Shown: in pieces, positions 1 to 64,000 of the stretch
How the letters are laid out: each line of letters opens with the position of its first letter
Position numbering within the stretch: position 1 is the stretch's first letter
Source: Haloarchaeobius amylolyticus
GTDB lineage: Archaea > Halobacteriota > Halobacteria > Halobacteriales > Natrialbaceae
Direction: 5' to 3'
Assembly (NCBI RefSeq): GCF_026616195.1
Contig: NZ_JANHDH010000001.1
Location: forward strand, 1,116,001 to 1,180,000
DNA length: 64,000 bases
Program-made: the position numbers and the translations under genes
Notes under the pieces: model-generated
Databases searched by the model: none
Told to the model about the DNA's origin: nothing
Seen by the model: the letters and a program-made list of their open reading frames with translations, nothing else

Positions 1-155
1 AGGGCGAGCACGACGCACCCATCGAGGACGTCCTCAGCGACGTCTCCCGGCTCCTGCTCACCATCCGTGACCTGGAGCGCGTCGGCGACCACGGCGTCAA
101 CATCGCCGCCCGTGCGCTCTACATGATCGAGAACGACGACGAACTCATCCTGTAG
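1..155 (+). CDS. phoU: PhoU family phosphate uptake regulator, C-terminal fragment (cut by window edge)
   Basis: Only the last 50 or so codons are present; the reading frame is open from the left edge and stops with TAG at 153-155. The end reads LERVGDHGVNIAARALYM followed by an acidic tail, nearly the same as the end of the next gene, so this is a PhoU paralogue. PhoU proteins are three-helix-bundle proteins that couple the Pst phosphate transporter to phosphate regulation. Two phoU genes in a row is common at the end of haloarchaeal pst operons, so pstSCAB probably lies to the left of the window (inference). The second phoU follows after 97 bases. Confidence 0.85.
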   Translation, partial: GEHDAPIEDVLSDVSRLLLTIRDLERVGDHGVNIAARALYMIENDDELIL

Positions 156-252
156 CTCCCACAGCTCCTTTCGTCGCCGCCCCGGGCGGCCGCCGATGGC
201 CCTGACCTGACCGGACGCAACACCGATAGGTCAGTAGGCGAAACGTTCGAGC

Positions 253-924
253 ATGCCCCGCGAGAGCTTCCAGCGGAAACTCGATTCGCTGGAGTCGGAG
301 GTCCTGTACATGAGCGACATCGTCGTCGACCGCCTCAGGACGGCGCTCTCGGCGATGGAGGCCGGAGACGAGTCCGTCGCCTGGCAGGTCGTCAGGGGAG
401 ACGGCGAGGTGAACCAGCTCTACCTCGACATCGAACAGCAGTGCATCGACCTGCTCACGCTCCAGCAACCGGTCGCGGGCGACCTGCGCTTCATCGCCGC
501 CTCGTTCAAGATAGTCACCGACCTCGAACGCGTCGGCGACCTCGCGACGAACCTCGCGCAGTACACCATCGACGCGGACAGGGACGCCTACCCGGAGGTC
601 GACGTCCAGGACATCGGGAGCGAGACGGTGGCGATGGTCGAGCAGGCGATGGAGGCCTACGCGGGGCACGACGTCGAGGCCTGCTACGACATCGCGGCCC
701 ACGACGACGAGGTCGACGCGATGTGCGAGCACGCGAGCCAGGTCGTCGTCCGCGACCTCATCGAGTCCGACGCCGCCGAACAGCCGGACATCGACGTGGC
801 GCTTGACGCCGTCTCGCGGTTGCTCCTGACGGTCCGGGACCTCGAACGCGTCGGGGACCACGCCGTGAACGTCGCGGCGCGCACCCTCTACATGGTCGAG
901 AACGACGACGAACTCCTCTACTGA
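253..924 (+). CDS. phoU: PhoU family phosphate signaling/uptake regulator
   Basis: A 223-residue cytoplasmic protein, the usual PhoU length. It carries the two PhoU repeats: LERVGDLAT at about residues 91-99 and LERVGDHAV at 197-205, each within a helical bundle and each supplying the acidic residues that bind metal clusters in this family. It is a tandem paralogue of the partial gene at the left edge and has the same acidic C-terminus. PhoU restrains phosphate import through PstB and, in archaea, may also act with PhoU-HTH regulators. The gene overlaps the oppositely oriented next gene by 7 bases at their 3' ends. Confidence 0.93.
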   Translation: MPRESFQRKLDSLESEVLYMSDIVVDRLRTALSAMEAGDESVAWQVVRGDGEVNQLYLDIEQQCIDLLTLQQPVAGDLRFIAASFKIVTDLERVGDLATNLAQYTIDADRDAYPEVDVQDIGSETVAMVEQAMEAYAGHDVEACYDIAAHDDEVDAMCEHASQVVVRDLIESDAAEQPDIDVALDAVSRLLLTVRDLERVGDHAVNVAARTLYMVENDDELLY

Positions 925-1499
925 GCGTCGAACGTCCAGGTCTCGTCTTCGGTATCCTCGTCCGTCGCCGGCGGTGACACGCCGGGGAGGCACGCGAGGC
1001 GCTCTGCGACCATCGCCCACCACGGTTCCTCGTCGTTGTAGCCCGCGGAGTGGGCGGGGTACACCGACGAGACGAGGTTCTCGGTGGTCGCCTCGCCCTC
1101 CTCGCGGAGGAACTCGTAGGCCGCGCGGACCGCGTCCCGGCGCCAGTCCCGCATCATCTCGCTGGCGCCCGGAACCGACAGCGACGCGATGACGCGCTCG
1201 GCCCGTGCCTCCGGCGACGAGTCGGCTCCCTCGGCGGGCCGGTACCAGACCGTCATGGTCGCCTCCTGCGACCGGAGTTCCTTCCGGCGCAGGTCGCCGC
1301 GCTCGACGAGGTCCGCACACAGCGACCGCGTGGTCGCCTCGTCGAGACCGACCGCGTCCGCGAGTTCCGCCGTCGTCCCCGGTTCCCCGACCGCCAGCTG
1401 TTCGAGCACCAGCACGGCGGGAACGCTCTCCCCCTCCTGCAGCATCGACCGCGTCTCGTTCGCACCCATACCACCCTCTTCGCATCGCACGCACATCAT
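918..1499 (-). CDS. Winged-helix (HTH) domain protein, function unknown
   Basis: A 193-residue soluble acidic protein. Residues about 30-85 look like an archaeal winged helix (a helix, then TTAELADAVGLDEATTRSL as the second and recognition helices, then a basic wing with DLRRKEL). The C-terminal half is helical with no family I can name. A TATA-like run (reverse complement of AATAAAAG at about 1522-1529) lies about 27 bases before the ATG at 1499, which favours this leaderless start; an internal ATG at 1469 (MGANETRS) is the alternative. The product is probably a transcriptional regulator (inference). Its 3' end overlaps phoU by 7 bases in convergent orientation. Confidence 0.75.
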   Translation of the reverse strand: MMCVRCEEGGMGANETRSMLQEGESVPAVLVLEQLAVGEPGTTAELADAVGLDEATTRSLCADLVERGDLRRKELRSQEATMTVWYRPAEGADSSPEARAERVIASLSVPGASEMMRDWRRDAVRAAYEFLREEGEATTENLVSSVYPAHSAGYNDEEPWWAMVAERLACLPGVSPPATDEDTEDETWTFDAQ

Positions 1500-1657
1500 T
1501 GTTCCCCGACAGACCTGTTACAATAAAAGACATATATCGGTGTTGTTTACTAAGTTTTAGATAGGGTGAACCCGTGATTTAGCCCGATGACGACTTCGAG
1601 CCGACGTGGGCGATGGCCACGGGTAGTGGTCCTGACAGGCGAACGGGGTGTGTGTCG

Positions 1658-2476
1658 ATGAGTTCGATAACAATCGAGGTCGACGACCCGGCGACGGCCT
1701 ACGAGAACGTCCTCGAACTGTTCGAGGCCGCGCCTGTGGACTTCTCGCAGGTGACCTCGGTCCGGCTCGAGATAGAGTACGAGTCCGAGGACGGCGCCGA
1801 GCCGGCCGAGTCCGACGCCGAACCCGGTATCGGCGCGAGAGACGACGAGTCGAACCCCTCCATCGCCGACGCCGAGGGCGGGACGGTCGCGCCGGCGTTC
1901 GACACCGACGGCGACGACACACCGGCCGACGGCTTCGGCGCGATCTCCTTCGACGACGCCGATGACAGCGACGCGGACGACGACCCCTTCGGCGACGCCG
2001 TCGGCCCCGACTCCGACGAGTCGATATTCGACGCCGACGCCGAGCCAGCGACCGACGGCCACGACCAGCAGGCCGGCGAGTCCATCTTCGCCGAGACGGC
2101 CGACGAGGGGTCGACGACCACCGACGACGGAGACAGTGCGGGAATCGGACAGACAGCCGACGCCGACGGCCTGAACGGCGTCACCTTCGAGGACCCGATG
2201 CGCGAGACCACGGACGCGACGGCCGAACCGGTCGTCCAGGACGCCGAGACCGACCGGACAGCCGGCGACCAGCCGACCCCCTCGCCCCGGACCTACAACA
2301 AGGTGATGCGCCTCCTCCAGAACCGCGACTTCCCCATCGAACGCGCCCAGATCGAGTCCGTCGCCGCCGGCGCCTACGACGTCGACCCAGAGGAGTGTCG
2401 CGCCATCGTCGACGCGGCCATCGAGAAGGGCCTCGTCGCACAGGACGGCCCGAAACTCATCGACCCGACCGAGTAA
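1658..2476 (+). CDS. Hypothetical haloarchaeal acidic protein with C-terminal helix-turn-helix-like domain
   Basis: A 272-residue protein if the ATG at 1658 (MSSITIEVDD) is used; an in-frame ATG at 1613 would add 15 residues that do not look conserved. Three parts are visible: an N-terminal small beta/alpha segment (about residues 1-45), a long disordered stretch made mostly of Asp, Glu, Ala and Gly (about 45-205), and a compact C-terminal helical domain of about 60 residues beginning near RTYNKVMRLLQNRDFPIER, which looks like a small winged-helix or helical fold. I cannot assign a function. The middle region is unusually acidic even for a haloarchaeon and is probably a flexible linker. Confidence 0.72.
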   Translation: MSSITIEVDDPATAYENVLELFEAAPVDFSQVTSVRLEIEYESEDGAEPAESDAEPGIGARDDESNPSIADAEGGTVAPAFDTDGDDTPADGFGAISFDDADDSDADDDPFGDAVGPDSDESIFDADAEPATDGHDQQAGESIFAETADEGSTTTDDGDSAGIGQTADADGLNGVTFEDPMRETTDATAEPVVQDAETDRTAGDQPTPSPRTYNKVMRLLQNRDFPIERAQIESVAAGAYDVDPEECRAIVDAAIEKGLVAQDGPKLIDPTE

Positions 2477-2535
2477 TCACGTCCGTCTCGCTGTCGCTGC
2501 TGGCTTCTTCGCGGATTTGAGGATTACTGAACGAG

Positions 2536-2568
2536 TCAGGAAGTAGTGGCCGGGGCGGGCTCCGAACT
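2536..2568 (-). repeat. Truncated copy of the tRNA-Met 3' end plus its flank
   Basis: These 33 bases are identical to 2689-2721, which are the 3' part of tRNA-Met (T-arm side and acceptor strand) plus 12 bases beyond its 3' end. The copy lies 153 bases downstream of the intact gene and in the same orientation. It lacks the rest of the tRNA and cannot fold as one. The spacer holds a perfect hairpin (CTGACGGAG at 2571-2579 with CTCCGTCAG at 2585-2593) and GC-rich inverted repeats. The layout is what an integrase-type attachment site leaves behind, but no integrase gene is present. Confidence 0.8.
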
Positions 2569-2700
2569 TCTGACGGAGACAAGCTCCGTCAGCCTCCCGC
2601 TCACTGCGTTCGCGGGAGCCGCGAGCGGGTTCTCCACCCGCACCCGCCACGACGGTTGGACTCGTCACTCACTGTCGTTCGTGACTTCGTCAGGAAGTAG

Positions 2701-2855
2701 TGGCCGGGGCGGGCTCCGAACCCGCGATCTCCGCATGACCCAGGTTCGAGACTTGGCGGGTCCCGTGGGGCATGCATGAGCCTTCCCAGGCAGTTACCGC
2801 ACCGAATCTCTAAACCCTATGAGTGCGGCGCTATGTCCAGCTAAGCCACCCGGCC
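2701..2855 (-). tRNA. tRNA-Met (CAT), elongator type, with intron
   Basis: Read on the minus strand, the acceptor strands GGCCGGG (2855-2849) and CCCGGCC (2708-2702) pair fully, with A at 2701 as discriminator. The anticodon stem is CCGCA with TGCGG and the loop is CTCAT-A. An intron of about 81 bases (2817-2737) splits the loop just after the base 3' to the anticodon; its two ends (GGGTTTAGAGATT and AAGTCTCGAACCT) can pair, giving a bulge-helix-bulge site for the archaeal splicing endonuclease. Haloarchaeal elongator tRNA-Met is known to carry an intron here. A TATA-like TTTAAG on the minus strand at about 2881-2888 serves as promoter. The T-loop is TTCGGAG, with G where A58 is usual. Confidence 0.93.
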
Positions 2856-2989
2856 TCACTCATCGCTTGTCCAGTGTGAAACTTAAACCTTCTCAACTGT
2901 CCCGGCCCTGTCTGGGAGTCTCACCCCTATGTCGACCGTCGTTCGGCCGGCCCCACGGATTTATACCGTGGGGTAGTAAAGCAGTGAGC

Positions 2990-4480
2990 ATGGACGTTCC
3001 GGGCATCGTAGAGACGACACTCGCAGGCGAAGACGTCGCGGCCGAAGTCTCCCTGGGCGGGGAGAACGTGCTCTACGTCACGCCGACGCGGACCCTCATC
3101 TACCAGTCGGAGGGCTTCCTGAGCGACGAATCCGTCGACGAGTACCCACACGAAGCAGAGCGAATGACCGTCAAGGAGGGCCGGCGCAAGACCCGCATCA
3201 CGCTGACGTACTCGCTGGATGGCGAGCGGGACTTCACCGTCCCGGCCAACGTCTCCGAGTCGGTCATCCACCCGGTCCTCGCGGGCGTGCTCAACGCCAG
3301 CGGGGTCACGAACCCCGGCGAGACGGTGACACAGACGTTCCGGTTCTCGGAGCTCACGGTCGTCATCACCTCCGAGCGCCTCGTCAAGCACGTCGGCGGT
3401 GCCGTCTGGGACGAGGACTACGAGGAGTACCACTTCGCGGACGTGACCGGCCTCAGTTTCGAGGACGGCAGCGTCGCGACGCAGGTCGTCCTCGAGGTCG
3501 ACGGTCGTCCCGAGCGCATCAAGGTCGCCAACGACCGGGCCGCCGAGGTCAAGGAGTACCTCCAGCAGTCCCTGTTCGCGTACTACGACGTGAACTCGCT
3601 GGACGCACTCAACGACGCGGTGCGGCCGGCCGACGTCGACGAGGAGGAGCGCCCCTCCCCCATCGACTTCGGCGAGGGCGTCGACCCACTCGACGCGGGC
3701 AACACGGTCCAGCCAGACGAGGCCGACGCGGACCTGCCGGAAGAGTCCGGCCAGCCCCAGCACGCCGCAGGCCAGGACCAGCACGCGGCGGGGCAGGGAG
3801 GCCAGGCCCCCCAGCAGGCCGACCCGCTGGCGGGTGGACCCGGCACCGGGACGACGGCGGAGGCCGACCAGCCGGGCCGACAGCAGGACCAGCAGTCGGC
3901 ACAACCCGACCAGCAGTCCCGGGAACAGCACCAGCAGCCGCCACAGCACGACCAGCAGTCGGCACGCGGTGAGCAGCCACAACAGGACCAGCAGCCGCCT
4001 CGACAGGACGACCGGAGTTCGCCCCAGGACGACCGGCAGCCAGCCGCGTCCCGGTCCCAGTCGGAACCCCGAGAGTCCCGGACGCACTCGCAGGTGGAGT
4101 CCCCGCCGGAGGCGGCGGAGGCACAGCCAGAGGTCGAGCCCGAGCCAGAACCGGCAGCCACCCACCAGTCCGAGCAGGCAGACCACCAGCAGGAGCCGGT
4201 GGCCCCCGACCAGCATGAGCCCGACCCGTCACAGACCGGCCAGGCCGCCGGCACCGAACCGGAACCCGGCGCCGAACCCGAGGTCGCGGACGACGAGGAC
4301 GACGCTGCCTCGCCGTTCGAGGCGGCCGGGTTCCAGCCCGCGACCGCCGACGCGACCGACGAGGCGGTGCTGGAACGGCTCGACAGGCTCGAGGAGCAGG
4401 TCCAGAAGCAGAACGAACTCATCGAGCGCCAGGGCGCGCTCATCCAGCAGCTCGTCGACGAACTCAGCCGGAACCGATAG
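2990..4480 (+). CDS. Hypothetical haloarchaeal protein: N-terminal PH-like domain, Gln/Pro/acidic linker, C-terminal coiled coil
   Basis: A 496-residue protein. A TATA element (TTTATA at about 2960-2965) sits 25-30 bases before the ATG at 2990, so this leaderless start is preferred over upstream in-frame codons that run through the tRNA. Residues 1-about 210 are well structured, mostly beta, with two similar halves, resembling bacterial/archaeal PH-like domains. Residues about 225-445 are low complexity, with many QQ, DQQ and QPE runs. The last 35 residues (LERLDRLEEQVQKQNELIE and onward) form a clear coiled coil. No membrane segment is seen. The shape suggests a cytoplasmic scaffold or oligomeric protein; the exact role is unknown. 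A convergent neighbour starts 2 bases past its stop. Confidence 0.85.
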   Translation: MDVPGIVETTLAGEDVAAEVSLGGENVLYVTPTRTLIYQSEGFLSDESVDEYPHEAERMTVKEGRRKTRITLTYSLDGERDFTVPANVSESVIHPVLAGVLNASGVTNPGETVTQTFRFSELTVVITSERLVKHVGGAVWDEDYEEYHFADVTGLSFEDGSVATQVVLEVDGRPERIKVANDRAAEVKEYLQQSLFAYYDVNSLDALNDAVRPADVDEEERPSPIDFGEGVDPLDAGNTVQPDEADADLPEESGQPQHAAGQDQHAAGQGGQAPQQADPLAGGPGTGTTAEADQPGRQQDQQSAQPDQQSREQHQQPPQHDQQSARGEQPQQDQQPPRQDDRSSPQDDRQPAASRSQSEPRESRTHSQVESPPEAAEAQPEVEPEPEPAATHQSEQADHQQEPVAPDQHEPDPSQTGQAAGTEPEPGAEPEVADDEDDAASPFEAAGFQPATADATDEAVLERLDRLEEQVQKQNELIERQGALIQQLVDELSRNR

Positions 4481-4482
4481 CG

Positions 4483-4845
4483 CTACTCTCTCCCCGTCAC
4501 CTTCCGCACACACGACGACCCGAACGGCCCCAGTTCTCCCGCCTCCAGCTCGATGAAGTGTCCCGTCGAGATGCCCGTGCCACAGCGCCGGCACTCGTAG
4601 TCGCCCTCCCGGGTGACCACGTCGCTGGTCTGGCTGACGAAGCCGCTGCCGGTGGTCTGGACGACGCCGTCCTCGCGCTCGATGACGCCGCGCATGACCG
4701 CCGTGTCGAGTATCTCGCGGACCGTCGCCGGGTCGCGGGTGACGACCTCGATGCGGTCCATCGCGTCGGCCAGCGACAGCTCGGGGTCTTCCAGTTTCGA
4801 GAGGAGTTCCACGCCGAGTTCGATGCGCTCGTCCTGGCCGTCCAT
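4483..4845 (-). CDS. DUF5830 family zinc-site protein
   Basis: A 120-residue protein starting at MDGQDERIELG; the frame is open further upstream but that part is Ala/Arg-rich and unlike coding sequence. The N-terminal two thirds look like a small winged helix (AMDRIEVVTRDPATVREILD). The C-terminus has C-R-R-C-G and ends in GPFGSSCVRKVTGRE, giving three cysteines that probably hold a zinc ion. This pattern matches what I remember as the haloarchaeal family DUF5830. Function is unknown; a nucleic-acid-binding regulator is plausible. It ends 2 bases from the convergent gene on the other strand. Confidence 0.85.
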   Translation of the reverse strand: MDGQDERIELGVELLSKLEDPELSLADAMDRIEVVTRDPATVREILDTAVMRGVIEREDGVVQTTGSGFVSQTSDVVTREGDYECRRCGTGISTGHFIELEAGELGPFGSSCVRKVTGRE

Positions 4846-4958
4846 CGGTGTCCCCTCCTCCCGCCACTCGATTAAGCCTTGCGCGCGCGGCCGAGTGGGA
4901 GCCGCGGCCGCCCACCGCACCGAAAGACCGTTACCGTCTCGCCGGCGACGTGGGGACG

Positions 4959-5636
4959 ATGCGAGCCGACCTGTCCCCGCGAGCCCTCGCGGGCGCCGCC
5001 CTCGTCGCCCTCGTCGTGGCCGCGAGCCTGCTCACCTCGCCGGACGCGGTGCTCGTCCACGTCGAGGCGCTGGCGGCCGACCCGCTGCTGTTCGGGGCGG
5101 CACTGGTCGTCCTCTACTCGGTCCGGCCGCTGGTCGCGTGGCCGACCACGCTCGTCGCCGTCGTCGTCGGCTACGGCTACGGGGTCGCACTCGGCGTCCC
5201 CATCGGCCTCGCCGGCGCGGTGTACACGTCGATGCCGCCGTTCTTCGCGGCCCGGTGGGTCGACGACGGCGGACCGATTCCGGTCCTCGACCGGCTCTCG
5301 GCGGTCGGCCGGTTCCGGACCTCCGCGGAGCGGTACTTCGACACCGCGGGCGGCGTGCGGGGCGTGACGGCGGCGCGACTGGCCCCCATCCCGGCCGACG
5401 CGGTCACCTGTACCGCCTCGGTCAGCGGGGTCCGACTGAGACACTTCGTCGCCGGCACGCTCGTCGGCGAACTTCCGTGGACGGTCGCGGCCGTGGTCGT
5501 CGGCAGTTCCGCGAACACGCTCACGACCCACGGGCTGGGCGCTATCGGGCTGCCACTCGCGGTCGCGATGGTCGTCTCCGCGGCGGTCCTCTTGGCAGGC
5601 CCGGCCTACGAGACGTTCGCTCACTCCTCGGAGTAG
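4959..5636 (+). CDS. VTT/TVP38 (DedA-like) family membrane protein
   Basis: A 225-residue integral membrane protein with about five hydrophobic segments. The family core is recognisable: SVRPLVAWPTTLVAVVVGY followed by a Gly-rich re-entrant loop (YGVALGVPIGLAGAVY), a charged amphipathic stretch, and RLAPIPADAVTCTASVSGV with a conserved R-x-x-P-I-P motif. VTT-domain proteins act as lipid scramblases or small-solute transporters; the substrate here is unknown. The ATG at 4959 is chosen because upstream in-frame sequence overlaps the neighbour's promoter and is Arg/Pro-rich. Its 3' end overlaps the convergent response regulator gene by 16 bases. Confidence 0.88.
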   Translation: MRADLSPRALAGAALVALVVAASLLTSPDAVLVHVEALAADPLLFGAALVVLYSVRPLVAWPTTLVAVVVGYGYGVALGVPIGLAGAVYTSMPPFFAARWVDDGGPIPVLDRLSAVGRFRTSAERYFDTAGGVRGVTAARLAPIPADAVTCTASVSGVRLRHFVAGTLVGELPWTVAAVVVGSSANTLTTHGLGAIGLPLAVAMVVSAAVLLAGPAYETFAHSSE

Positions 5637-6172
5637 AGGTCGGAGAGTTTCGCCTCGGCCTCCTCGGCCTCGGCGGCGAGTTCGTCGCTGACCGTCTTCA
5701 GCCGGTCCTCGAGGTGCTGGTACTCGTCGGTGTTCGAGAGGTCGTCGAAGTCGAGTTCGTCGTCCAGCGTCGCCATCTTGTTCGTCAGCTCGTCGTGTTC
5801 GCGGCGGCTCCCGTCGAAGCGGTTCTTCACCCGCAGCGACTCGATGAGTCGCATGAGCTGGCACTGTGTGACCGGCTTCGTGAGGTAGTCGTGGATGTCC
5901 ATCTGGACGATGTCGAGGCCGGGGTCGACCGCGGTGACCATGACGACCCAGCAGTCGTGCCCGTCGGCCCGGATGTGTTCGAGGACCTCGTCACCCGAGA
6001 GGCCGGGCATGTGCCGGTCGAGCAGCACGATGTCGACCGTCTCGTCGATGGTCTCGACGGCGCCACGGCCGTCGTAGGCGGTCAGCGTCTCGTACTCCTC
6101 GCCGATCCACGTCGCGTAGAGGTCGGCGAGGCGGTGCTCGTCGTCGACCACGAGTATCGTCGGTTGCTGCAT
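5621..6172 (-). CDS. HalX-domain response regulator
   Basis: A 183-residue two-domain protein. Residues 1-about 115 are a receiver domain: acidic pocket D10/D11, phospho-accepting D52 in LLDRHMPG, switch residue T80 in MVTAV and K99 in YLTKP. Residues about 118-180 are an alpha-helical, coiled-coil-like HalX domain, a halobacterial output module whose target is unknown. There is no DNA-binding domain, so it may signal through protein contacts. No histidine kinase gene is adjacent. The last codons overlap the VTT gene by 16 bases in convergent orientation, so the two transcripts can form a short duplex. Confidence 0.95.
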   Translation of the reverse strand: MQQPTILVVDDEHRLADLYATWIGEEYETLTAYDGRGAVETIDETVDIVLLDRHMPGLSGDEVLEHIRADGHDCWVVMVTAVDPGLDIVQMDIHDYLTKPVTQCQLMRLIESLRVKNRFDGSRREHDELTNKMATLDDELDFDDLSNTDEYQHLEDRLKTVSDELAAEAEEAEAKLSDLYSEE

Positions 6173-6253
6173 GCGTGACCAGGGTACTCTTCGGATGCAT
6201 GCGCCGTGCTATCCTATCGTTTTCGGCCACCCCGGCCGGACGGTGCCGCCCGG

Positions 6254-6439
6254 TCAGTTGAACGGGTCAGAACAGTCGTAGACCACGCCGTGTTGCTCAC
6301 AGACGTACTTGCAGTGGCGCTTGTACAGCGGTTCGCCACACATCGGGCAGGGCCGGCCACCGTGGTCGGCCCGGCTGTCGTCGTCCCGCGGGGTGTCGCC
6401 ACCCCCACCCGCGCTCGACTCCGCGTCCTCCTCGGCCAT
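6254..6439 (-). CDS. HVO_2523-like zinc-finger microprotein
   Basis: A 61-residue protein with an acidic, Gly-rich N-terminal tail (about 28 residues) and a compact zinc-finger core, CPMCGEPLYKRHCKYVCEQH. The C-x-x-C-G knuckle followed by H-C and C-x-x-H gives a four-ligand site. The core closely resembles a haloarchaeal zinc-finger microprotein family that I remember under the name HVO_2523. Such small proteins are often regulators or RNA/protein binders; no specific role can be read here. It lies alone, divergent from the small membrane protein gene. Confidence 0.85.
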   Translation of the reverse strand: MAEEDAESSAGGGGDTPRDDDSRADHGGRPCPMCGEPLYKRHCKYVCEQHGVVYDCSDPFN

Positions 6440-6512
6440 ACCTCGCCTTGCGCGTCGACCCTCCTAACGGTGTCGAGGGAGAATATTTCACGGTGGCCGA
6501 CGTGTCTTCGAT

Positions 6513-6788
6513 ATGGACGACGACCGAGCACCAGCCGACCTCGACGACCGCACCATCGCCATCATCCGGCGGAGCAACCAGCGCGCGTACAACGCGCTCC
6601 GTCTCGTCCTCCTCGGGCTGCTCGTCGGCCGCCTCGTCCGCGACCGTGAACTCGACCGCGGCCTGCTGGGGGCGCTCCTCGCGAGCACCGTCATCGACGT
6701 GCTCTACCAGCTCTACTACCAGATCGGCGGCTACGAGCACGACCGCTCCGGGCTGTCCGGCGACGCGGTCGAGGTCCAGGTCGAGTAG
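6513..6788 (+). CDS. Small membrane protein, function unknown
   Basis: A 91-residue protein. The N-terminal 28 residues are charged and include IIRRSNQRAYNALRL; then come two hydrophobic stretches (LLGLLVGRLV and GLLGALLASTVIDVLYQL), likely one or two membrane passes, and an acidic C-terminus. It is not a family I recognise. A TATA-like ATATTT at about 6482-6487 lies about 28 bases before the ATG, consistent with leaderless expression. Its stop codon abuts the stop codon of the convergent phosphatase gene with no base between. Confidence 0.72.
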   Translation: MDDDRAPADLDDRTIAIIRRSNQRAYNALRLVLLGLLVGRLVRDRELDRGLLGALLASTVIDVLYQLYYQIGGYEHDRSGLSGDAVEVQVE

Positions 6789-7289
6789 TCACGCCGTCGC
6801 CGCGAGGTACACCACGGCGAGTTCGTGGAGTGCCGGGTGTGGCATCGCGGCCGGCCGCGCCTGCTGGACGCGCCCGATCGCGTCGCGGAACCGCCGTCCC
6901 TCTTCTGCTGCCAGCATCGTCGCCAGCACCGTGCTGCTCCGCGAGATACCGGCCCTGCAGTTGACGAGCAGCGACCCGTCCCGCCGGAAGAGTTCTCTGG
7001 CGGTGTCGACGGCCTGCTCGAAGGCTTCCCACTCGTTGCCCGGTCCGTCCCGGAGCGGACGATGGTGGGTCGTCAGCGAGTGTGCGTCCGTGCTCACCGA
7101 CAGCACGAACTCGAACCGACGGTCGTGGCCCGTCCCGTCGGCCGCGGCCTCGTTCCCGATGTAGCACTCGCGGTCGCCGATGCGCCGGACGACGGGGAAC
7201 GGCTCGACGTAGCCCTTCGGGCGGACGAGCACGTCGTCGGCGTGGTCGGTCGTGGTCTGGTCCGTCGAATCGCCCCAGCTGTCGCTCAT
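6789..7289 (-). CDS. Dual-specificity protein phosphatase family protein
   Basis: A 166-residue protein with the cysteine-phosphatase P-loop V-N-C-R-A-G-I-S-R-S at about residues 107-116: nucleophile Cys, five residues, then the phosphate-binding Arg and a Ser. An Asp-containing region before it (TTHHRPLRDGPGNEWEAF) is in the place of the general-acid loop. The usual His before the catalytic Cys is Asn here. The product probably removes phosphate from Tyr/Ser/Thr or from small phosphorylated molecules in the cytoplasm. It is convergent with, and directly abuts, the small membrane protein gene; no kinase is nearby. Confidence 0.85.
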   Translation of the reverse strand: MSDSWGDSTDQTTTDHADDVLVRPKGYVEPFPVVRRIGDRECYIGNEAAADGTGHDRRFEFVLSVSTDAHSLTTHHRPLRDGPGNEWEAFEQAVDTARELFRRDGSLLVNCRAGISRSSTVLATMLAAEEGRRFRDAIGRVQQARPAAMPHPALHELAVVYLAATA

Positions 7290-7344
7290 ACGGTCGCGAG
7301 AGGAGAAGAACGGAGAGAGGGTCAGCGTCGGCTATCCGGGCCGT

Positions 7345-10300
7345 TCAGCACTCCGACCAGCCGCAGGACTCGCAGGTCTTGCAGCCCTCGGAGTAGTACA
7401 GCGAGAGCGAGCCACAGTCGGGGCACTCGGGGCTCTCGCCGGCCGCGATGAGGTCGTCGACGGCGTCGGAGGTCCCGCCCTGGTCGGGCTCGGGCGTCTC
7501 CGCGGCCGCGGACCCGCCGTCGGTCTCACGTGCCTCGGCACGGCGACGCTCGGCGGCCTCCTCGGCCGTCTCGTCGAGCGTCTTCTGCTGCGGGTAGGTA
7601 CGGTCGATCTCGTCGTCGAGGTAGCGCCGGAGGGCGGTCCCGAAGGCGTCCGGGATGGAGTTGATCTGCTCGCCCTTGTCCCAGGCGACCTTCGGCGACC
7701 GGATGCCCTGGAGCTTGTCGACGATCTCGCTCGGGTCGACACCGGAGCGCAGCGCGATGGAGATGGTCTTCGCGAGCGCGTCGGTGAAGGAGTTCGTGAA
7801 GCCACCGGAGTGGCCCGTGTTGGCGAACAGCTCGAACGGTTCGGCCGTCTCGGGGTCCTCGTTGATGGTCACGTAGAGCTTGCCGTAGCCGGTGTCGATG
7901 CGCTGGGTGACGCCGTGGAGCTGGTCCGGGCGCTCCTTCTTCTTGGCGTAGGTTCGCTCGCCGCCGCCACCGACGATGTCGGTCACGTCGGCCTCGAGCT
8001 TCGCGCGGACGTCCTCGCTGTCGAGGAAGCCCTCGATGCCGCCGAAGGCGGCCTCGATCTGCTCGAGGATGACCTCGGCCGCCTCACCTTCGTCGGCGAA
8101 GTCGGCGTTGTCGGCGCGGGTCGTCAGGACCTGCTTCGAGCGCGTGCCGTCGCGGTAGACGGTGACGCCCTTCCCGCCGTTCTCGTAGATGTAGCGGTAG
8201 ACCTCGTCCATGTCCTCCATGGAGGCGTCGTTCGGGAAGTTGCAGGTCTTCGAGATGGCGGAGTCGACGCCCTCCTGGCAGGCGCACTGGACGGCGGCGT
8301 GTTGCTTGCCGGTCAGGTCCTGGGTCACGACGAACAGTTCGCCGATGGCGTCCGGGACGGTGTCGAGCCCCTCGACGCCGTCGAACTCGTTGGCGGCCAT
8401 CTGCTCCTGTGCCTCCTGCTTGACGGCCTCGACGTCGATGTCGTTGGCCTCCAGCGTGCGCAGGAAGTAGTCGTCGAACTCGACGAGCATCTCGTCGCCC
8501 TGCACGTCGTCGGAGACGTTCTTGTAGTACGCGACGTTGTAGATTGGCTCACAGCCACCCGTGGTGTTGCCGACCATCGAGGTCGTCCCGGTCGGGGCGA
8601 TGGTGGTCGTGTTGTGGTTGCGGATGGGGAAGCCGTCGGCCCACTCCTCGGCGTCGAGGCCGGTGTGGTGCTCGAACCACTCGGGGTACTCCGTCGGGTT
8701 CGCGTACTTCGAGTCGTCCCAGTCGTTGAACGCGCCGCGTTCCTCCGCGAGTTCGTGGGAGGTCCACTTCGACTCGTGGTTGATGTGACGCATCAGCTGG
8801 CGGGCGACCTCGTTGCCCTCCTCGGAGCCGTACTCGATACCGAGCTGGATGTAGAGCTGGGCGAGGCCCATGACGCCGAGGCCGATCTTGCGCATGTCCC
8901 GGACCTTCTGTTCGATCTTCTCGACCGGGAAGTCCGACATCGTCACGACGTTCTCGAGGAAGCGGGTGCCGCGGTCGATGCGGTAGTCGAACTCCTCGAA
9001 GTCGATGGCCTCGTCGAGGAACGCCGAGACGGCCGCCTCGTGGGACTCGTACTCGTCGGCGTTCTGGGCGGACCAGACGCGCCAGTCGGGCGCGTCGAGG
9101 TCGGCCAGCGTCGAGAGGTTGATGTGCCCGAGGTTGCAGGCCTCGTACTCCTCGAGGGGCTGCTCGCCGCAGGGGTTGGTCGCGAGGATGCGGTGGTCGG
9201 GGTGCTCCTCCACGTCGAAGGAGTGCTGCTTGTTCACGCGCTCCAGGTAGATGACGCCGGGTTCTCCGTTCTCGTGGGCACCCTCGACGATGTCCTCCCA
9301 GACGACCTCGGCGGGCATCGAGAGGACCTCGCCGACCTCGACGTACTCGCCGAGGCCGAACATCTCGTACAGTTCCTTGGTCTCGGGCGTGGCGACGTGG
9401 GGCTCCTCGGTGCGCGGGTTGGTGAAGGTGAACTCCTCGCCGTTCTGGAGCGCCTCCATGAAGTCATCCGTGACACCGACGGAGATGTTGAAGTTCGAGA
9501 GGTGGCCCTCGACGGCGTTACGGAGGTGCTTGGGCACCTTGCCCTCGTCGTCGATGAGTTCGCGGGCCTCCTCCAAGGCATCGGCGAAGGAGGTGTGCGT
9601 GTAGTCGTCCGGGTCGTTCAGGCGGAGGGTCTGGGCGAGCGAGACGTCCTTGTTCTTGGCGTGGATGAACTGGATGACGTCGGGGTGCGAGATGCGCATG
9701 ACGCCCATCTGTGCGCCGCGTCGCGCGCCACCCTGCGCGATGGTCTCGCACATCTGGTCGAAGGTGCGCATGAAGGTGATGGGGCCGGAGGCGATGCCTC
9801 CCGTACTACCCACGGCGTCACCGTAGGGGCGGAGGCGCCAGAAGGCGTAGCCCATGCCACCGCCGGACTGGAAGACCTGTGCGGCCTCCTTGGCGGTCTG
9901 GTGGATGTCGTCGATGTCGTCGTCGGGCGAGTCGACGAAACACGCCGAGAGCTGCTGGAGTTCGTCGCCGGCGTTCATCAGCGTCGGCGAGTTCGGCATG
10001 AAGTCGAGGTTCGACATCATCGACTCGAACTCGTCGGCGACGTCCTCGACGTGGTCGCGGATGTCACCGGGCAGTTCCGGGACGACGGTGTCGTACGCGA
10101 ACTTGTTGACGTTGTAGATGCTGAGTTCGGTCTCGGCGTCGTCGTCGACGGCGGTCCCCTTCCCGAAGACCTCGTCGGCGAGTTCGTCGCGGCGCGGGTG
10201 GTCGGGTTTGAGCTGGTCGGGCGTGACCGTGACCGAGACGTCCTGCTTCTCGGCCTCGTAGACGGCCTCGGCGAGCGCGATGTTCTTCCCGACGCGCTCG

Positions 10301-10470
10301 AAGAGGTCCTCCTGGGACTCGACGAGTTCGCCGTCGGCGTCCTTGCGGAGGTAGCGCGCGGGCAGGATGTTGTGGTAGGCGTTGCCCGTGAGGCGCTCCT
10401 CCAGCGTCTCCCCCTCGGTCCGCTTGATGGGCAGTTCCAGTTCGTCGGCGGTCAGTTGCGGTTCGCTCAT
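7345..10470 (-). CDS. nrdJ: Adenosylcobalamin-dependent (class II) ribonucleoside-diphosphate reductase
   Basis: A 1041-residue cytoplasmic enzyme that makes deoxyribonucleotides from ribonucleotides using an adenosylcobalamin-derived thiyl radical. The finger-loop motif N432-P-C434-G-E436 holds the radical cysteine and its partners; C177 (QQLSACFVDSP) and C445 are the redox pair region. A Gly-rich FQSGGGMGYAF loop (near 205) and APTGTTSMV (substrate phosphate binding) are present. The C-terminus ends in a zinc-ribbon-like CPDCGS...CKTCESCGWSEC that re-reduces the active-site disulfide in this family. The start MSEPQLTADE is preceded by a TATA-like ATTTATGA (minus strand, about 10576-10583). 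It stands alone, which fits class II enzymes that need no small subunit. Confidence 0.97.
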   Translation of the reverse strand: MSEPQLTADELELPIKRTEGETLEERLTGNAYHNILPARYLRKDADGELVESQEDLFERVGKNIALAEAVYEAEKQDVSVTVTPDQLKPDHPRRDELADEVFGKGTAVDDDAETELSIYNVNKFAYDTVVPELPGDIRDHVEDVADEFESMMSNLDFMPNSPTLMNAGDELQQLSACFVDSPDDDIDDIHQTAKEAAQVFQSGGGMGYAFWRLRPYGDAVGSTGGIASGPITFMRTFDQMCETIAQGGARRGAQMGVMRISHPDVIQFIHAKNKDVSLAQTLRLNDPDDYTHTSFADALEEARELIDDEGKVPKHLRNAVEGHLSNFNISVGVTDDFMEALQNGEEFTFTNPRTEEPHVATPETKELYEMFGLGEYVEVGEVLSMPAEVVWEDIVEGAHENGEPGVIYLERVNKQHSFDVEEHPDHRILATNPCGEQPLEEYEACNLGHINLSTLADLDAPDWRVWSAQNADEYESHEAAVSAFLDEAIDFEEFDYRIDRGTRFLENVVTMSDFPVEKIEQKVRDMRKIGLGVMGLAQLYIQLGIEYGSEEGNEVARQLMRHINHESKWTSHELAEERGAFNDWDDSKYANPTEYPEWFEHHTGLDAEEWADGFPIRNHNTTTIAPTGTTSMVGNTTGGCEPIYNVAYYKNVSDDVQGDEMLVEFDDYFLRTLEANDIDVEAVKQEAQEQMAANEFDGVEGLDTVPDAIGELFVVTQDLTGKQHAAVQCACQEGVDSAISKTCNFPNDASMEDMDEVYRYIYENGGKGVTVYRDGTRSKQVLTTRADNADFADEGEAAEVILEQIEAAFGGIEGFLDSEDVRAKLEADVTDIVGGGGERTYAKKKERPDQLHGVTQRIDTGYGKLYVTINEDPETAEPFELFANTGHSGGFTNSFTDALAKTISIALRSGVDPSEIVDKLQGIRSPKVAWDKGEQINSIPDAFGTALRRYLDDEIDRTYPQQKTLDETAEEAAERRRAEARETDGGSAAAETPEPDQGGTSDAVDDLIAAGESPECPDCGSLSLYYSEGCKTCESCGWSEC

Positions 10471-10848
10471 GCGGTCCCCTCCTCGCCCGCAGGCGGCCGC
10501 TGGCGGGCGATTTCGTCGTCGAAGCGTCGTGTCGATGTCATCGGTAGTAGCGAAGGTTGGTTACTCTATCGTCCTTCATAAATGGACGGGTTACGGATTT
10601 CTTGGATTACTTCAACCTGAGTTGTTCTGTAGCGTTGCCACTTTCTGAACGTATCACGAACCCGTGATGTACGGGGCGAGTCTCCACCACGTCCGTAATA
10701 GATGGGCGCACATAACCCCACTCAAACCGGAGTGAAAGTGTAACTGCGAAAACGCTATCCAGGGGAGACGCCCGTCCGGTTCAGTTCCGGTTCCGTCCCA
10801 AGCAGTTTCGCCCACAGGCTTATCCCCCCATCGTGCGCCATAGATAGC
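10471..10848. other. Gene-free divergent spacer upstream of nrdJ
   Basis: About 380 bases with no convincing ORF. The AT-rich part (10555-10650) holds the nrdJ TATA element, flanked by CGTCC and GGACG arms. Further out is a perfect inverted repeat, ATCACG (10653-10658) and CGTGAT (10663-10668), with a 4-base centre, which extends imperfectly outward. The rightmost part serves as promoter for the small membrane protein gene. I see no cobalamin riboswitch-like conserved box, but could not fold or align the region. Confidence 0.5.
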
Positions 10849-11103
10849 ATGTTCGAACTTCCGGGGCTGGTCCCGATGCAACTCGGCGTGGAGACCATCG
10901 GAGGCATCGTCCTCCTCGTGGTCGCCCTCGTGGTCGTGTACAAGGTCATCAACCTCGCGTTCAGCATCGCGGTGAAGGTGCTCGTCGTCGCGGCTGCCGG
11001 GCTCGTCGTGCTCTGGGCACTCTCGCTCGTCGGGTTCAACCCGCTCGGACTGCCGTTCCCGGGGACGCTGGCGGTCCCCGTAGATACGGCCCTGGCCCGG
11101 TAG
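10849..11103 (+). CDS. Small two-pass membrane protein, function unknown
   Basis: An 84-residue, strongly hydrophobic protein. Two membrane helices are clear: about residues 17-35 (IGGIVLLVVALVVVYKVI) and 40-62 (IAVKVLVVAAAGLVVLWAL). The short tail is Pro/Gly-rich. It has no motif that tells its job and no obvious partner; it sits between the nrdJ spacer and a convergent HxlR regulator. Codon use is typical of the neighbours, so it is probably real. Confidence 0.7.
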   Translation: MFELPGLVPMQLGVETIGGIVLLVVALVVVYKVINLAFSIAVKVLVVAAAGLVVLWALSLVGFNPLGLPFPGTLAVPVDTALAR

Positions 11104-11113
11104 AATCGACTGC

Positions 11114-11509
11114 TCACTCCGTCGTTGCTGTTTTCTCGGGCGGCGCGTCCGCCTCGTACTCCCGCGCCCAGTCGTAGAGGTCCTCGAATATCGGCGTCAG
11201 CGCGTGGGTCTTCTCGGTCGCCTCGTACTCGACGCGGGGCGGAATCTCGTCGTAGGACCGCCTGACGACGTACCCACGCTCGGTCAGCTCGGAGAGCCGG
11301 TTCGAGAGGGTCGTCGAGGAGATGGCGAGGCGCTCCTCGAGGTCCGAGAACCGGAGCGGCTCCTCGCTGAACGCGAACTCGTACATGATGGCGAGGGTGT
11401 GGCGCTTCCCGAACAGTGAGAGGACCTCGGGGATGACCGCCTCCGAGTCGAACTCGGTGAGGTGGCCGCACTCCTGGTTCGCTTCGTGCAGCGGGCTGGC
11501 GTCGTCCAT
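11114..11509 (-). CDS. HxlR family winged-helix transcriptional regulator
   Basis: A 131-residue protein, typical HxlR length. It begins with a short tail holding one Cys (NQECGHLTEF), then the winged helix: IPEVLSLFGKRHTLAIMYEF, the recognition region LRFSDLEERLAISSTTLSNRL, and a wing VVRRSYDEIPPRVEYEATEK. HxlR proteins usually bind as dimers to palindromes and respond to redox or small molecules. The ATG at 11509 is used; upstream in-frame sequence runs through the operator region. It is transcribed away from the short-chain dehydrogenase gene, and a perfect ACTCCAG palindrome lies 5 bases before its start, which strongly suggests autoregulation (inference). Confidence 0.92.
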   Translation of the reverse strand: MDDASPLHEANQECGHLTEFDSEAVIPEVLSLFGKRHTLAIMYEFAFSEEPLRFSDLEERLAISSTTLSNRLSELTERGYVVRRSYDEIPPRVEYEATEKTHALTPIFEDLYDWAREYEADAPPEKTATTE

Positions 11510-11514
11510 ACGTG

Positions 11515-11621
11515 AACTCCAGGTGCTGGAGTTGAAACACTTTCGTTCGTGGATTCTCGGCCAATACTCCAGAAGCCCGGAGTTACTCCAGGAATCGGGT
11601 CTCGACGGTTTATCACTCCAG
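11515..11621. promoter_or_regulatory. ACTCCAG operator cluster between hxlR-type gene and SDR gene
   Basis: A 19-base palindrome AACTCCAGGTGCTGGAGTT lies at 11515-11533, just before the regulator's start. Further ACTCCAG half-sites are at 11566-11572 (with a partner CCGGAGT at 11577-11583), 11585-11591 and 11615-11621. The last one overlaps the TATA-like TTTATC (about 11609-11614) that lies 28-30 bases before the dehydrogenase start codon. Repetition of one half-site across both promoters points to binding by the adjacent HxlR-type regulator. The binding itself is inferred. Confidence 0.7.
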
Positions 11622-11640
11622 AAAGTAAAGTCAGGGTACG

Positions 11641-12432
11641 ATGACGACGACAGAATCACGAACCGCCCTCGTGACAGGGGCGTCCAGTGGTATCGGTGAG
11701 AAGCTCGCGGCCGAGTTCGCCGCGGACGGCTACGACGTTGCGCTGACGGCGCGCCGTCGCGACAGACTCGAAGCGCACGCGGACCGCCTCGAAGCCGAGT
11801 ACGGCGTCGAGACCCACGTGGTCACGGCCGACCTCGCCGAGCCCGACGCGCCCGCAGAACTCCTCGCAGAGCTACGCGACAGGGACGTGCAGGTCGACGC
11901 GCTGGTCAACAACGCCGGCTTCTCGACGTACGGGCCCTTCGCCGGGTCCGACCGCGCGACCGCACAGGACATGATACAGGTCAACCTCGCCTCGCTGACG
12001 GACCTCACCCACCGGGTCCTCGACGGGATGGTCGAGCGCGGTCACGGCGAGATACTGAACACCGCGTCGATGGCCGGGATGGCCCCGACCCCGAACACCG
12101 CGGTCTACGCCGCGACGAAGTCCTACGTGCTGTCGTTCTCGGAAGCACTCGCGCACGAACTCGAGGACGACGGCGTCACGGTCACCGCGCTCTGCCCGGG
12201 ACCGGTCGATACCGAACTCATCGCCAAGGAAGGGATGGCGGACTCCGACATCGACAACAGCGACCTGAACGACCCCGAGTCCGTCGCCCGTGCGGGCTAC
12301 CAGGGGCTCAAAGACGGCGACCGCGTCGTCGTCCCGTCCCGGCGGATGCAGGCCCTCGCACAGCTCAAGCGGGTACTGCCGAGGAAGCGAGTCGTCTCGC
12401 TGGCGGCGAACCAGTACGAACAGTACGGCTGA
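11641..12432 (+). CDS. SDR family NAD(P)-dependent oxidoreductase
   Basis: A 263-residue classical short-chain dehydrogenase. The nucleotide-binding motif TGASSGIG is at residues 13-20, NNAG near 90, the catalytic Ser in NTASMAG and the Tyr-x-x-x-Lys pair in VYAATKSY, followed by CPGPVDTE. It reduces or oxidises a carbonyl/alcohol with NAD(P)(H); the substrate cannot be read. An Arg pair soon after the glycine motif (LTARRRDRLEA) suggests NADP(H) preference (inference). It is divergent from, and probably controlled by, the adjacent HxlR-type regulator through the ACTCCAG sites. A leaderless start at 11641 fits the TATA spacing. Confidence 0.95.
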   Translation: MTTTESRTALVTGASSGIGEKLAAEFAADGYDVALTARRRDRLEAHADRLEAEYGVETHVVTADLAEPDAPAELLAELRDRDVQVDALVNNAGFSTYGPFAGSDRATAQDMIQVNLASLTDLTHRVLDGMVERGHGEILNTASMAGMAPTPNTAVYAATKSYVLSFSEALAHELEDDGVTVTALCPGPVDTELIAKEGMADSDIDNSDLNDPESVARAGYQGLKDGDRVVVPSRRMQALAQLKRVLPRKRVVSLAANQYEQYG

Positions 12433-12468
12433 GTTAGACGGACAGCCGGCGCGTCTGGCCCCGCACGT

Positions 12469-13113
12469 CTACCCGAGCGAGGCGAGGAAGTTGTCGACGA
12501 TGTCGTGCCCACACGCCGTGAGCACCGACTCCGGGTGGAACTGCACGCACTCGATGGGGTACTCGCGGTGGCGCACGCCCATGACGAGCGGTTCGGCCCC
12601 GCCGTCGGTCGCCGCGGTGTCGACGCTGGCGGCGCCGACCGCGTGGTCGGCCGTGGCCGAGACCTCGAAGCACTCGGGCACCGTGGTCGCCACGAGCGAG
12701 TGGTACCGGCCCGCCGAGAAGCCCTGTTCGATGCCCGCGAAGACGCCGCGGCCGTCGTGGTCGATGGGCCACGCCTTGCCGTGAACCGGCTCGGGCGCCC
12801 GGCCGATCTCGCCGCCGTAGGCGTACACTGCGGCCTCGAGGCCGAGGCAGACGCCGAGGGTCGGAATCTCTGTACTCAGCTCGCGGAACACGTCGAGGGT
12901 GACGCCCACGTCGCGGGGGTTCGCCGGGTGGCCCGGTCCCGGCGACACGACGATGGCGTCCGGGTCGAACTCGCGGATGTCGTCCAGACTGGCCGTGTTC
13001 CGAACGACCTTCGTCTCGGGGTCGTGCCCGCTCTCGATGAGCGACGACTCGACGTACTCGACGAGGTTGTACGTGAACGAGTCGAAGTTGTCGACGAAGA
13101 GGATGCGGGTCAT
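12469..13113 (-). CDS. trpG: Anthranilate synthase component II (glutamine amidotransferase)
   Basis: A 214-residue class I glutamine amidotransferase that hands ammonia from glutamine to TrpE for anthranilate formation, the first committed step of tryptophan synthesis. SPGPGHPANP (residues 57-66), nucleophile C89 in LGVCLG, and the H193/E195 pair in FHPES form the catalytic triad. The residues after the nucleophile are L-E (GVCLGLEA) where the family usually has H-Q, an odd change next to the oxyanion strand. It is the last gene of trpDFEG and overlaps trpE by 4 bases (ATGA), implying translational coupling. Confidence 0.95.
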   Translation of the reverse strand: MTRILFVDNFDSFTYNLVEYVESSLIESGHDPETKVVRNTASLDDIREFDPDAIVVSPGPGHPANPRDVGVTLDVFRELSTEIPTLGVCLGLEAAVYAYGGEIGRAPEPVHGKAWPIDHDGRGVFAGIEQGFSAGRYHSLVATTVPECFEVSATADHAVGAASVDTAATDGGAEPLVMGVRHREYPIECVQFHPESVLTACGHDIVDNFLASLG

Positions 13114-14753
13114 CTGGACACCTCCTGTGAGGGTGCGGCCGCCTGCTGTTCGACGCGGCGGAGCGCCTCCAGCACGCCGTCCATCTTCTTCTCGGTCTCC
13201 TCGTACTCGCTGGTCGGGTCGCTGTCGGCCACGATGCCCGCGCCGGCGCGCACGGTGACCCTATCGCTGCCACCCGCGACCGCGCCCTTCTCGACCGTCG
13301 CGGTCCGGATGACGATGGCGACGTCGGCGTCGCCGGTCCAGGAGTAGTAGCCGACTCCGCCGCCGTAGAGGCCCCGGGGCTCGTCCTCCAGGTCGTCGAT
13401 GATCTCCATGGCGCGGATCTTCGGGGCGCCGGTGAGCGTCCCGGCCGGGAAGGCGGCGCGGGTCGCGTCGAAGGCGTCGTACTCGGCGGCCATGGTGCCG
13501 GTGACGGTCGACTCGATGTGCTGGACGTGGCTGTACTTGAGGACGTTCATGAACTCCTCGACGCGGACGCTGCCCGGCTCGGACACCCGGCGCACGTCGT
13601 TGCGCGCGAGGTCGACCAGCATGGTGTGCTCGGCGCGCTCCTTCTCGTCGGCGAGCATCTCGCCGGCCAGCCGGCGGTCTTCGACGGGGCTGTCCCCGCG
13701 AGGGCAGGTCCCCGCGATGGGGTTCGAGACGACGCGCTGGCCGCTGACGGAGACGAGCGTCTCGGGGCTCGCGCCGACGACGTGGAAGTCGCCGTGCTGG
13801 AGCAGGTACATGTACGGCGAGGGGTTGACCTCGCGCAGGGCCGCGTACAGGCCCATCGGGTCGCAGTCGCCGACGAGTTCGCGGGTCCGCGAGATGACGC
13901 CCTGGTAGATGTCGCCGTCGAGGACGTGCTCCTTGGTCCGGGCGACCGCGTCCTCGTAGTCCTCTTGCGAGCCGGCCGTCTCGGACTCGCGGACGAAGCC
14001 ACCGGGCTCGGGGTCGGCCGCGTCCGAGAGCAGGGCCTCGACGCGGGCGGCCTCGCCGACGAGCACGTCGTACACCGCACCGGCGTCCTCGCCGTCGCGG
14101 ACGACCGGGGTGAACACGAGCGAGAGTTCGTCGGCGTGGTGGTCGAAGACCAGCGTCTTCGTCGCCAGCACGAACTCGGCGTCGGGGAACCGCGAGTCGG
14201 GCCGGTCGACGCCGACCTCGTCGAGGAACAGGTCGTACACCGCGTCGTAGCAGAGGAACCCGACCAGCCCGCCGTCGAGGTGCTGGCGGCCCGTCTCGGG
14301 GAAGCCCACCGGGGTCGCGTCGGGCATGGCCGACCGGAGCGTGTCGAGGGTGTCGCCCTCCACCGGGTCGACCAGCCCCTTGTACCGGTCGTCACAGACC
14401 TCGACCGACGCCCCCTCGGGGCCGACCGTGACGACCGCGGCGGGGTCGTAGCCGACGAAGGAGTACCGCGCGTGGCGGTCGGCGTCGGTACCGGCGCTGA
14501 AGGCCCCGGCCGGGTCGCTGGAGGCGGTCTTCTCCGCACTCTCCAGCAGGAAGGCGTGGTCGGAGTCGGTCGCACCGGAGAGCGCGGCGTACGCGCCCAG
14601 CGGCGTCGTCGTCTCGTCGAGGTCGAGCGTGGCCTCGACGCGGACCACGGCGGGGCGGTCCGGTTCGGTCGCGTCCTCGACGAGCTGGACGAACGTCTCC
14701 CGGTCGGGTGCCAGCGTCGGCTCGGTCGCCGACGATTCTGCCTCGTCGCTCAT
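13110..14753 (-). CDS. trpE: Anthranilate synthase component I
   Basis: A 547-residue chorismate-using enzyme; with TrpG it makes anthranilate. The N-terminal LLES motif (FLLESAEK, about residues 88-95) is the tryptophan feedback site known in TrpE. The C-terminal chorismate-binding domain shows SPETLVSV, PIAGTCPRGDSP, the DL.RND segment and GTLTGAPKIRAMEIIDDLE, all family hallmarks. The product is slightly longer than typical because of acidic insertions. It overlaps trpF upstream and trpG downstream by 4 bases each, so the three are translated as a unit. Feedback inhibition by tryptophan is expected from the LLES motif. Confidence 0.97.
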   Translation of the reverse strand: MSDEAESSATEPTLAPDRETFVQLVEDATEPDRPAVVRVEATLDLDETTTPLGAYAALSGATDSDHAFLLESAEKTASSDPAGAFSAGTDADRHARYSFVGYDPAAVVTVGPEGASVEVCDDRYKGLVDPVEGDTLDTLRSAMPDATPVGFPETGRQHLDGGLVGFLCYDAVYDLFLDEVGVDRPDSRFPDAEFVLATKTLVFDHHADELSLVFTPVVRDGEDAGAVYDVLVGEAARVEALLSDAADPEPGGFVRESETAGSQEDYEDAVARTKEHVLDGDIYQGVISRTRELVGDCDPMGLYAALREVNPSPYMYLLQHGDFHVVGASPETLVSVSGQRVVSNPIAGTCPRGDSPVEDRRLAGEMLADEKERAEHTMLVDLARNDVRRVSEPGSVRVEEFMNVLKYSHVQHIESTVTGTMAAEYDAFDATRAAFPAGTLTGAPKIRAMEIIDDLEDEPRGLYGGGVGYYSWTGDADVAIVIRTATVEKGAVAGGSDRVTVRAGAGIVADSDPTSEYEETEKKMDGVLEALRRVEQQAAAPSQEVSR

Positions 14754-15400
14754 GCTTCCAGCGACCTCCGGCGCTCGGTCGCGGCGGCGACGAACCGCCG
14801 CATGGCGTCGTGGTCCTTGACGCCGCCACTCGATTCGACGCCGGAGGCCACGTCGACCGCGAAGGGGTCGACCGTCGCGACGGCCTCGGCGACGTTCTCG
14901 GGGGTGAGCCCGCCGGCGAGGACGACCGGCACGTCGATGTCCGCCAGTGCCTCGCGGGTCTTCGTCCAGTCGTGGGTCCGGCCGGTCCCGCCCGCACCCT
15001 GCTCGTCCACCGAGTCGACGAGCACCGCGTCGGCCACGTCGGCGTACCGCCGTGCCTCGGCCGGGTTCGCGGCGTCGACGTGCTTCAGGACGGTCACGTC
15101 GATGGTCGCCCTGACGTACGCCACGTCGCCGGGGGCGAGGTCGCTGTGGATCTGGAGCGCGTCGGGGGCGACCTCACGGACGAGTTCGATGGCGTCGCCG
15201 GGCATCTCCGGCATCGTCACGAGGACGGTCGTCACGAACGGCGGCACGTGTGCGACGAGTTCGGCGGCGCGTTCGACCGTGACCTCCCGCGGGGTGTCCA
15301 CGGGCACGTCCACGACGAACCCGAGCGCGTCCGCCCCGGCCGCGACCGCGGCGTCGACGTCCTCCTCGCTGGTCAGGCCGCAGATCTTCACCCGCGTCAT
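14750..15400 (-). CDS. trpF: Phosphoribosylanthranilate isomerase
   Basis: A 216-residue (beta/alpha)8-barrel enzyme converting N-(5'-phosphoribosyl)anthranilate to the carboxyphenylamino-deoxyribulose phosphate intermediate. The start MTRVKICGLTSEEDVD carries the catalytic Cys of the KICG motif; the general-acid Asp is expected in VLVDSVDEQGAGGTG, and VVLAGGLTPENV plus DVASGVESSGGVKD form the phosphate-binding end. The ATG at 15400 overlaps the trpD stop by 4 bases; the frame is open further upstream but only as a shadow of trpD. The gene order trpD-F-E-G is as I remember it for Haloferax volcanii. Confidence 0.96.
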   Translation of the reverse strand: MTRVKICGLTSEEDVDAAVAAGADALGFVVDVPVDTPREVTVERAAELVAHVPPFVTTVLVTMPEMPGDAIELVREVAPDALQIHSDLAPGDVAYVRATIDVTVLKHVDAANPAEARRYADVADAVLVDSVDEQGAGGTGRTHDWTKTREALADIDVPVVLAGGLTPENVAEAVATVDPFAVDVASGVESSGGVKDHDAMRRFVAAATERRRSLEA

Positions 15401-16401
15401 CGCGCGGGTACCGAGCTGAGGTCGGCCAGTTTGTCGGCGGCCGCGCCGGAGTCGATGGCCTCGCGGGCCTTCGCGACGCCTGCCTGCAGGGTGTCGGCGC
15501 CGCCCGCGATGTAGATGGCCGCGCCCGCGTTGGCGAGGATGATGTCTCGTTTCGCGCCCGTGACCTCGCCCCGGAGGATGCCCGTCATGTCTTCGGCGTT
15601 CTCCTCGGGGGTCCCGCCCGCCACGTCTTCGACGGGAGCGCGCTCCAGCCCGAGGTCCTCGGGCGTGAGCGTGTACTCCGTTATCTCGTCGCCGTCGACC
15701 TCCGCGACGACCGTCTCGCCGTGGATGCATATCTCGTCCATGCCGGAGCCGTGGACGACGAGGGCGCGTTCGACCTCCATGCGTGCGAGTGCGCGGGCGA
15801 GTACGGGAACGAGGTCGGGGTCGTAGACGCCGACGACCTGTGCGTCGGCCCCGGCCGGGTTCGTCAGCGGGCCGAGCACGTTGAACAGCGTCCGCATGCC
15901 AAGTTCCTTGCGCGGGCCGATGACGGCCTTCATCGCGGGGTGGAACACCGTCGCGAGCATGAACCCGATGCCGTCGTCCTCGATGCGGGCCTCGACCGCC
16001 GGCGGTTCGGCGTCGACCTGGACGCCCGCGACCTCCAGCACGTCGGCACTCCCGGAAGAAGAAGAGACGGAGTAGTTGCCGTGCTTGGCGACCGCGATGC
16101 CGGCCCCCGCCGCGACCATCGCGCTCGTGGTCGAGACGTTGATCGTGTCGTAGTCGTCGCCGCCGGTCCCGCAGGTGTCCACCAGCGGTCGCCGACCGGG
16201 GTCGATGCGGCGTGCCGCGTCGCGCATCCCCTGTGCGAACCCGGCGATCTCGGCCTCCGTCTCGCCCTTCGCCCGGAGCGCCGTGAGCAGGGCACCGATC
16301 TGTGCCTCGGTCGCCTCCTCGAAGATCATCCGTGCCGCGTCCCTCGCCTCCGCCTGTGTGAGGTCACCGCCGTCGGTGACACGCTCGATGTAGTCCTGCA
16401 T
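15397..16401 (-). CDS. trpD: Anthranilate phosphoribosyltransferase
   Basis: A 334-residue enzyme that joins anthranilate to PRPP. Motifs: LVDTCGTGGDDYDTINVST (PRPP-binding Gly loop, about residues 73-91), KHGNYSVSSSSGSADVLE, and GPLTNPAGA. The N-terminal helical domain (residues 1-65) and the alpha/beta domain match the family in length. The usual K-H-G-N-R/S-x-x-S-S has Tyr after Asn. It is the first gene of trpDFEG; a 22-base palindrome and an AT-rich promoter lie just upstream. The ATG at 16401 (MQDYIERV) matches the family N-terminus. Confidence 0.96.
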   Translation of the reverse strand: MQDYIERVTDGGDLTQAEARDAARMIFEEATEAQIGALLTALRAKGETEAEIAGFAQGMRDAARRIDPGRRPLVDTCGTGGDDYDTINVSTTSAMVAAGAGIAVAKHGNYSVSSSSGSADVLEVAGVQVDAEPPAVEARIEDDGIGFMLATVFHPAMKAVIGPRKELGMRTLFNVLGPLTNPAGADAQVVGVYDPDLVPVLARALARMEVERALVVHGSGMDEICIHGETVVAEVDGDEITEYTLTPEDLGLERAPVEDVAGGTPEENAEDMTGILRGEVTGAKRDIILANAGAAIYIAGGADTLQAGVAKAREAIDSGAAADKLADLSSVPAR

Positions 16402-16410
16402 TGTGAACAC

Positions 16411-16452
16411 CAATGTATTGTTTCGTCTTACGATGTACAAATCCGTACATCG
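16411..16452 (-). promoter_or_regulatory. trpDFEG promoter region with palindromic operator candidate
   Basis: A perfect inverted repeat, CGATGTAC (16431-16438) and GTACATCG (16445-16452) with a 6-base centre, lies 30-51 bases before the trpD start. A second small one, CAAT-GT-ATTG, is at 16411-16420, about 10 bases before the start. An AT-rich stretch between them on the minus strand (AAACAATA) could be the TATA element. The position, next to the expected BRE/TATA, suits a repressor or activator site; no regulator gene is adjacent, so the binder is unknown. Confidence 0.55.
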
Positions 16453-16654
16453 ACTTAAGATTGTCGTCGCGGCTGGGGAATTTCGTGTGAGTCTCTGCCA
16501 CGGTTCGACGGGTGGCCGAGACGTCCCGCCGCCCGCCCCGAATCGTGCACCCGGCCCCCGTGGTTGGAATCGCCACACCGCTGTCGATTCGAAACCCTTT
16601 TTTATACCACCGGCCAACGAGGGAATGCAGGCAGACGAAGACCGGAACGCCACC

Positions 16655-16729
16655 GGGTTGGTGGTCTAGTCTGGTTATGACACCTCCTTGACATGGAGGA
16701 GGCCGGCAGTTCAAATCTGCCCCAACCCA
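16655..16729 (+). tRNA. tRNA-Val (GAC)
   Basis: A 75-base intronless tRNA. Acceptor strands GGGTTGG (16655-16661) and CCAACCC (16722-16728) pair fully, with A at 16729 as discriminator. Anticodon stem CCTCC/GGAGG encloses loop TTGACAT, anticodon GAC. The T-arm GGCAG-TTCAAAT-CTGCC is perfect. No CCA is encoded. An AT-rich TATA-like TTTTTTATA ends near 16605. The gene is followed by an 8-base hairpin (TTTGCGCC at 16735-16742 with GGCGCAAA at 16757-16764) and by two truncated copies of its 3' end. Confidence 0.95.
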
Positions 16730-16825
16730 CTAATTTTGCGCCGAACTACACCGTGAGGCGCAAACTCGTTCTGTCTGGCAGTTTGAACTCGGGAGCGAAG
16801 CGAACGGAGTGAGCGGAGTGACCAA

Positions 16826-16844
16826 AGTTCAAATCTGCCCCAAC
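16826..16844 (+). repeat. Truncated copy 1 of the tRNA-Val 3' end
   Basis: The 19 bases AGTTCAAATCTGCCCCAAC are identical to 16708-16726 inside tRNA-Val; similarity then breaks down (TCCGC in place of CCACT). The copy has the T-loop and part of the acceptor strand only and is not a working tRNA. It lies 118 bases downstream of the matching tRNA segment, same orientation. The spacer just before it reads GAGCGAAGCGAACGGAGTGA, a repeat-rich sequence also found near the tRNA-Met copy. Confidence 0.8.
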
Positions 16845-17007
16845 TCCGCTTCTTCGGAACACAACACCTTCGAGCGGCGCGAGGTCGCAGAGCGACCTCG
16901 ACTGCGAACGGCGGAGCCGTGAGCGTAGCGAGCGAGAAGTTCGTGTTTCGTAAAATGGAACACGGGGAGATTCGAACCAGCGAGCACCGTGAAGCGGTGC
17001 GAGTGGG

Positions 17008-17030
17008 GTTCAAATCTGCCCCAACCCACT
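17008..17030 (+). repeat. Truncated copy 2 of the tRNA-Val 3' end
   Basis: Bases 17008-17030 match the tRNA-Val 3' end from the T-loop through the whole acceptor strand, discriminator and two flanking bases (16709-16731 apart from flank limits). It lies 182 bases beyond copy 1. Both copies continue with CTTCTTC-like flanks, which the intact gene lacks, so copies 1 and 2 share a flank with each other and not with the tRNA. The segment between them carries hairpins GAGGTCGC/GCGACCTC (16881-16899) and GCACCG/CGGTGC (16984-17000). Confidence 0.8.
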
Positions 17031-17080
17031 TCTTCCTCCGCCGCCGACGAACCTATCGTCACACGAGTACTACCGTCGGC

Positions 17081-17290
17081 ATGGCACTCAGTGCACGCAA
17101 CCGCATCCACGGGACCGTCAGGACAGTCGAGACATCGGGCCTGATGGCCGAGGTCGTCGTCGAGACACCGGACGGACAGACCGTCACGGCCATCATCACC
17201 AGCGGGTCGGTAGAGCGTCTCGGCATCGCCGCGGGGGACGAGGTCGACGCCGTGGTGAAGGCGACCGAAGTGATGATCGAGACGGCGTAG
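17081..17290 (+). CDS. Molbindin-type TOBE (Mop) domain protein
   Basis: A 69-residue protein consisting of one TOBE/Mop domain: it starts MALSARNRIHGTVRTVETSG and continues with VVVETPDGQTVTAIITSGSVERLGIAAGDEV and a final VVKATEVMIET strand, the classic molbindin pattern. Such proteins bind molybdate or tungstate as oligomers and buffer it in the cytoplasm or serve ModE-like control. No modABC genes are in the window. The ATG at 17081 is chosen because sequence upstream is tRNA-derived repeat, although the frame stays open through it. Confidence 0.92.
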   Translation: MALSARNRIHGTVRTVETSGLMAEVVVETPDGQTVTAIITSGSVERLGIAAGDEVDAVVKATEVMIETA

Positions 17291-17349
17291 CCGGGACCGA
17301 CCACGACTCCACACGTTCTTTGCCGTCCAGCCGCGACCCAGAGTCAGGA

Positions 17350-17529
17350 ATGCCCAAGCGACTCCAGTGTATCATCCCCGGTTGCGACGCCACTATCGAC
17401 GGCCTGACCGAGGAGCAGGTGCTCGCACAGGTCGAGACGCACATCACGCGGGACCACCCGGACCTCGAACTCGACGCACAGGCCACCGACTCGATCCGCG
17501 CGAACATCGAAGACGTCGGGGACGAGTAG
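17350..17529 (+). CDS. DUF1059 family small protein
   Basis: A 59-residue protein starting MPKRLQCIIPGCDATIDGL. Two Cys (C7, C12) and His residues in VETHITRDHPDLE look like a small C-C-H-H metal site, as in the DUF1059 family of predicted zinc-binding small proteins. The start at 17350 gives the usual family N-terminus; an in-frame codon 30 bases upstream would add an unlikely tail. Role unknown. It ends 21 bases from a convergent membrane-protein gene. Confidence 0.85.
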   Translation: MPKRLQCIIPGCDATIDGLTEEQVLAQVETHITRDHPDLELDAQATDSIRANIEDVGDE

Positions 17530-17550
17530 GCGACCGATTCTACCGCGGAC

Positions 17551-18075
17551 TCACGGCGTGTTCGGGTCGTCGTCGAACTGTTCCTCCAGCGCGGTCTCGC
17601 CGCCCAGCACCCCGCTGAGCCGCCGGGTCAGCACGTCGAACAGGACCACGAGCGGGAGGAGTACCAGCTCGACGAGGTAGAGCGGGCGGGCGACCCGGCG
17701 CGCCCACGACCGGGCGTTGCCCAGCCCGTAGGACTTCGGGACGATCTCGCCGAAGACGAGCACGACCGAACTGGCGACCAGCGTGGCGACCGTGACGGCG
17801 GCACCCGCGGAGACCGTCTCGACCAGCGCGACCGTGATGACGCTGGAGATGGCCATGTTCACGATGTTGTTCCCGACGAGCAGCGTGACCAGCAGCCGGT
17901 GTGGGTCGTCCCGGAGTTCGGCGAGCCGGGCAGATTTCCGGTCGCCGGTCGCCTCGTCGGCCTCGATGGTCGCGACGGGGAGCGAGAAGATGGCCGTCTC
18001 ACTGCTGGAGAAGAAAGCGCTACAGGCGAGCAGGACGGCGACTGTGGCGGCGCTGGTCCAGACGATGGTGTCCAT
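17551..18075 (-). CDS. DUF21 (CNNM-like) domain membrane protein
   Basis: A 174-residue membrane protein starting MDTIVWTSAATVAVLLACSA. Three or four hydrophobic segments are seen, with the DUF21 hallmarks FSSSETAIFSLP, a Leu/Arg-rich loop DDPHRLLVTLLVGNNIVNM and VFGEIVPKSYGLGNA. DUF21 is the membrane part of CNNM/CorC-type magnesium or divalent-cation transporters. Here the CBS and CorC domains usually found after it are missing, so the protein is a DUF21-only form. The start at 18075 avoids an Arg/Pro-rich upstream extension. Confidence 0.88.
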   Translation of the reverse strand: MDTIVWTSAATVAVLLACSAFFSSSETAIFSLPVATIEADEATGDRKSARLAELRDDPHRLLVTLLVGNNIVNMAISSVITVALVETVSAGAAVTVATLVASSVVLVFGEIVPKSYGLGNARSWARRVARPLYLVELVLLPLVVLFDVLTRRLSGVLGGETALEEQFDDDPNTP

Positions 18076-18196
18076 GGTGGCAGGGTCGACGGGGTGGGTG
18101 AAGAAAGTCCGTCTGCGTCGGTGCGGTCTGGCTGGCGGTGACGGTGCGGAGGTAGAGCCAGCCAACCGTGGAGAACCAGTCCAGACTCGAAGCCCG

Positions 18197-18733
18197 CTAG
18201 TCCAGAATCTCGACGCCCTCGGCCGACACTTCGACGTCGACGAGGCTCGTGACCTCGTAGTCCATCGGCACCGTCTCGGACTCCATGCGGCGGATGACGG
18301 TCACCACGTCGACGACGGTCGCGCCGATGTCGTCGAGGGCCTCGGTGATGGCCGCGATGGAGACGCCGGTGTTCGTCAGGTCGTCGAGGACGAGCACGTT
18401 GTCGTCGGGGCTCACGTCGTTGACGTAGTACTCCTCGCCGTCGAGGTCGAAGGGCACCTCGTCGTCGAAGCCGTACTCGCGGTTCCGGATGACGACGAGG
18501 GGGATGTCGGCGACGAGCGAGACGGCGGTGGAGACGTGGACGCCCATGGTGACGGGGGTGACGATGACGTCCACGTCGGCGAGGTCGGCGACCCGGCAGA
18601 TGCCGTTGACGACCTCGCGCATGAGGTGAGGGTCGAGCGTCGGGATACCGTTGCTGATGGGGTGGACGAGGTAGTGGTAGCCGTCGTCCTCGATGAGGGG
18701 GGCCTCGTGAATCGAGCGTCGAAGCGCGTCCAT
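18197..18733 (-). CDS. hpt: Hypoxanthine/guanine phosphoribosyltransferase family (purine salvage)
   Basis: A 178-residue type I phosphoribosyltransferase. The PRPP loop VLVLDDLTNTG is at residues 113-123; MGVHVSTAVSL near 63-73 and the NREYGFDDEVPF region match archaeal HGPRTase-like proteins. It converts a free purine base and PRPP to the nucleotide in the cytoplasm; some archaeal members act better on adenine, so base preference is uncertain. The start MDALRRSIHEAPLIEDDGYHY fits the family. It is followed upstream (41 bases) by the RAD55-like gene on the same strand, possibly co-transcribed. Confidence 0.92.
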   Translation of the reverse strand: MDALRRSIHEAPLIEDDGYHYLVHPISNGIPTLDPHLMREVVNGICRVADLADVDVIVTPVTMGVHVSTAVSLVADIPLVVIRNREYGFDDEVPFDLDGEEYYVNDVSPDDNVLVLDDLTNTGVSIAAITEALDDIGATVVDVVTVIRRMESETVPMDYEVTSLVDVEVSAEGVEILD

Positions 18734-18774
18734 ACGTGGCCTCTGACCGAGCGACGCGAAAAACGGCCCGGTTT

Positions 18775-19392
18775 CTAGGCGATGTCCCGGCTGGTATCGA
18801 CCCGCACGTCGTCGGTCAACTGGAGTTTGACGGGTTCGCGCAGGGCCCTGCCGCCGCGGAACTTGGTGACCGCGAGGCGGTTCTCGATGGCGTAGGTGCT
18901 CACCCGGAGGTCGAGGTTCCAGACCACGTCGGCGGCCGCGAGGGTGGTCCCGCGCTGTGGCGTCGTCTCGCGGTCGCCGGTGCAGTGGAAGAAGCCGATG
19001 CTGTCGGTCTCGGCGAGCCGGCGCGAGAGCTGGTTGAGCATCGCGACGTAGGCCCGCCGGGGGGCCGCTTCGAGGGGGTTCGGCTGGTCGAGGACGACCA
19101 CGCAGTTCTCGGGGACGTGCGGGAGGGCGTTGGTGAGGTCCTCCGGGGACGGGTCGGGGCCGAGGAACACGACCTCCGTGTTCTCGGCGGCGGTGCCGAG
19201 GCCGCGCTCGACCACGTCCGCGGGGCGTGTCGTCGAGAGGTACAGCGCGGGGTGTTGGGCGACGAGCTGGTCGAGGAGCAACTCGCTCTGGCTGTCCGGC
19301 GGTGCCACCAGCGCGAGGAGGCTGCCGGCCGGGATGCCGCCGTCGTGGAGCCGGTCCAGGGTGTCCATCCCCGTCGAGAACCGTCGTGCCAT
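18775..19392 (-). CDS. RAD55/RecA-like family protein with degenerate P-loop
   Basis: A 205-residue protein resembling haloarchaeal RAD55-type RecA-superfamily proteins: FSTGMDTLDRLHDGGIPAGS at the start, a Walker-B-like strand CVVVLDQPNPLE, and a final ADVVWNLDLR...FRGGRALREP strand pair. The normal G-x-x-x-x-G-K-T/S Walker A is replaced by APPDSQSE, without the Lys, so ATP hydrolysis is doubtful. It probably acts as a regulatory or structural homologue (inference). It lies between hpt and the lycopene-cyclase-domain gene on the same strand with gaps of 41 and 26 bases. Confidence 0.8.
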   Translation of the reverse strand: MARRFSTGMDTLDRLHDGGIPAGSLLALVAPPDSQSELLLDQLVAQHPALYLSTTRPADVVERGLGTAAENTEVVFLGPDPSPEDLTNALPHVPENCVVVLDQPNPLEAAPRRAYVAMLNQLSRRLAETDSIGFFHCTGDRETTPQRGTTLAAADVVWNLDLRVSTYAIENRLAVTKFRGGRALREPVKLQLTDDVRVDTSRDIA

Positions 19393-19418
19393 GGCGCGGT
19401 GGTTCGCCGCGGGATGGA

Positions 19419-19781
19419 TTACGTCTTGTGCCTCTCGTCGGTCGCGTCTCGCTCGGGGTCCTCGCCTCGTCGGCGGTTCGTCGGCGGCCCGTGCAGGAGT
19501 TCGTGGACGCCGATGACCAGCGACGGCACGACGACCATGAAGATGTGTTCCTCGATGGGGATGCCGAGCAACTCGACGCCGGTCCGCATCGGGATGGCGA
19601 AGACGCCGACCTCGAGGGTGTACCAGTCCCAGACGTAGGCGACGGGGTAGAGCACGAGGACGGTCTTGCCGGCCCGGTGCAGCGCGTCGGCACGCCAGAG
19701 CAGGATGAAGGCCGCGGTCCCGAAGACGACCTCGGTCACGAGGTAGGTCCAGGGCCCGAGCACGGTGATGTCCGGGAGCAC
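19419..19781 (-). CDS. Lycopene cyclase domain protein (single domain)
   Basis: A 120-residue membrane protein with a GTG start at 19781 (MLPDITVLGPWTYLVTEVVF). About three hydrophobic helices and the motifs LYPVAYVWDWYTLEVGVF and ELLGIPIEEHIFMVVVPSL are those of the CrtYc/CrtYd-type lycopene cyclase domain, including the P-I-E-E motif of the active site. Full cyclases need two such domains (fused or as a heterodimer); only one is present here and no partner is in the window. An ATG at 19865 would extend into the neighbouring promoter. Carotenoid modification is the likely area, but the exact reaction is unclear. Confidence 0.82.
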   Translation of the reverse strand: MLPDITVLGPWTYLVTEVVFGTAAFILLWRADALHRAGKTVLVLYPVAYVWDWYTLEVGVFAIPMRTGVELLGIPIEEHIFMVVVPSLVIGVHELLHGPPTNRRRGEDPERDATDERHKT

Positions 19782-19873
19782 GTCCCGTGGTTGGCACGGG
19801 TTTCGCAAAGTCCTACTGGACCAGGATTGGCGGTATCTTGAAGAGCGATGCACGAGAAGTTCCACGTTGTACT

Positions 19874-21031
19874 ATGGATATTTCTGATATCGCGACTACG
19901 GAGTTCATCGAAGTCGATGTCGGCGAGCGTCTCGGGAAGGTCCGCTCGGTGTTCGAGAACTCGAACCCGAAGGGCATCATCGTGACCCGGGACGGCGAGT
20001 ACGAGGCAGTACTCTCAGAGCGTGTGTTGCTCCAGTCGCACGTCGAGGACGACGCCAAGGTCCAGGCGTTGGTCAAACCCAGCCGGAACGCGCCGGCGCC
20101 GAAGGTCGACCGACACGAGGACGTCAGGGAGACGGCGCGCGTCCTCGTCGAGGGTGGGGTGAAGGTCGCGCCCGTGTTCGAGGGTGACAACCTCTGGGGC
20201 ATCGTCACGGCCGACGACATCCTCGAGGCGGTCCTGGACAACCTCGACGCGCTCGTCGTCGAGCAGATCTACTCCGACGACCCCGTCACCATCGGCGAAC
20301 AGGACACCCTCGGGAAGGTCATCAACCTGCTCCGCGAGCACGGTATCTCGCGACTGCCGGTCGTCAACGAGGAGGGCTACCTCTCCGGCGTCGTGACCCG
20401 GCACGACATCGCCGACGTGGTCATCCGCGACATGGACAAGGCGACCACGGGCGAGCGCGCGGGCGACACCGACCGCGTGCTGGACATGCCGGTCTACGAC
20501 ATCATGAACAGCCCGGTGCGGACCGCGACCGTCGACGACACCGTCGAGGCGGCCGTCGCCTCCATGCTGGAGAACGACCTCGGGGGCCTCATCGTCGTCA
20601 ACGAGGACGACGAGCGCCTCGTCACCGGCGTCGTCACCAAGACCGACGTGCTCCGCGCGCTGACCTTCACCGAGGAGGAGCACATGGACGTCCAGATCAC
20701 CAACATCAACCTGCTCGACACCCTCTCCCGCGAGGAGATCCGCCAGTCGCTGGAGGAGGTCACCGAGAAGTACCAGAAGATGGACGTCCTGCACGTGCAC
20801 GTCCGCTTCCAGGAGCACAAGGAGAAGCTCCGTGGCACCCCGCTCATCTACAGCCAGATCCGCGTCCGGACGACCAACGGTCAGGTCGCCGGCTCCGGCG
20901 AGGGCTACGGTGCCGAGTCCGCCTTCCGCGTCGCGCTGGACAAGCTCGAGCGCAACGTCCTCGAGATGAAGAACTACCAGTCCGACGAGGAGTACCGCGG
21001 CCAGCTCCTGCGCAAGCTCGACGAGCTGTAA
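19874..21031 (+). CDS. Four-CBS-domain protein with C-terminal HPF/RaiA-like domain
   Basis: A 385-residue cytoplasmic protein. Residues 1-about 270 hold four CBS motifs in two Bateman pairs (GIIVTRDGEYEAVLS; GGVKVAPVFEGDNLWGIVT; HGISRLPVVNEEGYLSGVVT; LGGLIVVNEDDERLVTGVVT). CBS pairs usually sense adenine nucleotides. Residues about 290-385 (MDVLHVHVRFQEHKEK ... YGAESAFRVALDKLERNVLEM) have the beta-alpha-beta-beta-beta-alpha pattern of ribosome hibernation factors (HPF/S30AE). The fusion suggests energy-state-dependent ribosome binding (inference). The ATG at 19874 (MDISDIATTEF) is used; earlier in-frame ATG at 19787 overlaps the divergent gene's start. Confidence 0.93.
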   Translation: MDISDIATTEFIEVDVGERLGKVRSVFENSNPKGIIVTRDGEYEAVLSERVLLQSHVEDDAKVQALVKPSRNAPAPKVDRHEDVRETARVLVEGGVKVAPVFEGDNLWGIVTADDILEAVLDNLDALVVEQIYSDDPVTIGEQDTLGKVINLLREHGISRLPVVNEEGYLSGVVTRHDIADVVIRDMDKATTGERAGDTDRVLDMPVYDIMNSPVRTATVDDTVEAAVASMLENDLGGLIVVNEDDERLVTGVVTKTDVLRALTFTEEEHMDVQITNINLLDTLSREEIRQSLEEVTEKYQKMDVLHVHVRFQEHKEKLRGTPLIYSQIRVRTTNGQVAGSGEGYGAESAFRVALDKLERNVLEMKNYQSDEEYRGQLLRKLDEL

Positions 21032-21085
21032 GCAGGACGACCACCACGGATGGGATGCCCACCGTCCCGGCGCCGCATCCGGTTC

Positions 21086-21784
21086 TCAGACGTCGGCTGC
21101 CGCGATACCCGAGTCGGTGATGGTGAACTGGACCGAGTCGCCGGCCGGCTTCGCCCGATGTTTCTCCAGCGTCGCACGACGGTTCCCGCCCCGGAACCGG
21201 TCGATGCGGACGACGCTGCCCATCCAGTGCTCCAGCGTGTTCCCGCCGAGTGCCCGCGTCCGGTCGCTGTCGATGTCGGAGAACACCTGGTTGGTGAGCA
21301 AGACGGCGAAGTCGTGCTTGCGGGCGAGCGAGAGCAGGTGGGTGACCTGTCGGCCGACCTTGCGCAGCGCCTCGCCGCCCTTCGAGTCCTCCCCGCGTTC
21401 GAGCCGGTAGAAGCCGGTCGCGGAGTCGACGACGACGAGGTCGGCCCGGTCGGCGAACCCGTCGACGTCACGCACCGCCTCCTCCTGCTCCTGGAAGTCG
21501 AGTGCCTCCTCGACGATGATGCGGCCCGTGATGTCCTCGACGGACTCCTCCGTGCGAGAGGCCCGCGCGTTCGCGATCTGCTCGAAGCGGTCGAGCGACA
21601 GCCCCTCGGTGTCGATGTAGACGACGGTCCCCCCGCGGGCGGCGGTCTCGACGGCGGAGACGAGCGCGACGTTGGTCTTCCCGGCCGCCGGCGGCCCGTA
21701 CACCTGCGTGACGGTGCCACGCTCGAACCCGCCCCCGAGGAGCTCGTCGAACTCGGCACACCCCGTCTCGATGTTCCCTTGCAC
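21086..21784 (-). CDS. radB: DNA repair and recombination protein RadB
   Basis: A 232-residue RecA-family ATPase, the usual RadB length, lacking the N-terminal helix-hairpin-helix domain of RadA. Walker A GPPAAGKT is at residues 30-37, Walker B in LVVVDSATGFYRL, and LLTNQVFSDID corresponds to the L2 region. RadB helps RadA filament assembly during homologous recombination. A GTG start at 21784 gives MQGNIETGCAEFDELLGGGF, the typical N-terminus; the frame is open upstream through the divergent promoter. TATA-like sequences for both divergent genes lie between 21800 and 21850. Confidence 0.95.
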   Translation of the reverse strand: MQGNIETGCAEFDELLGGGFERGTVTQVYGPPAAGKTNVALVSAVETAARGGTVVYIDTEGLSLDRFEQIANARASRTEESVEDITGRIIVEEALDFQEQEEAVRDVDGFADRADLVVVDSATGFYRLERGEDSKGGEALRKVGRQVTHLLSLARKHDFAVLLTNQVFSDIDSDRTRALGGNTLEHWMGSVVRIDRFRGGNRRATLEKHRAKPAGDSVQFTITDSGIAAADV

Positions 21785-21871
21785 GTTCCCCCCTGTGTCG
21801 GACCCGGATAAAAAATCTCGGAATGCGGGGGGAGGTTGCGTTTTAAGCCGGTCGGCGCGAAACCTCAGGGA

Positions 21872-22627
21872 GTGATAGTCGTCGCCACCGCCGACTTCGA
21901 GGTCTACCACGGCGTCGTCAACGAGCTACGCGACCGTGGTGTGACGTTCACGACCATCGAACCCGACGAGGAGTTGCCCGAGCACACGGAGGTCGTCATC
22001 ACCGGTCCGGACGAGGAGGTCGAGGGGCCACGGGTCGTGCAGGCCGAACCCGACGACCCGCGGCGAGCCGTCGACGAGGCGCTGGTCTACCTCCGCGGTG
22101 AGGGTGGCCGGACCATCGTGGGGGTCGACCCGGGCCGCCGCCCCGGTATCGCGGTGCTCGCGGGCGACACGGTGGTCGCAGCGTTCCAGGTCCCGGCCGA
22201 CGACGTGGTCGCGGTCATCGAGCGCGAGGTGGCAGACGCGGTCGACCCGGTCGTCCGCATCGGCGACGGGGCCCGGCTGGAGGGGGCGAGCATCGTGAAC
22301 GCCCTCGAGGACGTCCGGGTCGAACTCGTCGACGAGACGGGGACGACGCCGTACCTCGGCACCGGCGCGCGGGGGATGGGCGACGTGCTGGCGGCGGTGA
22401 ACATCGCCCGACTCGAGGGCGAGGTGGTCGAGAACCGCGACATCGAGCCGACGCCGGGCGAACTTCAGGTCATCAAGAACCGGTCACGCGAGCAGTCCGC
22501 GGAGAACCGGGCCATCGACGAGGACCTGGCACGCCGTGTCGCTGCCGGTGAGTTGAGCATCGAGGAAGCGCTGGCGCTCCATCGCGGTGAGGACGACGCG
22601 GTCACAGCGGACGACGACGAAGAATAG
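21872..22627 (+). CDS. Hypothetical protein with RNase H/RuvC-like fold segment
   Basis: A 251-residue protein with a GTG start at 21872; a TATA (GTTTTAAG, about 21839-21846) lies about 28 bases before it, so leaderless translation is likely. Residues 1-75 look like a Rossmann-type receiver-like domain (IVVATADFEVYHGVVNELRD). Residues about 80-190 begin TIVGVDPGRRPGIAVLAGD, which has the D-x-G-x-x-x-G-I-A pattern of RNase H/RuvC-like folds. The tail is acidic. It is divergent from radB, which hints at a DNA-related role, but this is only context. Confidence 0.82.
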   Translation: MIVVATADFEVYHGVVNELRDRGVTFTTIEPDEELPEHTEVVITGPDEEVEGPRVVQAEPDDPRRAVDEALVYLRGEGGRTIVGVDPGRRPGIAVLAGDTVVAAFQVPADDVVAVIEREVADAVDPVVRIGDGARLEGASIVNALEDVRVELVDETGTTPYLGTGARGMGDVLAAVNIARLEGEVVENRDIEPTPGELQVIKNRSREQSAENRAIDEDLARRVAAGELSIEEALALHRGEDDAVTADDDEE

Positions 22628-22733
22628 CCGCAGAAGTACCGTCAGGGCAGCCGAAAACGGGCACCGTACAGAAGAACGTCGGTTCGCGTGTCGAGACGTG
22701 TCGCGACGTGTTCAGGTGTCTCGACGGTGGCGC

Positions 22734-23027
22734 TTATCGCGCGGCCCAGTCGCACTCGGTGCAGGCCGGGACGCCCTGCACGTTGACGAGCGAGCCGTCG
22801 CAGCTGGGACACGCCATCGTGACCGCGACGCCGCCGTCGGCGACGACCTTCTGCTTCTCGGGTTCGTCGGCCGTCTCCTCGGTCTCGGTCGGTTCGGGCT
22901 CGTCGGCCACGGGCTCGGCGTGGCGCCACATGCCGAAGGTGAACGGATGGTCGTCGTAGAACGATTCGGATGGCTCGTCGTCCGTGCTGGCACTCTCCTC
23001 CCCAGGGGTTGTGTTGGTGGCAGTCAT
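22734..23027 (-). CDS. Small acidic protein with C-terminal zinc ribbon
   Basis: A 97-residue protein. The first 65 residues are acidic and probably disordered apart from SFYDDHPFTFGMWRH. The C-terminal 28 residues hold CPSCDGSLVNVQGVPACTEC, a two-knuckle C-x-x-C ... C-x-x-C zinc ribbon, ending DWAAR. The family is not one I can name. A TATA-like TTATATGC on the minus strand (about 23061-23068) lies a suitable distance upstream. It stands convergent to the previous gene with a 106-base spacer. Confidence 0.8.
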   Translation of the reverse strand: MTATNTTPGEESASTDDEPSESFYDDHPFTFGMWRHAEPVADEPEPTETEETADEPEKQKVVADGGVAVTMACPSCDGSLVNVQGVPACTECDWAAR

Positions 23028-23413
23028 CCTCGGTCGCTACCGGAAACATCGGCCGCATAGCATATAAGGCTAGGTGCTGATGTGTATCCTTGACCAAGGC
23101 GTCTTAATATTATATTAGGACAAATTCCTTACTGGTGTAGGACCTACGAGTGACTTAGTATCTCGCCAGTTCTACATACGTGTGAGGTACATACCCATGG
23201 GTTCCGGGCCGACGACCCACGGTGAACGCCGGAATCACGGCGAAGACGCCACCGAACACTGCTGCAAGCCGGTAGGCCTTTGTAGCCGTCGGCCCAATCA
23301 AACATGTTAACATACAACATGGAACTGACGGTGAATCGACCGCCGACCCCCGGGACCAAAAGCCCTATCGGGACGCGAGACGCATTTCAGACCATCCCCG
23401 TAGCCCAACAATC
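23028..23413. other. Gene-free spacer before cdc48, with AT-rich block
   Basis: About 385 bases. 23060-23070 serves the zinc-ribbon gene as promoter. 23099-23140 is an AT-rich block (TTAATATTATATTAGG) unlike its surroundings. A short inverted repeat, CATGTT (23303-23308) and AACATG (23316-23321), lies 93-111 bases before cdc48. A 33-codon ORF (23319-23417) overlaps the cdc48 start by 4 bases, but its third codon positions are not GC-rich, so I do not call it a gene. No RNA gene is recognised here. Confidence 0.45.
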
Positions 23414-25639
23414 ATGAACGAAGTTCAACTAGAGGTCGCCAAGGCGTACCCGAACGACTCGGGACGCGGTATCGCCAGGCTCGACCCGGATACGCTGTTA
23501 CATCTGAAGCTCAGCCCGGGCGATATCATCGAGATAGAAGGTGCAGATACGACCGCCGCCAAGGTGTGGCGCGCGGACAGGCAGGACTGGAACACGGACA
23601 CCGTCCGCATCGACGGCTTCACCCGCCAGAACGCCGACGTGGGCATCGGCGAACGGGTGACCATCAGGAAAGCAGAGGCCACCAAGGCCGACAAGCTCGT
23701 CCTCGCACCCCCCGAGGAGGCGTCGGTCCAGTTCGGCTCCGACGCCGCCGGCATGGTGAAGCGACAGATCCTCAAGCGGCCGGTCGTCGAACGCGACATC
23801 GTCCCGGTCATGTCGAGCACGAACCACCCGTTCATGCGCTCGCCGGGCCAGGCCATCCCGCTCATCGCGGTCGAGACCCAGCCCGAGGGCGTCGTGCTCA
23901 TCACCGAGGACACCGAGGTCGAGCTCCGCGAGGAGCCCATCTCGGGCTTCGAGAAGACCGGTGGCGGCATCACCTACGAGGACATCGGAGGGCTCCAGGG
24001 CGAGATCCAGCGGGTCCGCGAGATGGTCGAGCTGCCGATGAAGCACCCGCAGATCTTCAAGAAGCTCGGCATCGAGCCGCCACAGGGTGTCCTCCTGCAC
24101 GGCCCGCCGGGCACGGGGAAGACCCTGCTGGCGAAGGCGGTCGCCAACGAGACCTCTGCGAGTTTCTTCTCTATCGCCGGTCCCGAGATCATCTCCAAGT
24201 ACTACGGTGAGTCCGAACAGCAGCTCCGCGAGATATTCGAGGACGCGAGCGAGGAGTCTCCCGCCATCATCTTCATCGACGAACTCGACTCCATCGCGCC
24301 CAAGCGTGAGGACGTGACCGGCGAGGTCGAACGCCGCGTCGTCGCCCAGTTGCTGACGATGATGGACGGGCTCGAGGCCCGCGGACAGGTCATCGTCATC
24401 GCGGCGACGAACCGCGTCGACTCGGTCGACCCGGCACTGCGCCGCCCCGGCCGCTTCGACCGCGAGATCGAGATCGGCGTCCCCGACGAGGAGGGCCGCG
24501 AGGAGATCCTCCAGATCCACACCCGCGGCATGCCGCTGTCGGACGACGTGAGCCTGGACCACCTCGCCCACGAGACCCACGGCTTCGTCGGTGCCGACAT
24601 CGAGAGCCTCACCAAGGAGGCCGCGATGAAGGCGCTGCGCCGGTACCTCCCCGAGATAGACCTCGACGAGGAGGACATCCCGCCGAGCCTCATCGACCGG
24701 ATGATCGTCAAGCGCGAGGACTTCAACGGCGCGCTCAACGAGGTCGAACCGAGCGCGATGCGCGAGGTCCTCGTCGAACTCCCGAAGATATCCTGGGACG
24801 ACGTCGGTGGCCTCGAGACGGCCAAGCAGAACATCCAGGAGTCCATCGAGTGGCCGCTGAACAACCCCGAGAAGTTCGACCGCATGGGCATCGACCCGCC
24901 GTCTGGCGTGTTGCTCTACGGCCCGCCCGGCACCGGGAAGACGCTGATGGCGAAGGCGGTCGCCAACGAGACGAACGCGAACTTCATCTCGGTCCGCGGC
25001 CCGCAGCTGCTCTCGAAGTGGGTCGGCGAGTCCGAGAAGGCCATCCGGCAGACGTTCCGGAAGGCCCGGCAGGTGGCCCCGACGGTCATCTTCTTCGACG
25101 AGCTCGACTCGCTGGCGCCCGGCCGTGGCGGCGAGATGGGCTCGAACGTCTCCGAGCGCGTCGTCAACCAGCTCCTGACCGAACTCGACGGGCTGGAGGA
25201 GATGGGCGACGTGATGGTCATCGGCGCGACCAACCGCCCGGACATGATCGACCCGGCGCTCATCCGCTCGGGCCGGTTCGACCGCCTGGTCATGATCGGC
25301 CAGCCCGACGTGGAGGGTCGCGAGCAGATCCTGAAGATCCACACGGAGAACATCCCGATGGCGACCGACGTGAGCCTGCGCGAACTCGCCGAGCTCACGG
25401 ACGGCTACGTCGGCTCCGACCTCGAGTCCATCGCGCGTGAGGCTGCCATCGAGGCCCTGCGCGAGGACGACGACGCCGAGATGGTCGAGATGCGCCACTT
25501 CCGCAAGGCGATGGAGTCGGTCCGGCCGACCATCACCGAGGACATCCTCGACTACTACGAGCAGATGAAAGAGGACTTCAAGGGCGGCACGGCCGACGTG
25601 GGCCGCGACCGCCAGAGCAGTCGTATCGGCTTCCAGTAG
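23414..25639 (+). CDS. cdc48: CDC48/VAT family AAA ATPase
   Basis: A 741-residue hexameric unfoldase of the p97/VAT type. Residues 1-about 180 are the substrate-binding N domain (double-psi beta barrel then four-stranded part). D1: Walker A GPPGTGKT at 230-237 and Walker B IIFIDELD at 285-292; D2: Walker A at 503-510 and Walker B VIFFDELD at 558-565. Arginine-finger and second-region-of-homology motifs ([40 protein letters not shown]) are intact in both rings. It unfolds tagged proteins for the archaeal proteasome. The D2 pore loop has W in SKWVGES and D1 has YY in SKYYGES, the usual archaeal pattern. It is a single-gene unit. Confidence 0.98.
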
Positions 25640-25732
25640 GCCGCTATCTCCGGGACGGCGCCCGGACCGTCCCCGTCCCCACCGGCGAACGCTTTTAAGT
25701 CCGTGCGGGTTACACCTCAACTCGAACAGCAG

Positions 25733-27304
25733 ATGCCGTCGGACCCGCCACCTGGCCCGCCATCGCCGGAACCCGCCTCGACGAGGAGCGATGGCTCCTA
25801 CCGGCCCTTCCGCGACCCGCAGGTCATCCTGCTGGTCCTCATCGTCCTCGGGACGTTCGCGGTGATGGCGGGCGGGCTCGGGACCGGCCCCCCGTTCGGC
25901 GACGACAACGAATCCTCTGGCCCCGTCTTCCCGGTGTTCGACTACGACGGCGAGGAGCGACCGGAAGCCGAGGCGCTCTCGCTCACCGCGAACCGGACGA
26001 CCATCGACCCCGGGCAGGCGGTCACGTTCTCGGTGCGCGCGAAGGACAAACCCGTCGCCAACGTCACGCTGTCGGGCGGTGACCGGAGCGAGAAGACGGA
26101 CCGGAACGGGACCGCGGTCCTGACCTTCGCCGAGCCGGGGCGCTACCAGGTCGTGCTGGCACCGACGACGGGCGAGGACACGTCCACCGAGCGCGTGACC
26201 GTCACGGTCCGGCGCTACGAGGTCGACCTCGCGGCCGCGACGAGCCCGGCGAAACCGGTCACCGGCCAGCCAGTGACCGTCGAACTCACCCGGGCCGACA
26301 CGGGGGCGGCCATCGCCGGGACGGTGGTCGCCGGTGGTCAGACGGTCCAGACAGGCGCGGACGGCCGGGCGAACGTGACCTTCGAGACCGCGGGCAGCCA
26401 CACCGTCACGGTCCGGGCACCCAAGACCGGGCAGGAGCGCTTCGTCCCCGCCGAGACGACCGTCCAAGTCCAGCGCCGGGTCGTGAACCTGGACCTCGGC
26501 CTCGGGACGAGCGACCCGCAGGTCGACGAGCAGGTTCCGGTCCGGGTGAGCCGGGCCGACACCGGCGCGCCCGTGAACGCGACGGTCACGGTCGGGAACG
26601 TGACGACCACGACCGGCACGGACGGCCAGACCAACGTCTCCCTGTCGACGGCCGGCGAGTACACCGTCTCCGCCGCGGCGTCGCAGACGGCCGCGGTCCG
26701 ATTCAGGAACACGACCACCGGGATGACGGTGAAGCGGCAGGTGGTCGACCTGGAACTGGCCGTCGACCGCACCTCCATCCAGGCGGGCGAACGCGTGACG
26801 TTCGCGCTCCGCCGGGCCGACACCGGCGAGCGCGTCGCGGGCACGGTCGACCTCTACGGGACGCCCTACCTGACGACCGACGAGGGCCGCCTCCGGGTCG
26901 CCTTCCAGACCCCCGGCACCGTCACCGCGGTCGGGAACACCTCGCAGACGCCCCGGACCCGGTTCGTCCCCGCGAGCCGGGATCTAACCATCCTCGGCCC
27001 AGACTGGACGGTCACGGCCCTCGACGCGCCCGGGTCCGTCCAGCGGAACGACTCGGTGACCGTGACGGCTCGCGTCGCCAACGAAGGGAACACGGGTGCG
27101 ACCGAGCAGGTGACCTACCGCGTCGGGGACGAGACGCTGGCGACGACGACCGTGTCGCTGGACCCCGGTGAATCGACCGCGGTCAGGCTCACCGTCGACG
27201 CGGTCGACCTGCCTGCGGGCGAGTACACCCAGTCGGTCGTCGTCGACGACGCGAGCGTCGACGCGACCCTGACGGTCACGGGGAACCAGACCGAGGCGAC
27301 CTAG
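25733..27304 (+). CDS. Membrane-anchored surface protein with Ig-like/CARDB repeats
   Basis: A 523-residue protein with a cytoplasmic Pro-rich N-terminus (about 27 residues), one membrane helix (VILLVLIVLGTFAVMAGGLG, about 30-50) and a long outside part. Four similar beta-sandwich repeats of about 85-95 residues follow, each with the pattern VTFSVRRADTG...V.GTVT.G...T..DGR..V.F.TAG.YTV; the last domain (DWTVTALDAPGSVQRNDSVT) is CARDB-like. Many NVT/NTT sites could be N-glycosylated. A TATA (TTTTAA, 25693-25698) places transcription near 25722, so the ATG at 25733 is chosen over an upstream GTG at 25703. Role: probably cell-surface structure; unknown. Confidence 0.85.
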   Translation: MPSDPPPGPPSPEPASTRSDGSYRPFRDPQVILLVLIVLGTFAVMAGGLGTGPPFGDDNESSGPVFPVFDYDGEERPEAEALSLTANRTTIDPGQAVTFSVRAKDKPVANVTLSGGDRSEKTDRNGTAVLTFAEPGRYQVVLAPTTGEDTSTERVTVTVRRYEVDLAAATSPAKPVTGQPVTVELTRADTGAAIAGTVVAGGQTVQTGADGRANVTFETAGSHTVTVRAPKTGQERFVPAETTVQVQRRVVNLDLGLGTSDPQVDEQVPVRVSRADTGAPVNATVTVGNVTTTTGTDGQTNVSLSTAGEYTVSAAASQTAAVRFRNTTTGMTVKRQVVDLELAVDRTSIQAGERVTFALRRADTGERVAGTVDLYGTPYLTTDEGRLRVAFQTPGTVTAVGNTSQTPRTRFVPASRDLTILGPDWTVTALDAPGSVQRNDSVTVTARVANEGNTGATEQVTYRVGDETLATTTVSLDPGESTAVRLTVDAVDLPAGEYTQSVVVDDASVDATLTVTGNQTEAT

Positions 27305-27638
27305 GTCGTGACGACACGGACCGAGACGGCCCGGGCCGCGACGACCCAGACCACGGCGGCCTGAACCGCGACCGTCCCGGCCTCGCGTAGACATGACAGG
27401 TCCACCGAACCGGTCGTTACACCCACCGAATCCACTGTTCAGGCCGTGGTACGGTTCACCATCCATCGCGCCTCCATCGCTCGGTTAGACCGCCCCAGAC
27501 GAGTCGATAAAACGTCTCGAGTTCTCTCGTGGCGTGCTGAAACGATTAGGCCACCCGTATATTTCTGTGAAACGTCGAGAAATAAAACGAACGCTCGTCT
27601 CCCTATAAGACCCTCGGTGGCGTACTACTGTACGTCGC
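27305..27638. other. Gene-free spacer with low-complexity GAC/GCC-rich tract
   Basis: About 330 bases. 27305-27380 is a repetitive tract of GACC/GACG/GGCC words that looks like decayed coding sequence running on from the surface-protein repeats. 27500-27640 is more AT-rich and ends with a TATA-like CTATAAG at 27603-27609 about 30 bases before the next start codon. I see no supported gene or RNA. Confidence 0.45.
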
Positions 27639-27860
27639 ATGGCAAGTTCCTCGCTCGAACAGCTCACGAATCGCGCCGCCGGTGGGAGCCGGTTCCAGCC
27701 CGTCCGGATGATGGGCTTCTGGGCAGCCGTCTCGCTCCCGTTCCTGAACGTCGCCCTCCTGACCGTCGGGCTCGATACACCGACGAAGTCGGCGCTGTTC
27801 GTCGCGCTGTTGCTGCTCAACCTGGTCGCGCTCGCCGTCGGGCACACCTACCAGCCCTGA
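27639..27860 (+). CDS. Small membrane protein, function unknown
   Basis: A 73-residue protein. N-terminal 22 residues are soluble and contain RAAGGSRFQPVRM; then two hydrophobic helices (MGFWAAVSLPFLNVALLTVG; ALFVALLLLNLVALAVGH). The GSRFQPVRM..FWAAV pattern seems familiar from short conserved haloarchaeal membrane proteins, but I know no function. A TATA (CTATAAG, 27603-27609) gives a leaderless start. Convergent with the EamA-type transporter gene. Confidence 0.75.
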   Translation: MASSSLEQLTNRAAGGSRFQPVRMMGFWAAVSLPFLNVALLTVGLDTPTKSALFVALLLLNLVALAVGHTYQP

Positions 27861-27912
27861 AAAGACACGCCGCAGTCGGTTCTACGCTGCCCTCCGACCA
27901 CACCCTTCTGCC

Positions 27913-28845
27913 CTACGATTCCTGCCGCCGCGCAGTCCGCACGCTCTCCAGCTCGGCGGCGAGTGCCCGGCGCTTGACGACCGCGAAGCCGGCGAAGATG
28001 ACGACGAACCCGACGACGGTGTAGACGTCCACGGTGTCACCGAGGACCAGCCAGCCCGAGATGGCGGCGAACACCGGCGCGACGTAGGAGACCATGTTGA
28101 TTTCGACCGGGCCGAGCCGGTCCAGCAGGTCGAAGTAGATGAGGAAGCCGAGGGCGCTGGCGAAGATGGAGAGGTACACCAGCGACGCGATGGCCCGTGG
28201 CGTCCACTCGATGAGGGCGAACGATTCGCTGGGCATGGCGACGCTCAGGGCGTGCATCAGCAGTGCCCCCAGCAGCATCGACCACGCCTCCATCGCCTCG
28301 ATGGAGATGTCGCTCTCGACCCGCCGGGTGAGCACGCTCCCCAGCGCGAAGGCCGCCGCGGCCCCGAACACGAGCAACTTGGAGACGACGGCGTCCGAGA
28401 GCAACGCGTCCGGGTCCGGGTGGACGAGGACGGCCACGCCGACGAGGGCGAGGAGCATCCCGAGCCACGTGCCGGGCGTCACCGGTTCGTTCGGCAGCAG
28501 CAGTCGGGCGAACGCGGTCGTCAGGACCGGCGAGAGCGCGACGAGGACCGCCGCGGCCCCGCTGGTGACGGGACCGGTCTCGCCGACGAACAGCAGCGCG
28601 TGGTAGGCGGCGATCATGAACACGCCGCCGATGGCGACCTCCAGCCAGGCGGCCCGGGAGCGGGGCAGCCAGTCGTCGACCGCGTAGATGGCGTAGCCGA
28701 GCATCAGGACGCCCGCGATGTCGTACCGGAGGGCGGCGAACAGCACCGGCGGGATGTCGGCGACACCCGCCTTGATGGCCATGAAGGCGCTCCCCCAGAC
28801 GGCCGCGAGGACGAGAAAGAGCGAGACGTTCCGGTATCTGGTCAC
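27913..28845 (-). CDS. EamA/DMT superfamily transporter
   Basis: A 310-residue integral membrane protein with ten hydrophobic helices in two EamA repeats. The first begins VLAAVWGSAFMAIKAGVADI and includes ARAAWLEVAIGGVFMIAAYH; the second begins GSVLTRRVESDIS and ends LVLGDTVDVYTVVGFVVIFAG. DMT transporters export metabolites or amino acids with proton or other coupling; the substrate is not readable. A GTG start at 28845 (MTRYRNVSLFLVLAAV) is preferred; the open frame upstream is charged, Gly/Pro-rich and not membrane-like. No regulator is adjacent. Confidence 0.92.
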   Translation of the reverse strand: MTRYRNVSLFLVLAAVWGSAFMAIKAGVADIPPVLFAALRYDIAGVLMLGYAIYAVDDWLPRSRAAWLEVAIGGVFMIAAYHALLFVGETGPVTSGAAAVLVALSPVLTTAFARLLLPNEPVTPGTWLGMLLALVGVAVLVHPDPDALLSDAVVSKLLVFGAAAAFALGSVLTRRVESDISIEAMEAWSMLLGALLMHALSVAMPSESFALIEWTPRAIASLVYLSIFASALGFLIYFDLLDRLGPVEINMVSYVAPVFAAISGWLVLGDTVDVYTVVGFVVIFAGFAVVKRRALAAELESVRTARRQES

Positions 28846-29005
28846 GGAGAAGACGAGTCGAGGGACGCTAAGGAAACTTTCTATCCCGGCCCAGCCCGCC
28901 GGTTCGGGTCGCCTATATACCCGTCCGGACCCGCCCGGAGGACTCCCGTCGTTCACTTTCACTCCGGGGCGTACCGTTTATATTCGTGCTCGCGTTACCA
29001 GAGGT

Positions 29006-29641
29006 ATGGCCGCTCATGGCCGTCCCGCGCTGCGGGATCTGTTCGACGAGTCGCCGACGCCGCACATCGCACACCCGCCTACGACTCACCACCGCGATTT
29101 CTACGTCGCCACAGACGGCTCCTACAGAGAGTCGGGTGCGGGTGGACTCGGTGTCGTCATCGAGGCCCGAGACGGCACGCGCGTCACGCGCCTGTCGACC
29201 GGCGACTCGCCCCCGGACAACAACGTCGCCGAGTACCGGGCACTGCACCTCGGACTCGACGTGCTCGCCGCCCGTGCGCCCGCGGATGCCCGCGTCGGCA
29301 TCCTCGTGGACCACGACGACCTCGCGGCGAACGTCAACAACGCGGTGCTCGCGACTCGACACCCGGACTGGCAACCGACCAAACCGTTCGTCGTCCCGCG
29401 GGCCAGCGAGAACCACTGGCGGGGCATCCGCGCCCGCCTCTGTGGCTTCGGCGAGGTGCGTGCCGCGCGCATCCACTCCGACGACAACCCGGCGCACCCG
29501 CTGGCGAACGCGCCGGACCGCTACGCCCACGTCAACGACGAACCGGAACGCTGCGTCCTGCCCGAACCGCTCGGGCCGGCCGAGACCGCGGGCCCGCAGT
29601 ACCCGCCGCCGTCGCGCGCCGACCGCCACGCCTCGGACTGA
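29006..29641 (+). CDS. RNase HI-like (reverse-transcriptase-like RNase H fold) protein
   Basis: A 211-residue protein with a TATA (TTTATAT, about 28977-28983) 25 bases upstream of the ATG at 29006. Active-site positions of RNase HI are seen: D37 in YVATDGSYRESG, E76 in NNVAEYRALHLGL, and D102 in ILVDHDDLA; a fourth acidic residue may be in HSDDNPAHPLAN. It would cleave RNA of RNA-DNA hybrids, or act on related nucleic acids, in the cytoplasm. The insert between the third and fourth sites (VPRASENHWRGIRARLCGFG) is longer than in bacterial RNase HI. The C-terminal 40 residues are Pro-rich and likely disordered. Confidence 0.85.
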   Translation: MAAHGRPALRDLFDESPTPHIAHPPTTHHRDFYVATDGSYRESGAGGLGVVIEARDGTRVTRLSTGDSPPDNNVAEYRALHLGLDVLAARAPADARVGILVDHDDLAANVNNAVLATRHPDWQPTKPFVVPRASENHWRGIRARLCGFGEVRAARIHSDDNPAHPLANAPDRYAHVNDEPERCVLPEPLGPAETAGPQYPPPSRADRHASD

Positions 29642-29761
29642 CCGGCTAGCACGGTCCGGTTCCGGCGTTCCGGGTGTTCGAGTGCGGTTCCAGGGACGGC
29701 TCTCGCTCTCGAGAACTGGTTTCTCACCTTCGTCTTGCCGGACAGAACAGGGTCGGGTCCG

Positions 29762-30247
29762 TCAGTCGTCGAGCGTCCGCCGCTCGACGACGACCACCGT
29801 CTCGGCGTCCCGGACGCCGAGGACGACGCGTTCGCCGGCGACGAGTTCGTCCTCGTAGACGAGGTCGCCGTCGATGGAGATGTCGACGAGGTAGTCGGTG
29901 TCGCGGTCGAACTGACCACTCAGGTAGATGCGTTCCGCGTAGCTGAGCTCGCGCTCGCGGTTGTAGATGGTCGTGAGGTCCTCGAGCCGGGTCAGCCGGA
30001 CCGAGACGTCGAGCAGGCCGGAGGCGGTCGAGATGACCTCCAGTTCGGGCGCCGGTTCCGGGGGCGCGGCGGTCGCGGTCGGCGGGGAGTCGTCGGTGGC
30101 GTCCGGGTCCGCGGTGTCGGTCTCGTCGGCCGGCGCGGTGAGCGGGTCCCGTGCCTCGGGGTCGGCACGGGTCTCGTGGAGGGTGCGGCCGACGAACCCG
30201 GTGGTCCCGGCGGCCGCGGTCAGCGTGAGGAACCGGCGACGGTTCAT
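29762..30247 (-). CDS. Tat-signal secreted protein, function unknown
   Basis: A 161-residue protein starting MNRRRFLTLTAAAGTTGFVG, a twin-arginine signal peptide (R-R-R-F-L then an Ala/Gly/Thr hydrophobic stretch). A Thr/Asp/Pro-rich linker (about 45-82) leads to a compact beta-rich C-terminal domain (about 83-161: VISTASGLLDVSVRLTRLED ... VVVVERRTLDD). It is probably exported folded and stays near the membrane. No family recognised. The upstream in-frame ATG at 30292 would spoil the signal peptide. Confidence 0.78.
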   Translation of the reverse strand: MNRRRFLTLTAAAGTTGFVGRTLHETRADPEARDPLTAPADETDTADPDATDDSPPTATAAPPEPAPELEVISTASGLLDVSVRLTRLEDLTTIYNRERELSYAERIYLSGQFDRDTDYLVDISIDGDLVYEDELVAGERVVLGVRDAETVVVVERRTLDD

Positions 30248-30366
30248 ACCCGATGCTAGGTCCGGGACCGTAAAAGGACACAGAAAACACAAACAGTCGT
30301 TTGAGATACTGCGCTGGGAAATCAGTCTAACACGTTCGAAAAGAACGACGGGCAGGAGGCCGGGCG

Positions 30367-32631
<2,265 letters not shown>

Positions 32632-32695
32632 ACTCGGACCCACCACGGGGTGGGACAAAAAGCTAATCGAAAGGACAGTACGACAGTCGTCGAAG

Positions 32696-33778
32696 TCAGG
32701 CCGACAGCACCGCGGGAATCGAGTACGTCTCGTCGTGGCCGACCGCCGAGACGCGCTGGATCGGCCAGCCGCCGGTGTCGGTCAGGCGGTCGACCATCCC
32801 GTCGGCCGTGACCAGGACCGTGTCCGCCCGGCGGACCCCCGGCAGCGAGGGCGTCCAGGCGTAGGCCATCGGCCCCTGCAGGAGCGTCTCCGAGCCGGGC
32901 GTCGCCAGCCACTCACGCCGGGCGTATCCCGTCGCCCCACCCTGCGGGTCGGCCTGCCACCGGTCGGGCGACCCGACCGCGTCGTAGGCCGACTGGATGG
33001 CGTCGAAGACCTCGCCCGCCGTCGCGGCCCCCGCCCCCGAGACCCCCGTCGCGGTCACCGCGTGCGCCGTCGCCTCGACCCGCGCCGCGGCCTCGTGGCG
33101 TGCCTCGAGCCAGTCCGGGGCGTCGAACGCGACCGTCCGGGTACAGCCCGCGTGCAGGCCGTCGCGCCGCCCCGTGACGGAGACGACGACGTAGTCGCCC
33201 AGCGCGAGCGCGGTCGGCGTCGGCCGGACGAACCGCTGGGCGCGCTCGGCCCCGCCGACGAAGATGCTCACCGGTTCGATGTCGCGGGCCGCCAGCGCGA
33301 TGCGGACCGCCGAGCCGACCTCGTGCTCGGAGTCGCCGGACTGGAGTTCGCGACAGACCGCCTCGACCGCGCTCGCCACGTCCTGCCCGAGCTGGTCGTA
33401 GGTCTCCACGTCGCGGTCGACCAGTGGCTGGCGGACCGCGGCCGCGTCGATTCGCGCCAGCCCGTCGATGGCCACGTCCGCGGCTGCGTGCTCGCTGGCG
33501 CGGGCCGCGACCGCCTCTTCGAGGGACGACTCGTACCACGCGAACGTCTCGACCGACGCGTCGTCGGCGAGTTCCTCGGTCCGGAGCCGGTCGGCGTCCG
33601 GGCCGGCGAGGACGGTGACGCCCTCACCGTCGTACTTCGCGGCCGCGATGCCCAGGGTCGCGCTGGCGTCGATGCGGGTCTCGGCGCCCGTGAGCCACGC
33701 GACGTTCGCGGGGGTGCAGAACCACAGTTCGTCGTGTCCCTCCCGGTCGAGGAGGCCGTCGAGGCGGGTCGTAATCAT
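32696..33778 (-). CDS. M24 (creatinase/aminopeptidase P) family homologue lacking metal ligands
   Basis: A 360-residue protein starting MITTRLDGLLDREGHDELWF. The layout is that of M24 family members: an N-terminal creatinase-like domain (about 1-130) and a pita-bread C-domain. The C-domain frame is recognisable (LALGDYVVVSV, GCTRTVAF, GVRRADTVLVTADG), yet all five metal-ligand positions are changed: Ser200 for the first Asp, Gly for the second, Gly/Ala for the His, Thr309 and Ala319-region for the two Glu. It is therefore probably not a metallopeptidase; it may be a binding or regulatory protein. An upstream in-frame ATG exists but would overlap the divergent promoter. Confidence 0.85.
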   Translation of the reverse strand: MITTRLDGLLDREGHDELWFCTPANVAWLTGAETRIDASATLGIAAAKYDGEGVTVLAGPDADRLRTEELADDASVETFAWYESSLEEAVAARASEHAAADVAIDGLARIDAAAVRQPLVDRDVETYDQLGQDVASAVEAVCRELQSGDSEHEVGSAVRIALAARDIEPVSIFVGGAERAQRFVRPTPTALALGDYVVVSVTGRRDGLHAGCTRTVAFDAPDWLEARHEAAARVEATAHAVTATGVSGAGAATAGEVFDAIQSAYDAVGSPDRWQADPQGGATGYARREWLATPGSETLLQGPMAYAWTPSLPGVRRADTVLVTADGMVDRLTDTGGWPIQRVSAVGHDETYSIPAVLSA

Positions 33779-33909
33779 GGCTTGAGGGCTCTCCCGTCGG
33801 GGCTTGAAACCTGCGGAGCGTGGTCGGGCGCCTGCGGAAACGGCGGCCAGTTCCCACGTGCCGGGCGCTTCCGCACACTTCATATGCGACGATTCCTGAG
33901 ACACAAACC

Positions 33910-34410
33910 ATGCAAGCGCTCAGCAGGCGCGGCGTCCGCATCCTCGCCGTCGTCACGACCGTCATGACGGGACTGCTCATCCTGCTCGGGGTCTACACCG
34001 CAGCCACAGGCACTGGTCTGACGTGCCAGGGTCGCTGGCCGCTGTGTGGCGGGCCCCTGTTCGGCCTGCTCCCACCGAACTACGCCTCCATCCCCGAGTG
34101 GGCCCACCGCTTCGTCGCCTCCATCACCGGCTTCTTCATCCTCGGGACGGCCTACGGCGCGTGGAAGGTCTTCGACCAGCGCCGCATCCACCTCGCGCTC
34201 GCGGTCGCCATCCTCGTCCTGCCCGTGCAGATCCTGCTCGGCCGCGAGACGGTCGTCACCTACACCGCACTCGTCCAGACGCTCCACCACGGCGCCGCCC
34301 TCGTCATCTTCGGTGGCTTCGTCAGCGCGACCGCGTGGATGTTCGACGGCTCGGAGACGCGCCACGGGTCCGCCAGCACGACCGGCCACGGCGTCAACGC
34401 CGACGACTGA
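33910..34410 (+). CDS. Compact COX15/CtaA family protein (heme A synthase-like)
   Basis: A 166-residue protein with four membrane helices, half the size of bacterial CtaA (eight helices). A TATA (TTCATATG, about 33878-33885) lies 25-30 bases before the ATG at 33910. The outer loop has the conserved Cys pair C39 and C46 (TCQGRWPLC), and heme-ligand His are at H66 (EWAHRFVASITGF) and H126/H127 (LVQTLHHGAAL). Four-helix archaeal CtaA forms are known (Aeropyrum pernix), so this may act as a dimer to make heme A for terminal oxidases. Divergent from the M24-like gene. Confidence 0.9.
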   Translation: MQALSRRGVRILAVVTTVMTGLLILLGVYTAATGTGLTCQGRWPLCGGPLFGLLPPNYASIPEWAHRFVASITGFFILGTAYGAWKVFDQRRIHLALAVAILVLPVQILLGRETVVTYTALVQTLHHGAALVIFGGFVSATAWMFDGSETRHGSASTTGHGVNADD

Positions 34411-34494
34411 GTGCGGGTCGGCGATCGCCAGCGGCTCTGAACTGTTAGAAACCAGTCATAAGTTTCTTCCGATAGTAGCGTGCCACTCGGGGAC

Positions 34495-36174
34495 ATGGCA
34501 CTCGAGCAGATAGACGCAGGTGCGTGGTCGGTCGTCCCGGCGCTCGTCGCCATCTCGGCGGCGTGGTACAGCCGTGAGGCACTCATCGGGCTGTTCCTCG
34601 GCGTGCTCACGACAGGGCTCATCTACGGAGCCATGAAGCCGGCGGCCGTGGGCGTCCCCGCGGACATCGCGAGTGGCTCGCCGGCCCTCGGGTCGCTGCT
34701 CGGGACGTTCTTCGGACTGAAGACCATCCCGACGCTGGTGGCGACCGCCCCGCTGTTCGGCAGCGAGTGGTACATCAAGAACGTCCTCCTCGCGTTGTTC
34801 GCCATCGGTGGGACCATCGGGTTGATGATACGCGCCGGGGCGTTGCAGGGTGTCCTGCAGGCCCTCGCGTCGCGGGCGGAGGACGCGGGCGACGCCGAGA
34901 AGGCGGCGTTCCTGGCGGGCATCGCCATCCACATCGACGACTACTTCAACTGCCTCGTGGTCGGCTCGATGATGCGCCCGCTGACGGACCGGTACAACGT
35001 CTCGCGGGCGAAACTGGCGTACTACGTCGACAGCGCCGGCTCCCCGGCGGCTCGGCTCGCCTTCTACTCCACGTGGGGGGTCGCCCTCATCGGGTTCATC
35101 GGCGCGGGCCTCACCGCGGCGAAGACCCAGGGGACGCTCCCGCCGGGCATGAGCGAGATGGTCACCGGCTCCGGCGAGAACGCGAGTGCCGTCACCAGCG
35201 AGGTGTGGCCGCTCTTCCTGAACACCATCTTCACGGGCTTCTACTCGTGGGTCGCCCTCGTCATCGCGGCGCTGGTCGCGTGGCAGGTCGTCCCGAACTT
35301 CGGGCCCATGGCCCGCGAGGAGAAGCGTGCCCGCGAGGAGGGCAAGGTCGTCGGCGAGGACCACGACCCCATGCTCTCCCGGGAGATGGACGAGTACGAG
35401 ATGGCCGAGGCGGCCGACCCGAACTGGGTCAACTTCGCCATCCCCATCGGCGCGATGATCCTCGTCGCCCTCGGCTCGATGTTCTGGACCGCCTCGCCGT
35501 TCGTCACCGCCGACCAGTACGACACGGTGTTCAGCGTCTTCGGCTACAGCCTGCTCCTGCCCGCCGGCGGGGAGTGGGGCTTCGCGCCCGGGTCGTTCGA
35601 ACTCGGGCTCGCGGCGACGACCGCGCTCGTGCTCGCGTTCGTCCTGTACCGGCTCACCGGTGACATCCCCTCGAACGACGACGCGGCGAACGCCATGGTC
35701 CGCGGGTTCAAGGGCATCTTCCTCGCCGCGGCCATCCTCATGATGGCCTCCAGCATCCAGAACGCCGTGACGACCCTCGGCATCGCCGCGTTCGTCACGC
35801 AGTGGTTCCAGGGCGTCCCGGCGTACATCGTCCCCCTCATCGTGTTCCTCGTGACCGCGTTCGTGAGCTTCTCGGACGGCTCCTCGTGGTCGACCTACGG
35901 CATCATGTTCCCCATCGCCATCCCGGTCGCGCTGACCACCGGCGCGAACCTGCCCATCGTCATCGGCGCAGTGTTCTCCGGCGGTATCTTCGGCGACCAC
36001 ACCTCGCCCATCTCGGACACGACCGTGCTGGCCTCCTCGACCAGCGGCTCCGACCACATGGTCCACGTCCGGACCCAGATACCCTACGCGCTGCTGACCG
36101 CGGGCATCACGGCCCTCCTGCTCGTCATCGCCGGTCTGACCGTCCCGGAGGGGTTCCAGGTCATCCCGTACTGA
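34495..36174 (+). CDS. nhaC: NhaC family Na+/H+ antiporter
   Basis: A 559-residue integral membrane protein with about 11-12 helices. The family segments are plain: LPALVAISAAWYSREALIG-type N-terminus, IAIHIDDYFNCLVVGSMMRP, SAGSPAARLAFYSTWG, and DGSSWSTYGIMFPIAIPVAL followed by SGGIFGDHTSPISDTTVLAS. It should exchange Na+ for H+, helping salt and pH balance in a halophile. An acidic cytoplasmic loop (GKVVGEDHDPMLSREMDEYE) lies mid-protein. TATA-like TCATAAGT (about 34456-34463), flanked by AGAAAC/GTTTCT arms, supports the ATG at 34495; a GTG at 34480 is the alternative. Confidence 0.93.
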   Translation: MALEQIDAGAWSVVPALVAISAAWYSREALIGLFLGVLTTGLIYGAMKPAAVGVPADIASGSPALGSLLGTFFGLKTIPTLVATAPLFGSEWYIKNVLLALFAIGGTIGLMIRAGALQGVLQALASRAEDAGDAEKAAFLAGIAIHIDDYFNCLVVGSMMRPLTDRYNVSRAKLAYYVDSAGSPAARLAFYSTWGVALIGFIGAGLTAAKTQGTLPPGMSEMVTGSGENASAVTSEVWPLFLNTIFTGFYSWVALVIAALVAWQVVPNFGPMAREEKRAREEGKVVGEDHDPMLSREMDEYEMAEAADPNWVNFAIPIGAMILVALGSMFWTASPFVTADQYDTVFSVFGYSLLLPAGGEWGFAPGSFELGLAATTALVLAFVLYRLTGDIPSNDDAANAMVRGFKGIFLAAAILMMASSIQNAVTTLGIAAFVTQWFQGVPAYIVPLIVFLVTAFVSFSDGSSWSTYGIMFPIAIPVALTTGANLPIVIGAVFSGGIFGDHTSPISDTTVLASSTSGSDHMVHVRTQIPYALLTAGITALLLVIAGLTVPEGFQVIPY

Positions 36175-36262
36175 CCGGAACCCGCAAATTTCGCCGCGCG
36201 GCGGGACTAAACCGGGGGCCCTCATCGAACCGTTTAATAGCGACGGGACGAACCCGCATGGC

Positions 36263-37048
36263 ATGGATAGACGTAGTTACCTCAAGGGTAGCGGTGCAGC
36301 AATCGTGGGCATGACCCTCTCGGGTTGTCTCGACTCGCTCTCGGGTGGGGGCGGTGGCGACGGCGACGACAAGACCATCGTCGCCGGGACGGCGTCCGGC
36401 TTCCCGCCGTTCGAGCTGAAGAAGGACGGCGAACTGCAGGGCTTCGACATCGACCTGCTCGAGGCCGTCGTCGAGGAGACCGACTACACGCTGGAGCAGT
36501 GGGACGACCTCGACTCGTTCGACTCGCTCATCCCGTCGCTCACCTCGAACAAGATCGACGTCATCGCCGCCGCGATGACCATCACCGAGGACCGCGACCA
36601 GACCATCGACTTCTCGGACCCGTACTACAGCGCGAACCAGTCCGTGCTCGTCAAGGCCGGCAGCGACTTCCAGCCCGGCTCGCTCGAGGACCTCCCCGGC
36701 AACAAGGTCGGCTCCCAGAAGGGGACCACCGGTGAAGGCATCATCACCGGCATGATCGAGGACGGCGACTTCAAGGAGTCCAACTACAAGGGCTACGACA
36801 CCTACGTCCTCGCCGTCACCGACCTGGAGAACGACAACATCGACGCGGTCATCCTCGACGAACCCGTCGCCGCCTCCTTCGCCTCCGAGCGCGACGTCGA
36901 GGTCGCGTTCACCCACGAGACCGGCGAGCAGTACGGCTTCGGCGTCCGCACCGACGACGACGACCTCCAGGAGGCCCTGAACGAGGGGCTGCAGGCGGTC
37001 CGCGACAACGGGACCTACGAGCAGATAACCAAGGACTGGTTCCAGTAA
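36263..37048 (+). CDS. Polar amino acid ABC transporter, substrate-binding lipoprotein
   Basis: A 261-residue family-3 solute-binding protein. The N-terminus MDRRSYLKGSGAAIVGMTLS ends in a lipobox L-S-G-C22, with RR giving Tat export, and then a Gly linker. The two-lobed domain shows ASGFPPFELKKDGELQGFDI at its start and a hallmark NKIDVIAAAMTITEDR segment. It captures a polar amino acid outside the membrane for the permeases encoded next. A TATA (CGTTTAATAG, about 36229-36238) is about 28 bases upstream, so this gene starts the operon of four (36263-39401). Confidence 0.94.
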   Translation: MDRRSYLKGSGAAIVGMTLSGCLDSLSGGGGGDGDDKTIVAGTASGFPPFELKKDGELQGFDIDLLEAVVEETDYTLEQWDDLDSFDSLIPSLTSNKIDVIAAAMTITEDRDQTIDFSDPYYSANQSVLVKAGSDFQPGSLEDLPGNKVGSQKGTTGEGIITGMIEDGDFKESNYKGYDTYVLAVTDLENDNIDAVILDEPVAASFASERDVEVAFTHETGEQYGFGVRTDDDDLQEALNEGLQAVRDNGTYEQITKDWFQ

Positions 37049-37057
37049 TCGAGACCC

Positions 37058-37765
37058 ATGGTCTTCGACATCGTACAGCCGGACGTCGTCCTGCAGAGCT
37101 CCGACTGGGCCTACGTCCTCGAGAACCTCGACGTGCTCGTCTTCGAGGGAGCACGACTGACGGTGGTCCTCACCGTCTTCTCCATCCTCCTCGGGTTCGC
37201 GGTCGGCCTGCCTGCGGGCATCGTCGAGGTGTACGGCAGCCCGTGGCTCCGGCGGCCCGTCGAGGCCGTCGGCGTGGTGCTCCGGGCCGTGCCCCTGCTC
37301 GTCATCCTCATCTTCATGTACTACGTGTTCTCGGTGTCGAGCGACCCGGTGCTGGCGGGCATCATCGCCCTCGGGCTCCGCAGTGGAGCGTACCAGGCAC
37401 AGATCTTCCGCGGGACGCTCCAGAGCGTCAGCGAGGGCCAGATGGAGGCCGCCCGGTCGGTCGGGATGTCGAAGCTCCAGGCCATCCGGCACGTCGTCGT
37501 GCCCCAGGCGCTCCGGCGCTCGATTCCGGGCTTCCAGAACGAGTTCACCATCGTCCTGAAGGACACGAGTATCATCATCATCCTCGGCGTCACCGAGTTG
37601 CTCGGCGTCACCGAGGACCTGTTCCTGCAGGAGAACCGGACGGGCGCGGCACTGGAGCTCATCCTCGCGGCGAGTGCCATCTACTTCGTGCTGACGTTCG
37701 TGACGAACCGCGGCCTCGACTACGCCGGCGAGTACTTCGGCGTCCCCTCGGGTGAGAACGCATGA
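37058..37765 (+). CDS. Amino acid ABC transporter permease (HisM/QM family)
   Basis: A 235-residue membrane protein with about five helices. It carries the EAA loop typical of this family (EGQMEAARSVGMSKLQAIRH VVVPQALRRSIPGF, about 125-160), which docks on the ATPase, and REVPLLVIL-type VLRAVPLLVILIFMYYV before it. It forms the pore with the second permease of the operon. It begins 9 bases after the binding-protein stop and overlaps the ATPase gene by 4 bases. Confidence 0.94.
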   Translation: MVFDIVQPDVVLQSSDWAYVLENLDVLVFEGARLTVVLTVFSILLGFAVGLPAGIVEVYGSPWLRRPVEAVGVVLRAVPLLVILIFMYYVFSVSSDPVLAGIIALGLRSGAYQAQIFRGTLQSVSEGQMEAARSVGMSKLQAIRHVVVPQALRRSIPGFQNEFTIVLKDTSIIIILGVTELLGVTEDLFLQENRTGAALELILAASAIYFVLTFVTNRGLDYAGEYFGVPSGENA

Positions 37766-38520
37766 GTGACCCACTACTGCGCGTCGAAGACGTGCACAAG
37801 AGCTACGGTGACGAAGAGGTTCTGAACGGCATCAGTTTCGAGCTGGACCGCGGCGACGTGGAGGTGCTGGCCGGGCCGAGCGGCTCGGGCAAGTCCACGC
37901 TCCTGCGCTGTGTGAACCGGCTCACGGAGATCGACTCGGGGGAGATCTACCTCGACGGTGAACTGGTCTCCGGCCCGGACACCGACGTGAACGAACTGCG
38001 CAAGCAGGTCGGCATGGTGTTCCAGGACTTCAACCTGTTCTTGCACCTGACGGCGCTGGAGAACATCACGCTCGGGCTGCGCCGGGTCAAGGGCGTCCCG
38101 AAGGCGGAGGCCCGCGACCGGGCGATGGACCACCTGAAGGAGGTCGGCCTCGCGGACCAGGCCGACTCCTACCCGGCGGAGCTCTCCGGCGGCCAGAAAC
38201 AGCGCGTCGGTATCGCCCGGGCGCTCGCGATGGACCCGAAGCTCATGCTGTTCGACGAGCCGACCAGCGCGCTCGACCCCGAACTCGTCGGCGAGGTCAC
38301 CTCGGTCATGCGCGACCTCGCGGACGAGGGCATGACGATGCTCGTCGTCACCCACGAGATGGGCTTCGCCCGCGAGGCCGCCTCGCGGATGATGTTCCTC
38401 GCGGACGGGAAACTGGTCGAGCGCGGGCCGCCGAGGCAGCTGTTCGAGTCGCCGGAGCAGCCCCGGACCCGGCAGTTCCTCGAACGCCTCACGACCATGC
38501 ACGGTGGTGGCACGCCGTGA
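37762..38520 (+). CDS. Amino acid ABC transporter ATP-binding protein
   Basis: A 252-residue ATPase. Walker A GPSGSGKST at residues 38-46, Q-loop VFQDFNLF, signature LSGGQKQR near 149-156, Walker B LMLFDEPTSALDP, and the switch His in VVTHEMGFA. The sequence is of the GlnQ/HisP polar amino-acid type. It powers import by the flanking permeases. It shares 4-base overlaps with both neighbours (ATGA and GTGA), so the operon is translationally coupled. Confidence 0.96.
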   Translation: MSDPLLRVEDVHKSYGDEEVLNGISFELDRGDVEVLAGPSGSGKSTLLRCVNRLTEIDSGEIYLDGELVSGPDTDVNELRKQVGMVFQDFNLFLHLTALENITLGLRRVKGVPKAEARDRAMDHLKEVGLADQADSYPAELSGGQKQRVGIARALAMDPKLMLFDEPTSALDPELVGEVTSVMRDLADEGMTMLVVTHEMGFAREAASRMMFLADGKLVERGPPRQLFESPEQPRTRQFLERLTTMHGGGTP

Positions 38521-39401
38521 GCACCGCGGACTGGACCCGGCGCCAGGTCGGCGACGTGTCCCTCGGCGGCGGCACCCTGCTCGTCGCCGGCGTGCTGTTC
38601 TGGGGCTACCTCGTCACCCGGTGGCTCATCGAGTGGAACTGGGTCCCGTTCGGGACGCCCGGCGAGCCGCTGGTCGACCCGGCCGCGCTCGGCCTCGGAC
38701 CGGGCTGGACGGTCGCCATCGGCTCCCTGCCGAGCCTCGCGGAGGGCGCGTACATCACGGTCGTCATCACGGTCGTCGCCATCGCGGCTGGACTGGTCAT
38801 CGCGGTCCCGCTCGCGGTGTTCCGCGTCTACGGGAACCTCGGCAAGTACGTCTCGCTCGGGTTCACCGAACTCGTCCGCGGGACGCCCCTCATCGCCCAG
38901 CTCTACGTGCTGTACTACGGGCTGAACCTCTCGCAGTACTTCCGTGGACTGGCGACCATCGGCCCCATCGAACTCGACCCGGCGCTGTGGGTCGCCCTCG
39001 TCGGCTTCACCATCAGCAGCGCGGCCTACCAGGCCGAGTACATCCGGGCCGCCATCGAGAGCGTCGACCCGCAACAGCTCACCGCGGCCCGCGCGGTCGG
39101 GCTCACCCAGCGCGAGGGTATCCGCCACGTCGTCCTGCCACAGACGCTGCGCTACGGGATTCCGGGCTGGACGAACGAGCTCGTCTACCTCATCAAGTAC
39201 TCGTCGCTGGCGACGTTCATCACGGTCTCCGAGCTGTTCCGCGAGGCCGACGCCATCGCCTCGGACACGTTCCGGTACACCGCGATGTTCACCGTCGTCG
39301 CGCTGATGTACATCGGCATCGTGCTGACCGCGACGAAGCTCATGAGCCACGTCGAGACGCGGGTCGCGATTCCGGGACTCGGCCAGTCCGAGGGACGCTG
39401 A
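38517..39401 (+). CDS. Amino acid ABC transporter permease, second subunit
   Basis: A 294-residue permease with a GTG start overlapping the ATPase stop by 4 bases. It has an extra N-terminal helix and loop (about residues 1-75) compared with the first permease, then the five-helix core with FTELVRGTPLIAQLYVLYYG and an EAA loop (DPQQLTAARAVGLTQREGIR HVVLPQTLRYGIPGW). Together with the first permease it would form a heterodimeric channel. It is the last gene of the operon; a 126-base spacer then separates it from the convergent subtilase gene. Confidence 0.94.
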   Translation: MSTADWTRRQVGDVSLGGGTLLVAGVLFWGYLVTRWLIEWNWVPFGTPGEPLVDPAALGLGPGWTVAIGSLPSLAEGAYITVVITVVAIAAGLVIAVPLAVFRVYGNLGKYVSLGFTELVRGTPLIAQLYVLYYGLNLSQYFRGLATIGPIELDPALWVALVGFTISSAAYQAEYIRAAIESVDPQQLTAARAVGLTQREGIRHVVLPQTLRYGIPGWTNELVYLIKYSSLATFITVSELFREADAIASDTFRYTAMFTVVALMYIGIVLTATKLMSHVETRVAIPGLGQSEGR

Positions 39402-39527
39402 CGGCCCGCACCTCACCTTCTCACACGTCTCGTACGACCGGCGAGCCGTCGGCTCACCGGGCATCGAAGACGGGAGAACGGCCGGATGCGAACCTGGCGA
39501 CGAGAACCGTCGGGGTGGTGCTGGTCG

Positions 39528-40883
39528 TCAGTCCGTGACGGCGGCCTCGACGTCGACGAAGCCGGAACCGTGGTACGGCTTGTCGCCGACGTCACGGGCG
39601 GTGCGCCGGAGGACGTTGCGGACCTTGTTGGCGCTGGTCTTCTCCTGCTGGCTGGCGACGAGCGCGGCGGCGCCGGCGACGTTCGGGGCGGCCATCGAGG
39701 TGCCGGCGACCCAGCTGTAACTGTAGTCGGCACCCAGATAGTTCCCGTCGTCGTCGAACGACGGGATAGCGACCGTGTTGAGCACCAGGTCGTAGTACCA
39801 GCCGGGGACGTCGTTCGCCGCGGCTTCGGGGTCGTAGTTGCCGCCGGGGGCGCTCACGTCGATGGCGTTGGTCCCGTAGTTCGTGTAGTTGGCGGGCGTG
39901 GTCGGCGGCTCCTCGAGACCGTCGTCGCCCCAGCCGAAGCCGATGGGGCCAGTCGCGGAGATGCTCATCACGTTCGCGGCCTCGTTCGGGAGGCTGATGG
40001 CCGGGAAGCAGTCGGTCGTTCCGTCGTCGTTCTCGACGCAGACGCGCCCGTCGTGCTGGAGGTCGGCGGCGTCGTTGCCCGCCGAGACGACGTACAGGGT
40101 GCCCTGGCGGCGCCCGTACGCCATCGTCGCGTTGAGCACCTTCCCGTAGAACGAGCCGATACCCTTCCGGGAGACGGGGTAGGCGCCGATGCTCATGTTG
40201 GCCACGTCACAGCCGATCTCGGCGGCGTACACCGCGGCGGCCACGATGTCGGCGAAGCTCGCCAGCGCGCTCGGCGAGAAGACCCGGCAGTCGACGATCT
40301 CGGTCGCCGGGGCGGTGCCCGCGACGCCGGCCTCGTTCTTGTCGTTCGCGGCGACGATGCCGGCGACGTGGGTGCCGTGGTAGCCGCCGTAAGGGCCGGC
40401 GGCGCCGTAGCCGTCGCCGGTGAAGTCCTGCGAGAGGTCCTCGTTCACGGCGTGTTCGAGGTCCGGGTGGCCGGCGGCGACCCCGGTGTCGACGATGGCG
40501 ACGCGGGTGCCCTCGCCGCGGGTGACCTCGTGTGCTTCGGGGACGTTCTGGGCCTCCTTGCCCCACTGGAGGGGGTAGAGCGGCTCGTCCTCGAGTTCGG
40601 CGCCGACGTCCTGTTTCATCTCGGGTCTGTCGAGTTCGATCTCGACGTCGGGCGCGTAGTCGACGCCCGCGGCGTCGAGCGCCGATTCGGGGCCCTCGAC
40701 GACCGTGAAGTCGACGGGGTCCATCGCGTGGACGACCGAGAGGTCGCCGCCGAGTTCGTCGGCGTCCGCCTTGACGATGAACCGGTCCGTGGACTCGGCC
40801 GCTGTCACGGTCGAGCCGACCGCGATACCGCCGAGTACTCCCCCACTGAGCTTGAGAACGTCACGTCTGGTGTGCTTCACCAT
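39528..40883 (-). CDS. Secreted S8 family serine peptidase (halolysin-like subtilase)
   Basis: A 451-residue subtilisin-type protease. The start MVKHTRRDVLKLSGGVLGGI is a twin-arginine signal, so it is exported folded. Residues about 30-100 are an inhibitor-like propeptide. The catalytic triad is D132 (VAIVDTGV), H169 (YHGTHVAG) and S396 (AGTSMAAP), with oxyanion N270 (VSAGND). There is no long C-terminal extension of the kind found in many halolysins. Two Cys (DGRVCVENDDGTTDC) may form a disulfide. The ATG at 40883 is supported by an AATATTAAG TATA on the minus strand about 30 bases upstream. Confidence 0.96.
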   Translation of the reverse strand: MVKHTRRDVLKLSGGVLGGIAVGSTVTAAESTDRFIVKADADELGGDLSVVHAMDPVDFTVVEGPESALDAAGVDYAPDVEIELDRPEMKQDVGAELEDEPLYPLQWGKEAQNVPEAHEVTRGEGTRVAIVDTGVAAGHPDLEHAVNEDLSQDFTGDGYGAAGPYGGYHGTHVAGIVAANDKNEAGVAGTAPATEIVDCRVFSPSALASFADIVAAAVYAAEIGCDVANMSIGAYPVSRKGIGSFYGKVLNATMAYGRRQGTLYVVSAGNDAADLQHDGRVCVENDDGTTDCFPAISLPNEAANVMSISATGPIGFGWGDDGLEEPPTTPANYTNYGTNAIDVSAPGGNYDPEAAANDVPGWYYDLVLNTVAIPSFDDDGNYLGADYSYSWVAGTSMAAPNVAGAAALVASQQEKTSANKVRNVLRRTARDVGDKPYHGSGFVDVEAAVTD

Positions 40884-41086
40884 GTCACTTATCGACGAGC
40901 ACCGAGACTTAATATTTTCTACTTCGGTTGCTGAATTACCGTTGGGCATCGAAATAATAGCAGATATGACTGTACCTACGAAATCGATGTGGGTCGTCTA
41001 TCATCCGGATACAGGGGTGCAACCGACCGCGATGACCGTCGCTTACCCGTGGGGTGCCTCGTCGGTCGAACCCCAACCATTATGGA

Positions 41087-41120
41087 CTCGTCAACCGCGC
41101 TAGCTAGCGTGGTTTACGAG
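41087..41120. promoter_or_regulatory. BirA-type biotin operator candidate at bioB
   Basis: Arms CTCGTCAACC (41087-41096) and GGTTTACGAG (41111-41120) are an inverted repeat with one mismatch, spaced by 14 bases whose core CGCTAGCTAGCG is itself a perfect palindrome. The ACC-N14-GGT layout matches the BirA (biotin protein ligase repressor) site described for bacteria and archaea as I remember it. It overlaps the GTG start of bioB, where a repressor would block transcription. The TATA candidate CATTATGG is at about 41079-41086. Confidence 0.7.
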
Positions 41121-42224
41121 ACAGGAAACAGGACGGTTGACGACGCGGTCGAGCGCGTGGTCGCGGGCGAGACGCTGGACCGGACCGACGGGCTCGCGCT
41201 CGTCGCCCAGCCGGTCGAGGACCTCGCGCCGGCCGCGGACTACATCCGTTCAGAGTTCGGCGACGACACCGTCGACGCCTGCTCCATCGTGAACGCGAAG
41301 GCCGGGAACTGCGCCGAGGACTGCGGCTTCTGCGCCCAGTCGGTCCACTTCGACACGGGCATCGAGAACTACGGCTTCCTCGGCCCCGAGAAGGTGCTCG
41401 AGGCCGCCAAGCGCGCCGAACGCGACGGTGCCCAGCGCTTCGGCATCGTGGTGGCCGAACGCGGCGTCTCGAAGGCGGAGCGCCCCGGGGAGTGGGCGGA
41501 GGTCATCGAGGCCATCCGCCTCGTCCGCGACGAGTGCGACCTCGACGTGGACGCCTCGCTGGGCATCCTCACCGAGGAGGAGGCCGCCATCCTCGCCGAG
41601 GAGGGCATCGAGCACTACAACCACAACATCGAGACCTCGCCGCGGTACTTCCCCGAGATCGTGGGCACCCACGACTTCGCGGACCGCGTGCACACGCTCG
41701 AGGTGGCCAGGGACGCCGGCATGGACCTCTGTGCGGGCGTCATCCTCGGGATGGGCGAGACGCCGACCGACCGGGTCGACGCGGCCATCGCCCTGCAGGA
41801 CATCGGCGTCTCCTCGCTCCCGGTGAACATCCTCAACCCGGTCGCCGGCACCGAGCTCGGCGGGTCGGAGTCGGCCGACATCACCACCGAGGAGATACTG
41901 AAGACCATCGCCGTCTACCGGTTGCTCCACCCGCACGCCCGGGTGCGCCTGACCGGCGGGCGCGAGGTCAACCTCGCGATGGACGAGCAACACCTGCCCT
42001 TCGAGGCGGGCGCCGACGGCATCCTCACCGGCGACTACCTCACGACCGAGGGACAGAGCCCCGGCGACGACATCCGCATCATCGAGGAGGCAGGCCTGGA
42101 GCCGAACATGGAGACGAACGAGTTCGACGCGGAGGCGGTGAAGTCGGCCTCCGACGAGGACTCCGACCTCGGCACCGCCGCCGGGTCCGCGACCAGTACC
42201 GCCAGCCAGACGACCGACGACTGA
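41109..42224 (+). CDS. bioB: Biotin synthase
   Basis: A 371-residue radical SAM enzyme that inserts sulfur into dethiobiotin, the last step of biotin synthesis. The [4Fe-4S] cysteines are C68, C72 and C75 (NCAEDCGFCAQS); later parts match BioB (HYNHNIETSPRYF; GVILGMGET; RLTGGREVNLA). The last 35 residues are an acidic, Thr/Ser-rich tail not present in bacterial BioB. The GTG at 41109 gives MVYETGNRTVDDAV, and the TATA-like sequence 27 bases upstream fits it; the ATG at 41082 would add nine residues encoded by operator sequence. First gene of bioB-bioU-bioF-bioD. Confidence 0.95.
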   Translation: MVYETGNRTVDDAVERVVAGETLDRTDGLALVAQPVEDLAPAADYIRSEFGDDTVDACSIVNAKAGNCAEDCGFCAQSVHFDTGIENYGFLGPEKVLEAAKRAERDGAQRFGIVVAERGVSKAERPGEWAEVIEAIRLVRDECDLDVDASLGILTEEEAAILAEEGIEHYNHNIETSPRYFPEIVGTHDFADRVHTLEVARDAGMDLCAGVILGMGETPTDRVDAAIALQDIGVSSLPVNILNPVAGTELGGSESADITTEEILKTIAVYRLLHPHARVRLTGGREVNLAMDEQHLPFEAGADGILTGDYLTTEGQSPGDDIRIIEEAGLEPNMETNEFDAEAVKSASDEDSDLGTAAGSATSTASQTTDD

Positions 42225-42239
42225 CTTCCAGCCCCAGCT

Positions 42240-43322
42240 ATGGACGACATCACCTTCGCCGTACTCGGCACCGGCGGCATCGGCCGACGAACACTCGACG
42301 TGGCACAGCACAAGGACGGCGTGACCCCGGTCGCGGCCTGCGACCGCAACGGTATCGCGGTCGACCACGACGGCCTCGACGTCACGGAACTCCTCGACGC
42401 GACCGAGGGCAACATCGCGAGCGGCCCGGACGAGGGCGAAGACGACGCGGGAGACGACGACGTGCTGACCGACGGCGGCGCCCAGTCCGTCAAACAGCAC
42501 GGCGAGGACGCCGGCGTCGTCGCCTCCGCACAGGGCGAGCCGACCGAGACGCCCATCCGGGACGTCATCGACGAGGCCGTCGCGGAGGACGTCGACGCGG
42601 TCCTCGTGGCGCTCCCGAACCTCACGCACGACTTCATCCCCCAGACCGCCGACCGCTTCGCCGAGGCCGGCTACGACGGCGTCCTCGTGGACGTGCTCAA
42701 GCGCTCGCGGGTCATCGGTATGCTCGACGAGCGCGAGGAGACCTTCGAGGACTGTGGCATGACCTTCGTCTGTGGCGCGGGCGCGACCCCCGGCTTCCTG
42801 ACCGGCGCGGCCGCCCTCGCCGCCCAGTCGTTCGTCGAGGTCGACGAGGTCGAGATCTGGTGGGGCGTCGGCCTCAGGTCGGGCTACGAGGACAACCGCG
42901 GCACCGTCCGCGAGGACATCGCGCACCTCGACGGCTACGACATCGAGACCGCCCGCGACATGACCGAAGACGAGATCGAGGAACTCATCGACGAGCACGA
43001 CGGCGTCCTGGAGTTCCACGACATGGAGCACGCCGACGACGTGCTGCTCGAACGCGCCGGTATCTGCGACGCCGAGGACGTGACCGTCGGCGGCGTCCTC
43101 GACGTGCGCCAGGACGAGAAGCCGACGACGACGACCGTCAGCGTCACCGGGACGACCTTCGACGGCGAGACGGGCACGAACACCTTCCAGCTCGACGACT
43201 GCACGAGCATGGCGGCGAACGTGAACGGCCCCGCACTCGGCTACATGAAGGCCGGCGTCCGGATGAACCGCGAGGGGCGCTACGGGGTCGTCGGTCCGGC
43301 GGAGGTCATGCCCGGCTTCTGA
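42240..43322 (+). CDS. BioU-like NAD(P)-dependent oxidoreductase (candidate diaminopelargonate synthase)
   Basis: A 360-residue protein of the saccharopine/homoserine-dehydrogenase-like group. Residues 8-17 (VLGTGGIGRR) form a Rossmann dinucleotide site. An acidic insert (about 60-100) interrupts the domain. Lys154 lies in LVDVLKRSRV; subtracting the insert puts it close to position 124, where cyanobacterial BioU has its amino-donating lysine (remembered from the literature, not aligned here). BioU makes 7,8-diaminopelargonate in place of BioA. Its place between bioB (15 bases upstream) and bioF, in a cluster without bioA, supports this role. The alternative is an unrelated dehydrogenase. Confidence 0.75.
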   Translation: MDDITFAVLGTGGIGRRTLDVAQHKDGVTPVAACDRNGIAVDHDGLDVTELLDATEGNIASGPDEGEDDAGDDDVLTDGGAQSVKQHGEDAGVVASAQGEPTETPIRDVIDEAVAEDVDAVLVALPNLTHDFIPQTADRFAEAGYDGVLVDVLKRSRVIGMLDEREETFEDCGMTFVCGAGATPGFLTGAAALAAQSFVEVDEVEIWWGVGLRSGYEDNRGTVREDIAHLDGYDIETARDMTEDEIEELIDEHDGVLEFHDMEHADDVLLERAGICDAEDVTVGGVLDVRQDEKPTTTTVSVTGTTFDGETGTNTFQLDDCTSMAANVNGPALGYMKAGVRMNREGRYGVVGPAEVMPGF

Positions 43323-43368
43323 GGGTACGCGGACCCGCCGGGGAAGCCATCACTGGAGTGATTACTCT

Positions 43369-43413
43369 GGTTCGGGCCCACCTGTATCGAGATTCCGAAC
43401 CGTTCAAGGTGGG
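43369..43413 (+). promoter_or_regulatory. Interleaved inverted repeats in the bioU-bioF spacer
   Basis: Two perfect 7-base complements are interleaved: GGTTCGG (43369-43375) with CCGAACC (43395-43401), and CCCACCT (43377-43383) with AGGTGGG (43407-43413). In RNA the order A-B-A'-B' could form a pseudoknot, or two mutually exclusive hairpins; the last element includes a Shine-Dalgarno-like AGGTGG. It lies 21 bases before the bioF ATG. Whether it acts at DNA or RNA level is unknown. Confidence 0.4.
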
Positions 43414-43433
43414 ATGTGCAAACACTGAACCAG

Positions 43434-44639
43434 ATGAGCAACCGTGGGTTCGACCTCGACGAACGCGTCGCCGCCCGCCGCGACCGCGACCTCTACCGGG
43501 ACCTCGCCCCGGTCGACCGGGTGGCAGAACGGAGCTACTTCGCTCCCGACCCGGGCGCCGGCCTGCCGGTCCTCGACGGCAGGCAGCACCTCGTGTTCGG
43601 CTCGAACAACTACCTCGGGCTGACCCAGGACGACCGCGTCCAGCAGGCCGCGAGGGACGCGGCCGAGGTCGTCGGGACGGGGGCGGGCGCGAGCCGGCTC
43701 GTGACCGGCGACACGCTCGCACACCGCGACCTCGAGATGCAACTCGCCGAGGTGAAAGACACCGAGCGCGCCCTCGCGTTCTCCTCGGGCTACGCCGCCA
43801 ACGTCGGGACCATCGCGGCACTCTCGCCCGACGTCGTCTTCTCCGACGAGTTCAACCACGCGAGCATCGTCGACGGCTGCCGGCTCTCCGGCGCCGACAC
43901 CGTCATCTACGACCACTGTGACCCCGCGTCGCTGCGCGAGGAGATGACCCACCGCGCCGAGACCCACGCCGGCGACGAGTCGTGGCTCGTGCTGACCGAC
44001 AGCGTGTTCAGCATGGACGGGACGGTCGCGCCCCTCGCCGACATCTGCGACGTGGTCGAGGCGTTCGGCGCGTGGCTGCTGGTCGACGAGGCGCACGCGA
44101 CCGGCCTGTACGACTACGGCGGCGGCGTCGTCCAGCGCGAGGGCCTCGAAGACCGCGTCCACGTCCAGCTGGGGACGCTCTCGAAGGCGCTCGCGAGCCA
44201 GGGCGGCTACGTCGCCGGCAGCGAATCCCTCGTCGAGTACCTCGTCAACACCGCCCGGTCGTTCGTCTTCTCGACCGGCCTGGCCCCGCCGGCCGCCGCG
44301 GCCGCCAGCGAGGCGTTGCACATCGCCCGCCACGGCGAGTGTCGCGACCGTCTCTGGTGCAACGTCGCCCAGCTCCGGACCGGGCTCGAGGACCTCGGCT
44401 ACGAGGTGTGGGGCGACTCCCAGATCCTCCCTGTGGTGGTCGGCGACCGCGCGACCGCCCTCGACCTCGCCGAGGCGGTCCGCGAGCAGGGCGTCGTCGC
44501 GCCGGCCATCCGGCCGCCGACGGTCCCCGACGGGACGAGCCGCCTCCGGGTCGTCCCGATGGCGACCCACTCCCGGAGCGACATCGAGGACTGCATCGAG
44601 GCGTTCCGGGTCGCCGGCGAGGAGGTGGGGCTGCTGTGA
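43434..44639 (+). CDS. bioF: 8-amino-7-oxononanoate synthase (KAPA synthase)
   Basis: A 401-residue PLP enzyme of the alpha-oxoamine synthase family; it condenses pimeloyl thioester with alanine. Motifs: FGSNNYLGL (57-63), GTGAGASRLVTG, the DEAHATGLYDYGGGV segment (PLP ring Asp/His) and Lys251 in GTLSKALASQGG as Schiff-base lysine. The ATG at 43434 (MSNRGFDLDE) is used; a GTG at 43416 would add six residues. The 111-base gap after the BioU-like gene may hold its own promoter. It overlaps bioD by 4 bases. Confidence 0.95.
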   Translation: MSNRGFDLDERVAARRDRDLYRDLAPVDRVAERSYFAPDPGAGLPVLDGRQHLVFGSNNYLGLTQDDRVQQAARDAAEVVGTGAGASRLVTGDTLAHRDLEMQLAEVKDTERALAFSSGYAANVGTIAALSPDVVFSDEFNHASIVDGCRLSGADTVIYDHCDPASLREEMTHRAETHAGDESWLVLTDSVFSMDGTVAPLADICDVVEAFGAWLLVDEAHATGLYDYGGGVVQREGLEDRVHVQLGTLSKALASQGGYVAGSESLVEYLVNTARSFVFSTGLAPPAAAAASEALHIARHGECRDRLWCNVAQLRTGLEDLGYEVWGDSQILPVVVGDRATALDLAEAVREQGVVAPAIRPPTVPDGTSRLRVVPMATHSRSDIEDCIEAFRVAGEEVGLL

Positions 44640-45352
44640 GCGACCCCGGGCCGGCCCCCGGACCGACCCGGCGCCTCGCCGTCGTCGGGACGGACACGGG
44701 CGTCGGGAAGACGGTCGTCACCGCCGGCCTGACGGGCTGGCTCCGCGAGGAAGGCGTCGATGCCCGGGCCGTCAAGCCCTGCCAGACCGGCTACCCGCCG
44801 GACGACGACGCCGGGTTCGTGCAGGACGCCTGCGGGGATTCCGGGGCCGCGACCTGTCTCGACCGCTTGGAGCCGCCGCTCGCCCCCCGCGTCGCGGCCG
44901 AGCGCGAGGGCGCCGACCTCGACTACGCCGACGTCCTGGACCGGGCCGCCGCAGCGCTGGACGACCCCGCGGTCGGCATCCTCGAAGGCGTCGGCGGTCT
45001 CCGGGTCCCGCTCGCAGGTGAGCACGAGATTCTGGACCTCGTGGCCGACCTCGGCCCGACCACGATTCTCGTGGCTCGGTCGGGGCTGGGGACGCTGAAT
45101 CACACCGCACTGTCGGTCGACGCGCTCCGCGACAGGGGCGTCCCGGTCCACTGCATCGTCCTGAACGAGTACGCGGGCGAGACGGTCGCCGAGCGGACCA
45201 ACCCGGCGGAACTCGAACGCATGACCGGGCTGCCGGTGTACACGCTGCCGGAACTCGGACTCGACGGGCCGGCGGACGCGGTGGCAGGTGTCAGGGAGCA
45301 CCTGCCCGCGGACGCATTGCCCCCGGAGATACTGCCGGCGCTCGACGGCTGA
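44636..45352 (+). CDS. bioD: Dethiobiotin synthetase
   Basis: A 238-residue P-loop ligase that closes the ureido ring of diaminopelargonate with CO2 and ATP. Walker A GTDTGVGKT is at residues 18-26; AVKPCQTGYPPD carries the catalytic Lys and Thr; EGVGGLRVPL is the second family motif. The GTG start overlaps the bioF stop (GTGA). A short Pro-rich tail precedes the P-loop. Last gene of the cluster; an 82-base spacer separates it from the convergent lipoprotein gene. No bioA, bioC, bioH or bioW is present. Confidence 0.96.
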   Translation: MSDPGPAPGPTRRLAVVGTDTGVGKTVVTAGLTGWLREEGVDARAVKPCQTGYPPDDDAGFVQDACGDSGAATCLDRLEPPLAPRVAAEREGADLDYADVLDRAAAALDDPAVGILEGVGGLRVPLAGEHEILDLVADLGPTTILVARSGLGTLNHTALSVDALRDRGVPVHCIVLNEYAGETVAERTNPAELERMTGLPVYTLPELGLDGPADAVAGVREHLPADALPPEILPALDG

Positions 45353-45434
45353 GGGCTGTCCTGTTCTGTCCTGCGAATTACGTCGAGAGAGACGGTGAGA
45401 AGAATCGCCGGGTCGGGATGGGGCCGCGACGTGC

Positions 45435-46907
45435 TTACGCGACGACGCGGGTCGGCGCCTGCTGGGCTGCGACGACGCGGCTGTCCTCGCGGTCGTCGTC
45501 GGCCTGCACGCTACCGGCCTGCTTCGAGTCGGTCATCGTGATGGTCACGTCGGAGTTGTTCCCCGTCGCGGTCGCCTGGCTCACGAACTGCTCGTGGCCG
45601 GCGAGGACGACGACCGTCTCGCTGTCGATGTCCACCATGCGGTAGGTGTGTTCGGTGTCCATGACGTACATGCCGTTCTGCTCGGTGCCGCGGGCGTCGA
45701 GCCACTGCTGGTAGATGTCGACGAACTCCTGCTTCTCGGCGGTGTCGTCGAAGCGGACCGTCCAGCCGTAGCCGTACTTGTAGTCGTCGGCGTAGCTGGT
45801 GTTCTGGAAGACCATCACGCGGTCGGCGCCCCAGCCCTCGGCCCCGGCGGCGGCGAGGTCACCGGAGACCTCGGCGCGCAGCGAGGAACGCAGGAACAGC
45901 TCGCCCTTCGTGGTCTTCTTGTACTGGTTCCAGACGGAGTCGTCGCCCTGCTCGACGGTCAGGTCCTTCGGGAGGTCCTCGGAGGGCATCTTGTTGTGCA
46001 TGATCTGCTCCATCGAGACCGCGGGGTTGTCGTAGAGCTTCTCGAACTCGGCGGTGGAGTTCACCCGGAACTTGGTGTAGCGCTCGCCCATCACGTACGG
46101 GCCGAGCGTGTACATGGAGAACGCCGAGGAGTTCGACCACTGCGAGACCGAGCGCGAGACGGCCTCGCGGCCCATGTACTGCTCCTGGTACTCGCTCTCG
46201 AAGTAGACCGCGCTGCCCTCGATGAGGGAGGTCTCGACCTTGGCGAGGTTGACGCCGTCGGTGCGGAGGTTGGAGGCGAGGCGGTCCTGGCTACCCTGGT
46301 AGAACTGCACCGCGTGCAGGAACTCGTGGGCGGCCGTGATCTCGGCCTCGGAGGCGTTCTGGGTGCGACCCGGTGCCGGCGCGCCGTCCTGCTTCGCGAT
46401 GTAGCGCAGCACGACGTTCACCTCGACGTTCCCGTCGGGGCTGGTCTGGGGCTGGGCGTAGCCGGCGACGTAGACGCTGGGCGTGCCCTGCGGGGCGATG
46501 CCCATGACGGCCTGGAAGGAGTCGTTGCTGAAGCCGAACTGGTCGAAGGTGTACGGGTTCGTCTGCTCGGGGCTCTTCGACTGGAGCGAGGGGCCCTTCG
46601 TGACGTTCGAGCCGGTCATCTCCAGGATGTTCCGGTAGACCTGGTCGGCGTCGAAGCCGAGACAGACGCCGGACTCCTGGACGATGTCGTCGTCGCCCTG
46701 CCCGGAGTACTGACAGGACTCCTTGGCGGGTTCGGACGTGGTCGTCTCTGTCGCAGTCTGGGTCGCGGTCTCGGTCTGTGCGGTCGTGGGTGCCGTCGTC
46801 GGCGCCTCCGTGTCCTCGACGGTCGTCGAGGTCCCCTGGGTGCCGGTGTTACAGCCTGCCAGCAGGAGCATGAGGGCCAACGTCAGCGCGAGAAGCGGGC
46901 GTTTCAT
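45435..46907 (-). CDS. Hvo_1808-like surface lipoprotein with HExxH motif
   Basis: A 490-residue exported protein. Signal peptide with lipobox L-A-G-C19 (LMLLLAGCNTG), a Thr/Glu-rich linker (about 20-62), then a folded domain. At residues 194-198 is H-E-F-L-H in TAAHEFLHAVQF, and LIEGSAVYFESE follows about 33 residues later, with E230 as a probable third zinc ligand: the gluzincin metalloprotease layout. The domain resembles the haloarchaeal Hvo_1808 family of surface proteins that I remember as such. Peptidase activity is inferred from motif only. Anchored outside the cell by lipid. Confidence 0.85.
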   Translation of the reverse strand: MKRPLLALTLALMLLLAGCNTGTQGTSTTVEDTEAPTTAPTTAQTETATQTATETTTSEPAKESCQYSGQGDDDIVQESGVCLGFDADQVYRNILEMTGSNVTKGPSLQSKSPEQTNPYTFDQFGFSNDSFQAVMGIAPQGTPSVYVAGYAQPQTSPDGNVEVNVVLRYIAKQDGAPAPGRTQNASEAEITAAHEFLHAVQFYQGSQDRLASNLRTDGVNLAKVETSLIEGSAVYFESEYQEQYMGREAVSRSVSQWSNSSAFSMYTLGPYVMGERYTKFRVNSTAEFEKLYDNPAVSMEQIMHNKMPSEDLPKDLTVEQGDDSVWNQYKKTTKGELFLRSSLRAEVSGDLAAAGAEGWGADRVMVFQNTSYADDYKYGYGWTVRFDDTAEKQEFVDIYQQWLDARGTEQNGMYVMDTEHTYRMVDIDSETVVVLAGHEQFVSQATATGNNSDVTITMTDSKQAGSVQADDDREDSRVVAAQQAPTRVVA

Positions 46908-47001
46908 CGGAAAACTACACGAAAGACAGGAGTCCCGAGACTTGAGCCTTGCGATATTTTTTCACGCAGGAACAGGTAAGAAGTTTAACTTTGTGTGAAC
47001 G

Positions 47002-48501
47002 TCACATCCAGTCGTCCAGTCCGGACTGGCCGTCGTCGGTCTCCGCCTCCTCGTCTGCGGGGTCCTCGGCCGACTCGGCCGTGTCAGCCGTGTCCTCCCC
47101 GCCGAGGGTCTGCTGGCCGTCGTCGTCCGGGTCGTCCGCCGGTTCGCCACCGTTGGCCGCCGCCTCCTCGCCGCGGGTCGAGTCGCTCGCGAAGCCCTCG
47201 AACGCGCCGCCGGAGTGCTCGACGGCCTCGGTCTCGCGCAGTTCCTCGGCGTCGGCGACGATGTCCTGCACCTTGTTGGTGTCCTCGCCACTGCCCGTGA
47301 CGAACGACACCTCGGCCGCGTCGAGTTCGTACACCGCGGCCATCCGGACGGTGAGGTCGCGGGGCTTGCAGTGGTGGGTCATCGTCGCGAGGAACGGCAT
47401 CACGTCGCGTCGCGCCGTCGCGATGCTGAAGCCGCCCTTCTCGGCGATCTTCCGGGCGATGGCGTCGCGCTTCTTCCGGGTGCCCTTCGAGCGCCCGAGC
47501 TTCGACCAGTAGCTCGGCGGGCCGTACCGAGTCCAGCCACTGTGGTCGTGCCGGCGCGAAGCCGCGACTCCCGCGGCGACGTTGTCGGTGACGTAGCGCC
47601 AGAACGAGTAGTCCTGCGTCGAGCGCACCCGCCCGAGCCAGGTGTCGCCGCGGGCGAGGTAGCCGTAGGCGTCGGCGAGTTCATCTCCTCGATAATCCTT
47701 CGGGACGTTGTCCTCGACCCAGTTCAGCAGGTCGTCGGGCGTCTCGTCCACGTCGTAGGCCGCGTAGAGCGACTCCTCGGCGCCCTTGTTCTTGATGACG
47801 TCGTCGAGGAAGTCGAAGATGCCCTCCGTCTTGTCGCGCTCGCCCATCACCACGTCGTCGACGGTCAGGCGCTCCGCCTCCTCGGCGAGCGCCTGCAGGT
47901 CGTTGACCGCAGAGCGCAGGTCGCCACTGGTGTTCTCGGCGATCTTCTCCAGGGCCTCCTGCTCGTACTCGATGCCCTCCTTGCGGCAGAGGTCCCGCAG
48001 CACGGGCACGATGGAACGCTTCGAGACGTCGCGGAACTGGATCTCCTCGCAGGCGTTCCGGAGGCTGTTGCTCATGTCGTAGAACTCGTTCGCGATGAGC
48101 ACGATGGGCTGGTTCGCCTCCTTGACGATGCGGGTCACCTCGCGCGAGCCGCCGTAGTCGCTGTTCCCGTGGAAGTTGTCGGCCTCGTCCACGATGAGCA
48201 GCTGGCGGCCGCCGCTGCCCCCGCCGAGCGTCTGGTTCTGCGAGGCGCGCCCGGCGAAGCGCTTGATGTCGTCCGCGGTGCGGGAGTCGCTCGCGTTCAG
48301 CTCCATCACCGGCCAGCCCATGTCGTTGGCCAGCGCGTGCGCCGCCGAGGTCTTCCCGACCCCCGGCGAGCCGTGGACGATGGCGGCCTGCCGGTGGTCG
48401 TCCCACGTCTCGGCCCACTGCTTCAGACTCTTGCGGGCCTTGTCGTTCCCCCGGACCTCCGACAGGGTCGTCGGGCGGTACTTTTCGGTCCAGTCAGCCA
48501 T
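47002..48501 (-). CDS. rfcL: Replication factor C large subunit
   Basis: A 499-residue clamp-loader subunit. It begins MADWTEKYRPTTLSEVRGND; Walker A GSPGVGKT is at residues 44-51 and Walker B in LLIVDEADN. Sensor regions and the collar domain follow. The last residues QSGLDDWM fit a PCNA-interacting peptide (Q-x-x-L-x-x-W), and a Glu/Asp/Pro-rich linker precedes it. With RfcS subunits it loads PCNA on DNA at replication forks. The upstream in-frame ATG (48549) adds a non-conserved tail, so 48501 is used. Divergent from the zinc transporter operon. Confidence 0.97.
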   Translation of the reverse strand: MADWTEKYRPTTLSEVRGNDKARKSLKQWAETWDDHRQAAIVHGSPGVGKTSAAHALANDMGWPVMELNASDSRTADDIKRFAGRASQNQTLGGGSGGRQLLIVDEADNFHGNSDYGGSREVTRIVKEANQPIVLIANEFYDMSNSLRNACEEIQFRDVSKRSIVPVLRDLCRKEGIEYEQEALEKIAENTSGDLRSAVNDLQALAEEAERLTVDDVVMGERDKTEGIFDFLDDVIKNKGAEESLYAAYDVDETPDDLLNWVEDNVPKDYRGDELADAYGYLARGDTWLGRVRSTQDYSFWRYVTDNVAAGVAASRRHDHSGWTRYGPPSYWSKLGRSKGTRKKRDAIARKIAEKGGFSIATARRDVMPFLATMTHHCKPRDLTVRMAAVYELDAAEVSFVTGSGEDTNKVQDIVADAEELRETEAVEHSGGAFEGFASDSTRGEEAAANGGEPADDPDDDGQQTLGGEDTADTAESAEDPADEEAETDDGQSGLDDWM

Positions 48502-48578
48502 TGCACGGTGGTTGGTGTGAGCCGCGTTTAGTGGTTGCGGAGCGGCCATCGCGTCGCCCGGCCCCCGCGACCAGTATT

Positions 48579-48615
48579 ATTAACAACCACTCTGAGATTA
48601 ACAAGACATATTAAC
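48579..48615 (+). promoter_or_regulatory. Promoter and ATTAAC repeat region of the metal ABC operon
   Basis: ATTAAC occurs three times: 48579-48584, 48597-48602 and 48610-48615, the first two as ATTAACAA. The third overlaps the TATA-like CATATTAAC about 28 bases before the binding-protein start. Direct repeats at this spot suggest a metal-responsive regulator site, for example of the DtxR/SirR or ArsR type (inference). The rest of the spacer up to rfcL is GC-rich. Confidence 0.5.
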
Positions 48616-48636
48616 CAGCGCGTTTTCGTTAGCAAC

Positions 48637-49749
48637 ATGCAACGAACGACGCGCCGGGGCGTCCTTCTCGGGAGCGCGGCAGCGACAGCAGCACTCGCCG
48701 GCTGTCTCGGGTCCATGACGACCGGGTCCGAGGGCGGCGAGGGCGAGACGACGGTCCAGTCCTCGTTCTTCGTGGTCTCGGACTTCGCGAGCACCGTGGC
48801 GGGGGACGGCCTCGCCGTGAACAACCTGGTCCCCTTCGGCCAGCACGGCCACGGCTGGGAACCGGGGCCCGACGTCCAGCGGAAGGTCCTCGGGGCCGAC
48901 GGTTTCGTCTACGTCGGCGAGGGGTTCCAGCCCTGGGCCGACAAACTCGTGCGGAACGTCCGCGACGACGGGGCGGACGTGGACGTCATCGAGGCCTGGG
49001 AGGGTATCGACCTGCTCCCGGCCGACGGCGGGCACGAGGAAGAACACCACGACGACGGTCACGACGAGGGGCACCACGACGAGGAGACGACTCACGACGG
49101 TGACCACCACGACGACGAGCACCACGGCGAGGAGACGACCCACGACGACCACGACGCAGGGCACGAGGACGCACACCACGACGAGGAGGAACACGACGAC
49201 CACGACCACGGCTCGATGGACCCCCACTTCTGGCTCGACGCGGACCGGGCGACGAAGGCGGTCCGGACCATCGCCGACGGCCTCGCCCGCGTCGACCCGG
49301 AGAACGAGGCCACCTACGCCGAGAACGCGGACGTCCTGGCGGACCGCCTCGCGGCCATGGACGCGACCTTCGAGGAGCGACTGGCCGACCGGACGACCGA
49401 CACCGTCCTCGTCGCGGGCCACAACTCCTTCCGGTACCTCGGGGACCGCTACGACTTCCACGTCGAGGCGTTGACCGGGCTCGCGCCGGACGCGACGCCC
49501 ACGCCGAAGGACATCACGCGGACGCAGGCCGTCATCGACGAGCACGACATCGAGTACGTGCTCGCGCCGGTGTTCGAGTCCGACCGGGCCGCGACCCAGC
49601 TCGTCGCCGAGACCGACGCGACCGATGTCCTGCCCCTGACGCCGGTCCCGAGCCTCACCGACGAGTGGCACGAGCAGGGCTGGGGCTACGTCGACGTGAT
49701 GGAGAACGTGAACCTGCCGTCGCTGGCGAAGGCGCTGGGAGCCGAATGA
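48637..49749 (+). CDS. Metal (probably zinc) ABC transporter substrate-binding lipoprotein
   Basis: A 370-residue cluster A-I (ZnuA-like) binding protein. MQRTTRRGVLLGSAAATAAL carries a Tat RR and a lipobox L-A-G-C23. Between about 130 and 190 is a very His/Asp/Glu-rich loop (dozens of H in HHDEETTHDGDHHDDEHHGE-like runs), as in zinc-specific members. Metal ligands are expected at His in GQHGHGWEP, at the His of MDPHFWLD, at the His of VAGHNSFRYL and at a late Asp/Glu. It captures zinc outside the cell. First gene of a three-gene operon overlapping the ATPase by 4 bases. Confidence 0.93.
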   Translation: MQRTTRRGVLLGSAAATAALAGCLGSMTTGSEGGEGETTVQSSFFVVSDFASTVAGDGLAVNNLVPFGQHGHGWEPGPDVQRKVLGADGFVYVGEGFQPWADKLVRNVRDDGADVDVIEAWEGIDLLPADGGHEEEHHDDGHDEGHHDEETTHDGDHHDDEHHGEETTHDDHDAGHEDAHHDEEEHDDHDHGSMDPHFWLDADRATKAVRTIADGLARVDPENEATYAENADVLADRLAAMDATFEERLADRTTDTVLVAGHNSFRYLGDRYDFHVEALTGLAPDATPTPKDITRTQAVIDEHDIEYVLAPVFESDRAATQLVAETDATDVLPLTPVPSLTDEWHEQGWGYVDVMENVNLPSLAKALGAE

Positions 49750-50489
49750 GCGTCGTCGAACTCAGCGACGTGACCTTCGGATACGGCGGCCAGCCCGCGG
49801 TCGAAGACGTCTCCCTGACCGTGGAGGCGGGCGACTTCCTCGGGCTCGTCGGCCCGAACGGGTCGGGGAAGACCACCCTGCTCCGGCTGTTGCTGGGGCT
49901 GGTCCGCCCCGACAGCGGCGAGGTCCGGCTCTTCGGCGAGCCGGCACACCGGTTCGCCGACGGGACGAAGGTCGGCTACGTCGCCCAGGAGACGACCGGG
50001 ACCGCGAGCGGGATGCCCATCACGGTCCACGAGGTCGTCAGGATGGGCCGGTACCCCCACGTCGGCCTCGGGCGGTTCGGGCGCGACGACCGCGAGGCGG
50101 TCGCCGAGGCCATGGCGCGCGTCGGCGTCACCGACCTGCAGGACCGGCGCATCTCGGCGCTCTCGGGCGGCCAGCGCCAGCGGGTGTTCATCGCCCGGGC
50201 GCTCGCCGCCGAGGCAGACCTGCTCGCGCTGGACGAACCGACCGTCGGGGTCGACGCGGAATCCCGCGAGGAGTTCTACGACCTGCTCGGGGACCTGAAC
50301 GCCGAGGGCCTCACCATCGTCCTCGTCGAGCACGACATCGGCGTCGTCACGGCCTACACCTCGACGGTCGCCTGCATCAACCGGGAGCTGTTCTTCCACG
50401 GGGACTCGCTCGACTTCTCCGAGAGCGACGCCCTCGCGGACGCCTACGGGGCGAACCAGCGACTGCTCGACCACCATCACCACCACTGA
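49746..50489 (+). CDS. Metal ABC transporter ATP-binding protein (ZnuC-like)
   Basis: A 247-residue ATPase: Walker A GPNGSGKT at 36-43, signature LSGGQRQR, Walker B LLALDEPTVGVD and switch His in VLVEHDIGV. The sequence after that belongs to the zinc/manganese cluster. The start MSVVELSDVTFGYG overlaps the binding-protein stop by 4 bases (ATGA). The C-terminus ends LLDHHHHH, a natural stretch of five His, which may bind metal. The permease gene follows 2 bases after its stop. Confidence 0.95.
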   Translation: MSVVELSDVTFGYGGQPAVEDVSLTVEAGDFLGLVGPNGSGKTTLLRLLLGLVRPDSGEVRLFGEPAHRFADGTKVGYVAQETTGTASGMPITVHEVVRMGRYPHVGLGRFGRDDREAVAEAMARVGVTDLQDRRISALSGGQRQRVFIARALAAEADLLALDEPTVGVDAESREEFYDLLGDLNAEGLTIVLVEHDIGVVTAYTSTVACINRELFFHGDSLDFSESDALADAYGANQRLLDHHHHH

Positions 50490-50491
50490 CC

Positions 50492-51400
50492 ATGCTCACA
50501 CCGACTCTTTCCACGCTCTCCCTCCCCACCACGGCCCTCTTCCAGCCCACCTTCCTCGGGTTCTTCGCCGAGATGCTCGGCTACCCCTTCATGCAGCGCG
50601 CGTTCATCGCGGGGGTCTGTATCGCCGTCGTCGCGCCGCTGGTCGGGTCGTTCCTCGTCCACCGCCAGCTCTCGATGATCGGCGACACGCTCGCACACAC
50701 CGCCTTCGCCGGGGTCGCCGTCGGCCTGTTCCTCGGCGAGACGGTCGGCCTCGGCGTCTCGCCGTACCTCACCGCGCTCGTGGTCGCCGTCCTCGCCGCG
50801 TTGCTCGTCCAGCTCCTCTCGGAGCACACCGAGGTGTACAACGACGTGTCGATGGCCATCGTCCTCACCGGCGGGTTCGCCCTCGGGACCGTCCTCATCA
50901 GCCTCACGAGCGGCGGTATCGCGGTCGGCATCAGCCAGTACCTGTTCGGGAGCCTGTCGACGCTGACGCGCCCCGACGTGGAGCGGCTGGTGGTCCTCAG
51001 CGCGGTCGTCGCGCTCGTGGTCGCCCTCGCGTACCGGCAGCTGCTCTACGTCACCTTCGACGAGGCGGCCGCCCACACCGCGGGGATGCGCGTCGACTGG
51101 CTGAACCGGCTGCTCGTCGTCCTCACCGCGCTGGTGGTCGTCGGCGCGATGCAGATGATGGGTGTCATCCTCGTCGCCGCGTTGCTGGTCGTCCCCGTCG
51201 CGACCGCCATGCAGATTGCCGGGAGCTTCCGGCAGTCGCTGCTGGTCGCCATCGTCGCCGCGCAGGTCGCGGTGCTCTCGGGGACGACGCTCTCGTACAC
51301 CTACGGCATCGCCGCCGGGGGGACGATCGTCCTCGTCGCCATCGGGGGCTACCTGCTGGCAGCCGCGGTCGGCGGACTCGGGTTCGTGGGCGCCCGCTGA
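50492..51400 (+). CDS. Metal ABC transporter permease (ZnuB-like)
   Basis: A 302-residue membrane protein with about eight or nine helices of the ABC-3 family. Family segments: FLVHRQLSMIGDTLAHTAFAGVA (contact with the ATPase), DVSMAIVLTGGFALGTVLIS, and LYVTFDEAAAHTAGMRVDWL. It forms the pore for the zinc-type importer encoded just upstream. It begins 2 bases after the ATPase stop. A 103-base spacer follows, with a short AT-rich promoter for the flavodoxin gene. Confidence 0.95.
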   Translation: MLTPTLSTLSLPTTALFQPTFLGFFAEMLGYPFMQRAFIAGVCIAVVAPLVGSFLVHRQLSMIGDTLAHTAFAGVAVGLFLGETVGLGVSPYLTALVVAVLAALLVQLLSEHTEVYNDVSMAIVLTGGFALGTVLISLTSGGIAVGISQYLFGSLSTLTRPDVERLVVLSAVVALVVALAYRQLLYVTFDEAAAHTAGMRVDWLNRLLVVLTALVVVGAMQMMGVILVAALLVVPVATAMQIAGSFRQSLLVAIVAAQVAVLSGTTLSYTYGIAAGGTIVLVAIGGYLLAAAVGGLGFVGAR

Positions 51401-51503
51401 GTGGGTATCACCCACGCTACAGGTGTGACACTGTTCTCAGCACGAGAGAACCAGCGACAGCGGTTATCCCCCGGCCAGCGTATTCTCATATGGTGACAGA
51501 TAC

Positions 51504-52085
51504 ATGGCCGACATCCTCGTGTGCTACGGGACCGGTGAGGGACAGACAGCGAAGGTAGCCGGGGCGATCCGGGAGGACCTCGCGGCGCGGGGACACGCGG
51601 TCACGACGGTCGACCTGACCGAGGTGCCGCCGGCCCTCGACGTGGCCGACTTCGACGCCGTCCTCGTCGGCGCGTCAATCCACATGGGCACCCATCAGGA
51701 CCACGTCGCGGCGTTCGTCCGGGACAACCGGCAGGCACTCGCCGCGCGCCCGTCGGGGTTCTTCCAGGTGTGCCTCTCCAGCGCCGTCGAGGACGAGGAG
51801 CGCCAGCTGGAGGCTGCCCGCTACATCGAGGCGTTCGTCGAGCGGACCGACTGGCACCCGGACCGGGTCGCAAGCTTCGCGGGAGCCATCCGGTACTCCG
51901 AGTACGGCATGCTCAAGCGGGTCATGATGAAGAAGATCGCGAAGGAGGCGACCGGCGACACCGACACCTCGCGGGACTACGAGTACACCGACTGGCACGC
52001 GGTCGACGACTTCGCCGTCGGCTTCGCCGAGTACGTGGAGACGGAGCTAGGCGCCGACGAACCCGACGCGGCCACCCCGAGGTAG
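51504..52085 (+). CDS. Flavodoxin-domain protein, HemG-like
   Basis: A 193-residue FMN protein. The phosphate loop YGTGEGQTAKVA is at residues 9-20; ASIHMGTHQDHV and FAGAIRYSEYG match menaquinone-dependent protoporphyrinogen IX oxidase (HemG), and the late KEATGDTDTSRDYEYTDW also fits it. HemG oxidises protoporphyrinogen in heme synthesis. No other heme gene is adjacent, so a general flavodoxin role remains possible. It is leaderless by TATA spacing and ends 4 bases before the next gene. Confidence 0.86.
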   Translation: MADILVCYGTGEGQTAKVAGAIREDLAARGHAVTTVDLTEVPPALDVADFDAVLVGASIHMGTHQDHVAAFVRDNRQALAARPSGFFQVCLSSAVEDEERQLEAARYIEAFVERTDWHPDRVASFAGAIRYSEYGMLKRVMMKKIAKEATGDTDTSRDYEYTDWHAVDDFAVGFAEYVETELGADEPDAATPR

Positions 52086-52089
52086 GTCG

Positions 52090-52953
52090 ATGACGACCGC
52101 CCGCGTCACGCTGCCGCGGCGGCTGTTCGCCGCCTCGCTCGTGACGCTCCTCCTGACGGCCGTCGCGGCCGGTGTTGGCCTGCTCGTGCCGACGCTCTAC
52201 CGCGACGCCGACCCGCTGCTCCCGCAACTGTACGGGCAGGACCTCCTGACGCTCTCGGTCGCGGTCCCCGCGCTCGCCCTGACGCTGTGTCTGGCGAGCC
52301 GCGGGTCGCGCCGGGCCTACGTGGCCTGGCTCGGCGTCACGGGCTACCTGCTGTACACCTACGCATCCTACGCGGTCATGACGGCGTTCAACCCGCTCTA
52401 TCTCGTCTACGTCGCGCTGTTCGGCCTGACGCTGTTCACGCTCGTCGCCGGGCTCGTCCGGCTGGACCCGGCCGTCCTCCGCCGGCAGGTCGGCGACGGC
52501 CCGGTCCGGGCGGCAATCGCCTACCAGCTCGTCGTGGCGCTGCTGGTCGGCGTCCTCTGGCTGGCCGACGTGGTGCCCGCGAGCCTCTCGGGGACCACCC
52601 CGGCGGCCATCGAGAACACGGGACTGGTCACGCCCGTCATCCAGTCGCTCGACCTCGCGGTGCTCCTGCCCGCGTTCGCGCTCTCGGCGTACTGGCTGTG
52701 GCAGGGCCGCGCCTGGGGGTACGCCTTCACCGCCGTCCTGCTCGTGAAGGCGACGACGCTCGGGCTCGCGGTCCTGACGATGGTCGCCGTGATGCTCCGG
52801 GACGGGCAGGCGGTCCCGGCGCCACAGATCGTCATCTTCGGCGTCCTGAGCGTCGCGGGACTGCTCGTGACCGGCTGGTTCATCCGCGCCATCGGCCGGG
52901 ACGCCGAGGCCGACCGAGCCGCGACGGTGACCGCAGGCGCAGGCGGGGACTGA
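52090..52953 (+). CDS. Multi-pass membrane protein, function unknown
   Basis: A 287-residue protein with seven or eight hydrophobic helices and few charged residues. Recognisable stretches: FAASLVTLLLTAVAAGVGLL, GYLLYTYASYAVMTAFNPLY, and a late IVIFGVLSVAGLLVTGWFIR. I cannot assign it to a family. It starts 4 bases after the flavodoxin stop, so both are likely one transcript. The short soluble tail is Arg/Asp/Ala-rich. Confidence 0.8.
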   Translation: MTTARVTLPRRLFAASLVTLLLTAVAAGVGLLVPTLYRDADPLLPQLYGQDLLTLSVAVPALALTLCLASRGSRRAYVAWLGVTGYLLYTYASYAVMTAFNPLYLVYVALFGLTLFTLVAGLVRLDPAVLRRQVGDGPVRAAIAYQLVVALLVGVLWLADVVPASLSGTTPAAIENTGLVTPVIQSLDLAVLLPAFALSAYWLWQGRAWGYAFTAVLLVKATTLGLAVLTMVAVMLRDGQAVPAPQIVIFGVLSVAGLLVTGWFIRAIGRDAEADRAATVTAGAGGD

Positions 52954-53025
52954 CACGCGTCGGCCACTGAGCCCGCGGTAACGTCCCCGAGACGACCTTT
53001 TGCCTGCTCGCGCCGTACACAGCCC

Positions 53026-53865
53026 ATGAGAGACCTCTCGGAGACCGTCGCACTCGTCACGGGGGCGAGTCGCGGCGTCGGGCGAGGCATCGCGGTGGAA
53101 CTCGGCACGGCAGGCGCGACAGTGTACGTCACCGGTCGGAGCGTCGACGACGACACCACCGAGGGCGTGCCCGGCACCGTGACGGAGACGGCGGAACTCG
53201 TCACCGAGGCCGGCGGCGAGGGCATCGCGGTCGCGTGCGACCACACCGACGACGAGCAGGTCGCGGCGCTGGTCGACCGCATCGAGGACGAGCATGGCCG
53301 GCTCGACCTCCTCGTCAACAACGTCTGGGGCGGCTACGAGGGCCACGACGAGACCTTCGGGTTCCCGTTCTGGAAGCAGCCCATCGACCGCTGGGACCGG
53401 ATGTTCGACGCCGGCGTCCGGGCGCACTTCACGACCAGCCGGCTCGTGGCACCGATGATGCGCGCCCAGCAGGGAGGCCTCATCGTCGGTATCTCGGCCG
53501 GTGACGGCGAGAAGTTCCGCGGCAGTGTCCCGTACGACACCGCGAAGACCGCGGTCGACCGCCTCCACCAGGGGATGGCGTACGAACTCGAACCGGACGG
53601 GGTGACCTCGCTGGTGGTCTACCCTGGGTTCACCCGGACCGAGCGCGTGGTCGCCGCGTTCGAGTCGGTCGGCGACGACCTCCCCGAGAGCGCGCACTCG
53701 CCGGAGTTCGTCGGCCGGGCGGTCGTCGCGCTCGCGGCTGACGAGGACGTGTTCACGAGGACCGGTGGCATCTTCAAGGTCGGCGACCTCGCCCGCGAGT
53801 ACGACTTCACCGACACCGACGGGAGCCAGCCGGAACCGTACGACCTGCCGACAGATCCGGTCTGA
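53026..53865 (+). CDS. SDR family oxidoreductase
   Basis: A 279-residue short-chain dehydrogenase. TGASRGVG at 13-20; NNVWGGYEGHDETFGFPFW replaces the usual NNAG plus active loop; the Tyr-x-x-x-Lys pair is in VPYDTAKTAVDRL. The insertion of about 15 residues after the NNxW motif (FPFWKQPIDRWDRMFD) is a known feature of one SDR subgroup, as I remember it in dehydrogenase/reductase 1-like proteins. A TATA-like TTTTGC lies about 28 bases upstream. Substrate is unknown. Confidence 0.9.
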   Translation: MRDLSETVALVTGASRGVGRGIAVELGTAGATVYVTGRSVDDDTTEGVPGTVTETAELVTEAGGEGIAVACDHTDDEQVAALVDRIEDEHGRLDLLVNNVWGGYEGHDETFGFPFWKQPIDRWDRMFDAGVRAHFTTSRLVAPMMRAQQGGLIVGISAGDGEKFRGSVPYDTAKTAVDRLHQGMAYELEPDGVTSLVVYPGFTRTERVVAAFESVGDDLPESAHSPEFVGRAVVALAADEDVFTRTGGIFKVGDLAREYDFTDTDGSQPEPYDLPTDPV

Positions 53866-53967
53866 GCCGGTGGACCGCCACCGCGGTCGCCTTCGGCGGC
53901 GCCACGGGCGTCCCACGTCTCGGGAATCCGACGAACGCTTTTGTCTCCAGCAGTGCTACCATTCCTC

Positions 53968-54423
53968 ATGGAAGACATCCGTTCCGTACAGATGGACGAC
54001 GAGACGCGAAACGAGTTCCTCGGACGGGGCGGGACAGGCGTCATCTCGCTGTCGACCGACGCCGACCAGGCGCCGTACTCCATCCCCGTCTCGTACGGCT
54101 TCGACGCCGAGGAGGAGACGTTCTACTTCCGGCTGGCGTTCGGGGCCGACAGCACGAAGGCTGACCTGCTCGACCGGGACACCCACGTCTCGTTCGTCAC
54201 CTTCGAGCAGACCGGTGAGGGCTGGAAGAGCGTCGTCGCCCGCGGCCAGCTCGCGTCGATAACCGAGGGCGCGGTCGGCACCGAGATACTCGACCGGATG
54301 CGCCACATCCACATCCCGCTGGTCGACACCTTCGACCGCGACCCACAGGAGCTGAGCTTCGAGTTCTACCGGATGCAGCCGTACGACCTCGCCGGGAAGC
54401 AGGAAGCACACACCGAGAGCTGA
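53968..54423 (+). CDS. Pyridoxamine 5'-phosphate oxidase family (FMN-binding split barrel) protein
   Basis: A 151-residue protein: MEDIRSVQMDDETRNEFLGR then GTGVISLSTDADQAPYSIPV and SYGFDAEEETFYFRLAFG, the start of a split-barrel flavin/F420-type fold. STKADLLDRDTHVSFVTFEQ continues the barrel. Such proteins bind FMN, heme or F420 and act as small reductases; the cofactor cannot be read. A TATA-like CTTTTGTC is about 28 bases before the ATG at 53968. Confidence 0.88.
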   Translation: MEDIRSVQMDDETRNEFLGRGGTGVISLSTDADQAPYSIPVSYGFDAEEETFYFRLAFGADSTKADLLDRDTHVSFVTFEQTGEGWKSVVARGQLASITEGAVGTEILDRMRHIHIPLVDTFDRDPQELSFEFYRMQPYDLAGKQEAHTES

Positions 54424-54502
54424 GCGGTTCCGGGGGGACGTGAGCCGGCCGACCCCGGCCTCGGACGGAGACGTTAAGCACCGGCGGGCGGAATCCGCCG
54501 GT

Positions 54503-55960
54503 ATGCCACTCGACACCGGCTGGGACCTCCCGGCGACGACCGCCGTGTCGTTCGACCCGCCGGCAGCAGCCATCGGTGTACACGACGCCGACGCCTTCCG
54601 CGACGCCTACGCCGACTTCTTCCGTCGCGAGCTGGCGACCGACGTCGAGCGCGACCTCGACAACGACGCGCTCCACCGCATCGCGAACCGCCTGAAGACG
54701 CTCTCGTGGCGGCCCGACTACGCCCGGTACGACCACCCGGTCGGCGCCGACGAACTGACGGCCCTCACCCGCGTCGTGCAGGCCTACGCCAGGGCTGGTG
54801 CCGACCTCCGGCCGTCGACGCGCCCGGACTACTGGGCCCACGACGCCACCCGCGAGTGGGTCGAATCGACCGTGCCGGACTGCGAGCACTGCGAGCGTCG
54901 CGACATCTCGGTCGTCTCGGGCGAGGCGACCGCGTTCCACGTCTGCGAGGGCCACCACCGCGAGGCCATGCAGCGCTTCGTCGAGGCGACGCGGACCGAG
55001 CCCGCACAGCCCGACCCCGACGAACCGTTCGACCTCGCCGAGCGCCTCGACGCCGAGGAGTTGCCGACCGCCGCGGCCCAGCGCCTCGCCGAGATCGGCG
55101 CGTACGACCCCCACATCATCCGTCCCGTCGCGGAGAGCCTGCTCCGGGCGTTCGAGTCCCAGCGCGGGGCCGTCGTCGTCTCCCGGGACTTCCTCCACCC
55201 GGTGACGACCGCGCTGACCCACCTCGGGACCATCGACGGCCGGGTCCGCGAGCGCTTCGTCGCCTCGCTCGCCGACGAGGACGCCCCCATCCGGCAGGCG
55301 AGTGCGGCCGCCATCGCCTCGCTGGCGTGGGAGCGACCCGACGCCCTGCTGTCGGTCGAGGAGGGCGTGGTCGTCCCCCGGCTCGTCACCATGCTCGACG
55401 AGGACGACCCCGACTCCCGGGCGCTGGCGCTCTCGGCGCTGCGGGAGTTCGCCCGGTCGCACCCCCACGTGGTCGACCCCTACACCAGCCGGGTGACCGA
55501 CGTGCTCGACGGTGACGCCGGGAGTCCGAGCCGGTTCCTCGCCGGTATCACGCTCGCGAACCTCACGCTCGCCTCGCCGGAACTGGGTGCCCGCCGGGCG
55601 AACCGGTTCGAGCGCCTCGCCTGCACCACCGGCCCGGAGGCACTCGCCGGACTCGCCGGGCTGTACTACCTCGACCAGGCCGGGTACGACGTGCAGGCGC
55701 CACTCCAGACCGCCGCCGAGACCGCTGAATCGGCACCAGAGCCGGTCCCGGACCCGCTTGCGGACCCGGCCGCCGGGGTCCGGTGGTACGCCGACCCGAC
55801 CCGCCACGACCGCCGGACCGTCCGGGAGGCGGTGTACGCGCTCGGCCACCTCGGCGGCCCGGGCGAACTCGACTTCGTGGACTGGGTGGACGCCTGCGCC
55901 CGCGACGACGCGCTCCGGACGGCCTGCGAGACGGCGCGGGACCGGCTGTTCGTAACCTGA
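54503..55960 (+). CDS. HEAT-repeat protein with N-terminal Cys/His cluster
   Basis: A 485-residue soluble protein starting MPLDTGWDLPATTAVSFDPP; a TATA-like ACGTTAAG about 28 bases upstream supports this leaderless start. Residues about 125-160 contain CEHCERRD ... HVCEGHH, a possible zinc site. From about 195 on there are repeated paired helices (EDAPIRQASAAAIASLAWE; DPDSRALALSALREFARSH), i.e. HEAT-like repeats, which usually form protein-binding solenoids. It lies just upstream of the GNAT array on the same strand but has its own promoter and a 69-base spacer after it. Confidence 0.82.
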   Translation: MPLDTGWDLPATTAVSFDPPAAAIGVHDADAFRDAYADFFRRELATDVERDLDNDALHRIANRLKTLSWRPDYARYDHPVGADELTALTRVVQAYARAGADLRPSTRPDYWAHDATREWVESTVPDCEHCERRDISVVSGEATAFHVCEGHHREAMQRFVEATRTEPAQPDPDEPFDLAERLDAEELPTAAAQRLAEIGAYDPHIIRPVAESLLRAFESQRGAVVVSRDFLHPVTTALTHLGTIDGRVRERFVASLADEDAPIRQASAAAIASLAWERPDALLSVEEGVVVPRLVTMLDEDDPDSRALALSALREFARSHPHVVDPYTSRVTDVLDGDAGSPSRFLAGITLANLTLASPELGARRANRFERLACTTGPEALAGLAGLYYLDQAGYDVQAPLQTAAETAESAPEPVPDPLADPAAGVRWYADPTRHDRRTVREAVYALGHLGGPGELDFVDWVDACARDDALRTACETARDRLFVT

Positions 55961-56029
55961 ACACCGGGCGAGTCAGACCGTGTCACACCCCGAGAACGCT
56001 TTTTGTACTCCCGGGCGAAGCCGCCAGCC

Positions 56030-56656
56030 ATGCACCTGTTCCCCACCGCGTTCGAGACCGAGCGTCTCCGCTACGAGCGCCTCGACGAGACCGTCGACGT
56101 GTTCGAACTCTACGACGTGATGAGCCAGGAGGGGTTCGCGGACACGGTCGAGCACATCTCGAAATCACAGCACGACACGCCGAAAGACACCTTCGACTAC
56201 CTCGCAGAGAGCGCCGAGAAGTGGGAGGAGGCCGACCGCGCGAACTGGGCGATGATCCCGAAAGCGGGCGAGGACGGGGCCGGCGAGTTCGCCGGCGTCG
56301 CGTCGCTCATCCCGCTGTGGGACCGCCGGACGGCCCGCCTCGGCGTCTGGCTCCGCGAGCCGTTCTGGGGACGCGGCTACTCGGGCGAGCGCGCCGACGC
56401 CCTCGTGGACCTCGCCTTCGACCGCCTCGACCTCGAACTCGTCGCGGCGGCCCACACCGACGAGAACGAGGCCTCGAAGCGCGCCATCGAGAAGTACGTC
56501 GACCGCTGGGGCGGCCAGTACGACGGCATCCTCCGGAACTGGGTCGTCCTCGACGACGAGCCGCGGGACCTGCATCGCTACACCATCACCCGCGAGCAGT
56601 ACGACGAGGCCGACGTGCCGGTCGGCCTGACGGTCCACGAGGACGGGTTCGAGTGA
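56030..56656 (+). CDS. GNAT N-acetyltransferase, array copy 1
   Basis: A 208-residue RimJ/RimL-type acetyltransferase. N-terminal LFPTAFETERLRYERLDE, then a variable half, and an acetyl-CoA loop PFWGRGYSGERADA at about 111-124 followed by DENEASKRAIEKYVDRWGGQ. A TATA-like GCTTTTTG (about 55998-56005) is 25-30 bases before the ATG. First of five tandem paralogues; overlaps copy 2 by one base (TGATG). It should transfer an acetyl group to an amine of a small molecule or protein N-terminus; target unknown. Confidence 0.9.
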   Translation: MHLFPTAFETERLRYERLDETVDVFELYDVMSQEGFADTVEHISKSQHDTPKDTFDYLAESAEKWEEADRANWAMIPKAGEDGAGEFAGVASLIPLWDRRTARLGVWLREPFWGRGYSGERADALVDLAFDRLDLELVAAAHTDENEASKRAIEKYVDRWGGQYDGILRNWVVLDDEPRDLHRYTITREQYDEADVPVGLTVHEDGFE

Positions 56657-57300
56657 TGAGCGACCTCTTCCCCGAGCGCTTCGAGACGGCGCGCCTGCGC
56701 TTCGAGCGTGTCGGCCTCGACACCGTCGACACCCTCGACGTCTACCCCTACTACTCCACCGAGGCGGGCATCGAGCAGGCGACCCGGTACATGACGTGGG
56801 AGCCCCACCAGGTTCCAGAAGAGACGTGGGAGTTCGTCCGGGCCGTCGGCGAGCAGGCCGAGGCCGGCGACGGGAAACTGTACGCCCTGTACCCGAAAGC
56901 CGGCGAGGACGGGACCGAGGTACCCGGCGCGGGCGAGTTCGCCGGCACCGCGGGCCTCCACCCCGACTGGGACCAGCGGAGCGTCACCTTCGGGATGTGG
57001 CTCCGCAAGCCCTTCTGGGGGCGTGGCTACTCGGGCGAACGCGCCGACGCCTTCGTCACGCTGGCGTTCGACCGCCTCGACCTCGACCTCGTGGCCGTGA
57101 CGGTACTCGACGAGAACGACCAGTCGAAACGGGCCATCGAGAAGTACGTGGGTCGGTGGGGCGGCCAGCACGACGGCTACTTCCCGAACCTCGACACCCA
57201 CGGCGACGAGCCCGCGAGCGTCCATCGCTACAGCATCACCCGCGAGCAGTACGAGGCCGCGGACGTGACGGTCGACCTGACCATCCACGACCGGCCATGA
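56656..57300 (+). CDS. GNAT N-acetyltransferase, array copy 2
   Basis: A 214-residue paralogue of copy 1. Start MSDLFPERFETARLRFERVG; the middle (YYSTEAGIEQATRYMTWEPH) differs, and the loop KPFWGRGYSGERADAFVTLA is nearly the same as its neighbours. Ends with DENDQSKRAIEKYVGRWGGQ and a YSITREQYEAADVTVDL tail. The ATG shares one base with the copy 1 stop, and its own stop overlaps copy 3 by 4 bases, so all are co-translated. A slightly longer insert (GTEVPGAGE) is found before the central strand. Confidence 0.9.
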   Translation: MSDLFPERFETARLRFERVGLDTVDTLDVYPYYSTEAGIEQATRYMTWEPHQVPEETWEFVRAVGEQAEAGDGKLYALYPKAGEDGTEVPGAGEFAGTAGLHPDWDQRSVTFGMWLRKPFWGRGYSGERADAFVTLAFDRLDLDLVAVTVLDENDQSKRAIEKYVGRWGGQHDGYFPNLDTHGDEPASVHRYSITREQYEAADVTVDLTIHDRP

Positions 57301-57953
57301 CCGACCTCTTCCCCGCACACGTCGAGACCGAGCGCCTCCGGCTCGAACGCGCCGACCGGGCGCTGGACCCCGACAGCGTGTACGAGAAGATGGGTGCGCA
57401 CCGCGAGCGTGCGGTGGCCGAGCACGAGCACCTGCACTCGAACCCGCACCAGCACCCGAAGGGCAGCGCGGACTGGCTGGCCGACGCCCGCGAGCAGTGG
57501 GAGGCCGGCGAGGCCGCCACGTGGGCCATCTTCGCCCGCGAGGACGAACCAGCGCCCGACGCCGCGGTCGTCCCCGACGACGACCAGCTGCACGTCGGCA
57601 GAGCGAGCCTGCACGTCGAGTGGGGGAAGCGCCAGGCGTTCACCGGCGTCACCATCCACCGGCCCTTCTGGGGGCGGGGCTACTCCGGTGAACGCGCCGG
57701 GGCGACCCTCGCGGTCGCCTTCGACCGCCTCGACCTCGACTACGTCTCGCCGGCGCACATGGTGGACAACGAGCAGTCGAAACGCGCCATCCGGAAGTAC
57801 GTCGACCGCTGGGGTGGCCAGCGCGACTGCCTGCTCCGGAACTGGGAGCCGACCGAGGACGGCGAGCCCGCGGACCTGGTCCGGTACACCATCAGCCAGC
57901 AGCAGTGGCGCGCGGCCGGCGGGACCCCCGACGAGGTGACCATCCGTGCCTGA
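57297..57953 (+). CDS. GNAT N-acetyltransferase, array copy 3
   Basis: A 218-residue paralogue, the most divergent in its first half: MTDLFPAHVETERLRLERAD, then a His-rich stretch (AEHEHLHSNPHQHPKG) and an acidic loop. The acetyl-CoA motif RPFWGRGYSGERAGATLAVA is kept, followed by VDNEQSKRAIRKYVDRWGGQ. Overlaps copy 2 by 4 bases and copy 4 by 8 bases. The His-rich region may bind metal; otherwise no distinct target is visible. Confidence 0.9.
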   Translation: MTDLFPAHVETERLRLERADRALDPDSVYEKMGAHRERAVAEHEHLHSNPHQHPKGSADWLADAREQWEAGEAATWAIFAREDEPAPDAAVVPDDDQLHVGRASLHVEWGKRQAFTGVTIHRPFWGRGYSGERAGATLAVAFDRLDLDYVSPAHMVDNEQSKRAIRKYVDRWGGQRDCLLRNWEPTEDGEPADLVRYTISQQQWRAAGGTPDEVTIRA

Positions 57954-58569
57954 CCGCTTCCCCGACCGCATCGAGACGGAACGCCTGAACCTCGTCCACG
58001 AGTCACCCGGGGAGACCGACGTGTTCGAGCGGTACGAGCCGATGCGTGCCGGGCACGCCGACCCGGCCGCGTTCGAGCACATCCCCATCGAGCCGTTCGA
58101 GCATCCACAGGAGGCCCGCGAGTTCCTCGCCTCGCGGACCGACCGCTGGGACGGCGGGAACGCCGGGACCTACGTCGTCCGGCCGAAGGACGGCGAGGAC
58201 GGTGCCGGGGAACCGGCGGGCGAGGCCGAACTGTTCGCCATCTGGGACCGCCGGACCGCGTACTTCACCTTCGGCCTGCGGCGACCGTTCTGGGGGCGGG
58301 GCTACTCCGGCGAGCGCGCCGACGCCTTCGTCGTCTGCACCTTCGAGCGCCTCGACCTCGGCGTGGTCTCGGTGAGCCACACCGTCGCGAACGAGAACTC
58401 GCGCCGGGCCATCGAGAGGTACGTCGATCGCTGGAACGGCCAGCGCGACGCCACCCTCCGGAACGGCCACGTCATCGACGGCGAACCACGCGACGTGGTC
58501 CAGTACAGCATCACCCGCGAGGACTACGAGGCGACCGACCACGGGCCGGACGTGACGTTCCACGGGTGA
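57946..58569 (+). CDS. GNAT N-acetyltransferase, array copy 4
   Basis: A 207-residue paralogue with a GTG start (MPDRFPDRIETERLNLVHES) that overlaps the end of copy 3 by 8 bases. Conserved loop RPFWGRGYSGERADAFVVCT, then VANENSRRAIERYVDRWNGQ. At DNA level 58288-58320 is identical over 33 bases to 58932-58964 of copy 5, including silent positions. Copies 4 and 5 overlap by 4 bases (GTGA). Confidence 0.9.
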   Translation: MPDRFPDRIETERLNLVHESPGETDVFERYEPMRAGHADPAAFEHIPIEPFEHPQEAREFLASRTDRWDGGNAGTYVVRPKDGEDGAGEPAGEAELFAIWDRRTAYFTFGLRRPFWGRGYSGERADAFVVCTFERLDLGVVSVSHTVANENSRRAIERYVDRWNGQRDATLRNGHVIDGEPRDVVQYSITREDYEATDHGPDVTFHG

Positions 58570-59195
58570 GCACGATGCCCGAGTTCTCCTGGGACGACGG
58601 CCTGTTCCCGGCCCGCATCGAGACCGACCGTCTCGTCATGACGCGCGTCGACGCCGACACCGACCCACTCGAGTTCTACCGGGCGTTCTCCCGCGAGGCC
58701 GACCCCGAGCGCGTGTTCGCGTACGTCTCGCCGACGTTCGTCTCGACGCCGAAACGCTCGCACGACCTGCTCCGGAGCTTCGCCGAGCAGGGGCGCGAGG
58801 GGACCGCCGCAGCCTACGTCCTCCGGCCGGCAGACGGTGAACCCGACGCGGGGCGCTTCGCCGGTATCGCGTCGTTCCGGCCCGTCTGGGGCCGCAAGAG
58901 TGCCGAGGTCGGCGTCATGCTCGGCACCGACTTCTGGGGGCGGGGCTACTCCGGCGAGCGCGCCGGAGCGTTCCTCGAACTCGCGTTCGACCACCTCGAC
59001 CTCGAGCTGGTCGAGGTGACGACCCGGGTCGGCAACGAGAACTCCCAGCGCGCCATCGAGCGGTACCTCGACCGCTTCGGCGGCCAGCGCGACGCAGTCG
59101 CCCGAAACGACGAGACGGATTCGCAGGGCGCTCACGACGTGTACCGCTACACGGTCTCGCGGGTGCAGTACCGACAGGAACAGCAGGAGGGATGA
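58566..59195 (+). CDS. GNAT N-acetyltransferase, array copy 5
   Basis: A 209-residue paralogue with a GTG start at 58566; an ATG at 58575 (MPEFSWDDGLFPARIETDRL) is equally possible. It has a short acidic/aromatic extension before the common FPARIETDRL segment, loop DFWGRGYSGERAGAFLELA, and VGNENSQRAIERYLDRFGGQ. The C-terminus ends in a Gln/Glu-rich tail rather than the VTVDLT-like ending of others. Last of the array; a 117-base spacer follows, then the convergent superoxide dismutase gene. Confidence 0.9.
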   Translation: MSTMPEFSWDDGLFPARIETDRLVMTRVDADTDPLEFYRAFSREADPERVFAYVSPTFVSTPKRSHDLLRSFAEQGREGTAAAYVLRPADGEPDAGRFAGIASFRPVWGRKSAEVGVMLGTDFWGRGYSGERAGAFLELAFDHLDLELVEVTTRVGNENSQRAIERYLDRFGGQRDAVARNDETDSQGAHDVYRYTVSRVQYRQEQQEG

Positions 59196-59312
59196 CAGTC
59201 CGGGACGGCGGCCGGGCGGCCAGCCGTCACGGCAGGTCGCGCGTGATGCCCACGGTCGCGCGACCGCCGCGGGGGCCCCGGAGAGCGTGCTCGGAAGGCC
59301 GAAGCCGGGGAC

Positions 59313-59915
59313 CTATTCGAAGGCGGCGACGGCGTCCTCGTAGCGACTGGCCGGCTCGCGCCAGTCGACGACCTCGAAGAACGAGTCCACGAAGTCGCCG
59401 CGGGCCGGGCCGTAGTCGTGGTAGTACGAGTGCTCCCAGACGTCGAGCGCGAGGATGGGATGAGCACCCCACAGCGCGCCCTGGTCGTGCTTGTCCACCA
59501 CGACGTTCCGGAGCTGGTTGCTGAAGGAGTCGTAGACGAGCAGCGCCCAGCCTCCGGCGTTCCCGGCGGCGGCGCGGAACTCGCCCTCCCAGGCGTCGTA
59601 GGAGCCGAAGTCGGCCTCGATGCGCGCTCGCAGGTCGCCCGCGGGCTCGTCGCCGCCCTCGGGGCTCATGTTCTGCCAGAACAGGTCGTGGAGGACGTGC
59701 CCGGAGCCGTTGTGCGTGACGTTCCGGATGGCGCCCGGGGAGTCGCCGAACTCGCCCGCGTCGCGGTTCGCGGCGAGCGTCTCCTCGGCCGAGTTCCACC
59801 CGTCGACGTAGCCCTGGTGGTGGGTGTCGTGGTGCCAGCGGAGCACCTGTTCGGAGATGTGCGGTTCGAGTGCGTCGTAATCGTACGGGAGTGGCGGCAG
59901 TTCGTAGTCGGTCAT
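59313..59915 (-). CDS. sod: Superoxide dismutase, Mn/Fe family
   Basis: A 200-residue enzyme that turns superoxide into hydrogen peroxide and oxygen. Metal ligands by family position are H28 (LRWHHDTHH), H76 (GHVLHDLFW), D158 and H162 (LALDVWEHSYYHDY). GGWALLVYDS precedes the second ligand pair. Haloarchaeal members normally use Mn. The start MTDYELPPLPYDYDALEPHI fits; a TATA-like GTATAAC lies about 30 bases upstream on the minus strand. Divergent from the membrane protein gene across a palindrome-rich spacer. Confidence 0.97.
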   Translation of the reverse strand: MTDYELPPLPYDYDALEPHISEQVLRWHHDTHHQGYVDGWNSAEETLAANRDAGEFGDSPGAIRNVTHNGSGHVLHDLFWQNMSPEGGDEPAGDLRARIEADFGSYDAWEGEFRAAAGNAGGWALLVYDSFSNQLRNVVVDKHDQGALWGAHPILALDVWEHSYYHDYGPARGDFVDSFFEVVDWREPASRYEDAVAAFE

Positions 59916-60050
59916 GCGACGTTCGAACCGAGGGGCCGGGACCTGTTATACGTAATCTGAAGCGCATTAAAGTAGAATATCCGATATGTCGTCGCCGGAC
60001 CAGACCTCGGTGGTTCGCGCCACCCACACTTGAACGGCGACCCTACGTAG

Positions 60051-60088
60051 TTTATCTTGTTTCTGATAAATGTAATCGATAGATTACA
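60051..60088. promoter_or_regulatory. Adjacent AT-rich palindromes between sod and a membrane protein gene
   Basis: TTTATC (60051-60056) and GATAAA (60065-60070) form one inverted repeat with an 8-base centre; TGTAATC (60071-60077) and GATTACA (60082-60088) form a second, perfect one with a 4-base centre, directly next to it. This AT-rich block stands out from the GC-rich surroundings and lies 57-94 bases before the + strand gene. The remaining spacer (59916-60144) holds promoters for both genes. Operators for a regulator are likely; which one is unknown. Confidence 0.5.
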
Positions 60089-60144
60089 ACGAAATCGGCG
60101 TTTACACAACGTCTTTACCGAATCGGTGCGAATCCAGAACTGTC

Positions 60145-60762
60145 ATGTCGACCGACAATAGTCTGTCCACGACCTTCGGCGACGAGGGTGCCACACTCGA
60201 CGCGACGACCGCCGCGAGGAGCGCGGTCGCCGGTGTCGGCGCCTTCCTCGCGAGCTACGTGCTCACGTTCGTCCTGTGGACCCAGTCCGAGTTACCCCAG
60301 CCCGACTCCATCGGGCAGGCGCTCGAACAGGTCATCGTCTCCGCGGTCCGCGACTCCGTGGCGACGTGGAAGGCCGCCGGGATGGTGCTGTTCAACGGCC
60401 ACTTCGTCCAGCTCTCCTACGAGGGCCAGCTCTCCAGCGGGTCGTTCAACCTCATCGACCTCGCCGGTGGCGGCCTCGTCCAGCTGACCTACGTCGTGGT
60501 CCCCCTGGCGCTGGTGGTAGCCGGCTTCCTCGCGGCGCGCACGGGTGGCGTGACCGCCGACCTCGCCGACTCGGCCGTCGCCGGCGCGCTCGTCGCGGTG
60601 GGCTACCTCGTGGTCGCGGCCATCGGCTCGCTCGTGTTCTCGGCCTCCGGCGACGGGAGTTCCCTGTCGGTCCCGCTGGTGAACGCGGTCGTCGTCGCGG
60701 GCGTCGTCTACCCCGTCATCTGCGGTGGCCTCGGCGGCGTCGTCGCGCACCTGGCCGACTGA
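60145..60762 (+). CDS. Multi-pass membrane protein, function unknown
   Basis: A 205-residue protein with a short soluble N-terminus (STTFGDEGATLDATTAAR) and four or five hydrophobic helices (AGVGAFLASYVLTFVLW; YVVVPLALVVAGFLAAR; ALVAVGYLVVAAIGSLVF; VVAGVVYPVICGGLGGVVA). An amphipathic segment (VRDSVATWKAAGMVLFNGHF) lies between helices 1 and 2. I do not recognise the family with confidence. TATA-like CTTTACC is about 32 bases upstream. Ends right against the convergent GNAT gene. Confidence 0.78.
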   Translation: MSTDNSLSTTFGDEGATLDATTAARSAVAGVGAFLASYVLTFVLWTQSELPQPDSIGQALEQVIVSAVRDSVATWKAAGMVLFNGHFVQLSYEGQLSSGSFNLIDLAGGGLVQLTYVVVPLALVVAGFLAARTGGVTADLADSAVAGALVAVGYLVVAAIGSLVFSASGDGSSLSVPLVNAVVVAGVVYPVICGGLGGVVAHLAD

Positions 60763-61260
60763 TCAGAGTTCTCGCGCCACCATCTCGCCCCAGTGGGCGA
60801 ACCCGTGGCGGTCGTAGAACGCCGTCGCGCGCTCGTTCTCACGGTCCACGTCCAGCACCAGCCGGTCCAGCGGGAGGGCCTGGTCCCGGGCGAGCGAGAC
60901 GGCAGCGGCCATCAGGTCGTCAGCCACGCCAGTTCCGCGGTACTCCGGGCGGACGTAGATCTCGTTGAGGACGGCCGCGTCCCAGATGAACGCGAGGCGT
61001 TCCGGAAGAACGAACACGTAGCCGGCGAGTTCATGTTCGTCACCGTCGCCAGCCGTCGCGACCGTCACGCAGCGCTCGTCGTCGGCCACGCATCGGTCCA
61101 CCCACTCCAGCCAGTCCGTCCGGTAGTCGTCGTCGAGTTTCCCCTCGTACTTCGCCTGCTTCTCGTCGCCGCCGGTGCCCGAGCCGAGGCCGAGTTCGAA
61201 GCCGCGCTTGAGTTCCCAGAGCGCCTCCGCGTCGGTGTCGGAATCGTAGGGTCGGGTCAT
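60763..61260 (-). CDS. GNAT family N-acetyltransferase (unlinked to the array)
   Basis: A 165-residue GNAT enzyme of a different branch from the array: motif A reads IYVRPEYRGTGVADDLMAAA (about 104-123) with the R-x-x-G-x-G/A acetyl-CoA loop, and LDVDRENERATAFYDRHGF is the usual motif B. The N-terminal 60 residues are Glu/Lys/Gly-rich. It could acetylate a small molecule or a protein Lys; target unknown. It abuts the stop of the convergent membrane protein gene. Confidence 0.9.
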   Translation of the reverse strand: MTRPYDSDTDAEALWELKRGFELGLGSGTGGDEKQAKYEGKLDDDYRTDWLEWVDRCVADDERCVTVATAGDGDEHELAGYVFVLPERLAFIWDAAVLNEIYVRPEYRGTGVADDLMAAAVSLARDQALPLDRLVLDVDRENERATAFYDRHGFAHWGEMVAREL

Positions 61261-61332
61261 ACACCCGCTTCAGCCGGGGGCGTCCTCACGGTTTCGTTCG
61301 CGGGCAGGTCGGCAGGGGCACCGGTATTCGAA

Positions 61333-61974
61333 TCAGCGCTCGTCCCACAGCCGCACCGCCGAGACGACGCCCGCCGTCAGGACGATGAGGAGCTGGATGC
61401 CGGAGTCGACCAGCGGGAAGATGCGCTCGCGGGTGACCGGCTCGCCCGACCGGTCCGGGTTGGTGTCGACGCCGGTGTAGTACTGGACCTCCTTCGTCGA
61501 GCCCTTCGCGACCTTCCTCGTCGGCTCGCCGTTCTCGAACTCCACGAACGTCTGGACGACGCCGCGCTGGTCCGAGAGGTGGAGCTTCCCCGTGAGCGCG
61601 TAGAACTGGTCGTGCAGGGGCCAGAGGACGTTCACGCCGTTGGTCATCAGGTCGGGCCCGATGGCGCCGAAGACGACCGCGACGATGGCCACGGCGGCGA
61701 CCCGGGGCGCGTGGGGGCCGAACCGCGCGACGAGCCTCGAGGGGCGGTCGGCGTACAGGTCGAACGCGAGGGCAGCACCGAGGACGGCCGGGAAGAGGAG
61801 GGTGTGGAACGCCGCCCGATGCGCGCCCACGAGGACGAACCCGACGAACACGTCGAGGTCGACGAACGCGGTCAGGGCCAGCACCGCGACGAGCGCGCGC
61901 CCCGAGAACGCGGGCCCGAGGAGGGCGCAGGCGACGATGGCGGCGAGGGCGACGTGGACGACGGTCGAGGGCAT
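61333..61974 (-). CDS. Membrane-bound metal-dependent hydrolase family (YdjM-like)
   Basis: A 213-residue protein starting MPSTVVHVALAAIVACALLG, an N-terminal H within the first helix, then VDLDVFVGFVLVGAHRAAFH with the Asp/His cluster (D-x-D, H-R, H) that marks the LexA-regulated YdjM-like inner-membrane hydrolases. Four hydrophobic helices are visible. The exterior loop around VEFENGEPTRKVAKGSTKEV is long. Real catalytic activity is unproven for the family. The start at 61974 gives the family N-terminus. Confidence 0.85.
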   Translation of the reverse strand: MPSTVVHVALAAIVACALLGPAFSGRALVAVLALTAFVDLDVFVGFVLVGAHRAAFHTLLFPAVLGAALAFDLYADRPSRLVARFGPHAPRVAAVAIVAVVFGAIGPDLMTNGVNVLWPLHDQFYALTGKLHLSDQRGVVQTFVEFENGEPTRKVAKGSTKEVQYYTGVDTNPDRSGEPVTRERIFPLVDSGIQLLIVLTAGVVSAVRLWDER

Positions 61975-62076
61975 ACGGGATGGTATCGAAACCCACAAGG
62001 AAATCTCTCGTGGTTCGTCGTCCGTCGAACCCGAGTTTCGATACGTTTTTGCCGCGTGTCACTCCACTGCACGACC

Positions 62077-62784
62077 ATGAGCGACAGTCCACGGCGCAGC
62101 CTCGCGACGAAGATCGCCGGCGAGGTGACCCTCTCGGAGGACCCCGGCGCGACGCTCCGGAAGTGGCGCACCGACTTCGGGGTGAGCCAGACCGACCTCG
62201 CGGCCCACCTCGACGTCTCCTCGTCGGTCGTCTCCGACTACGAGAGCGGACGCCGCGAGAACCCCGGCATCGGGGTCGTGAGCCGCATGGTGAACGCGCT
62301 GCTCGACATCGACGAGAGCCGCGGTGGCGACCACATCCGGCAGTACGCCCGCGTCCTCTCGGCCGGGTTCGAGAGCGACATCGTCCGCGACCTCCGGGAG
62401 TACCCGACGACCATCCCGCTGTCGCGCTTCTACGACGCCATCGACGCCACCGAGGTCCACGCCGCCGAGGAGCGCCACATCTCGGGCCACACCGTCATCA
62501 ACTCCATCGCGGCCATCACCCGGCTCTCCTCGGAGGAGTTCTACCGGCTCTACGGGCAGTCCACCTCGCGGGCGCTCATCTTCACCGAGATAACCCGCGG
62601 GGAGTCCCCGCTGGTCGCGATGCGCGTCGTCACCCCGACCCCGAACGCGGTGGTCCTGCACGGTATCGAGGCCGACGAACTCTGGGAGCACGCGCCCAAG
62701 CTCGCGCGTGCCGACGGCTTCTCGCTCGCGGTGACGCAGAAGCCGGCCGAGGAGATGGTCGACGCGCTGCGCGAACTCCCCTAG
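62077..62784 (+). CDS. Helix-turn-helix (Xre type) transcriptional regulator
   Basis: A 235-residue protein. Residues about 25-75 hold an Xre-type HTH: LRKWRTDFGVSQTDLAAHLD then VSSSVVSDYESGRRENPGIG. The C-terminal half (about 95-235, RLSSEEFYRLYGQSTSRALI; PNAVVLHGIEADELWEHAP) looks like a ligand-sensing domain specific to archaea. A TATA-like GTTTTTGC lies about 28 bases before the ATG at 62077, after a divergent 102-base spacer with the YdjM-like gene. Probably a repressor; its targets are unknown. Confidence 0.92.
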   Translation: MSDSPRRSLATKIAGEVTLSEDPGATLRKWRTDFGVSQTDLAAHLDVSSSVVSDYESGRRENPGIGVVSRMVNALLDIDESRGGDHIRQYARVLSAGFESDIVRDLREYPTTIPLSRFYDAIDATEVHAAEERHISGHTVINSIAAITRLSSEEFYRLYGQSTSRALIFTEITRGESPLVAMRVVTPTPNAVVLHGIEADELWEHAPKLARADGFSLAVTQKPAEEMVDALRELP

Positions 62785-62806
62785 CCGGGGGATTCCGGAC
62801 CGAGAA

Positions 62807-63286
62807 TCAGGCCGCGGGCCGCGCCGTCTTCTCTGCCTCGCGGTCGGCGAGCCAGTGCGCGACCGAGTACCGCCCGGGGTCGGTGAACACGAGCGAGACC
62901 GACACGAGCAGCAACAGCAGGGCGAACTCGTAGCCCCCGTTCGAGACGACGAACCCGTTCGGCAGGTGGACCAGCAGGATGGCGCCCGTCATCACGACCG
63001 CGATGGCCGCCGCCCCGACCCGGCTGAACAGGCCGACGAGCACCAGCAGGCCGCCGATGGTCTCGGCGAACCCGACCAGCCACGCCGTCAGGATGGGCGC
63101 GGGCACCCCCAGACCGGCCAGGGCGAACGCGAACCCGTCGATGCCGGAGCCTGCGGGACCGGCCCCGGTGAGCTTGCCGAGCCCGTGGACGAGCATGATG
63201 AGCCCGACCCCGACCCGGAGCGAGAGGACGCTCACGTCCGCGTTCGACAGCCGGTCCAGCCCGAGTCGTCCGGTCACTGTGGACAT
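62807..63286 (-). CDS. DoxX family membrane protein
   Basis: A 159-residue protein with four helices typical of DoxX: VLSLRVGVGLIMLVHGLGKL, an ILTAWLVGFAETIGGLLVLVGL segment, IAVVMTGAILLVHLPNGFVV and YEFALLLLLVSVSLVF. Some DoxX relatives are thiosulfate:quinone oxidoreductase subunits, but most are of unknown function. The ATG at 63286 (MSTVTGRLGLDRLS) is used; upstream in-frame sequence is an Arg/Gly-rich shadow. The C-terminus ends REAEKTARPAA. Convergent with the HTH gene, separated by 22 bases. Confidence 0.9.
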   Translation of the reverse strand: MSTVTGRLGLDRLSNADVSVLSLRVGVGLIMLVHGLGKLTGAGPAGSGIDGFAFALAGLGVPAPILTAWLVGFAETIGGLLVLVGLFSRVGAAAIAVVMTGAILLVHLPNGFVVSNGGYEFALLLLLVSVSLVFTDPGRYSVAHWLADREAEKTARPAA

Positions 63287-63439
63287 ACCCGGAGAGACGC
63301 ACCACAGGAGCATTTGTGCTATCCTCGCTATCTGAGGAAAGAAACCCCAGGAGCCCGAGAAATCGGCCGATAGAGGTATGTACGAACGTCCGGGCCGGCC
63401 GTAGTGTTTACGTCGCCGTCCAGACGATTCGAAGACGAG

Positions 63440-64000
63440 ATGCGTGGCCGACCGACCCTCCTGTTGACCGTCGCCGTGCTGGTCGTGCTCGCGGGGTGCA
63501 GTGCGACGAGTTTCGCTGTCGGGCCGACGCCCACCCCGACCGAGTCCATCGACCCGGTCCAGGAGGAGCCGGTCCGTCTCACCGCGACGCCGGCTGACGC
63601 CGGGAGCACAGCAGCACCCCCGCACCCGGTCGGCCCCGCCGCCACGCCCGAGCCCACCCGGACCGTCCGCCACGAGGGCGACCTCGTCGTCACGGACCGG
63701 GTCCGCTTCGAGTCGGTCCGGCTCGTCGTCACCGGGCAGGTGCTCGTCGAAGACGGCGGGTCACTCGTGCTCGACGATTCCGTCCTCGAGTTCGACGCTT
63801 TGGGGAACACGAGTTCTGATTTCGCCGTCACCGTCCGCGGGCAAGGCACCCTCACGGCCGACACGGTCGCGGTCGTCGCCGAGTCGGGGACCTCGTTCAC
63901 CTACACCGACGACGCGACCGTCACCCTCCGGAACCTCTCCGACCGGACCGGCACGACCGTCCACCGGGTGACCGACGATGCCAGCCTCTCCGTCGTGGAG
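63440..64000 (+). CDS. Lipoprotein, partial (runs off the window)
   Basis: The frame is open from the ATG at 63440 to the right edge (187 codons) with no stop. It begins MRGRPTLLLTVAVLVVLAGC, a signal peptide ending in lipobox L-A-G-C20, then a Pro/Thr-rich linker (about 25-75) and a beta-rich start of a folded domain with repeated strands (GDLVVTDRVRFESVRLVVTG, then LVEDGGSLVLDDSVLEFDAL). The strand repeat could be a right-handed beta helix or a carbohydrate-binding type domain; too little is present to say. The protein is anchored outside the cell by lipid. Confidence 0.8.
   Translation, partial: MRGRPTLLLTVAVLVVLAGCSATSFAVGPTPTPTESIDPVQEEPVRLTATPADAGSTAAPPHPVGPAATPEPTRTVRHEGDLVVTDRVRFESVRLVVTGQVLVEDGGSLVLDDSVLEFDALGNTSSDFAVTVRGQGTLTADTVAVVAESGTSFTYTDDATVTLRNLSDRTGTTVHRVTDDASLSVVE

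Follow-up and report, generated by a model that had tools for sequence, protein, structure and literature searches.

A predicted BirA operator overlapping the start of the biotin synthase gene bioB in Haloarchaeobius amylolyticus

In bacteria, BirA loaded with biotinyl-5'-AMP is described as dimerising and binding its operator (PMC4016012). The consensus given for bacterial biotin operons is TTGTAAACC-[N14/15]-GGTTTACAA, and tabulated sites from Geobacter and Desulfuromonas read TTGTcAACC-N14-GGTTgACgA and similar (PMC545781). In B. subtilis, as predicted here, a Group II BirA serves several biotin-related promoters, namely those of bioWAFDBI, yuiG, and yhfUTS. Binding there needs biotin and ATP, and the sites lie in the 5' UTRs of bacterial genes, unlike the site described below (PMC4016012). 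For the haloarchaeon Natrialba magadii, the BioYMN genes are noted in a passage that does not mention regulation (PMC3403918). Our literature searches found no paper on BirA regulation in haloarchaea. Rodionov, Mironov and Gelfand reportedly described a BirA signal in Archaea in 2002; any novelty holds within the literature that our searches covered.

Here we analyze a palindrome at positions 41087 to 41120 of a 64-kb stretch of H. amylolyticus DNA (the window, 64,000 nucleotides). It resembles the bacterial BirA box in both half-sites, in the N14 spacing, in its biotin gene targets, and in the presence of an HTH-bearing BirA in the genome (PMC545781). Unlike the bacterial box, it lies in an archaeal promoter with BRE and TATA box, it straddles a probably leaderless start, and its right half falls in codons 1 to 4. 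In all likelihood, it serves as the BirA operator for a bioB-bioU-bioF-bioD operon and would control biotin synthesis.

The palindrome and its copies in the genome

The palindrome consists of CTCGTCAACC (41087-41096), GCGCTAGCTAGCGT (41097-41110), and GGTTTACGAG (41111-41120), and 15 of its 17 base pairs are complementary. The first-pass annotation, made from the sequence alone, had described it as a near-perfect 34-base palindrome, and both the letters and the coordinates proved correct. It is the sole 34-mer with at least 15 of 17 pairs in the window. First-order Markov simulations of the window produced at least one such 34-mer in 5 of 200 runs; therefore, the palindromy by itself is only moderately significant. 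A looser motif search of the window, with up to three mismatches, found no more matches than in shuffles. A further half-site at 41134-41143 was considered and dropped, because most of the relatives shown have GGTCGAC there. The features of the locus are collected in Table 1.

Table 1. Predicted features of the bioB promoter region and the genes that follow it
Feature	Position	Strand	Remarks
BRE (CCxxAA)	41071..41076	+	-38 to -33
TATA box, TTATG here	41080..41084	+	-29 to -25; holds the apparent ATG 41082
34-bp palindrome, predicted BirA operator (bioO)	41087..41120	.	spans -22 to +12, numbered from the GTG
Left half-site GTCAACC	41090..41096	+	-19 to -13
14-base centre containing CTAGCTAG	41097..41110	.	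variable sequence, CTAG recurrent
Right half-site GGTTTAC	41111..41117	+	+3 to +9, within bioB codons 1-3
bioB, biotin synthase, GTG start	41109..42224	+	TIGR00433 340 bits, cut-off 225
bioU-like, relative of Slr0355	42240..43322	+	PDB 6ir4 E 6.3e-80; NF047886 BioU 332 bits, below cut-off 600
bioF	43416..44639	+	TIGR00858 403 bits, slightly below cut-off 426
bioD	44636..45352	+	TIGR00347 113 bits, above cut-off 83

For the bioU-like gene, Pfam gave no match at E 0.001. Slr0355/BioU is the enzyme that takes the place of BioA, and there was no bioA among the four operon genes identified.

The half-sites, separated by N14, fit the BirA consensus, and the pattern GTNAACC-N14/15-GGTTNAC is matched exactly at 41090-41117. 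In the 4.6-Mb genome, this exact pattern occurs at two places only, one 5' of bioB and the other 5' of bioY, and the reversed control pattern has no match. The placement of the motif is therefore far from chance, and a chance origin of the exact motif at bioB is far-fetched. A genome search for further sites had been proposed in the first-pass annotation as a check on its reading of the ACC-N14-GGT spacing as a BirA-type operator. The only other exact box precedes bioYMN, and together with the consensus match and an HTH-bearing BirA this supports that reading. When up to two mismatches were allowed, the genome had 81 sites, versus 24 with the reversed pattern, among the matches listed. Two of its sites have one mismatch (L005 and L006). 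L006 (G000:C4:168613-168640) reads GTCAACCAGTCTTTCCAGACTGGTTTTC, a near-perfect inverted repeat that is one mismatch away from the box.

Promoter geometry and first codons of bioB

We found bioB matches in 108 of the 125 genomes of the family. The compared set comprised 106 bioB upstream regions from 105 genomes, with the short or weak fragments of G040, G114, and G123 excluded. GTNAAC lies at -19 to -14 relative to the start codon in 101 of these 106 starts, and GTNAACC in 81. At +3 to +9, 105 starts read GGTTTAC. A register control with N16 instead of N15 after GTNAAC gave 0/125. Across the 106 starts, the distances between box, TATA box, and -1 pyrimidine hardly vary. Of these genes, 100 begin with GTG, five with ATG, and one with ATA, the last being a broken gene (L183).

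The promoter elements were counted in 102 distinct sequences, with that of the window included and L183 excluded. AA occupies -34/-33 in 95 of them, TTA occupies -29 to -27 in 94 (the TATA box reads TTATA in 69), a pyrimidine is found at -1 in 101, and WW occurs inside -12 to -8 in 59. In a set of 103 distinct sequences, the frequency of C is 84% at -38 and 94% at -37. In Haloferax volcanii, motifs are reported at fixed distances from the start codon, namely BRE at -34/-33, TATA at -29 to -25, WW at about -10, and a pyrimidine at -1, and this fixed distance is taken to mean that transcription and translation start together (PMC3986360). The bioB promoter thus has the BRE, TATA box, and -1 pyrimidine of a leaderless haloarchaeal promoter. 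From the spacing of these three elements, the transcription start very probably coincides with the GTG at 41109 or lies right beside it, and the bioB mRNA is probably leaderless.

The reading frame in the window is open from the ATG at 41082, so that BioB might begin there and the operator be translated. This is very unlikely. That ATG sits in the TATA position and is best read as part of the TATA box. The homology of relatives begins at the GTG codon. An in-frame stop occurs within 60 nt upstream in 60 of the 102 distinct sequences, and an open in-frame upstream ATG is found in only 8. From these alignments, bioB is judged to start at GTG 41109, the start that the first-pass annotation had preferred. 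The same annotation placed the operator across the bioB start. The overlap is confirmed, and its picture needs an amendment: with the GTG as start, the right arm belongs to the coding sequence as well.

The GTG in the window thus belongs to a start codon that is conserved in 100 of 106 genes on probably leaderless mRNAs. Published statements on such codons vary: GUG is called non-functional in leaderless initiation in one source (PMC3986360), 118 leaderless transcripts with GUG are counted in another, with about twofold lower coverage (PMC4983044), and GUG translation is given as 5- to 37-fold weaker in a third (PMC4574771). The conserved weak GUG start may keep BioB low.

The right arm lies inside bioB codons 1 to 4, and the right half-site encodes VYE. 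The arm might therefore be conserved as protein, (M)VYE, with the palindromy of the left arm due to chance. After all, 30 bioB genes share 212 invariant residue columns (Met and Trp excluded), and 22 of these use a single codon. Single-codon columns as such are thus not rare, and for this reason our argument rests on one rare codon. All 30 bioB genes use GTT for codon 2, whereas elsewhere in these genes (codon 11 onward) GTT accounts for 29 of 854 Val codons, or 3.4%. None of the other all-Val columns is wholly GTT. Halalkalicoccus paucihalophilus (L254) has GAC as its third codon, with Asp in place of Tyr3, yet the resulting GGTTGAC is an allowed form, and the box is kept. From the fixed rare GTT and from the box that outlasts a residue change, we conclude that the constraint in the first codons acts on the operator DNA. 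Since, in addition, the non-coding left arm keeps its register in 101 of 106 starts and the same box stands outside coding sequence at bioY, conservation as protein with a chance left arm is barely conceivable.

Across named genomes, the strict pattern occurs in 74 of 80 loci, a set that overlaps the 106 starts. Of the six loci without it, four (L246, L257, L282, and L307) still have the two half-sites, with one or two changes, L311 deviates only 3' of GGTTTAC, and the sixth is L254 with its Asp3. Broken or truncated bioB genes gave a mixed picture as a test of the box. The half-sites have decayed in G030 (L183) and G114 (L184), whereas the box is kept in L185, in L186, and at the two-piece bioB of G058 (L182), and the strict pattern is found at the G040 fragment. 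L185 and L186, from G056 and G058, are short genes that correspond to the first 59 or so residues of BioB only and carry a TATA-like sequence and a BirA box. Both genomes also match bioB elsewhere, and in G058 that match is the one in two pieces.

The second site, BirA, and their distribution

The second exact box, on contig C2, precedes a BioY gene (PF02632), with an ABC_tran ATPase and a CbiQ-type membrane protein encoded downstream of it. The ATPase matched NCBIfam ECF models below their cut-offs. By these domain matches, the gene order is that of bioYMN, the biotin transporter genes. The predicted operator thus sits at the promoter of biotin genes in both cases, those of bioB-bioU-bioF-bioD and those of bioYMN. 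Upstream of bioY, the box scored 13 or 14 of 14 in all 30 of the best 30 matches of the family. Tiles of the window, taken as background, scored 12 or less, apart from the tile with the bioB operator. In the examples read, the bioY box ends about 14 to 17 bases before an ATG, and a repressor there would therefore cover the TATA region.

The genome encodes two proteins with a BPL/LplA/LipB domain. One of them, the biotin protein ligase at C1:439797-440744, has an N-terminal HTH_11 (PF08279, 41 bits, cut-off 25) followed by BPL (PF03099) and BPL_C (PF02237), both above cut-off. It matched the BirA structures from S. aureus and E. coli over residues 19-300 and 12-298, which include most of the HTH. 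The operator reading of the first-pass annotation depended on a host ligase with a DNA-binding domain; with the HTH present, the reading was not refuted. All 125 family genomes have a BirA match. A few are partial, and that in G124 (53% complete) is found only at E 4e-4.

In the class as a whole, the strict pattern is present in at least 140 of 194 genomes, with bioB and bioY sites mixed, versus 1 of 194 for the reversed control. Two genomes of one genus, G217 and G255, have a BPL without the HTH, both by Pfam and by tblastn of the HTH in all frames. Their bioY genes have no box above background (10 to 11 of 14). In five HTH-bearing comparison genomes, the bioY box scored 12, 13, 14 (with N13), 14, and 13, of which 12 is the upper edge of the background. 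The site is thus conserved with the gene across relatives, and bioY lacks it where BirA lacks the HTH; this test comprises two genomes of one genus, hence a single event. The box is likewise missing from ten genomes in which no BirA match was found. These say little, because bioB is missing from all ten and bioY from nine, with one weak match.

The association over genomes was counted with a looser box, leaving out 19 genomes that had been preselected for the strict box. It was present in 25 of 39 genomes with HTH-BirA and in 0 of 12 without (Fisher p 9e-5). This association weighs little, because 10 of the 12 lack biotin genes and the genomes are related. The reversed control for the loose box matched in 3 of 70 genomes. 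The exact loose box was not found in 14 of those 39 genomes, which were not preselected for it. The four of these 14 that were examined all have near-boxes at bioY, scoring 12, 13, 13, and, with N13, 14 of 14.

A regulator other than BirA, for instance one of the same specificity, might bind the palindrome. The literature searches found no binding data for a haloarchaeal BirA. The operators of E. coli and B. subtilis differ from each other in sequence and spacing (PMC4016012), a point against the BirA reading. However, the motif is the BirA box (PMC545781), its exact form occurs in this genome only before bioB and bioY, and the bioY box is absent from the two genomes whose BirA has no HTH. We therefore consider a different regulator unlikely. 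By all comparative tests available, 41087-41120 is a BirA operator, and its binding by BirA is predicted.

Predicted control and the operator centre

We suggest the following scenario, in which the dependence on ligand is carried over from bacterial BirA. When biotin is plentiful and the acceptor proteins already carry it, the complex of BirA with biotinyl-5'-AMP would dimerise. The two winged HTH domains of the dimer would bind GTCAACC and GGTTTAC. The site begins just downstream of the predicted TATA box, covers the putative transcription start, and reaches into codon 4. The bound dimer would block either the loading of RNA polymerase or the melting of the start site, and biotin synthesis would be turned off for all four genes, which are probably co-transcribed. 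At the second site, over the bioYMN TATA region, it would turn off uptake. The bioB mRNA would begin at or next to the GTG without a leader, and the right half-site would double as the first BioB codons.

If transcribed, the 34-bp inverted repeat could fold into a hairpin, and the palindrome might then work in RNA as a hairpin, a terminator, or a riboswitch-like leader. Complementary pairs at the inner positions of the centre do show a weak excess relative to column permutation, with z 5.1 for the true centre versus -2.9 to 1.9 for shifted ones, uncorrected for kinship. However, given the promoter spacing, a transcript from at or next to +1 would have only the right half in the mRNA, and the bioY box lies upstream of the predicted start. 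A role in RNA is extremely improbable, and we retain the BirA operator in DNA as the preferred reading.

The first-pass annotation also pointed to a centre that is itself palindromic. This is true of the present genome, where the centre holds CGCTAGCTAGCG (41098-41109), and of a few relatives. Across the family, the 14-base centre is variable, and we rejected the palindromic centre as a conserved part of the operator. What recurs in the centre is CTAG. The window has 12 CTAG versus 86 expected under a first-order model, a seven-fold rarity, and this operator centre alone holds 2 of the 12. Among the 106 bioB operator centres, 52 contain CTAG, at six offsets and in 17 of 24 genera, and CTAG makes up 53 of the 87 NTAN words around the centres. 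A control stretch of 30 bases, from -60 to -31, contains it in 2 of 106. In the overlapping set of named loci, the count is 21 of 80.

Haloarchaea are described as avoiding CTAG while retaining an orphan methyltransferase for it, and CTAG has been linked to kinking of DNA to which a repressor is bound (PMC6471742). In Haloferax lucertense, CTAG is in excess upstream of starts, including near -12 (PMC11001535), and for this reason part of the recurrence may be a general promoter habit. The CTAG of the operator centre could also be functional, with either m4C methylation by the widespread haloarchaeal orphan methyltransferase or kinking tuning BirA binding or promoter opening. We regard this as a speculative idea that is probably wrong. 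If true, biotin synthesis would also respond to an epigenetic mark or to DNA shape, at a start with a conserved weak GUG.

The predicted switch is of a known type; what is unusual is that operator, predicted transcription start, and first codons overlap. The comparisons are strong evidence for a bacterial-type metabolite repressor on archaeal promoters. One box would serve in two geometries, over the start site at bioB and over the TATA region at bioYMN. At bioB, an operator half-site would dictate which synonymous codons open the gene. The alignment also adds some hundred conserved GUG starts, the mRNAs of which are probably leaderless, and the bioB operator centre offers a place to test what CTAG sites do in haloarchaea.

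Follow-up and report, generated by a model that had tools for sequence, protein, structure and literature searches.

The window analyzed here, a stretch of 64,000 nucleotides from Haloarchaeobius amylolyticus, contains five intact open reading frames of 207-218 codons that follow one another at positions 56030-59195 and encode predicted GNAT acetyltransferases (Table 1). We refer to them as copies 1 to 5 by position and as A to E by lineage. Having re-derived the frames, we confirmed the five genes, their lengths, and the overlaps of 1, 4, 8, and 4 bases reported in a first-pass annotation, with the proviso that the last overlap hinges on the GTG at 58566. An alternative ATG at 58575 would give copy 5 a length of 206 aa and a 5-base gap to copy 4 instead of an overlap, and the family profile leaves the choice between these starts undecided. 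With either start, copy 5 has an N-terminal extension ahead of the LFP..ETERL sequence at which the family begins.

Table 1. Features at and around the acetyltransferase array, in window coordinates
Feature	Position	Strand	Description
HEAT-repeat-like protein	54503..55960	+	485 aa; directly upstream of the array, co-directional, 69-nt gap
Promoter-like element AACGC-TTTTTGTA	55995..56007	+	BRE/TATA-like; first T 30 nt before the copy 1 ATG
Copy 1 (lineage A), RimJ/RimL-type GNAT	56030..56656	+	ATG start, 208 aa
Copy 2 (lineage B), GNAT	56656..57300	+	214 aa; 1-base overlap with copy 1 (TGATG)
Copy 3 (lineage C), GNAT	57297..57953	+	218 aa; 4-base overlap with copy 2
Copy 4 (lineage D), GNAT	57946..58569	+	GTG start, 207 aa; 8-base overlap with copy 3
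Copy 5 (lineage E), GNAT	58566..59195	+	GTG start, 209 aa; 4-base overlap with copy 4
Haloarchaeal Mn superoxide dismutase	59313-59915		Downstream, convergent with the array
Second GNAT of a different type (PF00583, RimI-like)	60763-61260		Near the array

The sequence directly before copy 1 reads GTGTCACACCCCGAGAACGCTTTTTGTA, with a T-run 30 nt from the ATG. A similar AACGC/TTTTT arrangement lies at about the same distance ahead of most other family loci. Between -38 and -18, 76% of 88 family first genes have a T-run, TTTA, or TTAT, versus 29% of 571 control genes. The archaeal TATA box lies ~26 nt upstream of the transcription start. Since the T-run is 30 nt from the ATG, its position suggests one leaderless transcript starting at copy 1. 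The overlaps and the consensus element together indicate that the five genes probably form one operon. A separate TCACACCCC-like motif at 55980-55991, just 5′ of the BRE/TATA element, is a possible regulator site; CAC[AG]C was found upstream of 39% of family first genes and 9% of controls, a comparison that is not controlled for kinship of the sequences.

We searched the five proteins for known domains and compared them with known structures. All five matched PF13302 (Acetyltransf_3, RimJ/RimL-like GNAT), scoring 60.0, 58.9, 50.0, 40.3, and 61.6 bits for copies 1 to 5 (curated cut-off, 25.4; E-values of 5e-16, 1e-15, 7e-13, 6e-10, and 2e-16, respectively). The structures that matched a profile of 103 family members best were TTHA1799 (1e-13), a Bacillus anthracis GNAT (2e-13), and YdaF (6e-13), followed by weaker matches to bleomycin acetyltransferase, PA3944, and SpeG. 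An AlphaFold2 model of copy 1 (mean pLDDT, 95.9; pTM, 0.91) has the RimL-type topology of the GNAT fold, and a Foldseek search with it returned the same circle of enzymes as the profile search, with TM scores of ~0.7-0.8 to RimL, TTHA1799, and PA3944. Membership in the BlmB/TlmB bleomycin acetyltransferases was not found, with scores of at most 25 bits against an NCBIfam curated cut-off of 625 bits. The profile matches and the predicted fold lead us to class the five copies with the RimJ/RimL-type N-acetyltransferases, as a branch restricted to haloarchaea.

The serine of the N..S motif in this type of enzyme is essential in PA3944 (S148) and is the proposed acid in RimL (S141) (PMC8072286). 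In an alignment of 134 family members, N146 was present in all and S149 in 133, both occur in all five copies, and, as read from the sequence motif, S149 is equivalent to the PA3944/RimL serine. E120, G116, G162, W97, and G89 are present in 134 of 134 members. We took as the core the 33 positions at which at least 90% of these 134 proteins agree; copies 1 to 5 depart from it at 0, 2, 1, 1, and 0 positions. Both departures in copy 2 are substitutions (R169P and D180S), and copy 2 alone among the 134 members lacks R169. Because S149 and N146 are kept and departures from the core are few, all five copies look catalytically intact, and decay of individual copies could be ruled out on the same grounds.

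Identity to copy 1 is 55, 47, 48, and 43% for copies 2, 3, 4, and 5, respectively, and ~40 alignment columns are invariant across the five. The first-pass annotation had described paralogues with one shared catalytic core, defined by an FWGRGYSGERA acetyl-coenzyme A (acetyl-CoA) loop and a C-terminal S.RAI.+Y..R..GQ block. This description was borne out: the proteins belong to one subfamily, the loop is identical in all five, and N146, S149, R151, A152, I153, Y156, R159, G162, and Q163 are likewise the same in every copy. The N-terminal halves had been called very different. They are indeed less alike, with pairwise identities of 30-43% for residues 1-108 versus 53-71% for residues 109-191, but most of this difference is a family-wide pattern, since the N half is less conserved by 17 points on average over 8,780 pairs from the whole family. 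Pairs from the window fall ~0.06 below the family trend for the N half, about one standard deviation, so an unusual diversification of these copies was rejected as only a slight excess. The His-rich stretch of copy 3, AEHEHLHSNPHQHPKG, had been taken for an insert, but it aligns nearly gap-free with the EH....PH.TPK segment of the family; for that reason we also discarded it as a metal-binding novelty. Copy 3 does carry additional residues, further on, at about 85-100.

We next determined the relationships of the copies from a maximum-likelihood tree of 134 family proteins. For A, B, and D, orthologues in other genomes of Haloarchaeobius and Halorubellus shared a starred clade with the window copy; the B lineage was further joined by first copies of a different family (f8, genus g55). 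The group nearest to C consisted of the second genes of Halorubellus arrays (95/95), and E joined second copies from Haladaptataceae (99/83); both C and E sit on long branches and are placed less surely. The five do not form one clade; a tree constrained to group them was rejected (p-AU, 9e-6; lnL, 477 worse). When the N and C halves were put in separate trees, the nearest relatives of A, B, and D stayed mostly the same, but the positions of C and E were unstable. The full-length tree places A to E in separate, supported groups that cross genus boundaries, and we conclude that each copy belongs to a separate old lineage.

Recent gene conversion was not seen in sliding windows along the genes, where nucleotide identities between paralogues were alike within and across genomes. 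Conversion that keeps the C halves alike was therefore ruled out, identity within a genome being no higher than that across genomes. Orthologues in the nearest genome (G328) are 90% (A), 88% (B), and 84% (D) identical, with dN/dS values (NG86) of 0.19, 0.23, and 0.29, respectively, indicating purifying selection. Between distant copies dN/dS is uninformative, dS being near saturation (GC3, 0.91-0.95). C keeps 32 and E keeps 33 of the 33 core positions.

Arrays of this kind recur in other haloarchaea, but the fixed gene order proposed in the first-pass annotation does not: both number and order vary. The window has A-B-C-D-E. The nearest genome has A-B-D, plus a divergent copy before its HEAT gene and another copy elsewhere; four other Haloarchaeobius genomes have A-D-F, and the two Halorubellus genomes have A-C-D'-D-B (G265) and A-C-D-B (G238). 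Lineage A heads every Haloarchaeobius and Halorubellus array examined, and the remainder varies. The divergent GNAT before the HEAT gene of the nearest genome (L119:4844-5497) carries S149A, has changes at 17 of the 33 core positions, and lacks much of the CoA-loop consensus.

Across the class, a profile of the five copies matched proteins in 243 of 391 sampled genomes at an E-value of ≤1e-10, the weakest of which may be other GNATs. Among 197 genomes of the phylum, strong matches were confined to the same order, save one weak one (9e-21). Many haloarchaea have a single family copy, and a scan of named genomes found two to four adjacent copies at 16 of 73 loci. Close relatives have two to five copies. 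In different families, too, neighboring copies overlap, by 4, 8, or 11 bases. Arrays outside Haloarchaeobius and Halorubellus could have arisen by repeated independent duplication. The best relative of copy 5 among the 391 class genomes is 48% identical, and that of copy 3 among 125 family genomes is 50% identical. Plasmids of Haladaptatus halobius carry broken family copies (L061:5019-5621 and L066:4998-5621), as gene turnover would lead one to expect. At L128:7175-7408, a gene for a small CPxC protein of the DUF7385 family (PF24110) overlaps the last GNAT gene by 4 bases; several loci of Haladaptatus and Halorussus show this arrangement, which is absent from the window.

We then examined the neighboring genes. 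Replication factor C large subunit, the PF00583 GNAT, a YdjM-like membrane protein, an HTH regulator, and HMG-CoA synthase form a conserved surrounding block (the first and last were named from sequence, with no domain scan), and a homologue of the PF00583 GNAT lies beside the family in 28 loci examined. Because this block is common, in part, to several haloarchaeal families, we conclude that the array occupies an old, stable chromosomal locus. The Mn superoxide dismutase gene is shared with the nearest genome and missing at the same place in other congeners. No biosynthetic or mobile genes were recognized among the neighbors examined. Upstream, the protein encoded at 54503-55960 has weak, subthreshold HEAT/Arm matches. 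In each of the 8 loci from Haloarchaeobius and Halorubellus, a homologue immediately precedes copy A, and among 125 family genomes only those 8 have the gene; from this linkage, the protein is a possible partner of the array. Some congeners (L121 and L123) have two such genes in tandem.

We consider it likely that standalone RimJ/RimL-type acetyltransferases expanded here by lineage-specific birth and death, and that the copies share one operon and act on different acceptors. Each copy would probably be a complete acetyl-CoA-dependent enzyme, in which acetyl-CoA binding and catalysis would fall to the C-terminal half (WGRGYSGERA loop, N146, and S149) and the choice of amine acceptor to the variable N-terminal half and the loops. 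Old tandem duplications, or insertions at the conserved locus, would have added the copies, which would have diverged toward different acceptors; later loss and reshuffling would then have left a different subset in each species. One transcript, catalytic activity, and different acceptors are what we infer, and target specialization among the copies is plausible. Protein N-termini are candidate acceptors because 14-19% of haloarchaeal proteins are N-terminally acetylated; the 2010 review giving this figure lists no experimental data on the responsible enzymes (PMC2946573). Small or peptide amines are also candidates, given the range of the relatives (PMC8072286).

Two other readings keep the copies as independent enzymes. 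They might form a detoxification or antimicrobial resistance set, each acetylating a different toxic amine, antibiotic, or competitor peptide. Among the relatives with a RimL fold are MccE, bleomycin acetyltransferase, and PA3944, an enzyme with activity on polymyxin; profile similarity to BlmB/TlmB is weak, and turnover of copy number would fit an arms race. With bleomycin scores far under the curated cut-offs, a stable chromosomal neighborhood, and the lack of recognized biosynthetic or mobile genes among the neighbors examined, we regard such a set as unlikely. It is also rather improbable that the copies are redundant or dosage copies, the product of mostly neutral duplication with little functional difference. 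Copy number is labile, and C and E sit on long branches without close relatives in the genomes searched, as that reading would have it; against it stand the 43-55% identity to copy 1, the age of the lineages, the dN/dS values of A, B, and D, and the intact core of all five.

The remaining readings make the proteins parts of a larger assembly. The first-pass annotation had suggested that five products, translated together in order, cooperate, for example as an enzyme set with different targets or as a hetero-oligomer; in its strict form, this would be a fixed hetero-oligomer or ordered set that needs all its members. SpeG- and RimL-type enzymes often form dimers or higher oligomers, and the genes overlap behind a probable single promoter. 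Sister species nevertheless do without several members, and for that reason a fixed assembly is very unlikely: the nearest genome lacks C and E, which have no close counterparts in the genomes searched, four congeners carry F but neither B nor C, B comes last in Halorubellus, and many haloarchaea have a single copy. By analogy with Naa15 in NatA, the HEAT-repeat protein might instead be a scaffold that recruits exchangeable GNAT subunits. Its constant place before copy A, in only the genomes that have that arrangement, favors this reading, but it occurs in two related genera only, where linkage may reflect shared ancestry, it is missing from other arrays, and its HEAT matches are below the cut-off; we give a scaffold of this kind little credence. 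There is only a slim chance that the HEAT protein and the species-variable GNAT set constitute a modular system in which one scaffold carries interchangeable catalytic subunits for different amine targets. Such a system, if real, would be an archaeal parallel to the eukaryotic NAT complexes.

As a genomic finding, arrays of tandem paralogues that gain and lose genes are commonplace. In the open-licence literature, we found no publication on tandem GNAT arrays in haloarchaea or in Haloarchaeobius. This RimJ/RimL-type family, confined to haloarchaea and repeatedly expanded in tandem, supplies concrete candidates for N-terminal or other amine acetylation, and if the copies differ in acceptor, the array would offer a natural experiment on the evolution of GNAT specificity.

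Among known systems, the RimJ/RimL-type enzymes (TTHA1799, YdaF, RimL 1S7N, and RimJ 6C37) share with the array proteins the fold, PF13302, the CoA loop, the N..S motif, and the C-terminal hairpin. Identity to them is ~16-26%, and unlike them, the array family has tandem arrays and the signature FWGRGYSGERA...N..S.RAIEKY..R.GG...G..RN. PA3944, a polymyxin/NANMO acetyltransferase, and the MccE and bleomycin acetyltransferases also share the fold, with an equivalent of the catalytic Ser148 by motif, but their sequence similarity to the array family is weak. SpeG polyamine acetyltransferases have the same fold (Foldseek E-value, ~1e-11) at 11-18% identity in the fold search. Pat1 and Pat2 of Haloferax volcanii (HVO_1756 and HVO_1821) are likewise haloarchaeal single-domain GNATs, which we treat as a separate kind. 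Pat2 acetylates glycerol kinase (PMC12607858). The enzyme type is thus a known one that has expanded in this lineage, and with copy number and order changing among close relatives, the array looks like a common gene-family cluster in the course of evolution, not a new machine of fixed composition.
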